Assembly: GCA_026398935.1 (NCBI GenBank)
Contig: JAPLRW010000263.1
Span: 1 to 45,618 of the forward strand
Direction: 5' to 3'
Origin: Methylococcales bacterium
GTDB taxonomy: Bacteria; Pseudomonadota; Gammaproteobacteria; Methylococcales; Methylomonadaceae
DNA length: 45,618 bases
Part shown: positions 1-45,618 of the stretch, piece after piece
Position numbering within the stretch: the stretch's first letter is position 1
How the letters are laid out: each line of letters begins with the position of its first letter
Program-made: the position numbers and the translations under genes
Notes under the pieces: model-generated
Database searches by the model: none
Told to the model about the DNA's origin: nothing
The model's input: the letters and a program-made list of their open reading frames with translations, nothing else

Positions 1-2
1 CG

Positions 3-1619
3 CCAATTAAAGAATGTCCGCTACAGTCCAGTGACGGAACTGTCGCTAATCCGCCCCCAGCTAATGGTACGGGTACGGCAGGTGACACTAGTACGAGTAG
101 TGGTGCGGGTGCTGGTGCTGTCGGTAATGCGGCTCCTGGCCCTGTTCCAACTGATGGTACAGGTGCTATAGGCAAGACAGCTCCTGATACTACAGCTGGT
201 AACGGCAGTGGTACTACTAATAATGTGGCTAATACAACACCTCCCGCTAATGGTACGGGTACGGCAGGTGTTACTCTCCCTGACATTAGCATGGGTAGCG
301 GCAGTGGCGTTGTCGATAATGTGGCTAATGCGACACTTAACTTTGCTCCCGTTAATGAACCGTATCCGGCGGGTACTACACCCCTTGACACTAGTACGGA
401 TAGCAGCAATGTTCCTGGAATGTCTGAATATACTGCTCCTGATACCATTCCTGCTGGCGGGGAAGCGGCTGATAGTGTCCTAGATGGCGGCGTGAGTAAC
501 AGTATCGCTGATGACATAAGCTATAACAAAACCTTCAAAGCAAATGAAACGCTTATTGGTGGAACACTGGCGGGCATCATTCAAGGCATCCCAAATGCCC
601 CCGCGCTATTATCTAACGTAAAAGTGCTTGAAAATGCACAGCTCAGTCAGGTTATTATTGGTAATAGTACATCAATGGCTGTAAGTACTTATTTAGGGCA
701 GGGTGTGAAATTTTCTGACAATGCCCTCATTCCCAATGGCATTAACTTGAGTGATGCATTGCCGCACATTAGTACAGACGGTCAGCCGGTAGCCATCAAT
801 CTCATGACTGATGTACTCGTTGACGTCAATATGCCGGACTTACTGCAACAAATACAAAAAATCACCTCGCTAAGCGGCTTTAATATCACACAAAATAGCA
901 GCACGGGTAGCGTGATGGTGCATATTGACAACCAATACATTGCGCTTCGGCCATTCAATGTTGCTCAAACGCATGTTAATGAAGCACCTGGAGTTAGTTT
1001 TACGGCAGAGGGTCTTATTAGAATAGTAACTGCGTCGGGTCGGGTCATTACTTTTGCGGGCGAGCTGTATGATGTTTTAGGATTTAAACAAACACTGGCG
1101 CAACTAAGTCTTACTGTCGGCCTAATAGATAGTCGTGGCAGTTTTACGGTAGTTCCGCAAGATCAAACGGCATCAAAAAGTAAGCATTACTATGTTGCCC
1201 GTCCTGATTTCTACAGTGAAGCTGCAACAATCGCCGATCAGTCGGGACTTTATTTCAAAGCACAGTCTGATTTAGCGAATATTTATACGTATTATCACGT
1301 TTTTAGTGAAGATGGCTTGCTTAAGCAAAAAGCGTTGTATCCTACTCCTGTTGATTGGGAAAGCCTTAAATCCAGCTTAGAAAAACAACAATTTACAGGT
1401 GTTAGGCTGAACACGCAAGGCATCATTCAAGCCGAAAAAGACCAGCAGCGCTATCGTGGTTTAATGGATTATTTAGTCTACATGGGGGTAGAAGCGGGCG
1501 CTTTACGGTTTGATTCTGCTGGGGATTTGAATGGCGACGGTATGGATGATGTCATGGTCATTTATCCCAACGGGCATCGTCAGGCGTTGTTCTTATACCC
1601 AATAGAAAGTATGCGCTAA
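3..1619 (+). CDS. Large low-complexity secreted/surface protein, 5' end missing
   Basis: The reading frame is open from the left edge to a TAA at 1617-1619, so the gene begins outside the window; the internal GTG at 225 is not a convincing start. The first ~150 residues seen are a Gly/Thr/Asn/Pro/Ala-rich linker with repeats of the type PPANGTGTAG. The rest (from about position 520) is more ordered, with short Val/Ile/Asn-rich stretches that could form beta strands. The C-terminus carries DLNGDGMDD, which resembles a calcium-binding EF-hand or FG-GAP-like loop, followed by a conserved-looking Tyr/Leu-rich tail. I do not recognise a family. An extracellular or surface role is inferred from composition only, and the signal peptide would lie upstream. 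A strong hairpin terminator follows at 1738-1768. Confidence 0.75.
   Translation, partial: PIKECPLQSSDGTVANPPPANGTGTAGDTSTSSGAGAGAVGNAAPGPVPTDGTGAIGKTAPDTTAGNGSGTTNNVANTTPPANGTGTAGVTLPDISMGSGSGVVDNVANATLNFAPVNEPYPAGTTPLDTSTDSSNVPGMSEYTAPDTIPAGGEAADSVLDGGVSNSIADDISYNKTFKANETLIGGTLAGIIQGIPNAPALLSNVKVLENAQLSQVIIGNSTSMAVSTYLGQGVKFSDNALIPNGINLSDALPHISTDGQPVAINLMTDVLVDVNMPDLLQQIQKITSLSGFNITQNSSTGSVMVHIDNQYIALRPFNVAQTHVNEAPGVSFTAEGLIRIVTASGRVITFAGELYDVLGFKQTLAQLSLTVGLIDSRGSFTVVPQDQTASKSKHYYVARPDFYSEAATIADQSGLYFKAQSDLANIYTYYHVFSEDGLLKQKALYPTPVDWESLKSSLEKQQFTGVRLNTQGIIQAEKDQQRYRGLMDYLVYMGVEAGALRFDSAGDLNGDGMDDVMVIYPNGHRQALFLYPIESMR
60..270 (+). repeat. Two identical 25-bp direct repeats inside the surface-protein linker
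   Basis: Positions 60-84 and 246-270 are identical (core: gctaatggtacgggtacg). They lie 186 bp apart, exactly 62 codons, so both encode the same ANGTGTAG peptide in frame. Surrounding sequence has further short Gly/Thr codon repeats. This suggests the linker grew by in-frame duplication and may vary in length between strains. Confidence 0.7.
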
Positions 1620-1737
1620 TAATGGCTATCCACTGGCAACCTGTGGATGATATATAGTTACCTGCTGGGTCGTTAGGTATGTTATCGGCGGTATTTACTG
1701 GTCGTTACCGTAAAATATAAGCGGTTTATTTTGACTT

Positions 1738-1768
1738 AAACCCACCCGCTAGAAGCGGGTGGGTGTTT
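1738..1768. terminator. Bidirectional hairpin terminator between convergent genes
   Basis: Ten-base arms cccacccgct (1741-1750) and agcgggtggg (1754-1763) flank a 3-nt loop; an A:T pair extends the stem at each end. A T-rich run follows on both strands. It sits between the surface-protein gene (ends 1619, plus) and the MOSC gene (ends 1780, minus), so it can serve both. Confidence 0.85.
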
Positions 1769-1779
1769 AGGACGGATGA

Positions 1780-2631
1780 TTACTCTTCAATCGTCAGCGT
1801 ATCACCGCGTTTGACCCATCCTGCTTGCAGTATTTTTGCATACACGCCCACACTGGGTAATGCTTTGCCCGCAAAAGGCACTAGCGGTAAATTCTTAGCA
1901 ACAGCGTGTTTTAAAATACCTGGATCATTGGGTAAATCACCCTGAGCCAACGTTGGCATAACGCAGCGTGGGCAAGGATCGGTTACTTGCAAACGCAAAC
2001 TATCGCCTATTTTAAGAATCTTACCTACCCAGTCATTTTCGACAAAGCCAGTTAAACCTGTGGTATCAATGGTCATGTTCGGTCTAAAGCGTCTGACTTC
2101 AAAGCGACCTTCCGGGTACAAGCGCTGCATGGCCTCAATAGAGCTGGTCGTCAGTAGATGCAACGCGGCATAATCAAAAAAAGTGCCTGCAGGTGCATCT
2201 CCGGCAACGCCTTCGCTGGATACTTCGTTGTTTTCGCCGTCGAATTCAGGCCAATATTGCTCCAATGTTGCATCATTGGGCGCTTGGCTGCGTATGCTGA
2301 CTTTGCGGCCTAATGCCTGTGATAATTTATCATTGGTGTCAGGGTGGTCACTGCGCAAGACGAGGCCATTCGGCAGGGTAATCCAAACCGGTTCACTATG
2401 TCCTGATTGCGGTGGTGAAACAAATGCCGACCGGAAAGAGAAGAAATCCGGCCATTTTTTTGGGTTTTTGGCACTGACCACTTTATTGGTCTCGGCATCG
2501 ATGAGGGCGTAGACCCGATCCCCTAAAAGTCCATTTAAGGTAATGTCTGCGCCATTTAATTCCTCGCCGAGCATTGATTTTATGGGATAGCGCCAGAGGG
2601 TAGAAACCGTTATTGAAGACGTATTTGACAT
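1780..2631 (-). CDS. MOSC domain protein (YcbX-like)
   Basis: The 283-residue product starts with an MOSC N-terminal beta-barrel (residues ~8-125, with the typical YPIKSMLGEEL opening and a GDR motif). The C-terminal MOSC domain follows (~135-280), with the motif DPCPRC holding the conserved cysteine that in this superfamily is linked to molybdenum-cofactor sulfur chemistry. YcbX-type proteins support reduction of N-hydroxylated compounds by a Mo-dependent system; that role is by family analogy. The ATG at 2631 is preceded by GGAG at a good distance. No ferredoxin domain is fused at the C-terminus, so it is shorter than E. coli YcbX. It is followed by the 1738-1768 terminator and preceded by msrA on the same strand with an 87-bp gap. 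Confidence 0.85.
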   Translation of the reverse strand: MSNTSSITVSTLWRYPIKSMLGEELNGADITLNGLLGDRVYALIDAETNKVVSAKNPKKWPDFFSFRSAFVSPPQSGHSEPVWITLPNGLVLRSDHPDTNDKLSQALGRKVSIRSQAPNDATLEQYWPEFDGENNEVSSEGVAGDAPAGTFFDYAALHLLTTSSIEAMQRLYPEGRFEVRRFRPNMTIDTTGLTGFVENDWVGKILKIGDSLRLQVTDPCPRCVMPTLAQGDLPNDPGILKHAVAKNLPLVPFAGKALPSVGVYAKILQAGWVKRGDTLTIEE

Positions 2632-2718
2632 TGTTACTCCGTGGTTATTATTGTTGTTTAGTCGTTTTATAAGGGGTTTGATTATCGAACCTAAGTTACT
2701 CGGCTGTCAACGCGCAAT

Positions 2719-3327
2719 TTACGGTTTTCCCCACAGCGTTTCGAGACGATTATCTCTGCCACAGCTAAAACGATAATAGTTGTAGCGCACTGGATTTTTT
2801 TGATAATAATCCTGATGGTACTCTTCAGCAGGGAAGAATTCCGTGGCGGGAAGTATCAAGGTCATGATGGTATCGGGAAAAGGTTTATTTTTTTCCAACG
2901 TGGCTTTGGATTGTTCAGCGATACGCTTTTGTTGCTCTCCCTGATAAAAAATAACTGATCGGTATTGATTACCTTTATCACAAAATTGCCCGTTACCATC
3001 GGTTGGATCAATATTATGCCAAAATACCTCCAGCAGTTTTTCGTAGCTTATCTTGGTTGGGTTATAAAGGATTTGTAATGCCTCAAAATGCCCCGTGCTG
3101 CCACTCGATACTTGCTCATAGGTCGGGTTTTTGACCGTTCCGCCAGTATAGCCGGACGTTGTTTTTATTACACCGGGTAATTCATCGAAAGGGTGTTCCA
3201 TGCACCAAAAACACCCTCCAGCAACAATGGCTTCTGCGATAGAAACATCAGTTTCTTCAGCCGAGTGTGCGTTAAAACTGATGAGTATACTGCTCATCAA
3301 AATAGCCATTAGCATGCGTGTAAGCAT
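2719..3327 (-). CDS. msrA: Peptide methionine sulfoxide reductase A, exported form
   Basis: MsrA reduces methionine-S-sulfoxide in proteins back to methionine. The catalytic motif GGCFWCMEH is clear near residue 40, followed by the GYTGG element and the substrate-binding EYHQDYY stretch. The first ~25 residues are hydrophobic and end in NAHSA, a good Sec signal peptide, so the enzyme likely works in the periplasm. I prefer the ATG at 3327, which has AGGTG at good spacing, over the in-frame GTG at 3336. It is a single-domain MsrA of about 202 residues with no MsrB fusion. The preceding gene on this strand (ctaA) is separated by a terminator hairpin, so msrA probably has its own promoter. Confidence 0.92.
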   Translation of the reverse strand: MLTRMLMAILMSSILISFNAHSAEETDVSIAEAIVAGGCFWCMEHPFDELPGVIKTTSGYTGGTVKNPTYEQVSSGSTGHFEALQILYNPTKISYEKLLEVFWHNIDPTDGNGQFCDKGNQYRSVIFYQGEQQKRIAEQSKATLEKNKPFPDTIMTLILPATEFFPAEEYHQDYYQKNPVRYNYYRFSCGRDNRLETLWGKP

Positions 3328-3387
3328 ATACGTCACCTAGAAAAATAACCGTTAATTACCCAAAATCCAATACCATTGCTGCTGGCC

Positions 3388-3437
3388 TGTGCAACAATTG
3401 AAAAACCCATGGCGGGCTTTTCAATTGCTTTTGCACA
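3388..3437 (-). terminator. Rho-independent terminator after ctaA
   Basis: On the minus strand the core is AAAAGCCCGCCATGGGTTTTTC, a short GC stem flanked by A and T runs. It is nested in a longer inverted repeat: caattgaaaa pairs with ttttcaattg, and outside it tgtgcaa pairs with ttgcaca. It lies 7 bp past the ctaA stop and before msrA. Confidence 0.75.
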
Positions 3438-3443
3438 TTGATT

Positions 3444-4415
3444 TTATCGTGTTTTAGTGGCGTAATTTAAGCTGATGGCCATCAAAAACTGCACACCAAA
3501 AATAAGGTTAGCCATTAATAAATGGATGGGTTGCGCGACAGGCGGCACACCTAATCTATCCAAGGATACGCCAGCAAGAATAGCAATGATGACTAGGCTT
3601 GCCAAGGCGTAGCCTAATCGACGCAAGAATGTATCTGCTGCCATAAACTGATGAATTTGCCATACCAGCCAGAGGTTGGTAAACAAGATCAAGGCTGAAA
3701 AAGAACGGTGAATATAAAAAATAATCGGAAAATCATTGCGCCAGAATTGGCGATCAATATAGCCGTGTTCATGGGCAATAAAATCTACCGCTTCCCGCAC
3801 CTGCGTCCCCATGATTACCTGCAGTAAAGTCATGCCCATCGCGAGCTTTAAAACCGTGTGGAATTTAGTCGATAACCGTTGGCAATCCACTTGCATTAAA
3901 AACGCACGCTGAGAACGGGCAATAGCGTAAATGAGCAGGGCAACAATGAATAAAGCCAGTAGCATGTGCAGGGTGATCATGAATGGCTTAAGGTTACTGG
4001 CGACCACCGCCGAACCGAGCCAGCCTTGAAACATAACCAACAGTAAGATACTGCTCGCGATGTAAAAAACCATTTTGTCGGCTTTAAGATAAATACGCGA
4101 AGTCCATACGGTTAGCACGATTAAAAAGCCAATGGATACCCCTGATAAACGGTTCAGGTATTCAGTCCAGGTTTTTACAGGATTAAAGGTGGTGTTTTGA
4201 TAACCACGCTGTGCGTAAATTTCTTGATAATTAGCCGGTAATTCGGATGCATCGGTGGGCGGTATCCATTGCCCAAAACAGGTAGGCCAGTCAGGGCAAC
4301 CCATGCCCGCCCCAGAAGCACGGACAATACCGCCAATCAGTATGAGTACGTAAACGGCGATAATGGTAATGGTACCAATGCGGCGAAAGCGCAATGCATC
4401 TTTAGTAGCTATCAT
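3444..4415 (-). CDS. ctaA: Heme A synthase, COX15/CtaA family
   Basis: This membrane enzyme oxidises the C8 methyl of heme O to make heme A for aa3-type cytochrome oxidases. The 323-residue product has about seven or eight hydrophobic segments and the diagnostic first extracytoplasmic loop RASGAGMGCPDWPTCFGQW, whose paired cysteines are conserved in the family. Heme-ligand histidines are visible in EHGYIDRQF, IHRSF and QPIHLL. The ATG at 4415 has a strong AAGGAGG site. It is the third gene of a probable operon ygfZ-HDOD-ctaA (20 bp after HDOD). No ctaB is in the window. Heme A supply implies that the cell also has an aa3 oxidase besides the cytochrome bd encoded here. Confidence 0.93.
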   Translation of the reverse strand: MIATKDALRFRRIGTITIIAVYVLILIGGIVRASGAGMGCPDWPTCFGQWIPPTDASELPANYQEIYAQRGYQNTTFNPVKTWTEYLNRLSGVSIGFLIVLTVWTSRIYLKADKMVFYIASSILLLVMFQGWLGSAVVASNLKPFMITLHMLLALFIVALLIYAIARSQRAFLMQVDCQRLSTKFHTVLKLAMGMTLLQVIMGTQVREAVDFIAHEHGYIDRQFWRNDFPIIFYIHRSFSALILFTNLWLVWQIHQFMAADTFLRRLGYALASLVIIAILAGVSLDRLGVPPVAQPIHLLMANLIFGVQFLMAISLNYATKTR

Positions 4416-4435
4416 TGAATCCTCCTTGTATACAG

Positions 4436-5278
4436 TTAAGATAATAAAGCAGACGTCAATGCGATCTCTTGAGCAAGGCCAGATATTTCAAGAATTTCAG
4501 CATCGGCGGATAAGCCTAATTTGGCAAAAGCTGGCACGGTTGACCAATCTATGCGACTTGCGGGGTGGTCGGTACCGGCAATATTTTGTAAAAAGGCGAC
4601 CTGGACAATATCAACATAATCGGCTTTTTCACCGGAGTCGCGTTGAAAATTGACGTATTCAGACGCCACCGTCTTTAATTCTTCGGGAAATGCCCACGTA
4701 TCCATAATAATCTTACCAATGGCTGGATGGGTTTTTTCCAGTAATTTGTCGAGCCGCGTTGGGCTGTCTTTAAATTCGGGAATATCTTCGACTAACATCA
4801 AAATCGGCAGTTTTCCGATTTGAAATATAAGCCCTGCTAACATTGCTTCATCTGCATCTAAATGCGGTGCAAACATGGTGAGTGCTCGGCTAATACTGGA
4901 TACACTGACACTGCTTTCCCATATATGTCTAAAATAGCTCTCCAAGAGCTTGGTACTGGGTTTAAACATTTGTTGCATAACTAGGCTGGTAATCAGCGTA
5001 CTAATGGTTTTGCTACCCAATCGCACGATCGCCATTTGAATGTTGTTAACTGGCACGGCATTGCGATACGCTGCGCTATTCGCCACTTGAATTAAACGTG
5101 CCGATAAGGCGGCATCGGTCATAATCATGTCAGCCAGTTGTTGAGTACTGGCGTTGTCTTTGGCGACAGCGTCCCTTACTTTTAAGGCAACATCTGGTAA
5201 GGTCGGCAAAACCAAGCGATTAGCATTTAGCTCACCTTGAACATGGGTTAAAAAGTCCTGTACAGATTTAAATTGCAT
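4436..5278 (-). CDS. HDOD domain signalling protein
   Basis: The 280-residue protein consists almost entirely of an HDOD domain (residues ~15-215), a degenerate relative of HD phosphohydrolases. Typical elements are LPTLPDVALKV near the N-terminus, DAALSARLIQVANSA, and AIVRLGSKTISTL. The metal-binding HD pair is missing, as is normal for HDOD, so it is likely a protein-interaction or regulatory module rather than an enzyme. Stand-alone HDOD proteins are found beside c-di-GMP, chemotaxis or stress genes. Here it lies between ygfZ (34 bp upstream) and ctaA (20 bp downstream) on the same strand, which suggests co-transcription but not a specific job. Confidence 0.88.
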   Translation of the reverse strand: MQFKSVQDFLTHVQGELNANRLVLPTLPDVALKVRDAVAKDNASTQQLADMIMTDAALSARLIQVANSAAYRNAVPVNNIQMAIVRLGSKTISTLITSLVMQQMFKPSTKLLESYFRHIWESSVSVSSISRALTMFAPHLDADEAMLAGLIFQIGKLPILMLVEDIPEFKDSPTRLDKLLEKTHPAIGKIIMDTWAFPEELKTVASEYVNFQRDSGEKADYVDIVQVAFLQNIAGTDHPASRIDWSTVPAFAKLGLSADAEILEISGLAQEIALTSALLS

Positions 5279-5312
5279 GATTTTTGACCTGATTTTAGTA
5301 AAAATAGTAACG

Positions 5313-6284
5313 TTATAGGAATACTAATGGCGTTAAAGGTTGATCTTGCAAGGTTAATGTCGATAGCTGTCGCGCTTCTGTTGCCAATACTACGGATAGA
5401 GTACACTGCTGACTACTGATATGCGCTGCCAATACTGTGCCGACTGTTTCACCACTGGCTTGATCAATAATAGCGCTATTTAATGGCGGCGCTTCGCTAA
5501 TGGCATCAACTACAGCGGTGAACATTCTCCGTTTTGCCTTGCCTAGGTAGTGAGTGCGGGCAACGATTTCTTGACCGGTATAACAGCCCTTGGTAAAGCT
5601 GATACCCCCTAACTGATCGAGATTAAGCATTTGCGGAATGTATTCTTCACTGGTGCTTTTACACAGCCAAGGAATACCGGCTTGAATATCCAGCAAGCGC
5701 CAGTCTACTTCGCGTTGCGCTGTAAAATCATCCGGCCAGTTTTGTACGGGTGCGTTACACTCAGCAACCAGTAAATAACGTGACGACTGTTCCTCTAATC
5801 GCACTATGATAGCGGGTTGCTCCAACACGTCAAGGCGGTGTTCCGGTAGATTAAAGGGGGTAGGCCGTTCGCAGCTAAAACCTAACAGGCAATATTCTGC
5901 ACTGCCGTCGGTTAGCTGTACTTTTGCACGTAAAATATAGCGCTGTAATCTTGATTGAATATCAGCCAGCAGCTCGGACGGAACAATTAATAGCCAGTCT
6001 TGATGGCTTTTTAAAAGCATAAAAGTAGTGATTACGCGACCCTTAGCGTTGCAAAAAGCACCAAAACGACTGTTTTTTTCATTCAGCTCATGAATATCAC
6101 AGGTGCATTGTCCTTGCAAAAAAGTTGCCGCATCTTCACCGCTGACACGTAAAACGGCTAAATGCGTGATCGGATAGCTAAAGTTACGCGGCATATCTGC
6201 ATCATGGGCACTAACAGGGAAATCTTGCTTGGCTAAAAGCTGCGCATTTAGGTTTAACAGATACTGCTTCCAGGAAAGATTCAT
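5313..6284 (-). CDS. ygfZ: tRNA-modifying / Fe-S cluster protein YgfZ
   Basis: YgfZ is a folate-binding GcvT-like protein that supports iron-sulfur enzymes such as MiaB. The hallmark KGCYTGQE motif with its single conserved cysteine is present about residue 225, followed by IVARTHYLGKAKRR. The N-terminal half has the folate-fold signature LQGQCTCDI and GRVITTF. The ATG at 6284 (reading MNLSWKQ) is preferred to the upstream TTG at 6299; neither has a strong ribosome site. It is the first gene of the minus-strand ygfZ-HDOD-ctaA group and is divergent from a YgfX-like gene. Confidence 0.92.
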   Translation of the reverse strand: MNLSWKQYLLNLNAQLLAKQDFPVSAHDADMPRNFSYPITHLAVLRVSGEDAATFLQGQCTCDIHELNEKNSRFGAFCNAKGRVITTFMLLKSHQDWLLIVPSELLADIQSRLQRYILRAKVQLTDGSAEYCLLGFSCERPTPFNLPEHRLDVLEQPAIIVRLEEQSSRYLLVAECNAPVQNWPDDFTAQREVDWRLLDIQAGIPWLCKSTSEEYIPQMLNLDQLGGISFTKGCYTGQEIVARTHYLGKAKRRMFTAVVDAISEAPPLNSAIIDQASGETVGTVLAAHISSQQCTLSVVLATEARQLSTLTLQDQPLTPLVFL

Positions 6285-6472
6285 TAAGAGGTTATTCAAA
6301 TGGCGATGATTAATAGCTCATTATAAGGCCTTCGCTTTTTAAAACACATAAGACAGGTGAAAAACCTAAGAAACCGCGTAATAAATTAACGGCAGCTACG
6401 ATTTGGTGCGTAGCGACTAATGCCAGATAAGCTTCTCCTTCTGTTCGATTACTTAATTATGCGTACTAAATA

Positions 6473-6889
6473 ATGTCCAACAGTTCCTTTGTAGTTGAGA
6501 TTAAAGCCTCCAAAACCTTATTTATTCTGTTAGGCGTATTGCATGCGTTGGCTTTATTTGCCACGTTTGCTAACACTTTACCGATCAGCGTTAAACTCGC
6601 TTTAAGTGCCGTAATTGGTATGCATCTTTGGCTGCAATGGCGACATTATAGGCTTCAAACACGCCCAACTGTATTGATGTACGCAGATGCCATGGGCTGG
6701 TATCAGATAATTAACGGCACAACGGTATTGCTACAGATCATGCCCACCAGTCTGATTACACCTTTTTTGATTATCGTGTATTACAAAAAACGTAGCGGAA
6801 AGTCATCAACCTCTAGCCTTATTTGTTTTAAAGACGCGTTGTCGCAATCTGCGTTTCGACAGTTTCTGGTACAACTCAAAATTACCTGA
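6473..6889 (+). CDS. Small inner-membrane protein, YgfX/CptA-like
   Basis: The 138-residue product has two close transmembrane segments (residues ~14-32 and ~36-50), a W-Q-W-R loop, and a C-terminal cytoplasmic part with beta-strand-like sequence. This layout matches the YgfX (CptA, DUF1434) family. The location also fits: ygfX, sdhE and ygfZ neighbour each other in many gammaproteobacteria, and ygfZ is divergent 190 bp away. Sequence conservation is weak, so the call is tentative. sdhE is not present in the gap. The ATG at 6473 lacks a clear ribosome site; a tiny frame (ATG at 6453) ends on the TAA just before it. Confidence 0.5.
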   Translation: MSNSSFVVEIKASKTLFILLGVLHALALFATFANTLPISVKLALSAVIGMHLWLQWRHYRLQTRPTVLMYADAMGWYQIINGTTVLLQIMPTSLITPFLIIVYYKKRSGKSSTSSLICFKDALSQSAFRQFLVQLKIT

Positions 6890-7029
6890 AGAACATCAGC
6901 TTCTTGATAACTGTAGGTTGGTGCTCATTAATTAATTATTGTTACAGGATTTTATTGAATTACGACAAAAAGCCGATACAATCATAAAGTACTCATATAA
7001 CACAGATAGCACGCTGAGGAGCTTGAAGA

Positions 7030-7506
7030 ATGTTTAAGTTACCGTTTGATCCAACTAAACCGATAGCAGGGAAAGCAACCGTCATTATTAATAAATCAGT
7101 TAACGATGTTTTTGAATTTATTGGTGAGCATTTTTTTGATAATTATCAAAAATGGGCCGTAGATGTTATTGAATTTGAACCGTTAGACGGTAATAAAGTC
7201 TTTGTTGGCGCAAAAGCGCGGCAGCTACGCATAGAGCAGGGTAAAGAAATAAAATCTGTTTTTCAAATCAGTGAGTATCAACCACTTACATTGCTGAGCT
7301 TTAAAGGCGTGACCGCCGATTATCGGGATTTCTATCAGTTAGAAAGACACGAAAATGAAGCCACTACGCAACTTACCTATAGCTTCGAGTTGTTAAATGT
7401 TGAATTGTTTATGCTTCCTTTTGCAAAACTGATTCGCATTGCTATTGAGGATGGTGCGGAAACGACTGCCGATAATATTAAAAATTTGCTAGCAGTTGCT
7501 GACTAA
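7030..7506 (+). CDS. SRPBCC (START/Bet v1-like) family protein
   Basis: The 158-residue product shows the usual pattern of a Bet v1-like cavity fold: an N-terminal strand GKATVIINKSVNDVFEFI, alternating beta strands in the middle, and a long C-terminal helix (ELFMLPFAKLIRIAIEDGAETTADNIKNLL, seen as a continuous amphipathic stretch). Such proteins bind hydrophobic ligands. No catalytic residues can be assigned. GAGG lies upstream of the ATG. It is followed after 59 bp by a LOV photoreceptor and then a fatty-acid-hydroxylase-type enzyme, all plus strand, so a shared role in light-dependent lipid or ligand handling is possible but unproven. Confidence 0.75.
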   Translation: MFKLPFDPTKPIAGKATVIINKSVNDVFEFIGEHFFDNYQKWAVDVIEFEPLDGNKVFVGAKARQLRIEQGKEIKSVFQISEYQPLTLLSFKGVTADYRDFYQLERHENEATTQLTYSFELLNVELFMLPFAKLIRIAIEDGAETTADNIKNLLAVAD

Positions 7507-7565
7507 TACGCAAGACTTTACTTACCATTACTACCTGTTTCAATTTTTAATTTTGGAGTTTACCC

Positions 7566-8027
7566 ATGAATTTTATCGTCGAAAAAGACAATGGCATTAT
7601 CCCGCAAATCCTTTCGGCTATTTTAGACGAGTGTGTTAATGGTGTTACCTTATCAGACCCTGATCTTGAAGATACGCCCATTATTTATGCTAACAAAGCT
7701 TTTGAAAAACTCACCGGATACAATCAATCTGAAATTATCGGGCGTAATTGTCGTTTTCTACAGGGTGAGGATAGGGAGCAGGAGGCGCGCTATCAAATTC
7801 ATGCGGCAATGGAACAGCATCAGAATATTGAAGTCACTTTGCGCAACTACAAAAAAAATGGTGACTTATTTCACAATCATTTAAAAATAACACAACTGCT
7901 TGATCGTAAAGGACGGATAATCTATTACCTAGGTGTGCAATATGATATAAGTTATAAGGTGAATGCTGAAAATGAAATTGAAGAGCTGAATAACTTATTT
8001 AAAAAACTCACTGAAAGCGATGATTAA
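7566..8027 (+). CDS. Short LOV-domain blue-light photoreceptor
   Basis: LOV domains bind FMN and form a light-driven cysteinyl adduct. The canonical photoactive motif GRNCRFLQG is intact, with the reactive cysteine at residue 62. The later FMN-contact segment NYKKNGDLFHNHLKI and the glutamine strand YYLGVQYDI are also present. The protein is only 153 residues: a short N-cap, the LOV core (~18-130) and a C-terminal helix (NAENEIEELNNLFKKL). There is no kinase, GGDEF or HTH output, so it resembles stand-alone short LOV proteins that signal by dimer changes. The typical FWN is FHN here. GGAG lies upstream of the ATG. Flanking genes are an SRPBCC protein and a membrane hydroxylase. Confidence 0.93.
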   Translation: MNFIVEKDNGIIPQILSAILDECVNGVTLSDPDLEDTPIIYANKAFEKLTGYNQSEIIGRNCRFLQGEDREQEARYQIHAAMEQHQNIEVTLRNYKKNGDLFHNHLKITQLLDRKGRIIYYLGVQYDISYKVNAENEIEELNNLFKKLTESDD

Positions 8028-8115
8028 TGTGTCACGGTAAAATACATGGTTTTTTGAACGGATTAGCAAAATTACTGTCCAACAATAAGCGTTCCCTTAT
8101 CACCAAGGCTTTTAT

Positions 8116-8982
8116 ATGAATACTCAGGTCGATTCTTTATCAATAGCTAGCGAGAGTCTGCAAGGAAGCGGAGGAGGGTTGTTGTTTAACGAAGTGTTGT
8201 TTGGTGTGGCGATTTTAGCTTTTTTCGCCTTGGTTGTTATGGAAAAAATGCAACCGTACCGTCGTTTTACACAGCAAATAGGCAAGGCGTCGTTTGTCAC
8301 CAATACCACTGCTTTTATATTTAACAATGTTATTTTAACGGTGTTGCGTGCTTCCAGTTTGTTTTTTGTTGCACAACAGTTTTCTTCATTCGGTATTTTA
8401 AGTGGCTTAAGTAGTGGGCCGCTTAAATGGGTTTTATCTTTTATCTTATTTGACCTTGCCATCTATGTTTGGCACGTTGCCAGTCATCGTTTTGAATTTT
8501 TATGGCGATTTCATAAGATTCATCATAGCGACAAAAGCTTTAATGTCAGCACTGGCTTTCGTTTTCATGTTTTTGATCTTTTCCTAGAAATTCCCTATAA
8601 GTGTTTATTTGTTATTCTTATTGGTGTTGAGGCGCACTTGGTGTTGGCTATTGAAACCCTTGAGCTGTTATTTATCTTTTTCCATCATGCTAATCTGACG
8701 TTTAAGCGGGAAGAGAGTCTTTCAAATTTCATTATTACGCCCTCGTTACATCGTACGCATCACTCTGCTGATCGTCGTGAGCATGATAGCAATTATGGTA
8801 TTGTGCTGGCTATCTGGGACAAAGTATTTGGAACACGAAAAGAAGTCGTGCCTGAAAAAATTGGATTGGATATTATTGAAGCAGAAAATTTTTTACAACT
8901 CTTCTTCTTGGCTTTTATCACGGAACGCCATATCAGAAGAATATTGGAAATTATTCCTAAGGGAAAAAAACGCGGGGGATGA
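8116..8982 (+). CDS. Sterol desaturase / fatty acid hydroxylase superfamily membrane protein
   Basis: The 288-residue protein has four or five hydrophobic segments and the three histidine clusters of the diiron integral-membrane hydroxylase family: HVASH (residue ~119), HKIHH (~133) and HRTHH (~217), plus a supporting HVFD and FHHANL. Members hydroxylate or desaturate sterols, fatty acids or carotenoids with O2; the substrate cannot be read from sequence. It lies 88 bp after the LOV gene. The ATG has AAGG upstream. A large hairpin with T run follows (9006-9078), closing the SRPBCC-LOV-hydroxylase group. Confidence 0.9.
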   Translation: MNTQVDSLSIASESLQGSGGGLLFNEVLFGVAILAFFALVVMEKMQPYRRFTQQIGKASFVTNTTAFIFNNVILTVLRASSLFFVAQQFSSFGILSGLSSGPLKWVLSFILFDLAIYVWHVASHRFEFLWRFHKIHHSDKSFNVSTGFRFHVFDLFLEIPYKCLFVILIGVEAHLVLAIETLELLFIFFHHANLTFKREESLSNFIITPSLHRTHHSADRREHDSNYGIVLAIWDKVFGTRKEVVPEKIGLDIIEAENFLQLFFLAFITERHIRRILEIIPKGKKRGG

Positions 8983-9005
8983 TACGTAAGAGGGGCTTTA
9001 ATATG

Positions 9006-9078
9006 ACTACCCACTCCGTGCGTTGACGCGATGATTTAATGCAATAATTCGTCGGTAACAATGAGTGGGTAGTATTTT
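9006..9078 (+). terminator. Long-loop inverted repeat with T run
   Basis: Eleven-base perfect arms actacccactc (9006-9016) and gagtgggtagt (9063-9073) enclose 46 nt that hold a smaller stem (gacg/cgtc), and attttt follows. It sits after the hydroxylase gene and can act as a terminator. The long spacer is unusual for a simple terminator and could also be the remnant of a small repeat element. Confidence 0.55.
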
Positions 9079-9119
9079 TCAAGTCCGTTGAATTTGACTA
9101 TTCAGCGGATTTTTAATCA

Positions 9120-9503
9120 TTATGGTGTAGTGGTTAATTTTTTCTTATCAATCACGACTTCATCGTCAATAATCAATTTAGAAATGCCACCTAACGCTAA
9201 CGTCAGTGTACATGATGCATTTTTAAATTTGTCGCCTTTTTCAGTGCCTTTGTAATATAACGTTACATAGGTTTCTTTATCGCTTTCATTCGATGTTGGG
9301 AAGTAAACCTCTGTACCGGTTTTATTTCTGATGGCTACTGGGCATTTTTGCCCTGCCATGCCTTGCATAGAAGAAAATGTTAAGAGCCTAGTTCTTTCTG
9401 CAACAACTTCAGGCGACTCATCTTCCTTACCCACTGCCACCATGATGAAAGCAAGCGCAAACATGCCGACAACGGCGGCCATTAATTTTTGATTTTCACC
9501 CAT
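9120..9503 (-). CDS. Membrane-anchored hypothetical protein
   Basis: I do not recognise this 127-residue protein. It has an N-terminal transmembrane segment (residues ~7-24, GMFALAFIMVAV) and a ~100-residue exported part with two cysteines (QKCPVAI and NASCTLTL) that could form a disulfide, and alternating hydrophobic residues that suggest a beta fold. The ATG at 9503 is preceded by AAGGGGAT, a good ribosome site. It is convergent with the hydroxylase gene and lies downstream of the terminator that follows the small His/Met-rich gene, so it is probably transcribed alone. Confidence 0.65.
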   Translation of the reverse strand: MGENQKLMAAVVGMFALAFIMVAVGKEDESPEVVAERTRLLTFSSMQGMAGQKCPVAIRNKTGTEVYFPTSNESDKETYVTLYYKGTEKGDKFKNASCTLTLALGGISKLIIDDEVVIDKKKLTTTP

Positions 9504-9597
9504 TTCGATCCCCTTTATTGTTATTTATTAATCGGTTATTAAGAATGCTAATGACTATGTCTGTAAACATGCACCAAATAAAATAATCAATGTATGC

Positions 9598-9625
9598 TCT
9601 AAAAAACCCCTTTAGCTAAAGGGGT
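9598..9625 (-). terminator. Terminator, minus strand
   Basis: A perfect 20-bp palindrome (9606-9625, arms acccctttag/ctaaaggggt) is followed on the minus strand by a run of T. It lies about 190 bp past the stop of the 9812-10051 gene. The 308-bp gap 9504-9811 otherwise holds only the hairpin at 9771-9797; I see no further gene there. Confidence 0.8.
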
Positions 9626-9770
9626 GGCGAGAAGTTTCCTGATAATTTTATGTCGTGCTAGTCTCTGGGTCGTATAAAAACATGTCTATAAAAAATAGAC
9701 ACACTTCTGATTTAAGTCATAATGATTTAAATCGCTTATATAATGGTTATGGCTTATTAAGAAAGCTTTA

Positions 9771-9797
9771 CCTGCACTGGCAATCTACCGGTGCAGG
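9771..9797. other. Ten-bp hairpin in the 3' region of the small exported gene
   Basis: cctgcac (9771-9777) pairs with gtgcagg (9791-9797), and tgg with ccg (one G:T) extends the stem around a 7-nt loop. On the plus strand a T-rich run comes 11 nt later. It may be a weak terminator or an mRNA 3' structure. Confidence 0.4.
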
Positions 9798-9811
9798 AAT
9801 GACGATCTTTT

Positions 9812-10051
9812 TTATTTATTCATCATCATATGTTCTGGGGTTTTTTCTGCTGCTTTCTCTACTGGCGCGACACTGCCGTTAGACATAACGTGTTCTGGAG
9901 CCTGTTTTACTGCTTCTTTTGCAGCAGGTGCAGGATTGGCGTTTTGCATGTGATGCACCGAAGGCGCATCTGCGGCTTTGGCGGCTTCTTCTGCATTAGC
10001 AATAACGGGTAAAGCAGCTATAAGTGCGATGGCTATTATTATTTTTTTCAT
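9812..10051 (-). CDS. Small exported Ala/Glu/His/Met-rich protein
   Basis: The 79-residue product starts with a clear Sec signal peptide (MKKIIIAIALIAALPVIANA, cleavage after ANA). The ~59-residue mature part has no cysteine and is rich in Ala, Glu, Pro, His and Met. It contains related blocks: HHMQN, APEHVMSN and TPEHMMMNK, with KQAPEH and EKTPEH spaced by about 21 residues. The His-x-Met clusters could bind copper or another metal in the periplasm; this is inference. It is divergent from an OmpR-like response regulator gene with a 134-bp shared upstream region, so that system may control it. Confidence 0.7.
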   Translation of the reverse strand: MKKIIIAIALIAALPVIANAEEAAKAADAPSVHHMQNANPAPAAKEAVKQAPEHVMSNGSVAPVEKAAEKTPEHMMMNK

Positions 10052-10165
10052 TTTATTTCGCCTAACTGTGATTAATGGGGAATTATTACGTTGACCCGTA
10101 AAGACTGCTGTCTATCAAGTCAGCATTATTAGATCACACCAATGTAACCTGCATATTTCATAAAA

Positions 10166-10184
10166 TGACCTTTTTGTAACGTAT
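10166..10184 (+). promoter_or_regulatory. OmpR-box-like site next to the response-regulator start
   Basis: The 19-mer ending just before the ATG at 10186 contains ctttttgtaac and matches most positions of the E. coli OmpR consensus as I remember it (tttactttttgnaacatat). A second tgtaac lies 32 bp upstream (10143-10148). It could mediate autoregulation and also act on the divergent small gene. Its position over the ribosome-binding region would suit repression. Confidence 0.4.
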
Positions 10185-10185
10185 T

Positions 10186-10944
10186 ATGACAAAAGAACTT
10201 AACGGTTACATTTCGACACAATCGGGTGTTGCTAAAGCCGACATGCACTTACTGGTCGTCGATGATGACACGGAATTACGCAATCTATTAGGCGATTATT
10301 TACGTAAAAACGGGTATTACGTGTCGTTAGCGGAAGACGGTCATGCAATGCGACAACACTTAGCAGATAACGCGATTGATTTAATCGTACTGGATTTAAT
10401 GCTGCCCAATGAAGATGGTCTAGTGCTTTGCCGTAATTTGCGCGTACATTCTAATATTCCCGTTATTATGCTCACCGCGCGCGGGGATGAAACGGATCGT
10501 ATTATTGGTTTGGAAATGGGGGCTGATGATTATTTACCAAAGCCTTTTAATCCCCGTGAGTTACTGGCGCGCATTAAAAGTGTTATGCGTAGATCGCATG
10601 CGTTACCTGACAGCATAGACGCAAAAGGCGGGCGGTATTTACACTTTGCGCATTGGCAGTTGGATACGGTAACGCGTAACTTATTGGCTAAAGATGGCTT
10701 GGTGGTAGCGTTGAGCGGTGCTGAATATCGACTGCTCAAGATTTTTTTAGAACATGCCAATCGTATTTTGAGTCGCGAACAACTGCTGGATATGACACAA
10801 GGCAAAGATGCTGAACCGTTCGATCGTAGTATTGATGTACAAATTAGTCGCCTACGGCATCGGCTGGGTGATGATGCTAAAGAACCGGCGATTATAAAAA
10901 CAGTGCGTGGTGAAGGCTATGTACTGACCAGTGAGGTGTCTTAA
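10186..10944 (+). CDS. ompR: OmpR-family response regulator
   Basis: The receiver domain (residues ~20-135) has the acidic pair VVDDD, phosphoacceptor Asp in LIVLDLMLP, the Thr in MLTARGDE and Lys in YLPKPFNPRE. The C-terminal winged helix (~150-250) carries the OmpR/PhoB pattern LSGAEYRLLKIFLEH, RSIDVQISRLR and IKTVRGEGYVL. The stretch IPVIMLTARGDETDRIIGLEMGADDYLPKPF is very close to E. coli OmpR, here written only as a comparison of short motifs. The gene symbol is by similarity. A ~20-residue N-terminal extension precedes the usual start, so the internal ATG before HLLVVDDD is an alternative. It is followed directly by the sensor kinase gene. Confidence 0.93.
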   Translation: MTKELNGYISTQSGVAKADMHLLVVDDDTELRNLLGDYLRKNGYYVSLAEDGHAMRQHLADNAIDLIVLDLMLPNEDGLVLCRNLRVHSNIPVIMLTARGDETDRIIGLEMGADDYLPKPFNPRELLARIKSVMRRSHALPDSIDAKGGRYLHFAHWQLDTVTRNLLAKDGLVVALSGAEYRLLKIFLEHANRILSREQLLDMTQGKDAEPFDRSIDVQISRLRHRLGDDAKEPAIIKTVRGEGYVLTSEVS

Positions 10945-10948
10945 CGCG

Positions 10949-12277
10949 ATGGTACACTGGTTATCAAGTACTTTATTTGGGCGGATGGTTGGCATTTTAT
11001 TGCTGGGCTTAATTCTGGCACAGGCACTAAACAGAGCCATTCATCTGTACGGACACAGCCAGATAGCGGATCAATCCAGTCAATTACAGGCGGCACGGCG
11101 GGTGGCTGATCTGGTGCGGTTAATGTCGGCATTAAACCCTGAAACTAAGCAGGCGATAGTTGAGCAGCTTCATGATCCTCTTCTGCATATTCGATTAGCG
11201 AAAAAAAAATTGCCCTTAAATCGGACGGGCGAGCCAAATAATCCCAAATTTAAACTTTTTCGTGCAACGCTCAATGCGTTACTGGGTAATCAGCAACCGA
11301 CGCGGATGATTATTACGGAACTGGCTCCGCAACTTTTATCGCTTCAGGTTGACTTGCAAGACGGCAGTACGTTAATACTACAAACTGATTTGACCTATGG
11401 TAATGAGGAAGGCTCATCTGTACTCGTGCATCTGGCCATTTTGTTAACCTCAATAATAGGCTTTTCTTTTGTTGCTGTGCGCTGGGTCACGCGTCCTCTG
11501 CAACAATTAGCGAGCGCTGCCGAGGCATTGGGTAATGATATTCACAAGCCGCCGCTGGATGAAAGTGGACCTATTGAAGTGAGTCGCGCCGCCCATGCAT
11601 TTAACATCATGCAGGCGCGATTGGTACGGCATATTCAGGATCGGACGCAACTTCTGGCGGCTATATCGCATGATTTAAAAACCCCTATCACCCGTTTACG
11701 TTTGCGCACAGAATTATTAGATGACGAGCCTACCCGACTGCGCTTTCAGAAAGATCTGGATGAAATGGAAGACATGGTCATGGCTACGCTGGATTTTATG
11801 CGTGGCGTAGAACAACAGGAAGTTTTTCAGCCTGTGGATATGATGGCTTTATTGGAGAGTCTTCAGGCAGACGCACAAGAAATGCACGCGGAAGTCACCA
11901 TCCACGGAGCTGCATTATCACCTTATCTGGGTAAGCCCAGTGGTTTAAAGCGCTGCATCAGTAATTTGATCGATAACGCCCTTAAATATGGCTATTGTGC
12001 GGAGTTGTTTGTGCTGGATAGTGATGAAAGTCTGATTATTCGCATTCTTGATAAAGGTGTTGGTATTCCAAATGATCAGTTAAGCAACGTTTTTACACCT
12101 TATTATCGTCTGGAAAGCTCTCGTAATCGTGACAGTGGTGGTACAGGGCTGGGTTTAAGTATTGCAAAAGATATAGCGCAAGTGCATGGTGGTGATTTGG
12201 TGTTACGTAACGCTATGAATGGCGGTCTGGAGGCTGTTCTTACGTTACCCAGAACGCATAGTCGCCGTGTTATATAG
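10949..12277 (+). CDS. EnvZ-like sensor histidine kinase
   Basis: This is the partner of the upstream OmpR-like regulator, 4 bp after its stop. The ~442-residue protein has a transmembrane segment near residue 10-30, a ~130-residue periplasmic domain, a second segment (~160-180), then HAMP (VTRPLQQLASAAEALG). The H box AAISHDLKTPITRLRLR, N box CISNLIDNALKYG and G boxes DKGVGIP and GGTGLGLSI are complete, so it should be an active kinase. The ATG at 10949 is preferred over the GTG at 10931 that overlaps the regulator gene. EnvZ-like naming follows the partner and the H-box sequence; the periplasmic signal is unknown. Confidence 0.92.
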   Translation: MVHWLSSTLFGRMVGILLLGLILAQALNRAIHLYGHSQIADQSSQLQAARRVADLVRLMSALNPETKQAIVEQLHDPLLHIRLAKKKLPLNRTGEPNNPKFKLFRATLNALLGNQQPTRMIITELAPQLLSLQVDLQDGSTLILQTDLTYGNEEGSSVLVHLAILLTSIIGFSFVAVRWVTRPLQQLASAAEALGNDIHKPPLDESGPIEVSRAAHAFNIMQARLVRHIQDRTQLLAAISHDLKTPITRLRLRTELLDDEPTRLRFQKDLDEMEDMVMATLDFMRGVEQQEVFQPVDMMALLESLQADAQEMHAEVTIHGAALSPYLGKPSGLKRCISNLIDNALKYGYCAELFVLDSDESLIIRILDKGVGIPNDQLSNVFTPYYRLESSRNRDSGGTGLGLSIAKDIAQVHGGDLVLRNAMNGGLEAVLTLPRTHSRRVI

Positions 12278-12420
12278 GGTAGGCGGTATAGCGGTTATAA
12301 ATAAAGGCCATGGAAAATCCGGCTTTCTAAGCAAATAAATACTACGGCGTAGTCACGGGGTTTTAGTGTGTTTTTCTGCGGTAGGTAATGTGTGTGTTTC
12401 GGTTGTTTCATTGTTGCACG

Positions 12421-12443
12421 ATACTGTTTCACTGAAACAGTAT
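12421..12443. promoter_or_regulatory. Perfect 23-bp palindrome, likely operator/enhancer site
   Basis: Arms atactgtttca and tgaaacagtat (11 bp each) surround one central C. It lies about 80 bp upstream of the sigma-54 -24 element, the usual place for an activator-binding enhancer. A shorter palindrome, actacg-g-cgtagt, lies at 12341-12353. The rest of the 349-bp gap 12278-12626 is AT-rich and I see no gene in it. Confidence 0.7.
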
Positions 12444-12523
12444 GCGCAACAAATACTTGCTTAAAATTATATTTTATATAAATAATGCACAATGAAAGCA
12501 GTAAGTTGTTGTTTTTATAATGT

Positions 12524-12539
12524 TGGCACGATCTTTGTA
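12524..12539 (+). promoter_or_regulatory. Sigma-54 (RpoN) -24/-12 promoter
   Basis: TGGCACG-ATCT-TTGTA matches the consensus TGGCACG-N4-TTGCA at all but one position, with the required GG-N10-G(C/T) spacing. Transcription would start near 12550, about 75 nt before the dioxygenase ATG at 12627. Sigma-54 activators of the FisR type are known to control sulfide-oxidation genes in other Proteobacteria. Confidence 0.75.
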
Positions 12540-12626
12540 TTAACTTTAGTGACGGCATAAAATGACAATAGTATGCAACGTTCTACAGTGCTTTATTTCA
12601 TTAACTATCACCCTTGGGGTTCTGCT

Positions 12627-13754
12627 ATGTTATTCAAACAATTATTTGATCAAGAAACTTGGACGTATACCTATTTAATCGCAGATCCGGTCACGAAAGA
12701 GGCGGTTTTTATTGATCCGGTCAATACCCATATTGACGCTTACATGGCACTGCTCAGCGAACACGGTTTACACCTAAAATATACCCTAGAAACGCATGTA
12801 CATGCGGATCATATTACCGCCAGTGGCTTATTGCGGCAGCGTTTGGGTGCCCAAACCGGCGTTAGTGAGTTGTGCGGAGCGACCACTGCCGATGTACAAA
12901 TTAAGGATGGCGATGTATTCGAATTTGGGCAAAATGAACGCATTAAAGTGATTGCAACCCCAGGACATACGCCAGGCAGTATTTCATTTTTATGGCGTGA
13001 TCGTGTTTTTACGGGTGATGCGTTATTGATTGGCGGATGTGGACGTACTGATTTTCAAGGTGGTGACGCAGGTGCTCAGTACGACGGTATTACGCAACGC
13101 TTATTTACCTTAGCTGATGAAACGTTAGTGTATCCCGGTCATGATTATCAACAACGATGGGTCAGTAGTATTGCTCAGGAACGTACTACTAATCCACGCT
13201 TGGCAGGAAAAACACGGGAAGAATTTATTGAGATTATGCATCATCTCAATTTACCTAAACCCCGTTTAATTGATGAGGCCGTACCCGCTAATCGTTATTG
13301 TGGCTTAGAAGAAAATGAGCGTCAGGATGCCATTGTGCAGCGTGAAGCTGTGCGTACTACAGCGACTCAAGAAACAGCAAGCTGTGGCGGTACACCCGCG
13401 CCAAGTATTACCACAGGTCAGGAAATGGTGATGGCCGCCAAACAACAGATTACAGAAGTCAGCGTAACAGCGGCTAAACAGTTGATCAGTGATGGCACGG
13501 TTATAGCGCTGGATGTGCGTGAAGAAAGCGAGTACGCCGCAGGGCACATTGATCAGGCAGTAGCACTACCGCGCGGCGTTTTGGAGTTTAAGATCGGTAA
13601 TTTTCCAGAACTGGCGGATAAATCTCAAGCAATATTGATTTATTGCCGTACCGGTGGACGCTCTGCTTTGGCGGCACAGACCTTACAGGCATTGGGATAC
13701 AGCAATGTTGTATCCATGGCGGGTGGCTTTGAAGCGTGGCAAAAAAGCGTTTAA
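12627..13754 (+). CDS. Persulfide dioxygenase (ETHE1-like) fused to rhodanese
   Basis: The N-terminal metallo-beta-lactamase domain (~1-230) is of the ETHE1/Blh type, which oxidises glutathione persulfide to sulfite with O2 at a mononuclear iron. It has THVHADH (56-62), PGHTPGS, GDALLIGGCGRTDFQGGDA and VYPGHDY. The C-terminal rhodanese domain (~285-375) keeps the catalytic loop CRTGGRS (Cys ~340), so it can move sulfane sulfur between thiols. The start at 12627 (MLFKQLFDQET) matches the family; the ATG at 12573 would add an unlikely 18-residue extension and lies close to the inferred transcription start. It is driven by the sigma-54 promoter upstream, and sqr follows 138 bp later on the same strand. 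Confidence 0.93.
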   Translation: MLFKQLFDQETWTYTYLIADPVTKEAVFIDPVNTHIDAYMALLSEHGLHLKYTLETHVHADHITASGLLRQRLGAQTGVSELCGATTADVQIKDGDVFEFGQNERIKVIATPGHTPGSISFLWRDRVFTGDALLIGGCGRTDFQGGDAGAQYDGITQRLFTLADETLVYPGHDYQQRWVSSIAQERTTNPRLAGKTREEFIEIMHHLNLPKPRLIDEAVPANRYCGLEENERQDAIVQREAVRTTATQETASCGGTPAPSITTGQEMVMAAKQQITEVSVTAAKQLISDGTVIALDVREESEYAAGHIDQAVALPRGVLEFKIGNFPELADKSQAILIYCRTGGRSALAAQTLQALGYSNVVSMAGGFEAWQKSV

Positions 13755-13811
13755 AAAAACGCCGATAACGTTAGGATGAAATTGTTTCGTTCTACTGTAT
13801 AAATAAAGGTG

Positions 13812-13852
13812 GCATGCTAGTACCAACACATTAATGGTGATGTCTAGCATGC
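13812..13852 (+). promoter_or_regulatory. Interrupted inverted repeat in the sqr leader
   Basis: gcatgctag (13812-13820) and ctagcatgc (13844-13852) are perfect 9-bp arms around 23 nt that contain a smaller acca/tggt stem. No T run follows. It lies 41 bp before the sqr ATG and may be an operator, an attenuator or an mRNA structure between the dioxygenase and sqr genes. Confidence 0.5.
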
Positions 13853-13892
13853 AACTAACAATAAAAATAATAATAGATAGCATGAGGATACT

Positions 13893-15146
13893 ATGTCACA
13901 ACAACACCATACTCTTTTAATTGTCGGCGGCGGTGCCGCGGGCGTTTCGGTCGCTAATAATATGCGCAGACAGAATGCGGCTATAGATATTGCGATTATC
14001 GAACCCTCTGAGCAGCATTATTATCAACCGGGATTTACCATTATTGGTGGCGGTGCTTATACCTTAAAGCAAACCACACGTAATGAAGCGGATTTAATTC
14101 ATCCAACGGTTAAATGGATTAAAGACTATGCTGAGTCTTTTCAGCCGGAAGATAATACCGTCACGTTACGTTCCGGTGAAACGGTACATTACGATTATTT
14201 AGTCGTCTGTCCCGGCTTGCAATTGGATTGGGACAAAATTCAAGGCTTACCTGAAACGCTAGGTAAAAATAATGTATGCAGCAATTATTCCGCGCAAACG
14301 ACGGAATATACCTGGGAGTGCATTCGTCATTTAGAATCCGGTACGGCGCTGTTTACACAACCCCCCATGCCGATTAAATGCGCAGGCGCACCGCAGAAGA
14401 TTATGTATCTCGCTGCGGATCGTTTTCGTAAAAAAGGCATTTTAGACAAAATGAATGTTGAGTTCTGTACGGCGGGGCCGGGGATATTCGGTATTCCGTT
14501 TTTTGCCAAAGCGTTAATGAAAGTAGTGGCAGGTTACGGGATTAAACCCAATTTTAGCCATAATCTGGTCGCGATTGATGGGGCGTCTAAAACGGCCACC
14601 TTTGAAGTAACCGATAGCGATGGTAATAAACAGCAAGTCGTAAAAGCGTTTGACATGATTCATGTGACGCCACCGCAAAGTGCGCCGGATTTCATTAAAA
14701 AAAGCCCTTTGGCGAATGCGGCTGGCTGGGTGGATGTGCATGATAAAACATTGCAGCACAATAAATACGCCAATATTTTCGGACTGGGGGATGCCACATC
14801 AACCCCCAATGCCAAAACTGCCGCTGCGGTTCGGAAGCAAGTACCGATTTTAGTCGATAATATTTTGCATCTTATTAACGGTAAAGCCGTTGAAGAAAAA
14901 TATGATGGCTACGGTTCTTGTCCGTTAACCACTTCGCTGAGTACGGTCATGTTGGCAGAGTTTGCGTACGGCGGTAAGGTAACCCCCTCATTTCCGTGGT
15001 TAGATCCTCGTAAAAACCTGTTTATCTGGTGGATAGGTAAAAAAATCGGTTTTCCTTGGATGTACTGGCATTTAATGCTGAAAGGGTATCGTATCGACAT
15101 TCCGCATTTGGCATCGTATGCCAATCGCTTTACAAAAGAAGAATAA
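13893..15146 (+). CDS. sqr: Sulfide:quinone oxidoreductase, type II
   Basis: SQR oxidises sulfide to a persulfide (or thiol persulfide) and passes electrons to quinone at the inner membrane. The FAD-binding start LIVGGGAAGVSVANNMRR is clear. The two redox cysteines match type II (human SQOR-like) enzymes: Cys ~163 in KCAGAPQK and Cys ~343 in GYGSCPLTTS. The second FAD segment is GLGDATSTPNAKTAAAVRKQ. The C-terminal part has aromatic, basic helices (NLFIWWIGKKIGFPWMYW) suited to membrane contact. Length (417) is normal. The ATG has GAGGA upstream. Together with the dioxygenase-rhodanese gene before it, this forms the two-step mitochondrial-type sulfide oxidation route. Confidence 0.95.
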   Translation: MSQQHHTLLIVGGGAAGVSVANNMRRQNAAIDIAIIEPSEQHYYQPGFTIIGGGAYTLKQTTRNEADLIHPTVKWIKDYAESFQPEDNTVTLRSGETVHYDYLVVCPGLQLDWDKIQGLPETLGKNNVCSNYSAQTTEYTWECIRHLESGTALFTQPPMPIKCAGAPQKIMYLAADRFRKKGILDKMNVEFCTAGPGIFGIPFFAKALMKVVAGYGIKPNFSHNLVAIDGASKTATFEVTDSDGNKQQVVKAFDMIHVTPPQSAPDFIKKSPLANAAGWVDVHDKTLQHNKYANIFGLGDATSTPNAKTAAAVRKQVPILVDNILHLINGKAVEEKYDGYGSCPLTTSLSTVMLAEFAYGGKVTPSFPWLDPRKNLFIWWIGKKIGFPWMYWHLMLKGYRIDIPHLASYANRFTKEE

Positions 15147-15173
15147 CTGAACCACATTCGTTAGCGCCTTCCC

Positions 15174-15202
15174 AGTAGAAACACACCGCGTGTGTTTCTA
15201 CT
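15174..15202 (+). other. Strong 13-bp hairpin between sqr and the SulP gene
   Basis: agtagaaacacac (15174-15186) pairs perfectly with gtgtgtttctact (15190-15202) around a 3-nt loop. There is no T run after it, so it is not a classic terminator. It may reduce read-through or protect the upstream mRNA. It overlaps the in-frame GTG at 15192, which argues against using that codon as the SulP start. Confidence 0.6.
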
Positions 15203-15251
15203 CAAGCAAGCCAGAATGAGTTCATTTAGATCAACACAGCCCTCACTAATA

Positions 15252-16982
15252 ATGACTAAATCTCACTCTACCCTGTCACGCCTGATACCTTATTTCCCCA
15301 TCATTGGCTGGCTAAAAACCTATACCCGTCAGGATTTTAATGATGACGTATTTGCAGGCATTATTACGGCTATTTTGCTGGTTCCGCAAGGGATAGCCTA
15401 TGCGATTCTGGCTGGATTACCGCCCGCGCTGGGGCTATACGCGAGTATCCTACCGCCGATTTTTTATGCATTATTAGGTACCAGTCGTACCTTATCGGTA
15501 GGGCCGGTGTCGATTGCCGCCATTATGATTGCCAGTGCCTTGCAAAGCCCTGAGGTTATCGCTTTGGGCAATCCGGTGCAAAGCACCTTGATTCTCTCGG
15601 CGACAAGTGGGGTAATTATGCTGTTAATGGCGTTGTTACGTATGGGCGGACTGGTCAACTTTATCAGTCATCCGGTCTTAACGGGTTTTACCAGCGGTGC
15701 ATCTATTTTGATTATCGCCAGCCAGTTACCGCAGTTAGCCGGATTAAAAAGTCCCGTATGTGGCTTCGATGCCGCGTGTTACAGCGGTTATATACACGGT
15801 TTTAATGCCACCACTTTAGGTATCGCAATCATTGCGCTGAGTGTATTGCTCTTATTCGGTAAACCACTCACCACCTTACTCAAAAAAATGGGTTTGTCAC
15901 TCTCCGTCGTGACCGCGATCAGCAAATGCGGGCCATTACTGACGGTTTTGCTGGGAACTGCGGCGGTCAGTTATTTCAACTTGCACGTACAGCAGCAGGT
16001 TGCCGTTGTTGGGCAGGTTCCTTCTGGCTTTCCGCACTTGAGTCTTGATTTTATAGGTAGCGAGCAATGGCGCGTGTTATTCCCCAGTGCGGCGTTTATC
16101 GCACTCATTGCCTACGTGGAAAGTGTCGCGATTGCGAAAGTAACCGCTAACTTACGCGGTGAAAAAATCATACCCAATCAAGAGCTGATTGCTCTGGGTG
16201 CTGCTAATTTAGCGACCGCACTTTCCGGCGGTATGCCCGTTGCCGGTGGCTTTAGCCGTACCATGGTTAATTTTGCTGCGGGTGCGAAAACACAAATGGC
16301 GATGATTATTGCCGCCGGATTGCTTAGCATAGCGGTGATATTTTTTACCCCCTGGTTTGAACATATTCCCAAAGCCGTATTAGCCGCTATTATTTTGGTC
16401 GCTATTACTCCCTTGGTGCGCTTAAAAAGCATCCTGCACACTTGGCATTATGATCGGGGTGACGGTATCGCCGAAGCAGTAACCTTGCTCGGTGTGTTGG
16501 TCTTGGGCATTGAAGAGGGTATTTCATTAGGGATTATCTTGACCATTGCCAGTCATTTACGCAAAGCCAGTCATCCGCATATCGCCGTGGTGGGGCGTAT
16601 ACCGAATACTGAGCATTTTCGTAACATCAAACGCCACAGTGTGGAAACGTGGCAGCACTTGTTGTTAATTCGTATTGATGAAAGTATCACCTTTACCAAT
16701 ATTGTATACATTGAAGAGTATCTTGCCGCCGAATTAAGACGGCAACCCGATACCAAACATGTGGTGCTTATTTTCACCTCGGTCAGCGATATTGATAGCA
16801 CCGCACTGGACGCGTTGGAGAACTTAAATCATGCCTTACAAGCCGCAGGAAAAACCTTAAATATCTCTGAAGCGAAAGGCCCAGTGATGGATAAGTTGGA
16901 AAAAACCGATTTCATTAAACAATTAAAACCCGGAAAAGTGTTTTTTCGTAATGTTGATGCAGTTAAAGAATTGGCAGGATGA
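15252..16982 (+). CDS. SulP-family anion transporter with STAS domain
   Basis: SulP proteins carry sulfate, bicarbonate or other anions across the inner membrane. The protein (576 residues from the ATG at 15252) has a ~14-span membrane domain with the conserved opening IITAILLVPQGIAYAILAGLPPALGLYAS and GTSRTLSVGP, and the later ALSGGMPVAGGFSRT element. A cytoplasmic STAS domain follows (~440-560) with the SDIDSTAL switch motif. The 20-residue longer version starting at 15192 is unlikely because that codon sits inside a hairpin. Its place between sqr and cydA suggests handling of sulfate or sulfite made by sulfide oxidation, or bicarbonate uptake; direction and substrate are not shown by sequence. 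Confidence 0.9.
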   Translation: MTKSHSTLSRLIPYFPIIGWLKTYTRQDFNDDVFAGIITAILLVPQGIAYAILAGLPPALGLYASILPPIFYALLGTSRTLSVGPVSIAAIMIASALQSPEVIALGNPVQSTLILSATSGVIMLLMALLRMGGLVNFISHPVLTGFTSGASILIIASQLPQLAGLKSPVCGFDAACYSGYIHGFNATTLGIAIIALSVLLLFGKPLTTLLKKMGLSLSVVTAISKCGPLLTVLLGTAAVSYFNLHVQQQVAVVGQVPSGFPHLSLDFIGSEQWRVLFPSAAFIALIAYVESVAIAKVTANLRGEKIIPNQELIALGAANLATALSGGMPVAGGFSRTMVNFAAGAKTQMAMIIAAGLLSIAVIFFTPWFEHIPKAVLAAIILVAITPLVRLKSILHTWHYDRGDGIAEAVTLLGVLVLGIEEGISLGIILTIASHLRKASHPHIAVVGRIPNTEHFRNIKRHSVETWQHLLLIRIDESITFTNIVYIEEYLAAELRRQPDTKHVVLIFTSVSDIDSTALDALENLNHALQAAGKTLNISEAKGPVMDKLEKTDFIKQLKPGKVFFRNVDAVKELAG

Positions 16983-16999
16983 ATAGATGTCGCTATGGA

Positions 17000-17028
17000 T
17001 TGACGGTGCGGGTGTCGTTTCGGAATAG
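17000..17028 (+). promoter_or_regulatory. Possible sigma-70 promoter of the cyd genes
   Basis: TTGACG (17000-17005) is followed after 17 bp by gaatag (17023-17028), a weak -10. It lies 45 bp before the cydA ATG in the 90-bp gap after the SulP gene. The -35 is good and the -10 poor, which would suit an activated promoter. I see no clear FNR or ArcA site. Confidence 0.35.
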
Positions 17029-17072
17029 TAAACTTATACATCACAGTCTAACTAATAGCAAAGGAGCAATAC

Positions 17073-18635
17073 ATGATTTCTGAAAGTGTCGTTGAGTTAT
17101 CGCGTTGGCAATTTGCCGCAACGTCGTTATACCATTTTTTGTTCGTGCCAGTGACATTAGGCTTGACCTTTCTGTTAGCCATCATGGAGTCAACCTACGT
17201 CATGACCGGTAAAGAAATTTACAAGGATATGACGCAGTTTTGGGGGAAATTATTTGGGATAAATTTCGCGCTAGGGGTCACTACTGGCTTGACCATGGAA
17301 TTTGAATTTGGCATGAACTGGTCTTATTTTTCGCAGTATGTGGGAGATGTCTTTGGTGCGCCGCTGGCGATTGAAGGCTTGATGGCCTTCTTTCTGGAGT
17401 CGACTTTTGTTGGTCTGTTTTTCTTCGGCTGGGATAAGCTAAGTAGAGGGCAGCATTTAGCCGTGACTTGGCTAGTTGCGTTAGGCTCTAATTTATCGGC
17501 GCTGTGGATTTTAGTGGCAAACGGCTGGATGCAAAATCCAGTGGGTGCGGAATTCAATCCTGAAACCATGCGTATGGAAATTACCAGTTTTGCGCAGTTA
17601 TTATTTAACCCCGCCGCACAAGTGAAGTTTGTACATACCGTTGCGGCTGGCTACGCGACGGCATCCGCGTTTGTATTAGGTATCAGTGCATATTATATTT
17701 TGAAAGGGCGGGATACCGCTTTTGCCCGCCGCTCGTATACTATCGCTGCAGGCTTTGGTTTAGCAGCCACCTTGTCAGTGATCGTGTTAGGAGATGAAAG
17801 CGGTTATACCGATGGTGAGGTACAGAAAGCCAAATTGGCCGCTATTGAAGCGGAATGGCATACCGAACCAGCGCCAGCGTCATTTACCGTCATTGGCTTG
17901 CCTGACCAAGATAAAATGGAAACGCGTTATGCTGTTCAAATTCCTTGGGTACTGGGGTTAATTGGTACGCGCTCAGCAGATACGCCAATTACCGGCTTAG
18001 TGGATATTCTGGAAAAAAACCGTGGCCGGGTGCGTAACGGTATGAAAGCGTATGCGCTATTGCAGATATTAAGAACCGGGGGAATGGATGCCACAACGCT
18101 GGCTGAGTTTAACCGTTATAAACAAGATTTAGGCTATGGTCTGCTACTGAAACGCTATACCGAAACCGTGCTTGATGCGACAGATGAACAAATAGAGTTG
18201 GCGGCTAAGTATTCACTCCCGCGTGTCGTGCCCTTATTTTGGACATTCAGGGTCATGGTATTGTGCGGATTTATTATGTTGGGCGTGTTCTTTTATGCGT
18301 TTATTGCCAGCTCAGTGCGTAAATGTAGACAAGCGTTATTGTTGCGCTTAAGCGTCGCCATTATGCCCTTGCCGTGGATTGCGTGTGAAACTGGCTGGTT
18401 TGTCGCGGAATTTGGCCGTCAGCCGTGGACGATTGCAGAAATATTACCGACATTTTTAAGTGCCTCTTCTTTAACCGAATTAGATATGTATTTGAGTTTA
18501 GCCGGCTATATAGGGCTGTATACGCTATTTTTAGTCATTGAACTGTTTTTAATGCTTAAATTCATTAAATTGGGGCCTAGCAGCTTGCATAAAGGCCGTT
18601 ATCATTTTGAAATTGCCGAAGGAGTTGCGCCATGA
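17073..18635 (+). CDS. cydA: Cytochrome bd ubiquinol oxidase subunit I
   Basis: CydA binds hemes b558, b595 and d and oxidises quinol while reducing O2 to water. Heme ligands are visible: His21 in TSLYHFLF (b595), His in VKFVHTVAAGY (b558) and Met in FWTFRVMVLCG (b558). The quinol-linked GRQPW motif is present near residue 450. At 520 residues with a long region between helices 6 and 7 it is the E. coli-type long Q-loop class, not CIO. AAAGGAG precedes the ATG. It overlaps cydB by 4 bp (ATGA). Cytochrome bd is known to resist sulfide, which fits the sqr neighbourhood. Confidence 0.97.
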   Translation: MISESVVELSRWQFAATSLYHFLFVPVTLGLTFLLAIMESTYVMTGKEIYKDMTQFWGKLFGINFALGVTTGLTMEFEFGMNWSYFSQYVGDVFGAPLAIEGLMAFFLESTFVGLFFFGWDKLSRGQHLAVTWLVALGSNLSALWILVANGWMQNPVGAEFNPETMRMEITSFAQLLFNPAAQVKFVHTVAAGYATASAFVLGISAYYILKGRDTAFARRSYTIAAGFGLAATLSVIVLGDESGYTDGEVQKAKLAAIEAEWHTEPAPASFTVIGLPDQDKMETRYAVQIPWVLGLIGTRSADTPITGLVDILEKNRGRVRNGMKAYALLQILRTGGMDATTLAEFNRYKQDLGYGLLLKRYTETVLDATDEQIELAAKYSLPRVVPLFWTFRVMVLCGFIMLGVFFYAFIASSVRKCRQALLLRLSVAIMPLPWIACETGWFVAEFGRQPWTIAEILPTFLSASSLTELDMYLSLAGYIGLYTLFLVIELFLMLKFIKLGPSSLHKGRYHFEIAEGVAP

Positions 18636-19771
18636 TTTTTGATTACGAAACATTGCGTTTAATCTGGTGGCTTTTTTTAGGCGTTTTACTGATCGGCTTT
18701 GCGATTATGGGTGGCTTCGATTTGGGCGTAGCGATGTTGCTGCCTTTTTTGGGTAAAAACGATAGCGAACGGCGGGTGATCATTAATTCGATTCGGGCAA
18801 CATGGGAAGGTAATCACGTGTGGTTTGTCACCGCAGGGGGCGCGCTTTTTGCAGCATGGCCTCCCGCCTATGCGGTCGCGTTTTCAGGGTTTTATTTTGC
18901 GTTACTCTTAACCTTATTTGCCTTGTTTTTACGCCCCATAGGGTTTGACTACCGCAGTAAATTACCCAGTCAACGCTGGCGCAGTAACTGGGATAACGCC
19001 TTATTTGTCGGCGGTTTTGTACCGGCGTTAATTTTTGGCGTGGCTTTTGGGAATTTATTAGTTGGCGTGCCATTTCACTTTGATAATGATATGCGTATCT
19101 TTTATGAGGGCAGTTTTTGGGGATTATTAAACCCATTCGCCTTGTTGGCGGGTTTGGTGAGCTTAAGCATGTTACTGATGCACGGTGCAGTGTATTTACA
19201 GGTAAAAACGGACGACGTTATTTATCAGCGCTGTAAAACAATCGTGCCGATTTTTGCGGGAATAACGTTGCTGGCATTTGGCTTGGCGGGTATTTGGGTG
19301 GCTAATCTGAATGGCTACCACATTAGCTCGGTGATTCAACCTAACGCGGCGTCCAATCCTTTATTAAAACAGGTCACTCAAGCGCCCGGATTATGGTTGG
19401 ATAATTACCAGCAGCGCCCGCTTTTGTGGCTGATACCGGGATTGGCTTTTATCGCGGGTATCGTTACCTCGGTATTGTCAAAAAATGACCGTCCAGGACT
19501 GGCTTTCATCAGTAGTTCCTTGATGTTAAGCAGTATTATCCTGACGGCTGGGTGCGCCATGTTTCCGTTCCTTATTCCTTCCAGCAGTGCATTAAGTAGT
19601 TCATTAACGGTATGGGATGCGAGTGCGTCACATAAAACCTTGAGTATTATTTTCTGGGTAACGGTGATTTTTTTGCCGCTGATTATTATTTACACCAGTT
19701 GGGTGTTTCGGGTGTTACGCGGAAAAATAACCGTCGCACACATTAAAGCCAACGATCATACTGCTTATTAG
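18632..19771 (+). CDS. cydB: Cytochrome bd ubiquinol oxidase subunit II
   Basis: CydB is the second large membrane subunit of the bd oxidase. The N-terminus LIGFAIMGGFDLGVAMLLPFLG and the following ATWEGNHVWFVTAGGALFAAWP are highly characteristic, and about eight hydrophobic segments are seen over 379 residues, the normal length. The start overlaps the cydA stop, so translation is coupled. The next gene starts 9 bp after its stop, with AGGAG in the gap, and encodes the CydX-like small subunit fused to another domain. Confidence 0.97.
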   Translation: MIFDYETLRLIWWLFLGVLLIGFAIMGGFDLGVAMLLPFLGKNDSERRVIINSIRATWEGNHVWFVTAGGALFAAWPPAYAVAFSGFYFALLLTLFALFLRPIGFDYRSKLPSQRWRSNWDNALFVGGFVPALIFGVAFGNLLVGVPFHFDNDMRIFYEGSFWGLLNPFALLAGLVSLSMLLMHGAVYLQVKTDDVIYQRCKTIVPIFAGITLLAFGLAGIWVANLNGYHISSVIQPNAASNPLLKQVTQAPGLWLDNYQQRPLLWLIPGLAFIAGIVTSVLSKNDRPGLAFISSSLMLSSIILTAGCAMFPFLIPSSSALSSSLTVWDASASHKTLSIIFWVTVIFLPLIIIYTSWVFRVLRGKITVAHIKANDHTAY

Positions 19772-19780
19772 GAGCTTGCC

Positions 19781-20359
19781 ATGTGGTACTTTACTTGGAT
19801 ATTGGGATTATTGCTGGCGTGCTCATTGGGTATCATTAATGTATTGCGTATGGAAGCGCATGAAACTTGGATCAAAGAACATATACGTCTGGACGCCCTA
19901 ACGCAGTTATTGGCTAAAGAATCCATGTTGACCCGATTGAAAGAAAAGGTGGAAAACTCCCGGTTGAATGGTTTTCCTTTTTCGATTGTACTGATCAGTT
20001 TAAAAGACTTTGATAGCCGTAATCAGTTGCTTGATTATGAGCTGGATGCGGTGTTACGCAATGTTGCAGATCATATTAAAGCAGAAATTAGAGGGGGCAT
20101 TGATATTGCGGCACGAATGGATAAGCAAGAGTTTTTGATTGCGTTGCCGGGCTCTTCCTTACAAAAAGCTAATAGTATTGCAGCGCAGTTTAAGCAAGAT
20201 ATTCTTGAACAGATTAAAGCCCCCAGAGATTTAGTTGTGCAGGTTGCAGTCGGTGCAGCGGAATATGTCGCGCAACACGCCGAATTTGGCAGCAATCCGG
20301 TGGCTTTAGTACAGGATGTTGACGCATTGCTGCGTATTGCAACGCAAAACAAGCACTAA
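19781..20359 (+). CDS. CydX small subunit fused to degenerate GGDEF domain
   Basis: Residues 1-28 begin MWYFTWILGLLLACSLGII, almost the same as E. coli CydX (MWYFAWILG, LLACS), the single-helix subunit that stabilises cytochrome bd. Instead of ending at ~37 residues, the frame continues without break to 192. Residues ~37-190 follow the GGDEF fold: LDALTQLLAKESML (usual DxLTGLxNR), FSIVLISLKDF, DIAARMDKQEFLIALPGSS and a final VDALLRIA helix. The GGDEF site reads DKQEF (114-118) and both metal aspartates of DxD are Ser73 and Lys75, so diguanylate cyclase activity is very unlikely. The domain would face the cytoplasm if CydX has its known orientation. Position, spacing and ribosome site are exactly those of cydX. 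I know of no described protein of this type. Confidence 0.9.
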   Translation: MWYFTWILGLLLACSLGIINVLRMEAHETWIKEHIRLDALTQLLAKESMLTRLKEKVENSRLNGFPFSIVLISLKDFDSRNQLLDYELDAVLRNVADHIKAEIRGGIDIAARMDKQEFLIALPGSSLQKANSIAAQFKQDILEQIKAPRDLVVQVAVGAAEYVAQHAEFGSNPVALVQDVDALLRIATQNKH

Positions 20360-20387
20360 GGCGATTGTTCAATACCGTGGTCAAGTA

Positions 20388-21032
20388 TTACTGAGGCACT
20401 CTATCGAGTATTGCCAGCGCCGCGATTAATGCCAGTGTTGCCGGTATCAAAAAATAGGGGCCGAAGAACCACAATATGATGGGTAAGCTAAAAAAGAACA
20501 TACGCGTACCCAAGGTATAGTAACGACCCGCTCTGTTTAAATAGGCGCAGGTTTGATGGAATAAGTTGCGTTCAGTACCCGTATTATTAGGCAGGTTAAT
20601 CATATAACCAACGTGATTGAAAAAACGGATGGACATGGCGAAACAGAAAAAAGCCATAAAAAAATCCAACAGTAATAAGCCCAGCTTTATTTGCCATAAC
20701 TGGCTGGTTACGCTGAGCGCTACACTGTGCGGATACCATTGCGCCGCCCACTCCCCGATTTTTGGACTTAAATTTAAACTACCGATGATTAATAATACTG
20801 CCGTTGACGCCATAAAGTTGGCTGCCATGACCGAGTTGCGCAAGGTTTGAATGGCAAGGATTTCCAATTTACCGTTATTCGTCATAATCAGGTCAACCCA
20901 TTGCCGTCTAATGCTAGCATTTAGCGTATGTACACTGGAATCGGGTGCGCGGCGAGTGCGGCGCGCTAAGTAAATATAGTAAGCCCATACCAATAAGCAA
21001 CTGCATAAAAACGCCATAATATCGTGTGACAT
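20388..21032 (-). CDS. DUF599 family membrane protein
   Basis: The ~214-residue product has four to five transmembrane segments: one at the N-terminus (FLCSCLLVWAYYIYL), two in the middle (NFMASTAVLLIIGSL and IKLGLLLLDFFMAFFCFAMSIRFF) and one or two at the end. The pattern RRQWVD, IQTLRNSVMAANFMASTA and FNHVGYMINL is typical of DUF599, a family without known function. The ATG at 21032 has AAGGAGT at ideal spacing, so the longer version from 21086 is wrong. It is on the opposite strand, convergent with the CydX-GGDEF gene (28-bp gap) and divergent from the chemoreceptor-rhodanese gene, so it interrupts the cyd set. Confidence 0.85.
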   Translation of the reverse strand: MSHDIMAFLCSCLLVWAYYIYLARRTRRAPDSSVHTLNASIRRQWVDLIMTNNGKLEILAIQTLRNSVMAANFMASTAVLLIIGSLNLSPKIGEWAAQWYPHSVALSVTSQLWQIKLGLLLLDFFMAFFCFAMSIRFFNHVGYMINLPNNTGTERNLFHQTCAYLNRAGRYYTLGTRMFFFSLPIILWFFGPYFLIPATLALIAALAILDRVPQ

Positions 21033-21182
21033 GTTATTTACTCCTTGATAAGGCTGCTTGACTCTAATATCAGACCCGCGCAGCACGCTGCCCTTCGCGG
21101 CTTATGAATGTATAAACAGTTATTACAACCCTATTCTTTTTTACACTATACTCAACTTATTAACACGACGGAATACCGAATA

Positions 21183-22553
21183 ATGTTTATTTACTTTCTT
21201 TTATGCATTTCATCCGCCTTAATAGCTGGCGTTACAGGTTGGTATTTTGGTCGTTCTGGTCAACCAGTTCCTCAAAAAGACGCTCAAGACGATCTCTTAT
21301 TGAAGTTTACGAGTGTATTAGAAAAAAATCAGCAGGAAATAAACGCATTTTCGCAGCAGCTCAGCCACGCCAATGAACAACTGCTGAGTGCTCAGTGTGG
21401 GCAATTACATGATGTTTTTTTAAATAATGGCCGCAGTGTCGACGCTTTGTTATTAAAACAGACGCAAGCATTGGATGCCGTGCATCAAGAAAAAAACACC
21501 CTTGCTGAAAAATTCACCTTAACCAATGAGCAATTGGTTGTAACGCAACGCGATCAATTGAATGAAGCTTTTTTAATCAATGGTCGCAGTACTGAATCTA
21601 TTACCAGTGAGCTTAAAGCCGCGCAAGAATCGGTAAATATGGCTTTTTCTGTTTTACCTGAACTGTATGATTCCAGTCGGAAAATGAGTGATACCACGCA
21701 ACAAAGCAAACAGCAGATTCAGGCGTTGTCGCAGTCGGTTAATTCTTGGCAGGGATCCATTGCTATATTGCAAAGTATTTTGACGCTGATTGATGGTATT
21801 CATCAAAAATCAATTCAAATCAGAGACGTTTCTTTTGAGGCTAATTTGCTGGCGCTTAATGCATCGATTGAAGCCGCGAAAGCGGGCGATCATGGGCGGG
21901 GCTTCGCGGTAGTCGCTGAAAGTATGCGCGCACTGTCTAAAAAAAGTGCTTCGGCGTCTATGGAAATCAATACTTCCGTAGCATTAACCCGCAAGGAAGT
22001 GTTCAGTATCGTCAAAGGCATTGAGAGCAGCGTTGGTTTATTATCGGATGTATCGGCGGCGGTGACGAAACAATTTTCATACATTGAAACAGAAGTGACC
22101 GCTATTGAAAATATTGCGCAACAATCCTCACTGAGCGCCGATATTGCTAAGGAAAAATTTGAACAAATAAATGCGAAAGTCAATGTACAGCTGGAAGACA
22201 TTAGTAAGCTATTAGCAGATGCGATGGGGGTTGTAACCGGAAATAAAATTAAAGATGTTTCTCCCTCGGCTGATTTTACCGGTATGAAAATTATTGATGT
22301 ACGTAGGAAAGACGAATTTAATGGTGATTTGGGGCATATTAACGGGGCGGAGCTGATCTGTTTACAGGAAAATTTTGAAGGACGTATTCAACGCTTAAAT
22401 AAAGACGTGCCGCATTTGTTTGTTTGTCGCAGCGGTGGGCGTTCTGCCAGAGCGGCGCGTATTGCTTTAGCGCACGGTTTTACAAAAGTGTATAACATGG
22501 AAGGCGGAATGTTGGCTTGGGATAAGATTTATGGCACTCAGGTACTTAATTAA
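21183..22553 (+). CDS. Membrane-anchored chemoreceptor signalling domain fused to rhodanese
   Basis: The ~456-residue protein has one N-terminal transmembrane helix (MFIYFLLCISSALIAGV, 1-20) and no periplasmic sensor domain. A coiled coil follows, with a 51-residue duplication (ANEQLLSAQ...NNGRS and TNEQLVVTQ...INGRS). The methyl-accepting signalling tip is intact at ~217-247 (ANLLALNASIEAAKAG, GRGFAVVAES). Residues ~365-456 form a rhodanese domain with active loop CRSGGRS (Cys ~415). Rhodaneses carry persulfide on this cysteine, so the protein may report sulfane sulfur to CheA/CheW. There is no CheR-binding tail. I prefer the ATG at 21183 to the upstream start at 21108, which adds 25 residues before the helix. 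Placed between cydABX and cydDC. Confidence 0.92.
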   Translation: MFIYFLLCISSALIAGVTGWYFGRSGQPVPQKDAQDDLLLKFTSVLEKNQQEINAFSQQLSHANEQLLSAQCGQLHDVFLNNGRSVDALLLKQTQALDAVHQEKNTLAEKFTLTNEQLVVTQRDQLNEAFLINGRSTESITSELKAAQESVNMAFSVLPELYDSSRKMSDTTQQSKQQIQALSQSVNSWQGSIAILQSILTLIDGIHQKSIQIRDVSFEANLLALNASIEAAKAGDHGRGFAVVAESMRALSKKSASASMEINTSVALTRKEVFSIVKGIESSVGLLSDVSAAVTKQFSYIETEVTAIENIAQQSSLSADIAKEKFEQINAKVNVQLEDISKLLADAMGVVTGNKIKDVSPSADFTGMKIIDVRRKDEFNGDLGHINGAELICLQENFEGRIQRLNKDVPHLFVCRSGGRSARAARIALAHGFTKVYNMEGGMLAWDKIYGTQVLN

Positions 22554-22595
22554 GCGATATTTCCCTAAAACGCTCCTTATTCCTAATGACTATCC

Positions 22596-24302
22596 GTGCC
22601 GCTAACCGAATCCGATAACCAGCAGTATTTCGATAAAAGCAAACTGAGAGAGAAGGCCGGCGGGGATTGGCTGCGAATGCACGGTAAAACCGTGCGTAAA
22701 CAGACTTTTCTGGCGGCTATGGCGGGCATCATTAACGGTCTTGGTGTTATTGTGCAAGCTTGGCTATTCGCCTTTATTCTGCAAGCCGTTATCATTGAGC
22801 ATATAGCCTTACCGCTGCTCATTATGCCTTTTGTAATCGTGATTGGCGTTTTTTTATTGCGCAGTGGCTGTGTGTACGCACAACAAATCTGCGGCTTTGA
22901 AGCAGGCGCACAGGTCAGGGCGCAAGTAAGGCAAGCGTTAGCTGATAAATGTTTAAAACTCAGGCCTGCTTATTTTAAGCAGCGGCAAAGCGGCGAGTTG
23001 GCGGCGGTGACCTTAGAACAAGTTGATGCACTGGAGCTGTATTTTACGCGTTATTGCCCGCAACAAATTATTGTTGGTGTGTTGCCTGTTATTATGATTG
23101 CGGTGGTGATGCCGATCAATTGGGTAGTTGGGCTGATATTTTTATGCACGGGGCCGCTAGTGCCGGTTTTTATGGCGCTAATCGGCATGGGTGCGGCAGC
23201 GGCTAACCGTAATCAGTTTTTAGTGATGACCCGAATGAACGGGTATTTTCTGGATCGGTTACAAGGATTATCGACATTAAAGCTGTTTGGTCAGGCTAGT
23301 CGAGAACTTGATACCATCAATAGAGTGGCGGATGATTTTCGTGAGAAAACCATGCAGGTATTGCGCATTGCGTTTTTATCCTCGGCTGTTTTAGAGTTTT
23401 TTAGCGCCGTCGCCGTGGCTCTGGTGGCGGTTTATGTCGGATTGGGGTTGTTAGGGCGGATACAGATTGGGCCTGCAAACGGTGTTCAGTTCAAAGAGGC
23501 GTTGTTTGTGCTGTTGCTTGCGCCAGAGTTTTTTATGCCCCTCAGGCAATTGGCGGCATTTTATCATGACCGTGCCGCTGCATTGGGTGCTGCTGATGCT
23601 ATCCTTGCTATTCTGGAGCAAGATGAAGCGCAATTTAAACCGTGTAGGGATGTGCCGCGCAGCATAATTGCATTCCACAATGTCAGTAAACGCTATGGCA
23701 AGCGTGATGTTTTAACCACGATTAATGTAGAGATTCATGTAGGTGAAAAAATTGCCTTAGTGGGTGCGTCCGGTGCGGGAAAAACAACGCTATTTAATCT
23801 ATTATTGGGCTTTGAAGTTAGTACTGAAGGCACTGTTTTTCTCAATGGTACAGCCATCAATCCCACGCTTGCCGCACAATCCATTGCCTGGGTTGGGCAA
23901 AACGCCTATATTTTTCAAGGCAGTATCCGTGATAACATTGCGCTAGCTGATCCTCATGCGTCCGAGCAACGTATTTCTAATGCCGCTAATGCCGCTGGCG
24001 TGACCGAGTTCAGTGCGCAATTAGCTGATGGATTGCTGACATTAATCGGTGAGCGCGGTTTTGGCTTGTCTGGTGGTCAAATACAACGCATTGCACTCGC
24101 CAGAGCGTTTTTAAAACACGCGGATATTATTTTACTGGACGAGCCTACGGCTAACCTGGATGCCAGCAATAAGCATAAATTGCTGGATGTCATTGATGAA
24201 TTATTTAAGGCTAAAACCCTGATTATTGCCAGCCATGATGATGCGGTTATTCGGCGCATGGATCGAAAAATCCTGTTGCATCATGGACGGGTGCAATTAT
24301 GA
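22596..24302 (+). CDS. cydD: CydD, thiol exporter ABC subunit
   Basis: CydDC exports glutathione and cysteine to the periplasm and is required for cytochrome bd assembly. This 568-residue half-transporter has six membrane helices (to ~310) with the family motif GPLVPVFMALIGMGAAAANR and FLDRLQGLSTLKLFG. The ABC domain follows, with Walker A GASGAGKTT, signature LSGGQIQR, Walker B IILLDEPTANLD and the switch His in ASHDD. The frame starts with GTG at 22596, 42 bp after the chemoreceptor gene; no ATG is available before MHGKTVRK at ~29. It overlaps cydC by 4 bp. Confidence 0.95.
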   Translation: MPLTESDNQQYFDKSKLREKAGGDWLRMHGKTVRKQTFLAAMAGIINGLGVIVQAWLFAFILQAVIIEHIALPLLIMPFVIVIGVFLLRSGCVYAQQICGFEAGAQVRAQVRQALADKCLKLRPAYFKQRQSGELAAVTLEQVDALELYFTRYCPQQIIVGVLPVIMIAVVMPINWVVGLIFLCTGPLVPVFMALIGMGAAAANRNQFLVMTRMNGYFLDRLQGLSTLKLFGQASRELDTINRVADDFREKTMQVLRIAFLSSAVLEFFSAVAVALVAVYVGLGLLGRIQIGPANGVQFKEALFVLLLAPEFFMPLRQLAAFYHDRAAALGAADAILAILEQDEAQFKPCRDVPRSIIAFHNVSKRYGKRDVLTTINVEIHVGEKIALVGASGAGKTTLFNLLLGFEVSTEGTVFLNGTAINPTLAAQSIAWVGQNAYIFQGSIRDNIALADPHASEQRISNAANAAGVTEFSAQLADGLLTLIGERGFGLSGGQIQRIALARAFLKHADIILLDEPTANLDASNKHKLLDVIDELFKAKTLIIASHDDAVIRRMDRKILLHHGRVQL

Positions 24303-25984
24303 GGGAACTCTGGTTTTTCTTGTGCTTATTTAAACCGTATAAATACGGGTTGTCTGCGGGGGTATTGTTCGCGTTGTTGACGGCTTTTTCATCCATTGCG
24401 CTCTTGATGTTGTCCGGCTGGTTTATTACCGCGTCTGCCTTGGCTGGTTTAACCGTAATGGATGTGAATGCCGTGATGTTTAACTTTATGCTACCGGCAG
24501 CACAAATTCGTGCGTTAGCGATTACGCGCACAGTAGGGCGTTATGCTGAGCGGCTGGTGACCCATGATGTGACGTTTCGATCACTGGCCGGGATTCGCAG
24601 CTGGTTTTTTCAGCAAGTGATCCCTTTAGCGCCTGGGCGTTTATCCACCTTAAGAAGCAGTGATTTATTATCCCGTATGACTGCTGATATTGATGCCTTA
24701 GACGCACTCTATTTGCGCCTGCTCCTGCCCGCCGTAGTGGCGGGAGTCGGTGGTGTAGCGGTTATTATCTTTTTAGCACAGTATTCGCCCTTAATCAGTT
24801 TTACAACGGCTTGCTTGCTGCTACTGGCTGCCATCGGCGTGCCTTGGATATTCAATCGTTTGGGGAGTGTCGGGGCGGAGCAGTCTTTGGTGTTGGCGAC
24901 CAGTTTTCGGATTCGGCAAATTGACTTATTACAGGGCTTCGCAGATATTGTCAGTAATCAAGCCGCTGAACGGTTTAGTGACGTATTACACCGTTGTTCT
25001 GATTTAATGCTCAATACCCAGCGGTGCAATAATCGATTAACGGCGCTTTCTGCGGCGCTCAGTTTATTACTTGCACAGATAAGCCTATTAACGGCGTTAA
25101 GCGTGGCAACCTTGTTATTGCGTGATGGTGTGTTATCAGGCGCTGAAATGGCGTTAGTGGTGTTTGGCGTGTTAGCAGTGTTTGAATTAGTAACACCATT
25201 GCCACCTGCCATACAAATGCTCGCTAAAACGCAAAAAGCCGCGAGGCGATTGCTACAGGTGACAGAAATGATGCCGACGATACAGGAGCCTCTTGTAGCG
25301 TTAACAATACCATTAAGGTATGACTTGCAACTGGATAAGGTCAGTTTTCGGTATACTGAGCAACAAGATTGGGTATTAAAGGCGCTTAGTCTCACTATTC
25401 CACACGGGGCGAAAGTCGCCATTGTTGGGGCGAGTGGCTCAGGTAAGACGACACTGTTGCAATTACTGTTGCGTTATTATGATCCAGTAGAAGGGCGCGT
25501 ATTATTAGCGGGAGAGGATATTCGGCAATTTAACAGCGATGACTATTTAAGCTGTTTTGGGGTATTGTCACAACGCAGTCAGTTGTTTGCGGCCAGTATT
25601 AAAGAAAATATTCTGCTCGCGAAACCAAATGCGACTGCAAGTGAATTAGCAGCAGCCATTCATGCTGCTGGTTTGAGTGCTTTTATTCAAGACTTACCAG
25701 AAGGGTTGCAAACGTGGGTTGGCGAGAATGGATTAAACGTATCCGGTGGCGAAGCCAGACGGATAGCCTTGGCAAGGCTGTATCTTAAAAATGCGCCCGT
25801 GTTGATTTTGGACGAACCGACAGAAGGTTTGGATAGTGACACAGAACACGATGTGTTAAAGGCATTACTGCGCTTCGCTGAAGATAAAACAGTCATTATG
25901 GTAACGCACAGACAAGCAGGCTTGCCGTTAGTTGATGTTGTTTATGAACTGCAGCAAGGGATTTTAATCGCTAAAGCCCTATAA
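24299..25984 (+). CDS. cydC: CydC, thiol exporter ABC subunit
   Basis: This is the partner half-transporter of CydD. The 561-residue protein has the CydC start FFLCLFKPYKYGLSAGVLFALLTAFSSIALL, seen here as one hydrophobic region, with LSGWFITASALAG and TRTVGRYAERLVTHD, both typical of CydC. The ABC domain has Walker A GASGSGKTT, signature VSGGEARR, Walker B VLILDEPTEGLD and switch His in MVTHR. The ATGA overlap with cydD indicates translational coupling. The next gene, an amidohydrolase, follows after 31 bp and may be in the same transcript. Confidence 0.95.
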   Translation: MRELWFFLCLFKPYKYGLSAGVLFALLTAFSSIALLMLSGWFITASALAGLTVMDVNAVMFNFMLPAAQIRALAITRTVGRYAERLVTHDVTFRSLAGIRSWFFQQVIPLAPGRLSTLRSSDLLSRMTADIDALDALYLRLLLPAVVAGVGGVAVIIFLAQYSPLISFTTACLLLLAAIGVPWIFNRLGSVGAEQSLVLATSFRIRQIDLLQGFADIVSNQAAERFSDVLHRCSDLMLNTQRCNNRLTALSAALSLLLAQISLLTALSVATLLLRDGVLSGAEMALVVFGVLAVFELVTPLPPAIQMLAKTQKAARRLLQVTEMMPTIQEPLVALTIPLRYDLQLDKVSFRYTEQQDWVLKALSLTIPHGAKVAIVGASGSGKTTLLQLLLRYYDPVEGRVLLAGEDIRQFNSDDYLSCFGVLSQRSQLFAASIKENILLAKPNATASELAAAIHAAGLSAFIQDLPEGLQTWVGENGLNVSGGEARRIALARLYLKNAPVLILDEPTEGLDSDTEHDVLKALLRFAEDKTVIMVTHRQAGLPLVDVVYELQQGILIAKAL

Positions 25985-26015
25985 TGAACGCTTACACTAT
26001 ACACTGGACTCGCTT

Positions 26016-27332
26016 ATGCATATTGACACCCTCATTCACGCCCGCTGGATTATCCCTGTAGAACCCAGTGCCGTTTGTTACGATTACCATAGTTTAGCCA
26101 TACATAATGGCAGGATTATTGATTTATTGCCGACGGCGGAGGCGGAGCAAAAATATCAGGCCAATACGGTGGAAAGGTGTTTGCAACATGCCTTGATTCC
26201 CGGCTTAATTAACAGCCATACCCATGCCGCGATGACGTTAATGCGCGGTGTCGCGGATGATTTACCGTTAATGGAGTGGTTGCAACAGCACATCTGGCCA
26301 CTTGAGCAGCGATGGATGAACGCGGCGTATGTTAAAGACGGTACTGATTTAGCCATTGCGGAAATGCTGCGTGGCGGAACGACTTGCTTTAACGATATGT
26401 ATTTTTTCCCTGAAGTGGTTGCACAGCAAGCGATACAGCACGGTATCCGCGCCAGTGTCGGGTTGATTATGATTGATTTCCCAACCGTTTGGGCAGATAA
26501 CAGCGACATGTATCTGGAGAAAGGTCTCGCGTTGCATGCGGAAATGCGCCATCAATCGCTTATCACCACGCCTTTTGCGCCACATGCGCCGTATACCGTG
26601 TCTGATGCACCGTTACAGCGGATTCATACGCTGGCTAATGAGCTGGAATTGCCGGTACATATGCATGTCCATGAAACGCTGCATGAAATTAATCAGCAAT
26701 TGCAACAAACCGGTCAGCGCCCATTGCAGCGCTTACAAAAATTGGGTTTGATTAATCCCGCATTTATTGCGGTACATATGACGCAATTGAAAGACAGTGA
26801 GATTAAACAATTTGCCGATGCGGGTGCGCACATTGTGCATTGTCCAGAATCGAATTTAAAACTCGCCAGTGGGTTTTGTCCGGTGGCAAAATGTTTGGCG
26901 GCAGGGATTAATGTCGCGTTAGGTACGGATGGTGCGGCCAGTAATAATGATTTGGATATGTTCGGCGAAATGCGTATGGCGGCCTTGCTCGGTAAAGGTG
27001 TTAGCGATGATGCCAGTGCGGTTCCTGCCATGACCGCCTTAACCATGGCGACCTTGAACGGGGCTAAAGCGTTAGGCATTGATCATGAAACCGGTTCATT
27101 ACGGGTCGGCAAAGCGGCGGATGTTGTCGCGATTAATCTGGATACGTTGGAAGCGCAACCGATATATGATCCGATCTCACACCTTGTTTATGTCGCCAGT
27201 CGCCAGCAAGTCACCGATGTGTGGGTCGCTGGCAAGCAGTTGCTTAAACAGCGGCAATTAACAACGCTGAATGTGGATGATTTAAAACAAAAAGTGCTTC
27301 TTTGGCAGGAAAGGCTGAAAGGGGTAGCGTAA
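26016..27332 (+). CDS. mtaD: MTA/SAH deaminase-type amidohydrolase (TRZ/ATZ family)
   Basis: The 438-residue enzyme belongs to the metal-dependent amidohydrolase superfamily that deaminates 5'-methylthioadenosine and S-adenosylhomocysteine. Metal ligands are clear: SHTHAAMTLMRG (HxH, ~67-69), HMHVHET (His ~200), VHMTQL region His, and Asp in LGTDGAASNNDLDMFGEM. The C-terminus closes the barrel and beta sandwich with GKAADVVAINLD, common in the family. Substrate is by similarity; related TRZ/ATZ proteins act on other amines. It lies 31 bp after cydC, and a TauE/SafE gene follows 56 bp later. Confidence 0.88.
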   Translation: MHIDTLIHARWIIPVEPSAVCYDYHSLAIHNGRIIDLLPTAEAEQKYQANTVERCLQHALIPGLINSHTHAAMTLMRGVADDLPLMEWLQQHIWPLEQRWMNAAYVKDGTDLAIAEMLRGGTTCFNDMYFFPEVVAQQAIQHGIRASVGLIMIDFPTVWADNSDMYLEKGLALHAEMRHQSLITTPFAPHAPYTVSDAPLQRIHTLANELELPVHMHVHETLHEINQQLQQTGQRPLQRLQKLGLINPAFIAVHMTQLKDSEIKQFADAGAHIVHCPESNLKLASGFCPVAKCLAAGINVALGTDGAASNNDLDMFGEMRMAALLGKGVSDDASAVPAMTALTMATLNGAKALGIDHETGSLRVGKAADVVAINLDTLEAQPIYDPISHLVYVASRQQVTDVWVAGKQLLKQRQLTTLNVDDLKQKVLLWQERLKGVA

Positions 27333-27388
27333 TAGCTACAATTTCTTAGTCTAATAGTTACTTACGAGCGCTTGCCTTAAGGAATAAT

Positions 27389-28180
27389 ATGCTTGAAATT
27401 GTGTTATTTAGTTTGTTGCTGGGTGCTTTTGCCGGTTTTTTGGCAGGCTTATTGGGCGTGGGAGGAGGGTTGGTCATTGTTCCTGCACTGGTTGGACTGT
27501 TTAGTCTGCACGGATTCCCCCCTAAGGCGATTATGTTAATGGCGCTGGCAACCTCGTTAGCGACTATTATGTTTACCTCGTTAGCGTCTATGCGCGCGCA
27601 TCACCGCTTAGGTGCGGTGTCGTGGCCGATAGTCTATCGCTTAGTGCCGGGTATTTTGATAGGCACTGCACTGGGGGCATTATTGGCAGATCACCTAGAA
27701 ACGACCACGTTACGCTGGTTGTGCGCGTTGTATATGCTCACCGTCGGTGTGCAGATGGCGCTGAAATGGCAGCCCATTATGTCAGGCATACGCCATACAC
27801 GCGTACTAGACAGCATTGCGGGTCTGGTTATTGGTGGAATGTCTGCGTTAGTCGGGATTGGTGGCGGCACACTCAGTGTGCCTTATCTGGTCAGTTGCCA
27901 ACACCCGATGAAAAACGCCGTGGCTATATCGAGTGCCTGCGGATTTCCAATTGCGGTTGCAGGTACGTTGAGCTATGCGTTGTTAGGGTGGAAAGTACCG
28001 TTGTTGCCTGCATGGAGTCTGGGTTATGTCTATCTTCCTGCGTTTTTGGGCATTATTACGCTCAGCATAATCACTGCACCGTTAGGTGCAAAGCTGGCGC
28101 ATAAGCTGCCTGCCCAAAAACTTAAGCAGATTTTTTCACTGTTACTGTTTGGTGCGGTATTTAAGTTGCTATGGCATTAA
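27389..28180 (+). CDS. TauE/SafE-family exporter (predicted sulfite/sulfonate or other anion)
   Basis: The 263-residue protein has about eight hydrophobic segments arranged as two similar halves, each opening with a glycine-rich motif: GFLAGLLGVGGGLVIVPAL near residue 15 and MSALVGIGGGTLSVPYL near 152. This is the mark of the TauE/SafE (DUF81) family, which exports sulfite or sulfoacetate in characterised members. Substrate here is not known. Given the persulfide dioxygenase 14 kb upstream, which would produce sulfite, sulfite export is a reasonable guess. The ATG has AAGGAA upstream. It is convergent with ugd. Confidence 0.9.
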   Translation: MLEIVLFSLLLGAFAGFLAGLLGVGGGLVIVPALVGLFSLHGFPPKAIMLMALATSLATIMFTSLASMRAHHRLGAVSWPIVYRLVPGILIGTALGALLADHLETTTLRWLCALYMLTVGVQMALKWQPIMSGIRHTRVLDSIAGLVIGGMSALVGIGGGTLSVPYLVSCQHPMKNAVAISSACGFPIAVAGTLSYALLGWKVPLLPAWSLGYVYLPAFLGIITLSIITAPLGAKLAHKLPAQKLKQIFSLLLFGAVFKLLWH

Positions 28181-28248
28181 TACCTTAAAAACGGCGCTCG
28201 CCAACGCGTTCTTTCTAATGCCAAGTACAAAAATGCGACAGTTTATGC

Positions 28249-29622
28249 TTAACTGGTCGAATGATGCGCGCCCTGGGTGCGGCGGTCGTTTTTAGACACG
28301 TTATCACGTCCTATGCCGTAATATTGGATGCCGTGTTGTCTTAAGTCATCTGGCTCATAGAGATTACGCCCATCAAAGATGACGGCATCTTTAAGGGTGT
28401 TTTTCAGAACAGTAAAATCAGGGCTCAAAAATTGCCGCCATTCAGTGATGATGCACAGCGCATCTGCACCCTGTAAGGCTTCTTCCTGTGTATGACATAG
28501 CGTCAAGCCCGGTTTGTCACCGTAAATGCGTTCTGCTTCTTCACGTGCTTCCGGATCATAGGCTTGCACGCGTGCGCCAGCATTGATGAGTGCTTCTAAT
28601 AGTACACGGCTAGGTGCTTCACGCATGTCGTCTGTTTTTGGTTTAAAGGCAAGTCCCCACATTGCAAAGGTTTTGCCGTGCAACTGCTGTTGATAATGGT
28701 TTTGTATTTTATTAAATAAAACCTGTTTTTGGCGGTCATTGACGTTTTCAACCGCCATCAGTAATTCAGCCTGATAGCCGTGTTCTTTTGCTGTTCGTTC
28801 TAGTGCCTTCACATCTTTAGGAAAACAAGAGCCCCCGTAGCCACAGCCGGAATAAATGAAATGGTAGCCTATACGGCTATCAGAACCAATGCCATGTCGT
28901 ACCTGTTCAATATCCGCACCTAAATGTTCAGCCAAATTAGCCAGTTCATTCATGAAGCTTATTTTGGTGGCTAACATGGCATTAGCGGCGTATTTGGTCA
29001 GTTCAGCAGAACGAATATCCATCGCAATAATACGATCATGATTACGGTTGAACGGTGCGTAAAGTGCTTTTAACAGCTCGGTGGTTCTGGGGTTATCTGT
29101 ACCAATCACAATGCGATCGGGTTTCATAAAGTCACCGAGCGCCGCACCTTCTTTTAAAAATTCAGGATTGGAGACGACGTCAAACTGAATCGCTTTACCT
29201 TGTTGATTTAAGCTGTCCTGAATAATGCTTCTTACTTTGTCGGCAGTGCCCACGGGTACGGTAGATTTATCAATAATAACGCGGTATTCGGTCATGTGTT
29301 CAGCGATGCTGCTGGCAACTGCCAAGACATACTTTAAGTCTGCCGAGCCGTCTTCATCCGGTGGCGTACCTACCGCAATAAATTGAAATAAGCCGTGCTG
29401 AACGGCGGCTTTTATATCCGTGGTAAAGTTTAGTCGTCCGGTTTTTTGATTTTCTTTAACTAACGCCTCAAGTCCCGGTTCAAAAATCGGAATGATGCCT
29501 TGCTGTAAATTTTCAATTTTTTGTTGGTCAATATCAATACAAAGCACGTCGTGACCGACTTCGGCTAAACAAGTACCAGTAACGAGCCCTACATAGCCAG
29601 TGCCAAACAGTGTTATTTTCAT
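28249..29622 (-). CDS. ugd: UDP-glucose 6-dehydrogenase
   Basis: Ugd oxidises UDP-glucose to UDP-glucuronate using two NAD+, supplying precursors for surface polysaccharides. The N-terminal Rossmann motif [18 protein letters not shown] and the catalytic cysteine in [11 protein letters not shown] (~ residue 260) are intact, with the [11 protein letters not shown] and [14 protein letters not shown] segments also typical. The 457-residue length is normal with a short basic tail ([11 protein letters not shown]). No other polysaccharide gene is next to it, so it stands alone between an OFA transporter and a convergent TauE/SafE gene. Confidence 0.96.
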
Positions 29623-29651
29623 GGTTTAAAATGTGCTATAAAAATAAAGTA

Positions 29652-29679
29652 ACTATAGTGTATTTGTTACACTACACAA
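29652..29679 (-). promoter_or_regulatory. Promoter with internal palindrome upstream of ugd
   Basis: On the minus strand TTGTGT (29679-29674) and TATAGT (29657-29652) are separated by 16 bp, about 30 bp before the ugd ATG. The spacer contains most of an inverted repeat, tagtgta-N5-tacacta (29656-29674), which could be an operator for ugd. Confidence 0.45.
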
Positions 29680-29746
29680 GAGGAGGGTATAAAAATTAAC
29701 CGTAACGTTAATCGCTTCAACGCTGATGTTGTCGATGTTTCTTACG

Positions 29747-31099
29747 TTAAATATGGTGTTTTTTATCGACAGGGGTAATCGCCAAGTTACATAAAAAACC
29801 GACGACTAATAATGCCGCCATAATATGCATGGTCATATTATACGCGTCAGCTTTCGGTACGCCTTGCGCAATTTGACTTTCTCGAAGGTAATTAACCAAT
29901 ACCGGCCCTGCAACACCTGCCATGGCCCATGCGGTTAATAATCTGCCATGAATAGCACCAACATATTGCGTACCAAATATATCGGCCAAATAAGCCGGTA
30001 TGGTAGAAAATCCGCCGCCATACATGCTCATGATAATGGCATAGCAACCGATAAATAACAGTACATTATGCAGTTGTCCGGTGTACGGTACGATGGAGTA
30101 GAGTATGCATCCCAGTAAAAAAAACGTAAAGTAGGTGTTCTTTCTACCCAGATAATCCGATAGCGTTGACCAAAAAAACCGTCCACCCATGTTGAATAGG
30201 CTCAGTAAGCCCACAAAGGCAGCCGCTTTTTCGGGCGTAAAATAGTCTTTGAACATTTCCTGACTCATGGCAGATGCTTGACCTAGGACACCAATGCCAG
30301 CCGTGACGTTAAGGCATAACACCAGCCAGAGTAAGTAAAATTGCGGAGTTTTAAGCACCTGATCAATGTGTACGGGGTGTTTTGTGACCAATTTATGCGC
30401 GTGTGTTGTGGGGGTGTAGTGTGCGGGTAACCAGTCGTCTTCCGGAATACGGATGCTGAAAGCACCGATCAGCATGCAGATTAAGTACAGAACGCCTAAG
30501 CTCACAAAGGTTTCGGCAACGCCATTGGAGGTGGCTGACGAAAAGTGTTTCATCAGCATAACGCTTAGCGGTGCGCCAATCATTGCGCCGCCCCCAAAGC
30601 CCATGATGGCTAAGCCAGTGGCCATGCCGCGCCGATCAGGAAACCATTTGATAAGGGTTGAGACTGGCGAAACATACCCCAGTCCTAAGCCGATGCCGCC
30701 TAATACACCATACCCCAAATACAGTAAGCCAATCGTGTGACTCCAGATACCCGCCGCAGAAATAAAAAAACCGCCACTAAAGCAAAGTGCGGCGTAAAAC
30801 ATCGTGACCCTTGGGCCTACTTTTTCCAGCCATTTACCGGCAAATGCTGCGGACAGTCCTAAAAAGACAATGGCAAGACTAAAAATCCAGCCTAAAGTGG
30901 TTAATGTCCAATCGTCAGGTAAGGATTCAGTAATGCCTAAGACTTTAGTTAGCGGTAAATTAAATACACTGAAGGCATACACTTGACCAATACACAGGTG
31001 TACAGCTAACGCAGAGGGTGCTGCTAACCAACGGTTATAACCGGGTTTGGCAATAATGCGCGTTTTTGATAATAACGGTAGCGACGTTGTTTTAGACAT
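29747..31099 (-). CDS. MFS transporter, OFA (oxalate/formate antiporter) family
   Basis: The 450-residue protein has 12 predicted membrane helices and the features of the OFA subfamily: AVHLCIGQVYAFSVF in helix 1, LGYGVLGGIGLGLGYVSPVSTLIKWFPDRRG around helices 4-5, and NMGGRFFWSTLSDYLGR in the loop of the second half. Known members exchange oxalate/formate or move small monocarboxylates; the substrate here is unknown. It has a ~25-residue cytoplasmic N-terminus. It is transcribed away from the RCC1 gene and has ugd downstream after 124 bp. Confidence 0.88.
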   Translation of the reverse strand: MSKTTSLPLLSKTRIIAKPGYNRWLAAPSALAVHLCIGQVYAFSVFNLPLTKVLGITESLPDDWTLTTLGWIFSLAIVFLGLSAAFAGKWLEKVGPRVTMFYAALCFSGGFFISAAGIWSHTIGLLYLGYGVLGGIGLGLGYVSPVSTLIKWFPDRRGMATGLAIMGFGGGAMIGAPLSVMLMKHFSSATSNGVAETFVSLGVLYLICMLIGAFSIRIPEDDWLPAHYTPTTHAHKLVTKHPVHIDQVLKTPQFYLLWLVLCLNVTAGIGVLGQASAMSQEMFKDYFTPEKAAAFVGLLSLFNMGGRFFWSTLSDYLGRKNTYFTFFLLGCILYSIVPYTGQLHNVLLFIGCYAIIMSMYGGGFSTIPAYLADIFGTQYVGAIHGRLLTAWAMAGVAGPVLVNYLRESQIAQGVPKADAYNMTMHIMAALLVVGFLCNLAITPVDKKHHI

Positions 31100-31342
31100 G
31101 CAGTGGAAAAATGGGATTGATTATCGGTTAAATGTGTAAATGATAAGCGATACCTGCTATGTGCTTCAAGGAGGAATGTCGTTAAATAGTGACGCTGTAA
31201 ACGCTCGCTTTTATCGACAAGCTAAAAGTGATTTTATAAACGGCGCTTACTAGGCGCTAGTGATTACGATATAATCGGAAGTTATCATCAATAAACAAAG
31301 CAAATGCCCTTTAGTTAACGTTTGTCATTTAAGGTTATTACC

Positions 31343-32800
31343 ATGCGATCAGTTGTTGTCTATTCTTCTATTTTGTTGGGCTTGTATTTACCATTGACAG
31401 CCTCTGCTATCACGACCGTACCCACAGCAATGGTGTCGGTTGGTGGTCATTATCACACCTTGGCACTTAAATCTGATGGTACGGTATGGGCGTGGGGATT
31501 TAACACCCATGGCGAGTTGGGAATTAACACGCAAACAAGCAGTCCCAGTCCCGTTAATGTGCCAATGACAGGGCTTGTTGGCGTAGTGGCTGGCGTATCG
31601 GCGGGATACTACCATTCTGTCGCGCTAATATCCAACGGTACGGTGATGACGTGGGGCAGTAATACCCACGGTGAACTGGGTAACGGATTGTCGACGTATA
31701 GTTTGATTCCTACACAGGTGCTTACAGGGGTAACGAATAATGTTACTGGCGCAGATGGTAAGGTTACTGCGGTAGCGGAGGTGTTTTCTGGCGCAGATGC
31801 AGTGATAGCGGGTGCTGGACACACCTTGGCACATAAAGCTGACGGTACGGTATGGGCATGGGGACTTAATGATACGGGTCAGCTGGGTAATAATACCTTG
31901 AATGATAGCTTGGTTCCATTATTGGTACTTAATGATGTGAAGGCCGTCACCGCGGGTAACTCGCATAATATGGCACTCAAAGCTGACGGTACGGTGTGGG
32001 CGTGGGGCAGCGATTACTTGGGTAATGGCAACACAAATAGAAGTTTGATTCCTGTGCTGGTGTCAGGAATCACTGATGTAAAGGCTATATCGACCGGATA
32101 CCTGCATACCGTGGCACTTAAAAATGACGGTACGGTTGTGACGTGGGGCGATAATGGCGCAGGAAAATTGGGTGACGGCAGTACGACAAACAGATTACGT
32201 CCCGTGTCGGTGTCGGGGCTCAGTGGTGTCAAGGTAAAGGCGGTAGCGGCAGGTTATAATCATACCGTAGCACTTGCAGAGGACGGTAAGGTCTGGACAT
32301 GGGGCGATAATAGCTATGGTCAACTGGGCGACGGCAGTACGACGAATAGATCGCTTCCTGTGCAAGTGCCAGGACTCGATAGCGTAGTATCGGTAGCGGC
32401 AGGTTTTGGTGATACCTTGGCTGTCAAAGCTGACGGCAGCGTAGTATCGTGGGGCTATAATGCTAAAGGTGAGTTGGGCGATGGTACTACGGTGACTCGC
32501 CTGCGTCCCGTAGCGGTATCAGGAGGATTTAATCTTAATGTGTCAACACCGCCAGCGTTTAACGATGATGTGTTTGCCTATGCCGAGGCAAACTTCTCAA
32601 CACTTTTTCCAGGAACGAATACGAATAAACAATTTGAGCAATATACTTATCGAAGCTATTCCAATGGCAACAATTTAGGCATTGATACGTCAGGCATTAT
32701 CTACATTTTAGGGCCATTGAGCAATGGCATCGCCCCGGTTGGTAATGTCGCGGGTTATACGGGTACTATTCTTACTTGGAAAGCGAATAAGCCTAAGTAA
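31343..32800 (+). CDS. Secreted seven-repeat RCC1-type beta-propeller protein
   Basis: The ~485-residue product starts with a Sec signal peptide (to about LTASA, residue 22) and contains seven RCC1 repeats (~28-400), each with a core like [15 protein letters not shown] followed by GELG or GQLG. Seven repeats make a complete propeller. After the propeller a ~80-residue C-terminal module ([32 protein letters not shown]) resembles a domain seen at the end of other secreted proteins in Proteobacteria. Function is unknown; adhesion or extracellular binding is likely. The ATG at 31343 has AAGG upstream, so the TTG at 31322 is not needed. Adjacent repeats share DNA sequence (gacggtacggt), which favours recombination. 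Confidence 0.88.
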
Positions 32801-32813
32801 CACTCAAAAATAA

Positions 32814-32837
32814 CCCTAGCGTAAGGTTGCGATAGGG
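32814..32837 (+). terminator. Imperfect hairpin after the RCC1 gene
   Basis: ccctagcgta (32814-32823) pairs with tgcgataggg (32828-32837) with one mismatch and a 4-nt loop. It lies 14 bp past the stop codon. No T run follows, so termination strength is uncertain. Confidence 0.35.
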
Positions 32838-32904
32838 ATTATGGAAAAATAGGGCATGATTCATACAATAAGCGGCATTTTTACGAGAAAAGTGTGCGAT
32901 TTTG

Positions 32905-32933
32905 TTTCTATCGATTCAGGTGTCCCTTATAAT
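32905..32933 (+). promoter_or_regulatory. Possible promoter of efp
   Basis: A perfect TATAAT lies at 32928-32933, 41 bp before the efp ATG. The 17-bp upstream position holds tttcta, a poor -35, so the -10 carries most of the support. Confidence 0.35.
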
Positions 32934-32973
32934 GTCACACGATTACAGTTACGTATCATTTCACGAGGAAAAG

Positions 32974-33543
32974 ATGGCTATATACAGTACCAATGAGTTT
33001 AAAGGCGGATTAAAGATCATGTTAGATAATGATCCTTGTGCGATTATCGAAAATGAGTTTGTTAAACCCGGTAAAGGTCAGGCTTTTAATCGTGTAAAAA
33101 TTAGAAATCTTAAAACAGGTCGCGTTATTGAGCGTACGTTCAAATCGGGTGAAACCTTAGAAGGCGCGGATGTTGCAGATATTGAAATGCAATATTTGTA
33201 TAATGACGGCGAATATCGGCACTTTATGATGCCTGATACCTTCGAACAATATCAAATTGATGATAAAACCGTTGGTGATTGCCGGCTTTGGCTGAAAGAG
33301 CAAGACATTTGCATAGTCACTTTATGGAATGATGCACCTTTAGCGGTAACACCGCCTAATTTCGTGATTTTAGCTATCGTTGAAACCGATCCGGGTGTGC
33401 GTGGCGATACGTCTGGCGGTGGTGGTAAACCCGCTAAACTCGAATCAGGTGCTGTTGTACGTGTGCCATTGTTCGTGCAAACTGGCGAGATCATTAAGGT
33501 CGATACCCGTACCGGTGAATATGTTTCACGCTTTAAAGAATAA
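32974..33543 (+). CDS. efp: Translation elongation factor P
   Basis: EF-P helps ribosomes pass polyproline stretches. The product (189 residues from the ATG at 32974, which has GAGGA upstream) has the three standard beta-barrel domains. The loop VKPGKGQAF holds Lys34, the site that EpmA modifies with beta-lysine. The C-terminal VPPNFV-like [21 protein letters not shown] and [14 protein letters not shown] are typical. The upstream in-frame start at 32902 is not supported. epmA follows after 6 bp, so modifier and target are co-transcribed. Confidence 0.97.
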
Positions 33544-33549
33544 TTCGAT

Positions 33550-34545
33550 TTGAAGTCATCTGTTGCTAATAGTGTCTGGCAACCCAGTTGTGATAGGGAT
33601 GGCTTACGCTTACGTGCGCAACTACTGGCGGTCACGCGGGATTTTTTTGCGTCGCGCTTGGTGCTGGAGGTTGAGACGCCAGCACTCGCACCCGCTACGG
33701 GTACCGATCCACAGTTAGCGTTTTTTGCGACCCAGTACCGTGCCGGAGCGGAGCAGCAAACCTTGTTTTTGCAGACGTCGCCTGAGTTTGCCATGAAACG
33801 TTTGTTGGCGGCGGGTAGCGGTGATATTTACCAGATCAGTAAAGCGTTTCGCAACGGTGAAGTAGGGCGTTTTCATAATCCTGAATTTACCTTGTTGGAA
33901 TGGTATCGGGTTGGGTTTGACTTGTCGCAATTAATGGATGAAGTGGCGGATTTAATCGCCTGTTGGTTTGCACCTTACCGAGCATTATTACCCACGGAGA
34001 GAATCAGTTATAGTGAGGTTTTTAAGCGCTATACTGGCTTGGATGCGCTGTGTTTTGATCTTGAAGCCTACTCCGCTTATGCATTTTCCCAGCATTTAAC
34101 TGACGCGATTCGCTTGTGTGGACAAGAGCATAGCGTGTGGCTAGATTTTTTGTTTAGCCATCAAGTGCAACCACAGTTAGGTGCGCACTGTTTAACGATG
34201 GTGTATGGTTATCCTGCGTGTCAAGCGTCATTGGCGCAACTTAATCAGCAGGATGCGCGTGTTGCTGAACGCGTAGAATTGTTTATGCAGGGCATTGAGC
34301 TGGGCAATGGTTTTTTTGAATTAACCGATGCAGACGAGCAAGAACGGCGTTTTGAGTACGAACAGCAGGTACGACAGCAGCAAGATTTGCCGTTGGTTGC
34401 ACAAGATGCAAAATTTTTAGCGGCGTTACAATCTGGTTTACCTGCGTGTGCGGGGATTGCTATCGGGTTGGATCGCGTGTTAATGTTGCTAGTAGAGAAG
34501 GAGTCGATTGATGATGTGCTGAGTTTTTCGCATCATAGAATTTAG
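33550..34545 (+). CDS. epmA: EF-P beta-lysine ligase EpmA (GenX/PoxA)
   Basis: EpmA is a truncated class II lysyl-tRNA synthetase paralogue that attaches beta-lysine to EF-P. Class II motifs are visible: VETPALAPATGTDPQL, HNPEFTLLEWYR (motif 2) and GIAIGLDRVLML (motif 3). There is no anticodon-binding domain, so length (331) is normal. The only usable start before the conserved WQPS region is TTG at 33550. EpmB, which makes the beta-lysine, is not in the window. Confidence 0.94.
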   Translation: MKSSVANSVWQPSCDRDGLRLRAQLLAVTRDFFASRLVLEVETPALAPATGTDPQLAFFATQYRAGAEQQTLFLQTSPEFAMKRLLAAGSGDIYQISKAFRNGEVGRFHNPEFTLLEWYRVGFDLSQLMDEVADLIACWFAPYRALLPTERISYSEVFKRYTGLDALCFDLEAYSAYAFSQHLTDAIRLCGQEHSVWLDFLFSHQVQPQLGAHCLTMVYGYPACQASLAQLNQQDARVAERVELFMQGIELGNGFFELTDADEQERRFEYEQQVRQQQDLPLVAQDAKFLAALQSGLPACAGIAIGLDRVLMLLVEKESIDDVLSFSHHRI

Positions 34546-34583
34546 AACGGTTTAAATGCGCCCGCCCGATAAGAAGTTGGCTA

Positions 34584-34592
34584 TGTTATAAT
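34584..34592 (+). promoter_or_regulatory. Extended -10 promoter upstream of bamA
   Basis: TGTTATAAT fits the extended -10 form TGnTATAAT. It lies 41 bp before the bamA ATG. No good -35 is present, as is common for this promoter type. Confidence 0.5.
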
Positions 34593-34632
34593 CCGGCGAG
34601 TTAACACATTGATGTTTGAGATTAAGTAATTC

Positions 34633-36966
34633 ATGAAATCACCCTTTATTACCCCCCTGATAATGATGTCCATATTGGCAGCGCCTGCTGCACAGTGTGC
34701 AAATGAGTTTGTCGTTAGAGATATTAAAGTTAATGGCTTACAAAGAATTACCATAGGAGCGGTCTATGACGCGTTGCCAGTTCATGTTGGTGACACCTTT
34801 TCGAATAGCGATGTGGCACCTGCCATTCGTGCGTTATTCAAGACCGGATTCTTTAAAGATGTTTCCTTAAAACATGAAGGATCTAGCCTGATTGTTACGG
34901 TTATTGAGCGTCCAACCATTGCAAAAATTGCCTTTGAAGGCAATAAAGATCTTAGTAAAGAAGATTTGGGCAAAGCGTTAAAAAAGATTGGCTTGACCGA
35001 AGGGCAGGTTTTTAACCGTCAGGTACTGGATAAGGTCGAGCAAGAATTAAGGCGTCAATACTACAGTCACGGTAAATACGGTTTAAAAATAACCACCGAT
35101 GTTACAACAGCTGCGCGTAATCGCGTCAGTATTCAGATTAATATCTCGGAAGGTCAGGCTGCAAAAATTCAGCAAATAAATATCGTCGGTAATGCCTCTT
35201 TTGAAACCAGTAAATTACTGTCTGAGTTTGAATTAAGTACGTCAAATTTATTGTCTTTTTATACGAAAGACGACCAGTATGCCAAGCAAAAATTAGCCGC
35301 CGATCTTGAAAAGCTACGCTCATTTTACTTAGATCGTGGTTATATTAATTTTTCAATCGAATCTACGCAAGTGGCTATAACGCCGGATAAAAAAGCCATT
35401 TATGTCACCATCAATGTTAAAGAAGGTGATGTATTTGTTTTGGACAAAGTTAAAATTGCGGGTAATCTGATCGTTAAGCCTGAAGAATTAGTCAAGTTGG
35501 TTAAAATTGGCCCTGGTGAGACTTTTTCACGCAAAAGTGCCACCGAAACATCTAAAGCGCTGTCAGATCGCTTAGGTGATGAAGGCTATGCGTTTGCTAA
35601 CGTGAACATGGTGCCTGAGATCAATGCTAAAAATAAATCCGTTGATATGACCTTTTTTGTAGACCCCGGTAAACGGGTCTATGTGCGTCGCGTCAATATG
35701 GCGGGTAATACTAAAACCCGTGATGAAGTCTTGCGCCGCGAAATGCGTCAAATGGAATCCAGTTGGGCGTCAACGTCACAGATTGAGCGTTCAAAAACGC
35801 GCTTAGAGCGCTTGGGTTATTTTGAGAGTGTTAACGTTGAAACACCACCTGTTGTGGGTGCGGCCGATCAGATTGATGTCAATTATACCGTCGCCGAAAA
35901 ATCTTCAGGCAACATCATGGCGGGTGTTGGTTTTTCGCAAACCCAAGGGATTGTGTTTAATGCCAATGTCTCGCAAGACAATATTTTTGGCTCAGGAAAA
36001 CGGGTTAACGTTGCCTTTAATAACAGTAATGTACTGACTGAATACAGCTTAGGTTTTTTAAATCCGTATTTTACCGCGGATGGTATCAGTGCGGGTTATG
36101 ATCTTAGCTATAGAACCCGTAACGCGGGTCAAGCTAACTTGGCGCGGTATTACACCAATGTGGCTGCAGCTGGGGTGAATTTTGGTATTCCGTTAAATGA
36201 ATTTGATCGTTTGCGTTTTAATTTGGATGTAAAAAACACCAAGCTAAAAGCCGATAATACGTTGTCTTCAGAACAGATTAATAATTTTATAGATAAAGGC
36301 GGAAATGACTTCCTAACGTTTTCTGCGGGGTTAGGTTGGACGCATAATACCTTGAATCGTATGGTTATGCCTACGCAAGGGGGGCAGCAAAGCTTGTCGA
36401 TTATGTCCACCGTGCCGGGTAGCGATTTACTGTATTACAAAGCCGATTACAATCATCAACATTATTTCCCGATTGCGAAAGATCTTACGTTTAGATTGCG
36501 TGGCGAAGTGGCGTATGGTGATAGCTACGGCAAACACATCGCGGGCACGTCTAGTTTGCCATTTTTTGAGAACTATTTTAATGGCGGGGTACGCTCGGTA
36601 CGCGGTTTCTACGATAATACCTTAGGGCCAAGAGACTCGATGGGTTACGCACTAGGGGGCTCCAGCAAAGTAGTCGGTAACGCGGAGTTATTTTTCCCTG
36701 TGCCGTTTGTTGAGGACTTGAAGTCCGTACGTATCGGCGCGTTTTTTGATGCGGGCTCAGTCGCGGATAATTTTAACTTTGGAAAGTACATGCGTTATGC
36801 TGCGGGGTTATCCGGTGAATGGCTTTCCCCATTTGGTGCGTTAACGGTCAGTGTTGCACAGCCTCTCGGTACGGGTTCTGTTGATTATATTGATCAATAT
36901 GGGAAATATAAAACCACAGCGGACACGACAAGAATGTTTCAATTCTCCTTCGGACAAAATTTTTAA
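34633..36966 (+). CDS. bamA: Outer membrane protein assembly factor BamA
   Basis: BamA inserts beta-barrel proteins into the outer membrane. The 777-residue product has a signal peptide (cleaved after about QCA, residue 23), five POTRA domains (~25-420) and a 16-strand barrel (~430-777). The lid motif VRGF occurs in [18 protein letters not shown], and the C-terminus ends in FQFSFGQNF with the terminal Phe expected of outer-membrane barrels. It is followed by skp after a 237-bp gap. rseP, often upstream, is not here; efp-epmA take its place. Confidence 0.97.
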
Positions 36967-37203
36967 TGACGATGCAGGCCGTTACATCGCTATAATGACT
37001 GTAACAGTTAGCCGCTGCCAAACCCTTGGATAAGGCTTTACCCGCGTAAGCTTGTCGGTAACGGTGAGCGCTATTCCCGGAATGATTCTGGTTGTAGTTG
37101 GGGAATTACATGCCTGCCTTGGTCATCATCTTGTGTTGATGGCGTTAGTGCAGGGAAAAAGGCGTACGCTGTGCGTATATTTTGAGAGCATATAGATTTA
37201 ACA

Positions 37204-37704
37204 ATGAAAAAGAAAATAGCGTTATTTTTGGGGTTACTGTTTGCAGCTAATGTATGTGCTGCTGAACTTAAAATAGGGTTTGTGAATGTCCCGAAGGTGC
37301 TTGAAAAAGCGCCACAGGCAGAAAGCGCAAAAAAACGGTTAGAAAAAGAATTTTCGCCACGCGATAAATCGCTGGTGTCGCAGCAAAAAGAAATTCAGAT
37401 GTTAGAAGAAAAAATGACCAAAGATGCCGCGGTTATGAGTGAGTCTGAACGTCGTAATCTTGAAAAAGATGTTGCTAACAAACAACGTGAAGCAAAACGT
37501 GCGCAGCAAGAATTCAGTGAAGACTTTAATTTGCGTCGTAATGAAGAACTAGGCAAATTGCAACGTAAAATTGTTGAAGTTATTCGCGCGTTAGCGAAAG
37601 AAGACAGTTATGATTTATTGTTGACCGATGGGGTAATCTTTGCCGCTGAGCAACTAGATGTCACGGCTCAAGTTCAAAAACGCTTGGGTTCTATGCCGGA
37701 ATAA
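37204..37704 (+). CDS. skp: Periplasmic chaperone Skp (OmpH)
   Basis: Skp is a trimeric periplasmic holdase for unfolded outer-membrane proteins. The 166-residue product has a signal peptide (cleavage after VCA, residue ~20), the conserved start LKIGFVNVPKVLEKAPQAE, a long charged coiled coil (~45-130) and the closing YDLLLTDGVIFAAEQLDVT. Position after bamA is standard. The next gene is fabZ, without the usual lpxD between them. The 237-bp gap before it contains a TATAAT at 36991-36996 with no clear -35, and I see no gene there. Confidence 0.93.
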   Translation: MKKKIALFLGLLFAANVCAAELKIGFVNVPKVLEKAPQAESAKKRLEKEFSPRDKSLVSQQKEIQMLEEKMTKDAAVMSESERRNLEKDVANKQREAKRAQQEFSEDFNLRRNEELGKLQRKIVEVIRALAKEDSYDLLLTDGVIFAAEQLDVTAQVQKRLGSMPE

Positions 37705-37834
37705 AGTCTTACGTTGTATGCGTGGCTTCGGTGCATTATTGTGCGACTCTTTAAAACCAAGCCGTCTATTTGTTAGTAATCTGAGATGATGGTGTTTTAT
37801 AAAATCTCAATCCAGTGAATCAAACCTTAAACCT

Positions 37835-38287
37835 ATGGCCATTAAATTAGATATTTTACAAATTCAAGATTTTTTACCGCATCGATATCCTTTTTTACTT
37901 ATTGATCGAGTTATTGAATGTGAACCAGGCGTTAGATTGCTGGGTTTAAAAAATGTCACATATAATGAGCCTTTTTTTCAAGGACATTTTCCGCAAAAAC
38001 CGATTATGCCTGGTGTGCTTATTTTAGAGGCGTTGGCTCAGGCGACGGGCTTATTAGCGTCTGAAACTGCACCGGACGTACTCGGTAAAGGTATGATTTA
38101 CTATCTGGTTGGGATTGATAAGGCTAAGTTTAAACGACCTGTTGTACCGGGGGATCAGCTTATGTTGGAAGCAAGATTTGTAAAAACCAGACAAAATATT
38201 TGGGCGTTTGATTGCCGTGCTGAGGTTGATGGTGAATTTGTTGCCAGTGCGAATATTCGTTGTGCTGCTGCGGTAGAAGAATCTTGA
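37835..38287 (+). CDS. fabZ: 3-hydroxyacyl-ACP dehydratase FabZ
   Basis: FabZ removes water from beta-hydroxyacyl-ACP in fatty acid synthesis. The 150-residue hot-dog fold protein has [13 protein letters not shown] and the catalytic His/Glu pair: His in [12 protein letters not shown] and Glu in [11 protein letters not shown]. Its TGA overlaps the TTG start of lpxA, so the two are translationally coupled. The 130-bp gap from skp holds no gene. Confidence 0.97.
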
Positions 38288-39054
38288 TTGATGTAAACGC
38301 GGTTGTTGATAAGCGTGCCGAGATAGCTGAGGATGTGGTCATTGGCCCATTCTCCGTTATTGGCGCGCATGTCAAAATCGGTTCCGGCACTGTTATCGGC
38401 CCCCATGTGGTTATAAAAGGCCCGGTTAGTATTGGTAAAGACAATCGTATTTATCAGTTTTCTTCTATTGGTGAAGATCCCCAGGACAAAAAATATGCCG
38501 CGGAGGTCACGCGCCTTGAAATAGGTGATCGTAATGTGATTCGTGAGTTTACCACCATGCATCGCGGTACTAAGCAAGACAGGTCTTTGACGCAGATCGG
38601 CAGTGATAATTTATTTATGGCGTATACGCATGTTGCGCATGACTGCATTGTCGGTAATCATGTGATTATGGCTAATGGTGCGTCATTGGCAGGTCATGTG
38701 CATTTAGGTAACCATGCTATTCTTGGCGGATTTACCTTAGTGCATCAATTTACGCAAATTGGTCAATTTAGTTTTTCGGCGATGGGTAGCGCTATTACGC
38801 AGGATGTACCGCCTTTTGTGATGGTCGGGGGTAGTCCAACCCGTCCGCACGGTATTAACTCTGTCGGTATGGAGCGTAACGGTATTTCTCCTGAAGCGAT
38901 TCGGTTAATTAGAAAGTCGTATAAGATTTTGTACAAAACCAATGCCCGATTAGAAGACGCTATTGAGGAGATGGAAGACATTGCTGGCGAATGTACTGAG
39001 CTGTCTATTATGGTGAGTTTTTTACGCAATGTAACGCGCGGTATCCTCCGATAA
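38284..39054 (+). CDS. lpxA: UDP-N-acetylglucosamine acyltransferase LpxA
   Basis: LpxA performs the first step of lipid A synthesis. The 256-residue protein shows hexapeptide repeats of a left-handed beta helix ([25 protein letters not shown]) with catalytic His in [12 protein letters not shown]. The C-terminal helical domain ([17 protein letters not shown]) is complete. The start is TTG at 38284, overlapping the fabZ stop (TTGA); an earlier frame start at 38260 would add unrelated Cys-rich residues. lpxB does not follow; rnhB does. Confidence 0.95.
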
Positions 39055-39062
39055 ATACAGGA

Positions 39063-39650
39063 ATTGATTTACAAACGCCGGGAGCGTTTTCTGTCGTAGC
39101 AGGTATTGATGAAGTCGGGCGAGGGTGTATTGCGGGTGCAGTGTTTGCGGCGGTGGTTATCCTTGATCCTGATAAGCCTATTGCAGGATTAACTGATTCT
39201 AAAAAATTATCGCCGAAGCAGCGTAGTGCATTGGCCGCTTTAATTAAACAGTCTGCTCTTGACTGGGCAGTCGCTCGTAGTGAAGCCAGTGAAATTGATC
39301 ACATCAATATCTTGCAGGCAGCATTATTAGCGATGAGTAGGGCTTTTAGCATGCTGACGGTTACGCCTGAGCAAGTGTTGGTAGATGGTAATCAAAAACC
39401 GCCTATTGCGTGTTCCTGCGAAACCATTGTTAAAGGGGATTTGTTAATTCCCGCCATTTCTGCCGCGTCTATTTTGGCTAAAGTTGCCCGTGATAACGAA
39501 ATGGTGTTTTTGGATACTGTTTATCCGGGCTACGAATTTTCTAAACACAAAGGCTATCCTACGGCGCTGCATTTGCAAAAAATACAGCAGCTAGGCATCA
39601 CGCCCATTCATCGCCGTTCTTTTGCGCCAGTAAAACCGTATTGCTCTTAA
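39063..39650 (+). CDS. rnhB: Ribonuclease HII, non-canonical start codon
   Basis: RNase HII cuts RNA in RNA-DNA hybrids and single ribonucleotides in DNA. The catalytic motif IDEVGRGCIAGAVFAA lies at about 39105-39150, with the other acidic residues in LTDSKKLS, VLVDGN and SAASILAKVARDNEM. The first ATG/GTG/TTG in this frame is GTG at 39141, which is after the essential DEVGRG, so it cannot be the real start. The frame is open back to 39000. Possible starts are ATT at 39063 (used here), or ATA at 39051 overlapping the lpxA TAA; ATT at 39105 would leave no N-terminal strand. A sequencing error is another explanation. Co-transcribed with lpxA. Confidence 0.88.
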   Translation: MDLQTPGAFSVVAGIDEVGRGCIAGAVFAAVVILDPDKPIAGLTDSKKLSPKQRSALAALIKQSALDWAVARSEASEIDHINILQAALLAMSRAFSMLTVTPEQVLVDGNQKPPIACSCETIVKGDLLIPAISAASILAKVARDNEMVFLDTVYPGYEFSKHKGYPTALHLQKIQQLGITPIHRRSFAPVKPYCS

Positions 39651-39780
39651 GTTATGAGCGAGGCATTGCGCATCCTTTTCTAAGCGTTCCCGTCGATGCA
39701 TCCGATAACGTAACGTAGCTGCTCGTCTGAATGCTCAACGAACGTAAGTACTATTCGCCCTCAGTTTTTACCTTGATATT

Positions 39781-42700
39781 ATGCAGCCAGACTTCGTTCA
39801 CCTTCGTTTACATACCGAATTTTCGTTAGTTGACGGTATTGTAAAAATCAAACCCCTCATCAAAAAATTAGCCGAGCAAGGTTCGCCTGCGATTGCTATC
39901 ACCGAGCACGCCAATTTATTTTCATTGGTTAAATTTTATCGCAGTGCAATGGCATCAGGTATTAAGCCAATTGCGGGTGCGGATATATTGATTTTTAATC
40001 CAGATGCCCCGACGAATCCGTTTCGCCTAACCTTACTGGTTAAAAATAAACTTGGTTACGTTACCCTTACAGAACTGATTTCAAAAGCGTATCAAGAAGG
40101 GCAGCATCAAGGTGTGCCCATGGTGCAGTTTACTTGGTTGGAAGATAATCATGGGGGGTTGATTGCTTTGTCGGGTGCGATGGAGGGTGATATTGGTTGT
40201 GCTTTATTGAGTGATAAAGATACCCTCGCCAAACAAAATGCGCGTAAATGGGCGCAGATGTTCCCTGATAATTTTTATATAGAGATACAGCGGGTCGGTA
40301 AACGTGATGAAGAGCGTTATTTAACCGCTGCTGTGCAATTGGCCATTGCGCTGAATTTACCGGTAGTGGCTACGAATGATGTGCGCTTTATGAACAGCAC
40401 CGATTTCGAGGCGCACGAGGTTCGGGTGTGTATTAATCAGGGGCGTGTTTTAGATGATAGTCGCCGCCCTAAAGACTATACCGCGCAACAATATTTACGC
40501 TCACCCGCTGAAATGCAGGCGCTGTTTGCAGATATTCCTGAGGCTATCAGTAATACGGTTGAAATTGCTAAACGCTGTAATATCCAATTAACCTTGGGTG
40601 AAAACTATTTACCGGATTTTCCTGTGCCTGCAGGTATGACGTTGGCAGAATTTTTTACCCAAGCATCCCAGCAAGGGCTAGAAGAACGACTAGTACAATA
40701 TCCCGCTATTGGTACTGGCACATGTGAGGAAAATCGACGAGCCTACGATGAACGCTTGCAAATAGAGTTGGACGTGATTATCCAAATGGGTTTTCCTGGG
40801 TACTTCATGATTGTGGCGGATTTTATTCAATGGGCAAAAAATAATTTAATTCCTGTCGGTCCCGGTCGTGGTTCCGGTGCGGGTTCTTTAGTGGCCTATG
40901 CCTTAAAGATTACTGACCTAGATCCCATTGAATTTGATTTGTTATTTGAACGCTTTCTTAATCCTGAGCGGGTCTCTATGCCGGATTTTGACGTCGATTT
41001 TTGCATGGATCGGCGCGATGAGGTCATCGCCTACGTTGCAGATCATTATGGTCGTGACCATGTGTCACAAATTATTACTTATGGTTCGATGGCTGCTAAA
41101 GCGGTTATTCGCGATGTTGGACGGGTTCTGGCTTTCGGTTACGGTTTTGTTGATCGGTTATCGAAGTTGGTGCCGTTTGAAATTGGCATGACCCTACAAA
41201 AAGCCTTGAAAGACAGTCCCGAATTAAAGCAATTGTATGACACGGATGAAGAGGTTAAGTCGCTTATTAACATGGCTTTATCGCTAGAAGGTGTGGTGCG
41301 AAATGCTGGAAAACATGCGGGTGGCGTGGTTATATCGCCCACTAAACTCACGGATTTTACCCCGCTGTATTGCGAGCAGGGCGGTGGAAATTTAGTTACC
41401 CAGTTTGATAAGGATGATGTAGAAGCGGTCGGCTTGGTTAAGTTCGACTTTTTGGGGCTGCGAACGCTGACGATTATTGACTGGGCGTTGCAAACCATTA
41501 ATAAGAAAAAACAGGCTGATGGCGAGGCGCTGCTGGATATTACTCAGATTCCACGTGATGATAAAGCCACCTATGACTTGTTGACCAAGAGCCAAACCAC
41601 GGCGGTATTCCAGTTAGAATCCCGTGGTATGAAAGAATTAATCCGTAAGCTTAGGCCGGATTGTTTTGATGACATTATTGCGCTTGTCGCACTGTTTCGT
41701 CCTGGCCCACTAGAGTCTGGCATGGTGGACGATTATATTAATGTTAAGCATGGCGCGAAAGCGGAATATGCACACGCTACATTAATTCCTATTTTAAAAC
41801 CGACTAACGGCGTTATCTTGTATCAAGAGCAAGTGATGCAAATTGCGCGTGAGCTGGCCAGCTATACCTTGGGCGGTGCGGATATGTTGCGTCGCGCCAT
41901 GGGTAAAAAGAAGCCGGAGGAAATGGCAAAAGAACGTGAAAAGTTCACCAGTGGTGCTATTGCCAATGACATTGATGAGTCTATTGCCACCTATACGTTC
42001 GATTTAATGGAAAAGTTTGCAGGCTATGGGTTTAATAAATCACATTCGGCCGCTTATGCCTTGGTTGCTTACCAGACGGCTTGGTTAAAGGCACATTATC
42101 CGGCAGCATTTATGGCGGCCGTATTGTCTTCGGATATGGACAACACCGATAAAGTCGTCATTTTGATTGAAGAATGTCGGCAAATGAAGCTGCAAATAAC
42201 ACCGCCGGATATTAACGTTTCTTATTTTCGGTTTACTGTTAAGCCGTTGAGTTTGACCAGTGATGCGATTGTTTATGGTATCGGTGCCATTAAAGGTGTG
42301 GGTGAGAATGCTATTGACGATGTTATTCAAGAGCGTGAGGTTAATGGTTTATTTACCGGGCTGGTGGATTTTTGTAAGCGGGTTGATTTAAGAAAAGTTA
42401 ATCGACGGGTCTTGGAGGCTTTAATTAAAGCTGGTGCGTTCGATGTTTTTGACCCCAATCGTGCTGCACATTTGGCTGAATTGCCCATGGCTTTAAAAGT
42501 CGCCGAACAGCATGGGAAAATGGCGCAGACCGGGCAATATGATTTGTTTGGCTTGGACGTAAACGATATTTCCGACGCAGAACAACATAGCACTGATGCG
42601 GATCGGCTTGTTGAGCCTTGGTCAGATGATGAGCGTTTGGCGGCTGAAAAGTTGGTGTTAGGTTTATATTTAACTGGTCATCCTATTGATCAATACGCCG

Positions 42701-43281
42701 AGGAATTAAAATTCATTACTAATGGCAGTATCGCCAGCTTGTTAGCCGATGCCGAACGCAGTAAAAGTAAGCTGTCTGCACGGGTGGCAGGGCTGGTGGT
42801 GGAGATGCGCACCCGTCAAACAAAAAACGGTAAAAACATGGGGTTTGCGACACTTGATGATCGCACGGGGCGTCTTGAGGTAGCCGCTTTTGGTGATACC
42901 TATGATAAATACCGTGATATTTTGGGTAAAGATTCGCTACTGGTGGCTGAAGGGTCAGTCAGTGTGGATGATTTTTCAAATACCTTACGCTTAACAGCTG
43001 AGAAACTTTACAGTATTGAACATGCGCGCGAAGGATTTGCGAGAGCGATTGTCTTAACGTGGCCTAGTGGCACGCCCAGCCGTGAATTTGTACAGCGGCT
43101 GGATGAGGTTTTGCAGCCTTATAAGGATGGTAATTGCCCCATCCAGCTTTATTATCAAGCACCAACGGCCAAGGCGTATTTACAATTGGGTGATCAATGG
43201 CGAGTACACCCGCGCGATGAGTTACTGCTTCGATTGCGGCGCTGGCTGGGTAGCGCGGCGATTGAAATAAAGTACCGTTAA
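39781..43281 (+). CDS. dnaE: DNA polymerase III alpha subunit
   Basis: DnaE is the replicative polymerase. At 1166 residues it matches the E. coli type. The N-terminal PHP domain begins HLRLHTEFSLVDG; the polymerase palm has PGRGSGAGSLVAYAL and MPDFDVDFCMDRRDEV with the catalytic aspartates; the fingers/thumb has GVVRNAGKHAGG and FNKSHSAAYALVAYQTAWLK; and the C-terminal OB fold has VAGLVVEMRTRQTKNGKNMGFATLDD. The ATG has no obvious ribosome site. A terminator follows at 43320-43370; accA, often next, is absent. Confidence 0.98.
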   Translation: MQPDFVHLRLHTEFSLVDGIVKIKPLIKKLAEQGSPAIAITEHANLFSLVKFYRSAMASGIKPIAGADILIFNPDAPTNPFRLTLLVKNKLGYVTLTELISKAYQEGQHQGVPMVQFTWLEDNHGGLIALSGAMEGDIGCALLSDKDTLAKQNARKWAQMFPDNFYIEIQRVGKRDEERYLTAAVQLAIALNLPVVATNDVRFMNSTDFEAHEVRVCINQGRVLDDSRRPKDYTAQQYLRSPAEMQALFADIPEAISNTVEIAKRCNIQLTLGENYLPDFPVPAGMTLAEFFTQASQQGLEERLVQYPAIGTGTCEENRRAYDERLQIELDVIIQMGFPGYFMIVADFIQWAKNNLIPVGPGRGSGAGSLVAYALKITDLDPIEFDLLFERFLNPERVSMPDFDVDFCMDRRDEVIAYVADHYGRDHVSQIITYGSMAAKAVIRDVGRVLAFGYGFVDRLSKLVPFEIGMTLQKALKDSPELKQLYDTDEEVKSLINMALSLEGVVRNAGKHAGGVVISPTKLTDFTPLYCEQGGGNLVTQFDKDDVEAVGLVKFDFLGLRTLTIIDWALQTINKKKQADGEALLDITQIPRDDKATYDLLTKSQTTAVFQLESRGMKELIRKLRPDCFDDIIALVALFRPGPLESGMVDDYINVKHGAKAEYAHATLIPILKPTNGVILYQEQVMQIARELASYTLGGADMLRRAMGKKKPEEMAKEREKFTSGAIANDIDESIATYTFDLMEKFAGYGFNKSHSAAYALVAYQTAWLKAHYPAAFMAAVLSSDMDNTDKVVILIEECRQMKLQITPPDINVSYFRFTVKPLSLTSDAIVYGIGAIKGVGENAIDDVIQEREVNGLFTGLVDFCKRVDLRKVNRRVLEALIKAGAFDVFDPNRAAHLAELPMALKVAEQHGKMAQTGQYDLFGLDVNDISDAEQHSTDADRLVEPWSDDERLAAEKLVLGLYLTGHPIDQYAEELKFITNGSIASLLADAERSKSKLSARVAGLVVEMRTRQTKNGKNMGFATLDDRTGRLEVAAFGDTYDKYRDILGKDSLLVAEGSVSVDDFSNTLRLTAEKLYSIEHAREGFARAIVLTWPSGTPSREFVQRLDEVLQPYKDGNCPIQLYYQAPTAKAYLQLGDQWRVHPRDELLLRLRRWLGSAAIEIKYR

Positions 43282-43319
43282 AAATATTTTTTAGGCGTAA
43301 TCGCTGTTTTTTTACGATT

Positions 43320-43370
43320 AAGCAACCATTAATGTAAAAGTAGTATGCTCTTTTACGGTTGCTTCATTTT
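43320..43370 (+). terminator. Terminator after dnaE
   Basis: aagcaacc (43320-43327) pairs with ggttgctt (43357-43364), and inside it gtaaaag (43334-43340) pairs with cttttac (43350-43356), with a 6-nt bulge on one side. The 3' side continues cattttg. It separates dnaE from the ybgC-tol genes. Confidence 0.65.
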
Positions 43371-43478
43371 GTAGGAAATGAATAGGGTGAGTCTGTATTT
43401 TTGAATGATTAAAACAGCGGACATCTTTGTTTTTAAGCCGAATTGTTATTGTTTTTTTAAGTTAGGGTGAATTTGCCT

Positions 43479-43484
43479 TATAAT
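43479..43484 (+). promoter_or_regulatory. Possible -10 element of the ybgC-tol operon
   Basis: A perfect TATAAT lies 26 bp before the ybgC ATG, between the dnaE terminator and the AAGGAT ribosome site. No good -35 is visible, so the promoter is tentative. Confidence 0.35.
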
Positions 43485-43510
43485 TGCTGCTTTGCTGAAA
43501 AGGATATGGC

Positions 43511-43915
43511 ATGCAAACGTTTAGTTGGCCGATTCGTATCTATTATGAAGACACCGATGCGGGTGGGGTTGTGTATTACGCCAATTATCTCAAGTTTTTT
43601 GAGCGTGCTAGAACGGAGATGTTGCGCGCCATCGGCTACGAGCAGGATGCATTGCGAACAACCGCCAATGTCATTTTTGTAGTACGATCCGTGCAACTTG
43701 ATTATTTGAGTCCTGCACGTTTTAATGATCTACTAGAGGTTAGTACAACAATAGCCGAAGTCAAGCGAACTCAGATATTTTTCGACCAATTGATGACGAG
43801 AGATGCAGTAACTCTGTGTCGAACAAAAATAGGCATAGCCTGTTTGAATGCAACAACCATGCGCCCTACAGCGATTCCACAACCGTTATTAGAACAGTTA
43901 CAAAATGAAAACTGA
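43511..43915 (+). CDS. ybgC: Tol-Pal-associated acyl-CoA thioesterase YbgC
   Basis: The 134-residue hot-dog thioesterase has the family active-site motif YYEDTDAGGVVYYANYLKFFERARTEML, with the catalytic Asp in DTDAGG. It is the usual first gene of the tol-pal cluster and acts on short-chain acyl-CoA or acyl-ACP at the inner membrane. AAGGAT precedes the ATG. It overlaps tolQ by 11 bp. Confidence 0.95.
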   Translation: MQTFSWPIRIYYEDTDAGGVVYYANYLKFFERARTEMLRAIGYEQDALRTTANVIFVVRSVQLDYLSPARFNDLLEVSTTIAEVKRTQIFFDQLMTRDAVTLCRTKIGIACLNATTMRPTAIPQPLLEQLQNEN

Positions 43916-44582
43916 CTTATCCATCTTACACTTAATTGCCTCAGCCAGTATTGTGGTTCAATTTGTTATGCTTATTTTATTAGTGGCATCAATTGTTTCT
44001 TGGACCTTTATTTTTAGTAAACGCAAACAATTAAATCAAGCCATTGAAGTAACAGAGGAATTTGAAGCCGAATTTTGGTCTGGAATTGATTTATCTGAAT
44101 TATACCGCAACATGATGGTCAAGGATTTTGAGCCGGAAGGTATCGAAAAGATTTTCGTAGCTGGCTACAAAGAGTTTTCTAAAATGCAACAAATGGGCGG
44201 GATTGATCCTTCCGTACAAGTTGAAAATGCGCATCGTGCGATGCGTATTGAACAACAGCGTGAACTGGACAGCCTTGATGAATCGTTACCCTTTTTAGCA
44301 ACGGTTGGATCAACGAGTCCTTATATTGGTTTATTTGGAACCGTATGGGGAATTATGAACTCATTTCGATCGTTAGGTGATGTGCAACAAGCCACGTTGG
44401 CATCAGTCGCGCCGGGTATTGCCGAAGCATTGATTGCAACTGCTATCGGTTTGTTTGCGGCTATTCCAGCGGTTGTTGCTTACAATCGTTTTAGTACCAG
44501 ATTAGATCGTTTATCAGCACGGTATGAATTATTTACCGATGAATTTGTGGTGTTATTGCAAAGACAGGCGCATAAACGATGA
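43905..44582 (+). CDS. tolQ: Tol-Pal system proton channel subunit TolQ
   Basis: TolQ forms with TolR the proton-driven motor that powers TolA during cell constriction and outer-membrane maintenance. The 225-residue protein has three membrane helices: ~15-40, ~130-155 (after LPFLATVGSTSPYIGLFGTVWGIMNSF) and ~170-190 (GIAEALIATAIGLFAAIPAVVAYN). These are the MotA/TolQ/ExbB signature segments. It overlaps ybgC at the start and tolR by 4 bp at the end. Confidence 0.97.
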   Translation: MKTDLSILHLIASASIVVQFVMLILLVASIVSWTFIFSKRKQLNQAIEVTEEFEAEFWSGIDLSELYRNMMVKDFEPEGIEKIFVAGYKEFSKMQQMGGIDPSVQVENAHRAMRIEQQRELDSLDESLPFLATVGSTSPYIGLFGTVWGIMNSFRSLGDVQQATLASVAPGIAEALIATAIGLFAAIPAVVAYNRFSTRLDRLSARYELFTDEFVVLLQRQAHKR

Positions 44583-45001
44583 GCAGAAAGACGGGTCGTA
44601 GAAAGCCTATAGCAGAAATTAATGTTGTACCTTACATTGACGTAACATTGGTGTTGCTTATTATTTTTATGATCACGACCCCACTCTTACAGACTGGGGT
44701 TGATGTTGATCTGCCAAACGCTGAGGCGAAAACTGTCGAGCCTAAAAAAGAGCCGCCCATTATTGTGTCTATTGATAAACAAGGTCAGTTTTTTATAGAC
44801 GTCGGTGATCACCAAGAAAAGCCTGTGGAAGAAGGCGATGTATTGACTAGAGTGGCGGCGGTAATTAAAAATAAGCCGGAAACCCCCATCTTCATTCGTG
44901 GTGACAAAGAAGTTGATTATGGCAAAGTGGTAACCATCATGGCAGCATTAAAAAATGCAGGAGTGCCTAGTGTGGGCTTAATGACCACCCCTAAGCAATA
45001 A
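44579..45001 (+). CDS. tolR: Tol-Pal system protein TolR
   Basis: The 140-residue protein has one N-terminal membrane helix preceded by INVVPYIDVTLVLLIIFM, where the Asp of YIDV is the proton-carrying residue shared with ExbD/MotB. The periplasmic part follows the TolR pattern with IVSIDKQGQFFID and IFIRGDKEVDYGKVV. It overlaps tolQ (ATGA), and tolA begins 4 bp after its stop. Confidence 0.96.
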   Translation: MSRKTGRRKPIAEINVVPYIDVTLVLLIIFMITTPLLQTGVDVDLPNAEAKTVEPKKEPPIIVSIDKQGQFFIDVGDHQEKPVEEGDVLTRVAAVIKNKPETPIFIRGDKEVDYGKVVTIMAALKNAGVPSVGLMTTPKQ

Positions 45002-45005
45002 TTCT

Positions 45006-45618
45006 ATGCAAAATAAACAAGGTTCTGTCTGGCCGTTTGCTTTATCACTGAGCTTACATTTGCTCTTGATGCTTGTTTTTGCAATTGGGTTGCATTTTGA
45101 GCCGACTAAGCTTGAAGAACCACCTCAGCCGGAGATTATTCAAGCTTCGTTGATTGATGCGCTTCCAGCAAGATCCGCTAATACAGCAGCAAGTCAACCC
45201 GTTAAGCCATCCACGCCACCTACTGCTAAACAAGCACCTGTTGTTGAGCAACCAAAGGGCAGTGCCTTAATAGAGCAGAAGGATGCCGCCGAAGCCGCGA
45301 AAGCTGCCGCTGAAGCTGCGAAAGCAGCAAAGCAATTAGCCGCCGAAGCCAAACAGAAAGCTGTCGCTGATGCGAAAGAAAAACAACAGGCTGAAGAGGC
45401 CGCGTTAGCCAAGCAACAAGCGGCTGAAGCCGCGAAGAAAGCTGCCGCTGAAGCCGCAAAAGCAGCGAAGCAAGAGGCCGCCGAAGCCAAACAGAAAGCT
45501 GTTGCTGATGCGAAAGAAAAACAACAAGCTGAAGAGGCCGCGTTAGCCAAGCAACAAGCGGCGGAAGCTGCGAAGAAAGAGGCTAGTGAAGCCGCAAAAG
45601 CTGCGAAGCAAGAGGCCG
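45006..45618 (+). CDS. tolA: TolA, 3' end cut by the window
   Basis: The frame starts with ATG at 45006 and stays open to the window end (204 codons). TolA links the TolQR motor to Pal and the outer membrane. Residues ~9-27 (WPFALSLSLHLLLMLVFAIG) form the single membrane helix with the Ser-His-Leu-Leu motif typical of TolA/TonB. A Pro-rich stretch (~36-80) leads to a long Ala/Lys/Glu helix of repeats such as EAAKAAAEAAKAAKQ. The C-terminal domain III lies outside the window. Confidence 0.93.
   Translation, partial: MQNKQGSVWPFALSLSLHLLLMLVFAIGLHFEPTKLEEPPQPEIIQASLIDALPARSANTAASQPVKPSTPPTAKQAPVVEQPKGSALIEQKDAAEAAKAAAEAAKAAKQLAAEAKQKAVADAKEKQQAEEAALAKQQAAEAAKKAAAEAAKAAKQEAAEAKQKAVADAKEKQQAEEAALAKQQAAEAAKKEASEAAKAAKQEA
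45285..45618 (+). repeat. 138-bp tandem repeat in tolA
   Basis: A unit of 138 bp (46 codons) is repeated with few changes: the segment ccgaagccaaacagaaagct starts at 45343 and again at 45481, and flanking sequence aligns throughout. Units run about 45285-45422 and 45423-45560, with a third beginning at 45561. It encodes the AEAKQKAVADAKEKQQAEEA block of domain II and is a likely site of length variation. Confidence 0.8.

Follow-up and report, generated by a model that had tools for sequence, protein, structure and literature searches.

The window analysed here, a 45,618-nt stretch of DNA from a Methylococcales bacterium (contig JAPLRW010000263.1), carries a cytochrome bd operon whose third gene encodes a CydX part joined to a GGDEF domain (Table 1). 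The open reading frame and residue numbering given in the original prediction were right, and the claim that both parts lie in one protein was borne out, with each half scoring far above the curated cut-off of its family. PF08173 (CydX) matched residues 1-27 with 51.3 bits against a cut-off of 26.2 (E 1.2e-13), the NCBIfam CydX model TIGR02106 gave 47.7 bits (cut-off 31.6), and PF00990 (GGDEF) matched residues 37-190 with 59.5 bits (cut-off 23.8, E 4.5e-16). Among solved structures, E. coli CydX (6rko_X) and diguanylate cyclases, SiaD and PleD among them, are the closest in sequence. As expected for a third cyd gene with its own ribosome site, the ATG lies 9 nt behind the cydB stop codon, which ends at position 19771, and an AGGAG sequence is present 6 nt upstream of it. 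A real CydX-GGDEF fusion in the cydABX position is hence confirmed.

Table 1. Features of the fused cyd operon, in window positions
Feature	Position	Strand	Basis
cydA, cytochrome bd subunit I, 520 aa	17073..18635	+	PF01654, E 1.5e-165
cydB, cytochrome bd subunit II, 379 aa	18632..19771	+	PF02322, E 2.4e-98
Shine-Dalgarno-like AGGAG ahead of the fusion gene, sharing bases with the cydB stop codon	19770..19774	+	Read from sequence
CydX-GGDEF fusion gene	19781..20359	+	ORF of 192 aa, ATG start; kept in Methylococcales
CydX half and linker, residues 1-34	19781..19882	+	PF08173, residues 1-27; one predicted helix, 2-34; invariant E25
Non-catalytic GGDEF domain, residues 37-190	19889..20350	+	PF00990; predicted GGDEF fold, Foldseek
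Ser-Leu-Lys, codons 73-75, at the DxD position of active cyclases	19997..20005	+	Ser73 in place of the metal-binding Asp
R104-G-G-I-D108, I-site position, one residue longer than RxxD	20090..20104	+	R and D in 63/63 fusions; alignment to cyclases
DKQEF, residues 114-118, at the GG(D/E)EF signature position	20120..20134	+	Read from sequence

Upstream of cydA, positions 12573-16982 encode a metallo-beta-lactamase/rhodanese protein (persulfide-dioxygenase-like), a sulfide:quinone oxidoreductase (SQR)-like flavoprotein and a SulP transporter; this sulfide-oxidation set beside the bd oxidase adjoins only a few other fused operons. Directly behind the fusion gene, on the opposite strand, lies a gene for a DUF599 membrane protein (20388-21086), and a protein with an MCP signalling domain and a C-terminal rhodanese domain is encoded between the fusion gene and cydDC (21108-22553). 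Across 43 loci, no constant neighbour gene that could name a partner was found besides cydAB; cydDC is near the fusion in 10 and SQR in three. In nearly all homologous loci with a readable upstream cydB, the fusion starts 8-15 nt past cydB. The sole outlier (L035 and its duplicate L130) has a spacing of 65 nt; in that genome ~4 kb of other sequence separates cydA from cydB, and the adjacency of cydB and the fusion is kept. In another genome (G060; L160, 788-3459), a second cydA-cydB pair directly follows the fused operon, with no CydX seen behind it and a transposase-like ORF next.

Distribution and single origin of the fusion

When 84,980 species were scanned, each represented by one genome, ~40 full-length homologues were identified, nearly all in records named Methylococcales, Methylobacter, Methylomonas or Methylococcaceae. 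Isolates that carry the fusion include Methylobacter tundripaludum SV96 and OWC-G53F. One 3 kb contig with the fusion is labelled Epsilonproteobacteria (L017) and is probably a mis-binned Methylococcales sequence. Among 311 Methylococcales genomes, CydX scored over the cut-off in 190 and an essentially full-length fusion was present in 67 by count from the table, one of these being cut by a contig end; the fusion adjoins cydB in all Methylococcales cases with a readable cydB. The homologues are 187-209 aa long and, in an alignment of 21 sequences, 37-66% identical to the fusion in the window. In a partial sampling of the class (369 genomes, 62 with CydX), no fusion was found but the window's own, and an alignment search of these 369 genomes gave no other full-length match. 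Likewise, none besides the window's own was found among the 72 CydX genomes of 319 sampled across the phylum Pseudomonadota. Given the partial sampling, rare fusions outside Methylococcales are possible. Long frames (at least 100 aa, CydX hit over the cut-off) in other Gammaproteobacteria and Pseudomonadota were rejected as fusions, being ordinary CydX of 36-56 aa with open upstream sequence. The same holds for six genomes of the same family with a short CydX (L149-L154), whose frames of 151-189 aa owe their extra length to upstream sequence.

Selection on the two halves was estimated by the Nei-Gojobori method (own script) from 192 moderately diverged pairs, which share ancestry and are not independent. 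The median dN/dS was 0.18 (range 0.03-0.36) for the GGDEF part and 0.02 for residues 1-35. The GGDEF domain is clearly constrained by purifying selection. The chance that a sequencing or assembly error joined CydX to an unrelated GGDEF gene is therefore negligible, as the same fusion of similar length recurs in dozens of independent assemblies, isolates such as M. tundripaludum included, with low dN/dS over the GGDEF part. None of the homologues shows a stop after ~37 codons, and the reading as an artefact or frameshift is refuted. The fusion, originally described from a single sequence, is a conserved family across a lineage.

In a tree of CydA and CydB from 89 operons, all 44 fused operons fell in a single clade with support of 1.0. 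The sole other member of that clade (L044) is a frameshifted copy from genome G284. The sister operon of the clade (L045) has a CydX of 37 residues, and CydX of 32-51 residues accompanies the more distant CydAB of the Methylococcales operons sampled. When fusion-type CydB was defined as at least 58% identical to the CydB of the window, 68 genomes were included by our count, and 66 of them have an intact fusion. In one exception, G284, cydAB is intact and the fusion is broken after ~65 matching residues, either by an assembly error or by real loss of the domain. There, a 75-aa ORF with a complete CydX is followed downstream by two separate GGDEF pieces (L143, L044). The other exception, G256, has a decayed fusion remnant behind an open cydB (L161, 3400-4050), and no cydA was found. 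A further genome, G289, retains only an orphan GGDEF fragment of the fusion family (L164, 1133-1513), with no cydA detected. Decay of the fusion where the oxidase is lost (G256, G289) is what a function dependent on the oxidase would predict. Hence, the fusion is shown to have a single origin and to be coupled to CydAB. The signature of the G289 fragment, GGQDF, is the least degenerate seen.

Predicted structure and catalytic residues

The AlphaFold2 model of the fusion (pLDDT 83, pTM 0.71) consists of a helix at residues 2-34 and, after residue 37, a GGDEF fold, as predicted; its top Foldseek matches in the PDB are diguanylate cyclases. A divergent member of the family (L142) is modelled with this arrangement too, though less confidently (pLDDT 76). 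In the model of the window's fusion, the helix leads directly into the DxLT segment that opens the GGDEF fold, an arrangement also found in membrane cyclases, and D38 and T41 of this segment are invariant. The C-terminus of E. coli CydX lies in the cytoplasm in the cryo-EM structure (PMC6853902), though a 2014 survey, relying on earlier data, took the topology to be reversed (PMC4325964). By analogy with the E. coli structure, the GGDEF domain would be cytoplasmic. A GGDEF fold fits the cytoplasm and is thus consistent with a cytoplasmic CydX C-terminus, the point on which the two published accounts disagree. The suggestion that the module is physically on the oxidase would follow if the contact between CydX and CydA known from E. 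coli also holds for the CydX half of the fusion.

An added C-terminal domain is compatible with the role of CydX, as E. coli CydX carrying a C-terminal SPA tag still works, with oxidase activity purifying along with it (PMC6005532), and exchange of the residues after E25 has no visible effect (PMC4325964). In the CydX half of the fusions, Y3 and W6 are present in 63/63 sequences, G9 is found in 62, and E25 is invariant. By analogy with E. coli, we conclude that the CydX half would work normally. The variable CydX tail, which could be exchanged in E. coli under the conditions used, can thus carry a folded module.

Residue conservation was tallied over 63 distinct fusions. None has a GG(D/E)EF signature, and the position of the metal-binding Asp (residue 73) is occupied by Ser in 51 and by Asn in 12, while residue 75 is Asp in only three. 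The fusions therefore lack both hallmarks of a diguanylate cyclase, the signature and the metal-binding Asp, and the replacements first noted in the window (DKQEF at the signature, Ser73 and Lys75 at the DxD positions) were borne out. A degenerate signature alone is no proof of inactivity, since the AGDEF cyclase VCA0965 makes c-di-GMP (PMC3974145). As both the metal ligand and the signature are lost, the fusion domain is very unlikely to be an active cyclase, which agrees, as judged from the sequence, with the original view that it should not make c-di-GMP. Residues D38, T41, F67, R104, D108, G124 and L183 of the GGDEF part are invariant, and E55, K56, N59, P66, S68, E87, G106, R112 and others are nearly so. 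Loss of the catalytic residues with retention of R104, D108 and the helix-1 patch E55, K56 and N59 is as expected for a binding, non-catalytic domain. The conserved residues may also merely maintain the fold.

Possible roles of the GGDEF domain

The best explanation, to which we assign a probability of about one half, is that the domain is a docking or regulatory module on the bd oxidase. The gene product would be a two-part subunit of the Methylococcales cytochrome bd-I oxidase. Its N-terminal helix would do the ordinary job of CydX, which clamps CydA and is required for assembly, and the C-terminal 155 residues would form a non-catalytic GGDEF fold on the cytoplasmic face of CydA, attached via a short helical linker. 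This pseudo-enzyme would bind a partner in the cytoplasm, which is probably a different GGDEF/c-di-GMP protein or else a further copy of the pseudo-enzyme, and docking of the partner would tune how stable, clustered or active the oxidase is. The present analysis shows the fusion itself, its place in the operon, its conservation and single origin, its coupling to CydAB, the catalytic loss and the predicted fold, and the CydX binding site and cytoplasmic C-terminus are taken from published E. coli work; from these we infer that the module docks something and regulates. Against such a role, no neighbour other than cydAB is constant and, if the G284 assembly is right, its intact CydX with a broken GGDEF part suggests that the domain may be dispensable.

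Alternatively, the domain could be a c-di-GMP receptor, in which the dinucleotide would bind an altered I-site, made up of R104, D108 and one basic residue of the helix that follows, and would change the oxidase and so control respiration directly. R104 and D108 are invariant despite the lost active site, and the organism has a c-di-GMP system, with 18 GGDEF matches in the window's own genome, where genes for c-di-GMP synthesis are present. However, alignment to cyclases places R104 and D108 at the RxxD position with one extra residue between them (RxxxD). Among the 15 GGDEF-signature rows from a pattern scan of the same genome, in which one protein is listed twice, RxxD occurs in 14, neither motif in one, and RxxxD in none. 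The third I-site Arg is replaced by Gln in the window and varies among the 63 fusions (Gln in 24, Arg in 22, Lys in 10), and the fold is a further reason why GGDEF domains in general conserve the Asp108 position. Receptors of the PopA/SgmT type combine a degenerate A-site, which the fusions have, with an intact RxxD I-site, which they lack. Because of the RxxxD spacing and the variable third Arg, binding of c-di-GMP by the fusion domain is possible and not strongly indicated, and this alternative is rather unlikely. Of the second-messenger control originally suggested, the invariant R104 and D108 speak for the idea, and the altered I-site speaks against it.

It is less probable still that the domain is a purely structural extension that stabilises the bd complex or helps to assemble it and senses nothing. 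CydX is an assembly and stability subunit, the fusion keeps strictly to a single CydAB clade, and evolution is faster in the GGDEF part than in the CydX part, all of which would suit such a role, but a 155-residue signalling fold kept lineage-wide would be a costly stabiliser when a CydX of 37 residues suffices elsewhere. A reversed flow of information, from the redox or turnover state of the oxidase via the helix to pairing of the pseudo-GGDEF with an active cyclase, thereby switching c-di-GMP production, seems improbable. The direct passage of the helix into the DxLT start and the 15 or so canonical cyclases available as partners in the genome are consistent with it, but no cyclase gene is conserved near the fusion loci.

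A further reading is put forward tentatively, at less than even odds: the pseudo-GGDEF on CydX would bind either c-di-GMP or a protein from the c-di-GMP network, and this binding would determine how active or stable the oxidase of methane oxidisers is, or where it is located. Cytochrome bd is a high-affinity oxidase for respiration at low oxygen, the habitat of many methane oxidisers. A conserved signalling-type domain on an oxidase subunit makes it possible to test whether the c-di-GMP system controls a respiratory complex directly, which would tie respiration to lifestyle control without transcription. If the further reading is true, this enzyme would be, as far as we found, the first respiratory oxidase known to include a second-messenger receptor among its subunits.

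Comparison with known systems

Both halves come from known families, and to our knowledge their combination has gone undescribed, in line with the original statement that no such protein was known. Full-text searches, whose coverage leaves out most subscription journals and preprints, found no published description of CydX or YbgT with GGDEF, or of CydX with methanotrophs, and no direct binding of c-di-GMP to cytochrome bd is reported in the titles and abstracts searched. Residues 1-28 of the fusion can be aligned with CydX of E. coli cytochrome bd-I (chain X of 6rko), and the fusion shares with CydX/YbgT the place behind cydB and the residues Y3, W6, G9 and E25. However, the CydX tails known in the 2014 survey have at most 44 residues (PMC4325964), whereas the fusion has a folded domain of 155 residues. 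With the diguanylate cyclases PleD, SiaD (7e6g) and DosC it has in common the GGDEF fold, the DxLT entry and the general residue pattern. Unlike them, it has neither the GG(D/E)EF signature nor the metal-binding Asp, its I-site is altered, and a CydX anchor is present without a sensor domain. The degenerate GGDEF receptors PopA and SgmT resemble the fusion in their dead A-site and in the R and D of the I-site region, but they have an intact RxxD and demonstrated c-di-GMP binding (PMC3509222), whereas the fusion has RxxxD with a variable third Arg, and its target would be the oxidase. A GGDEF domain covalently joined to an integral membrane protein is also seen in the ammonium transporter with a C-terminal GGDEF (PDB 8qj3, 8qpf), which is among the PDB matches of the fusion family; that protein is a transporter, whereas the fusion is an oxidase subunit.
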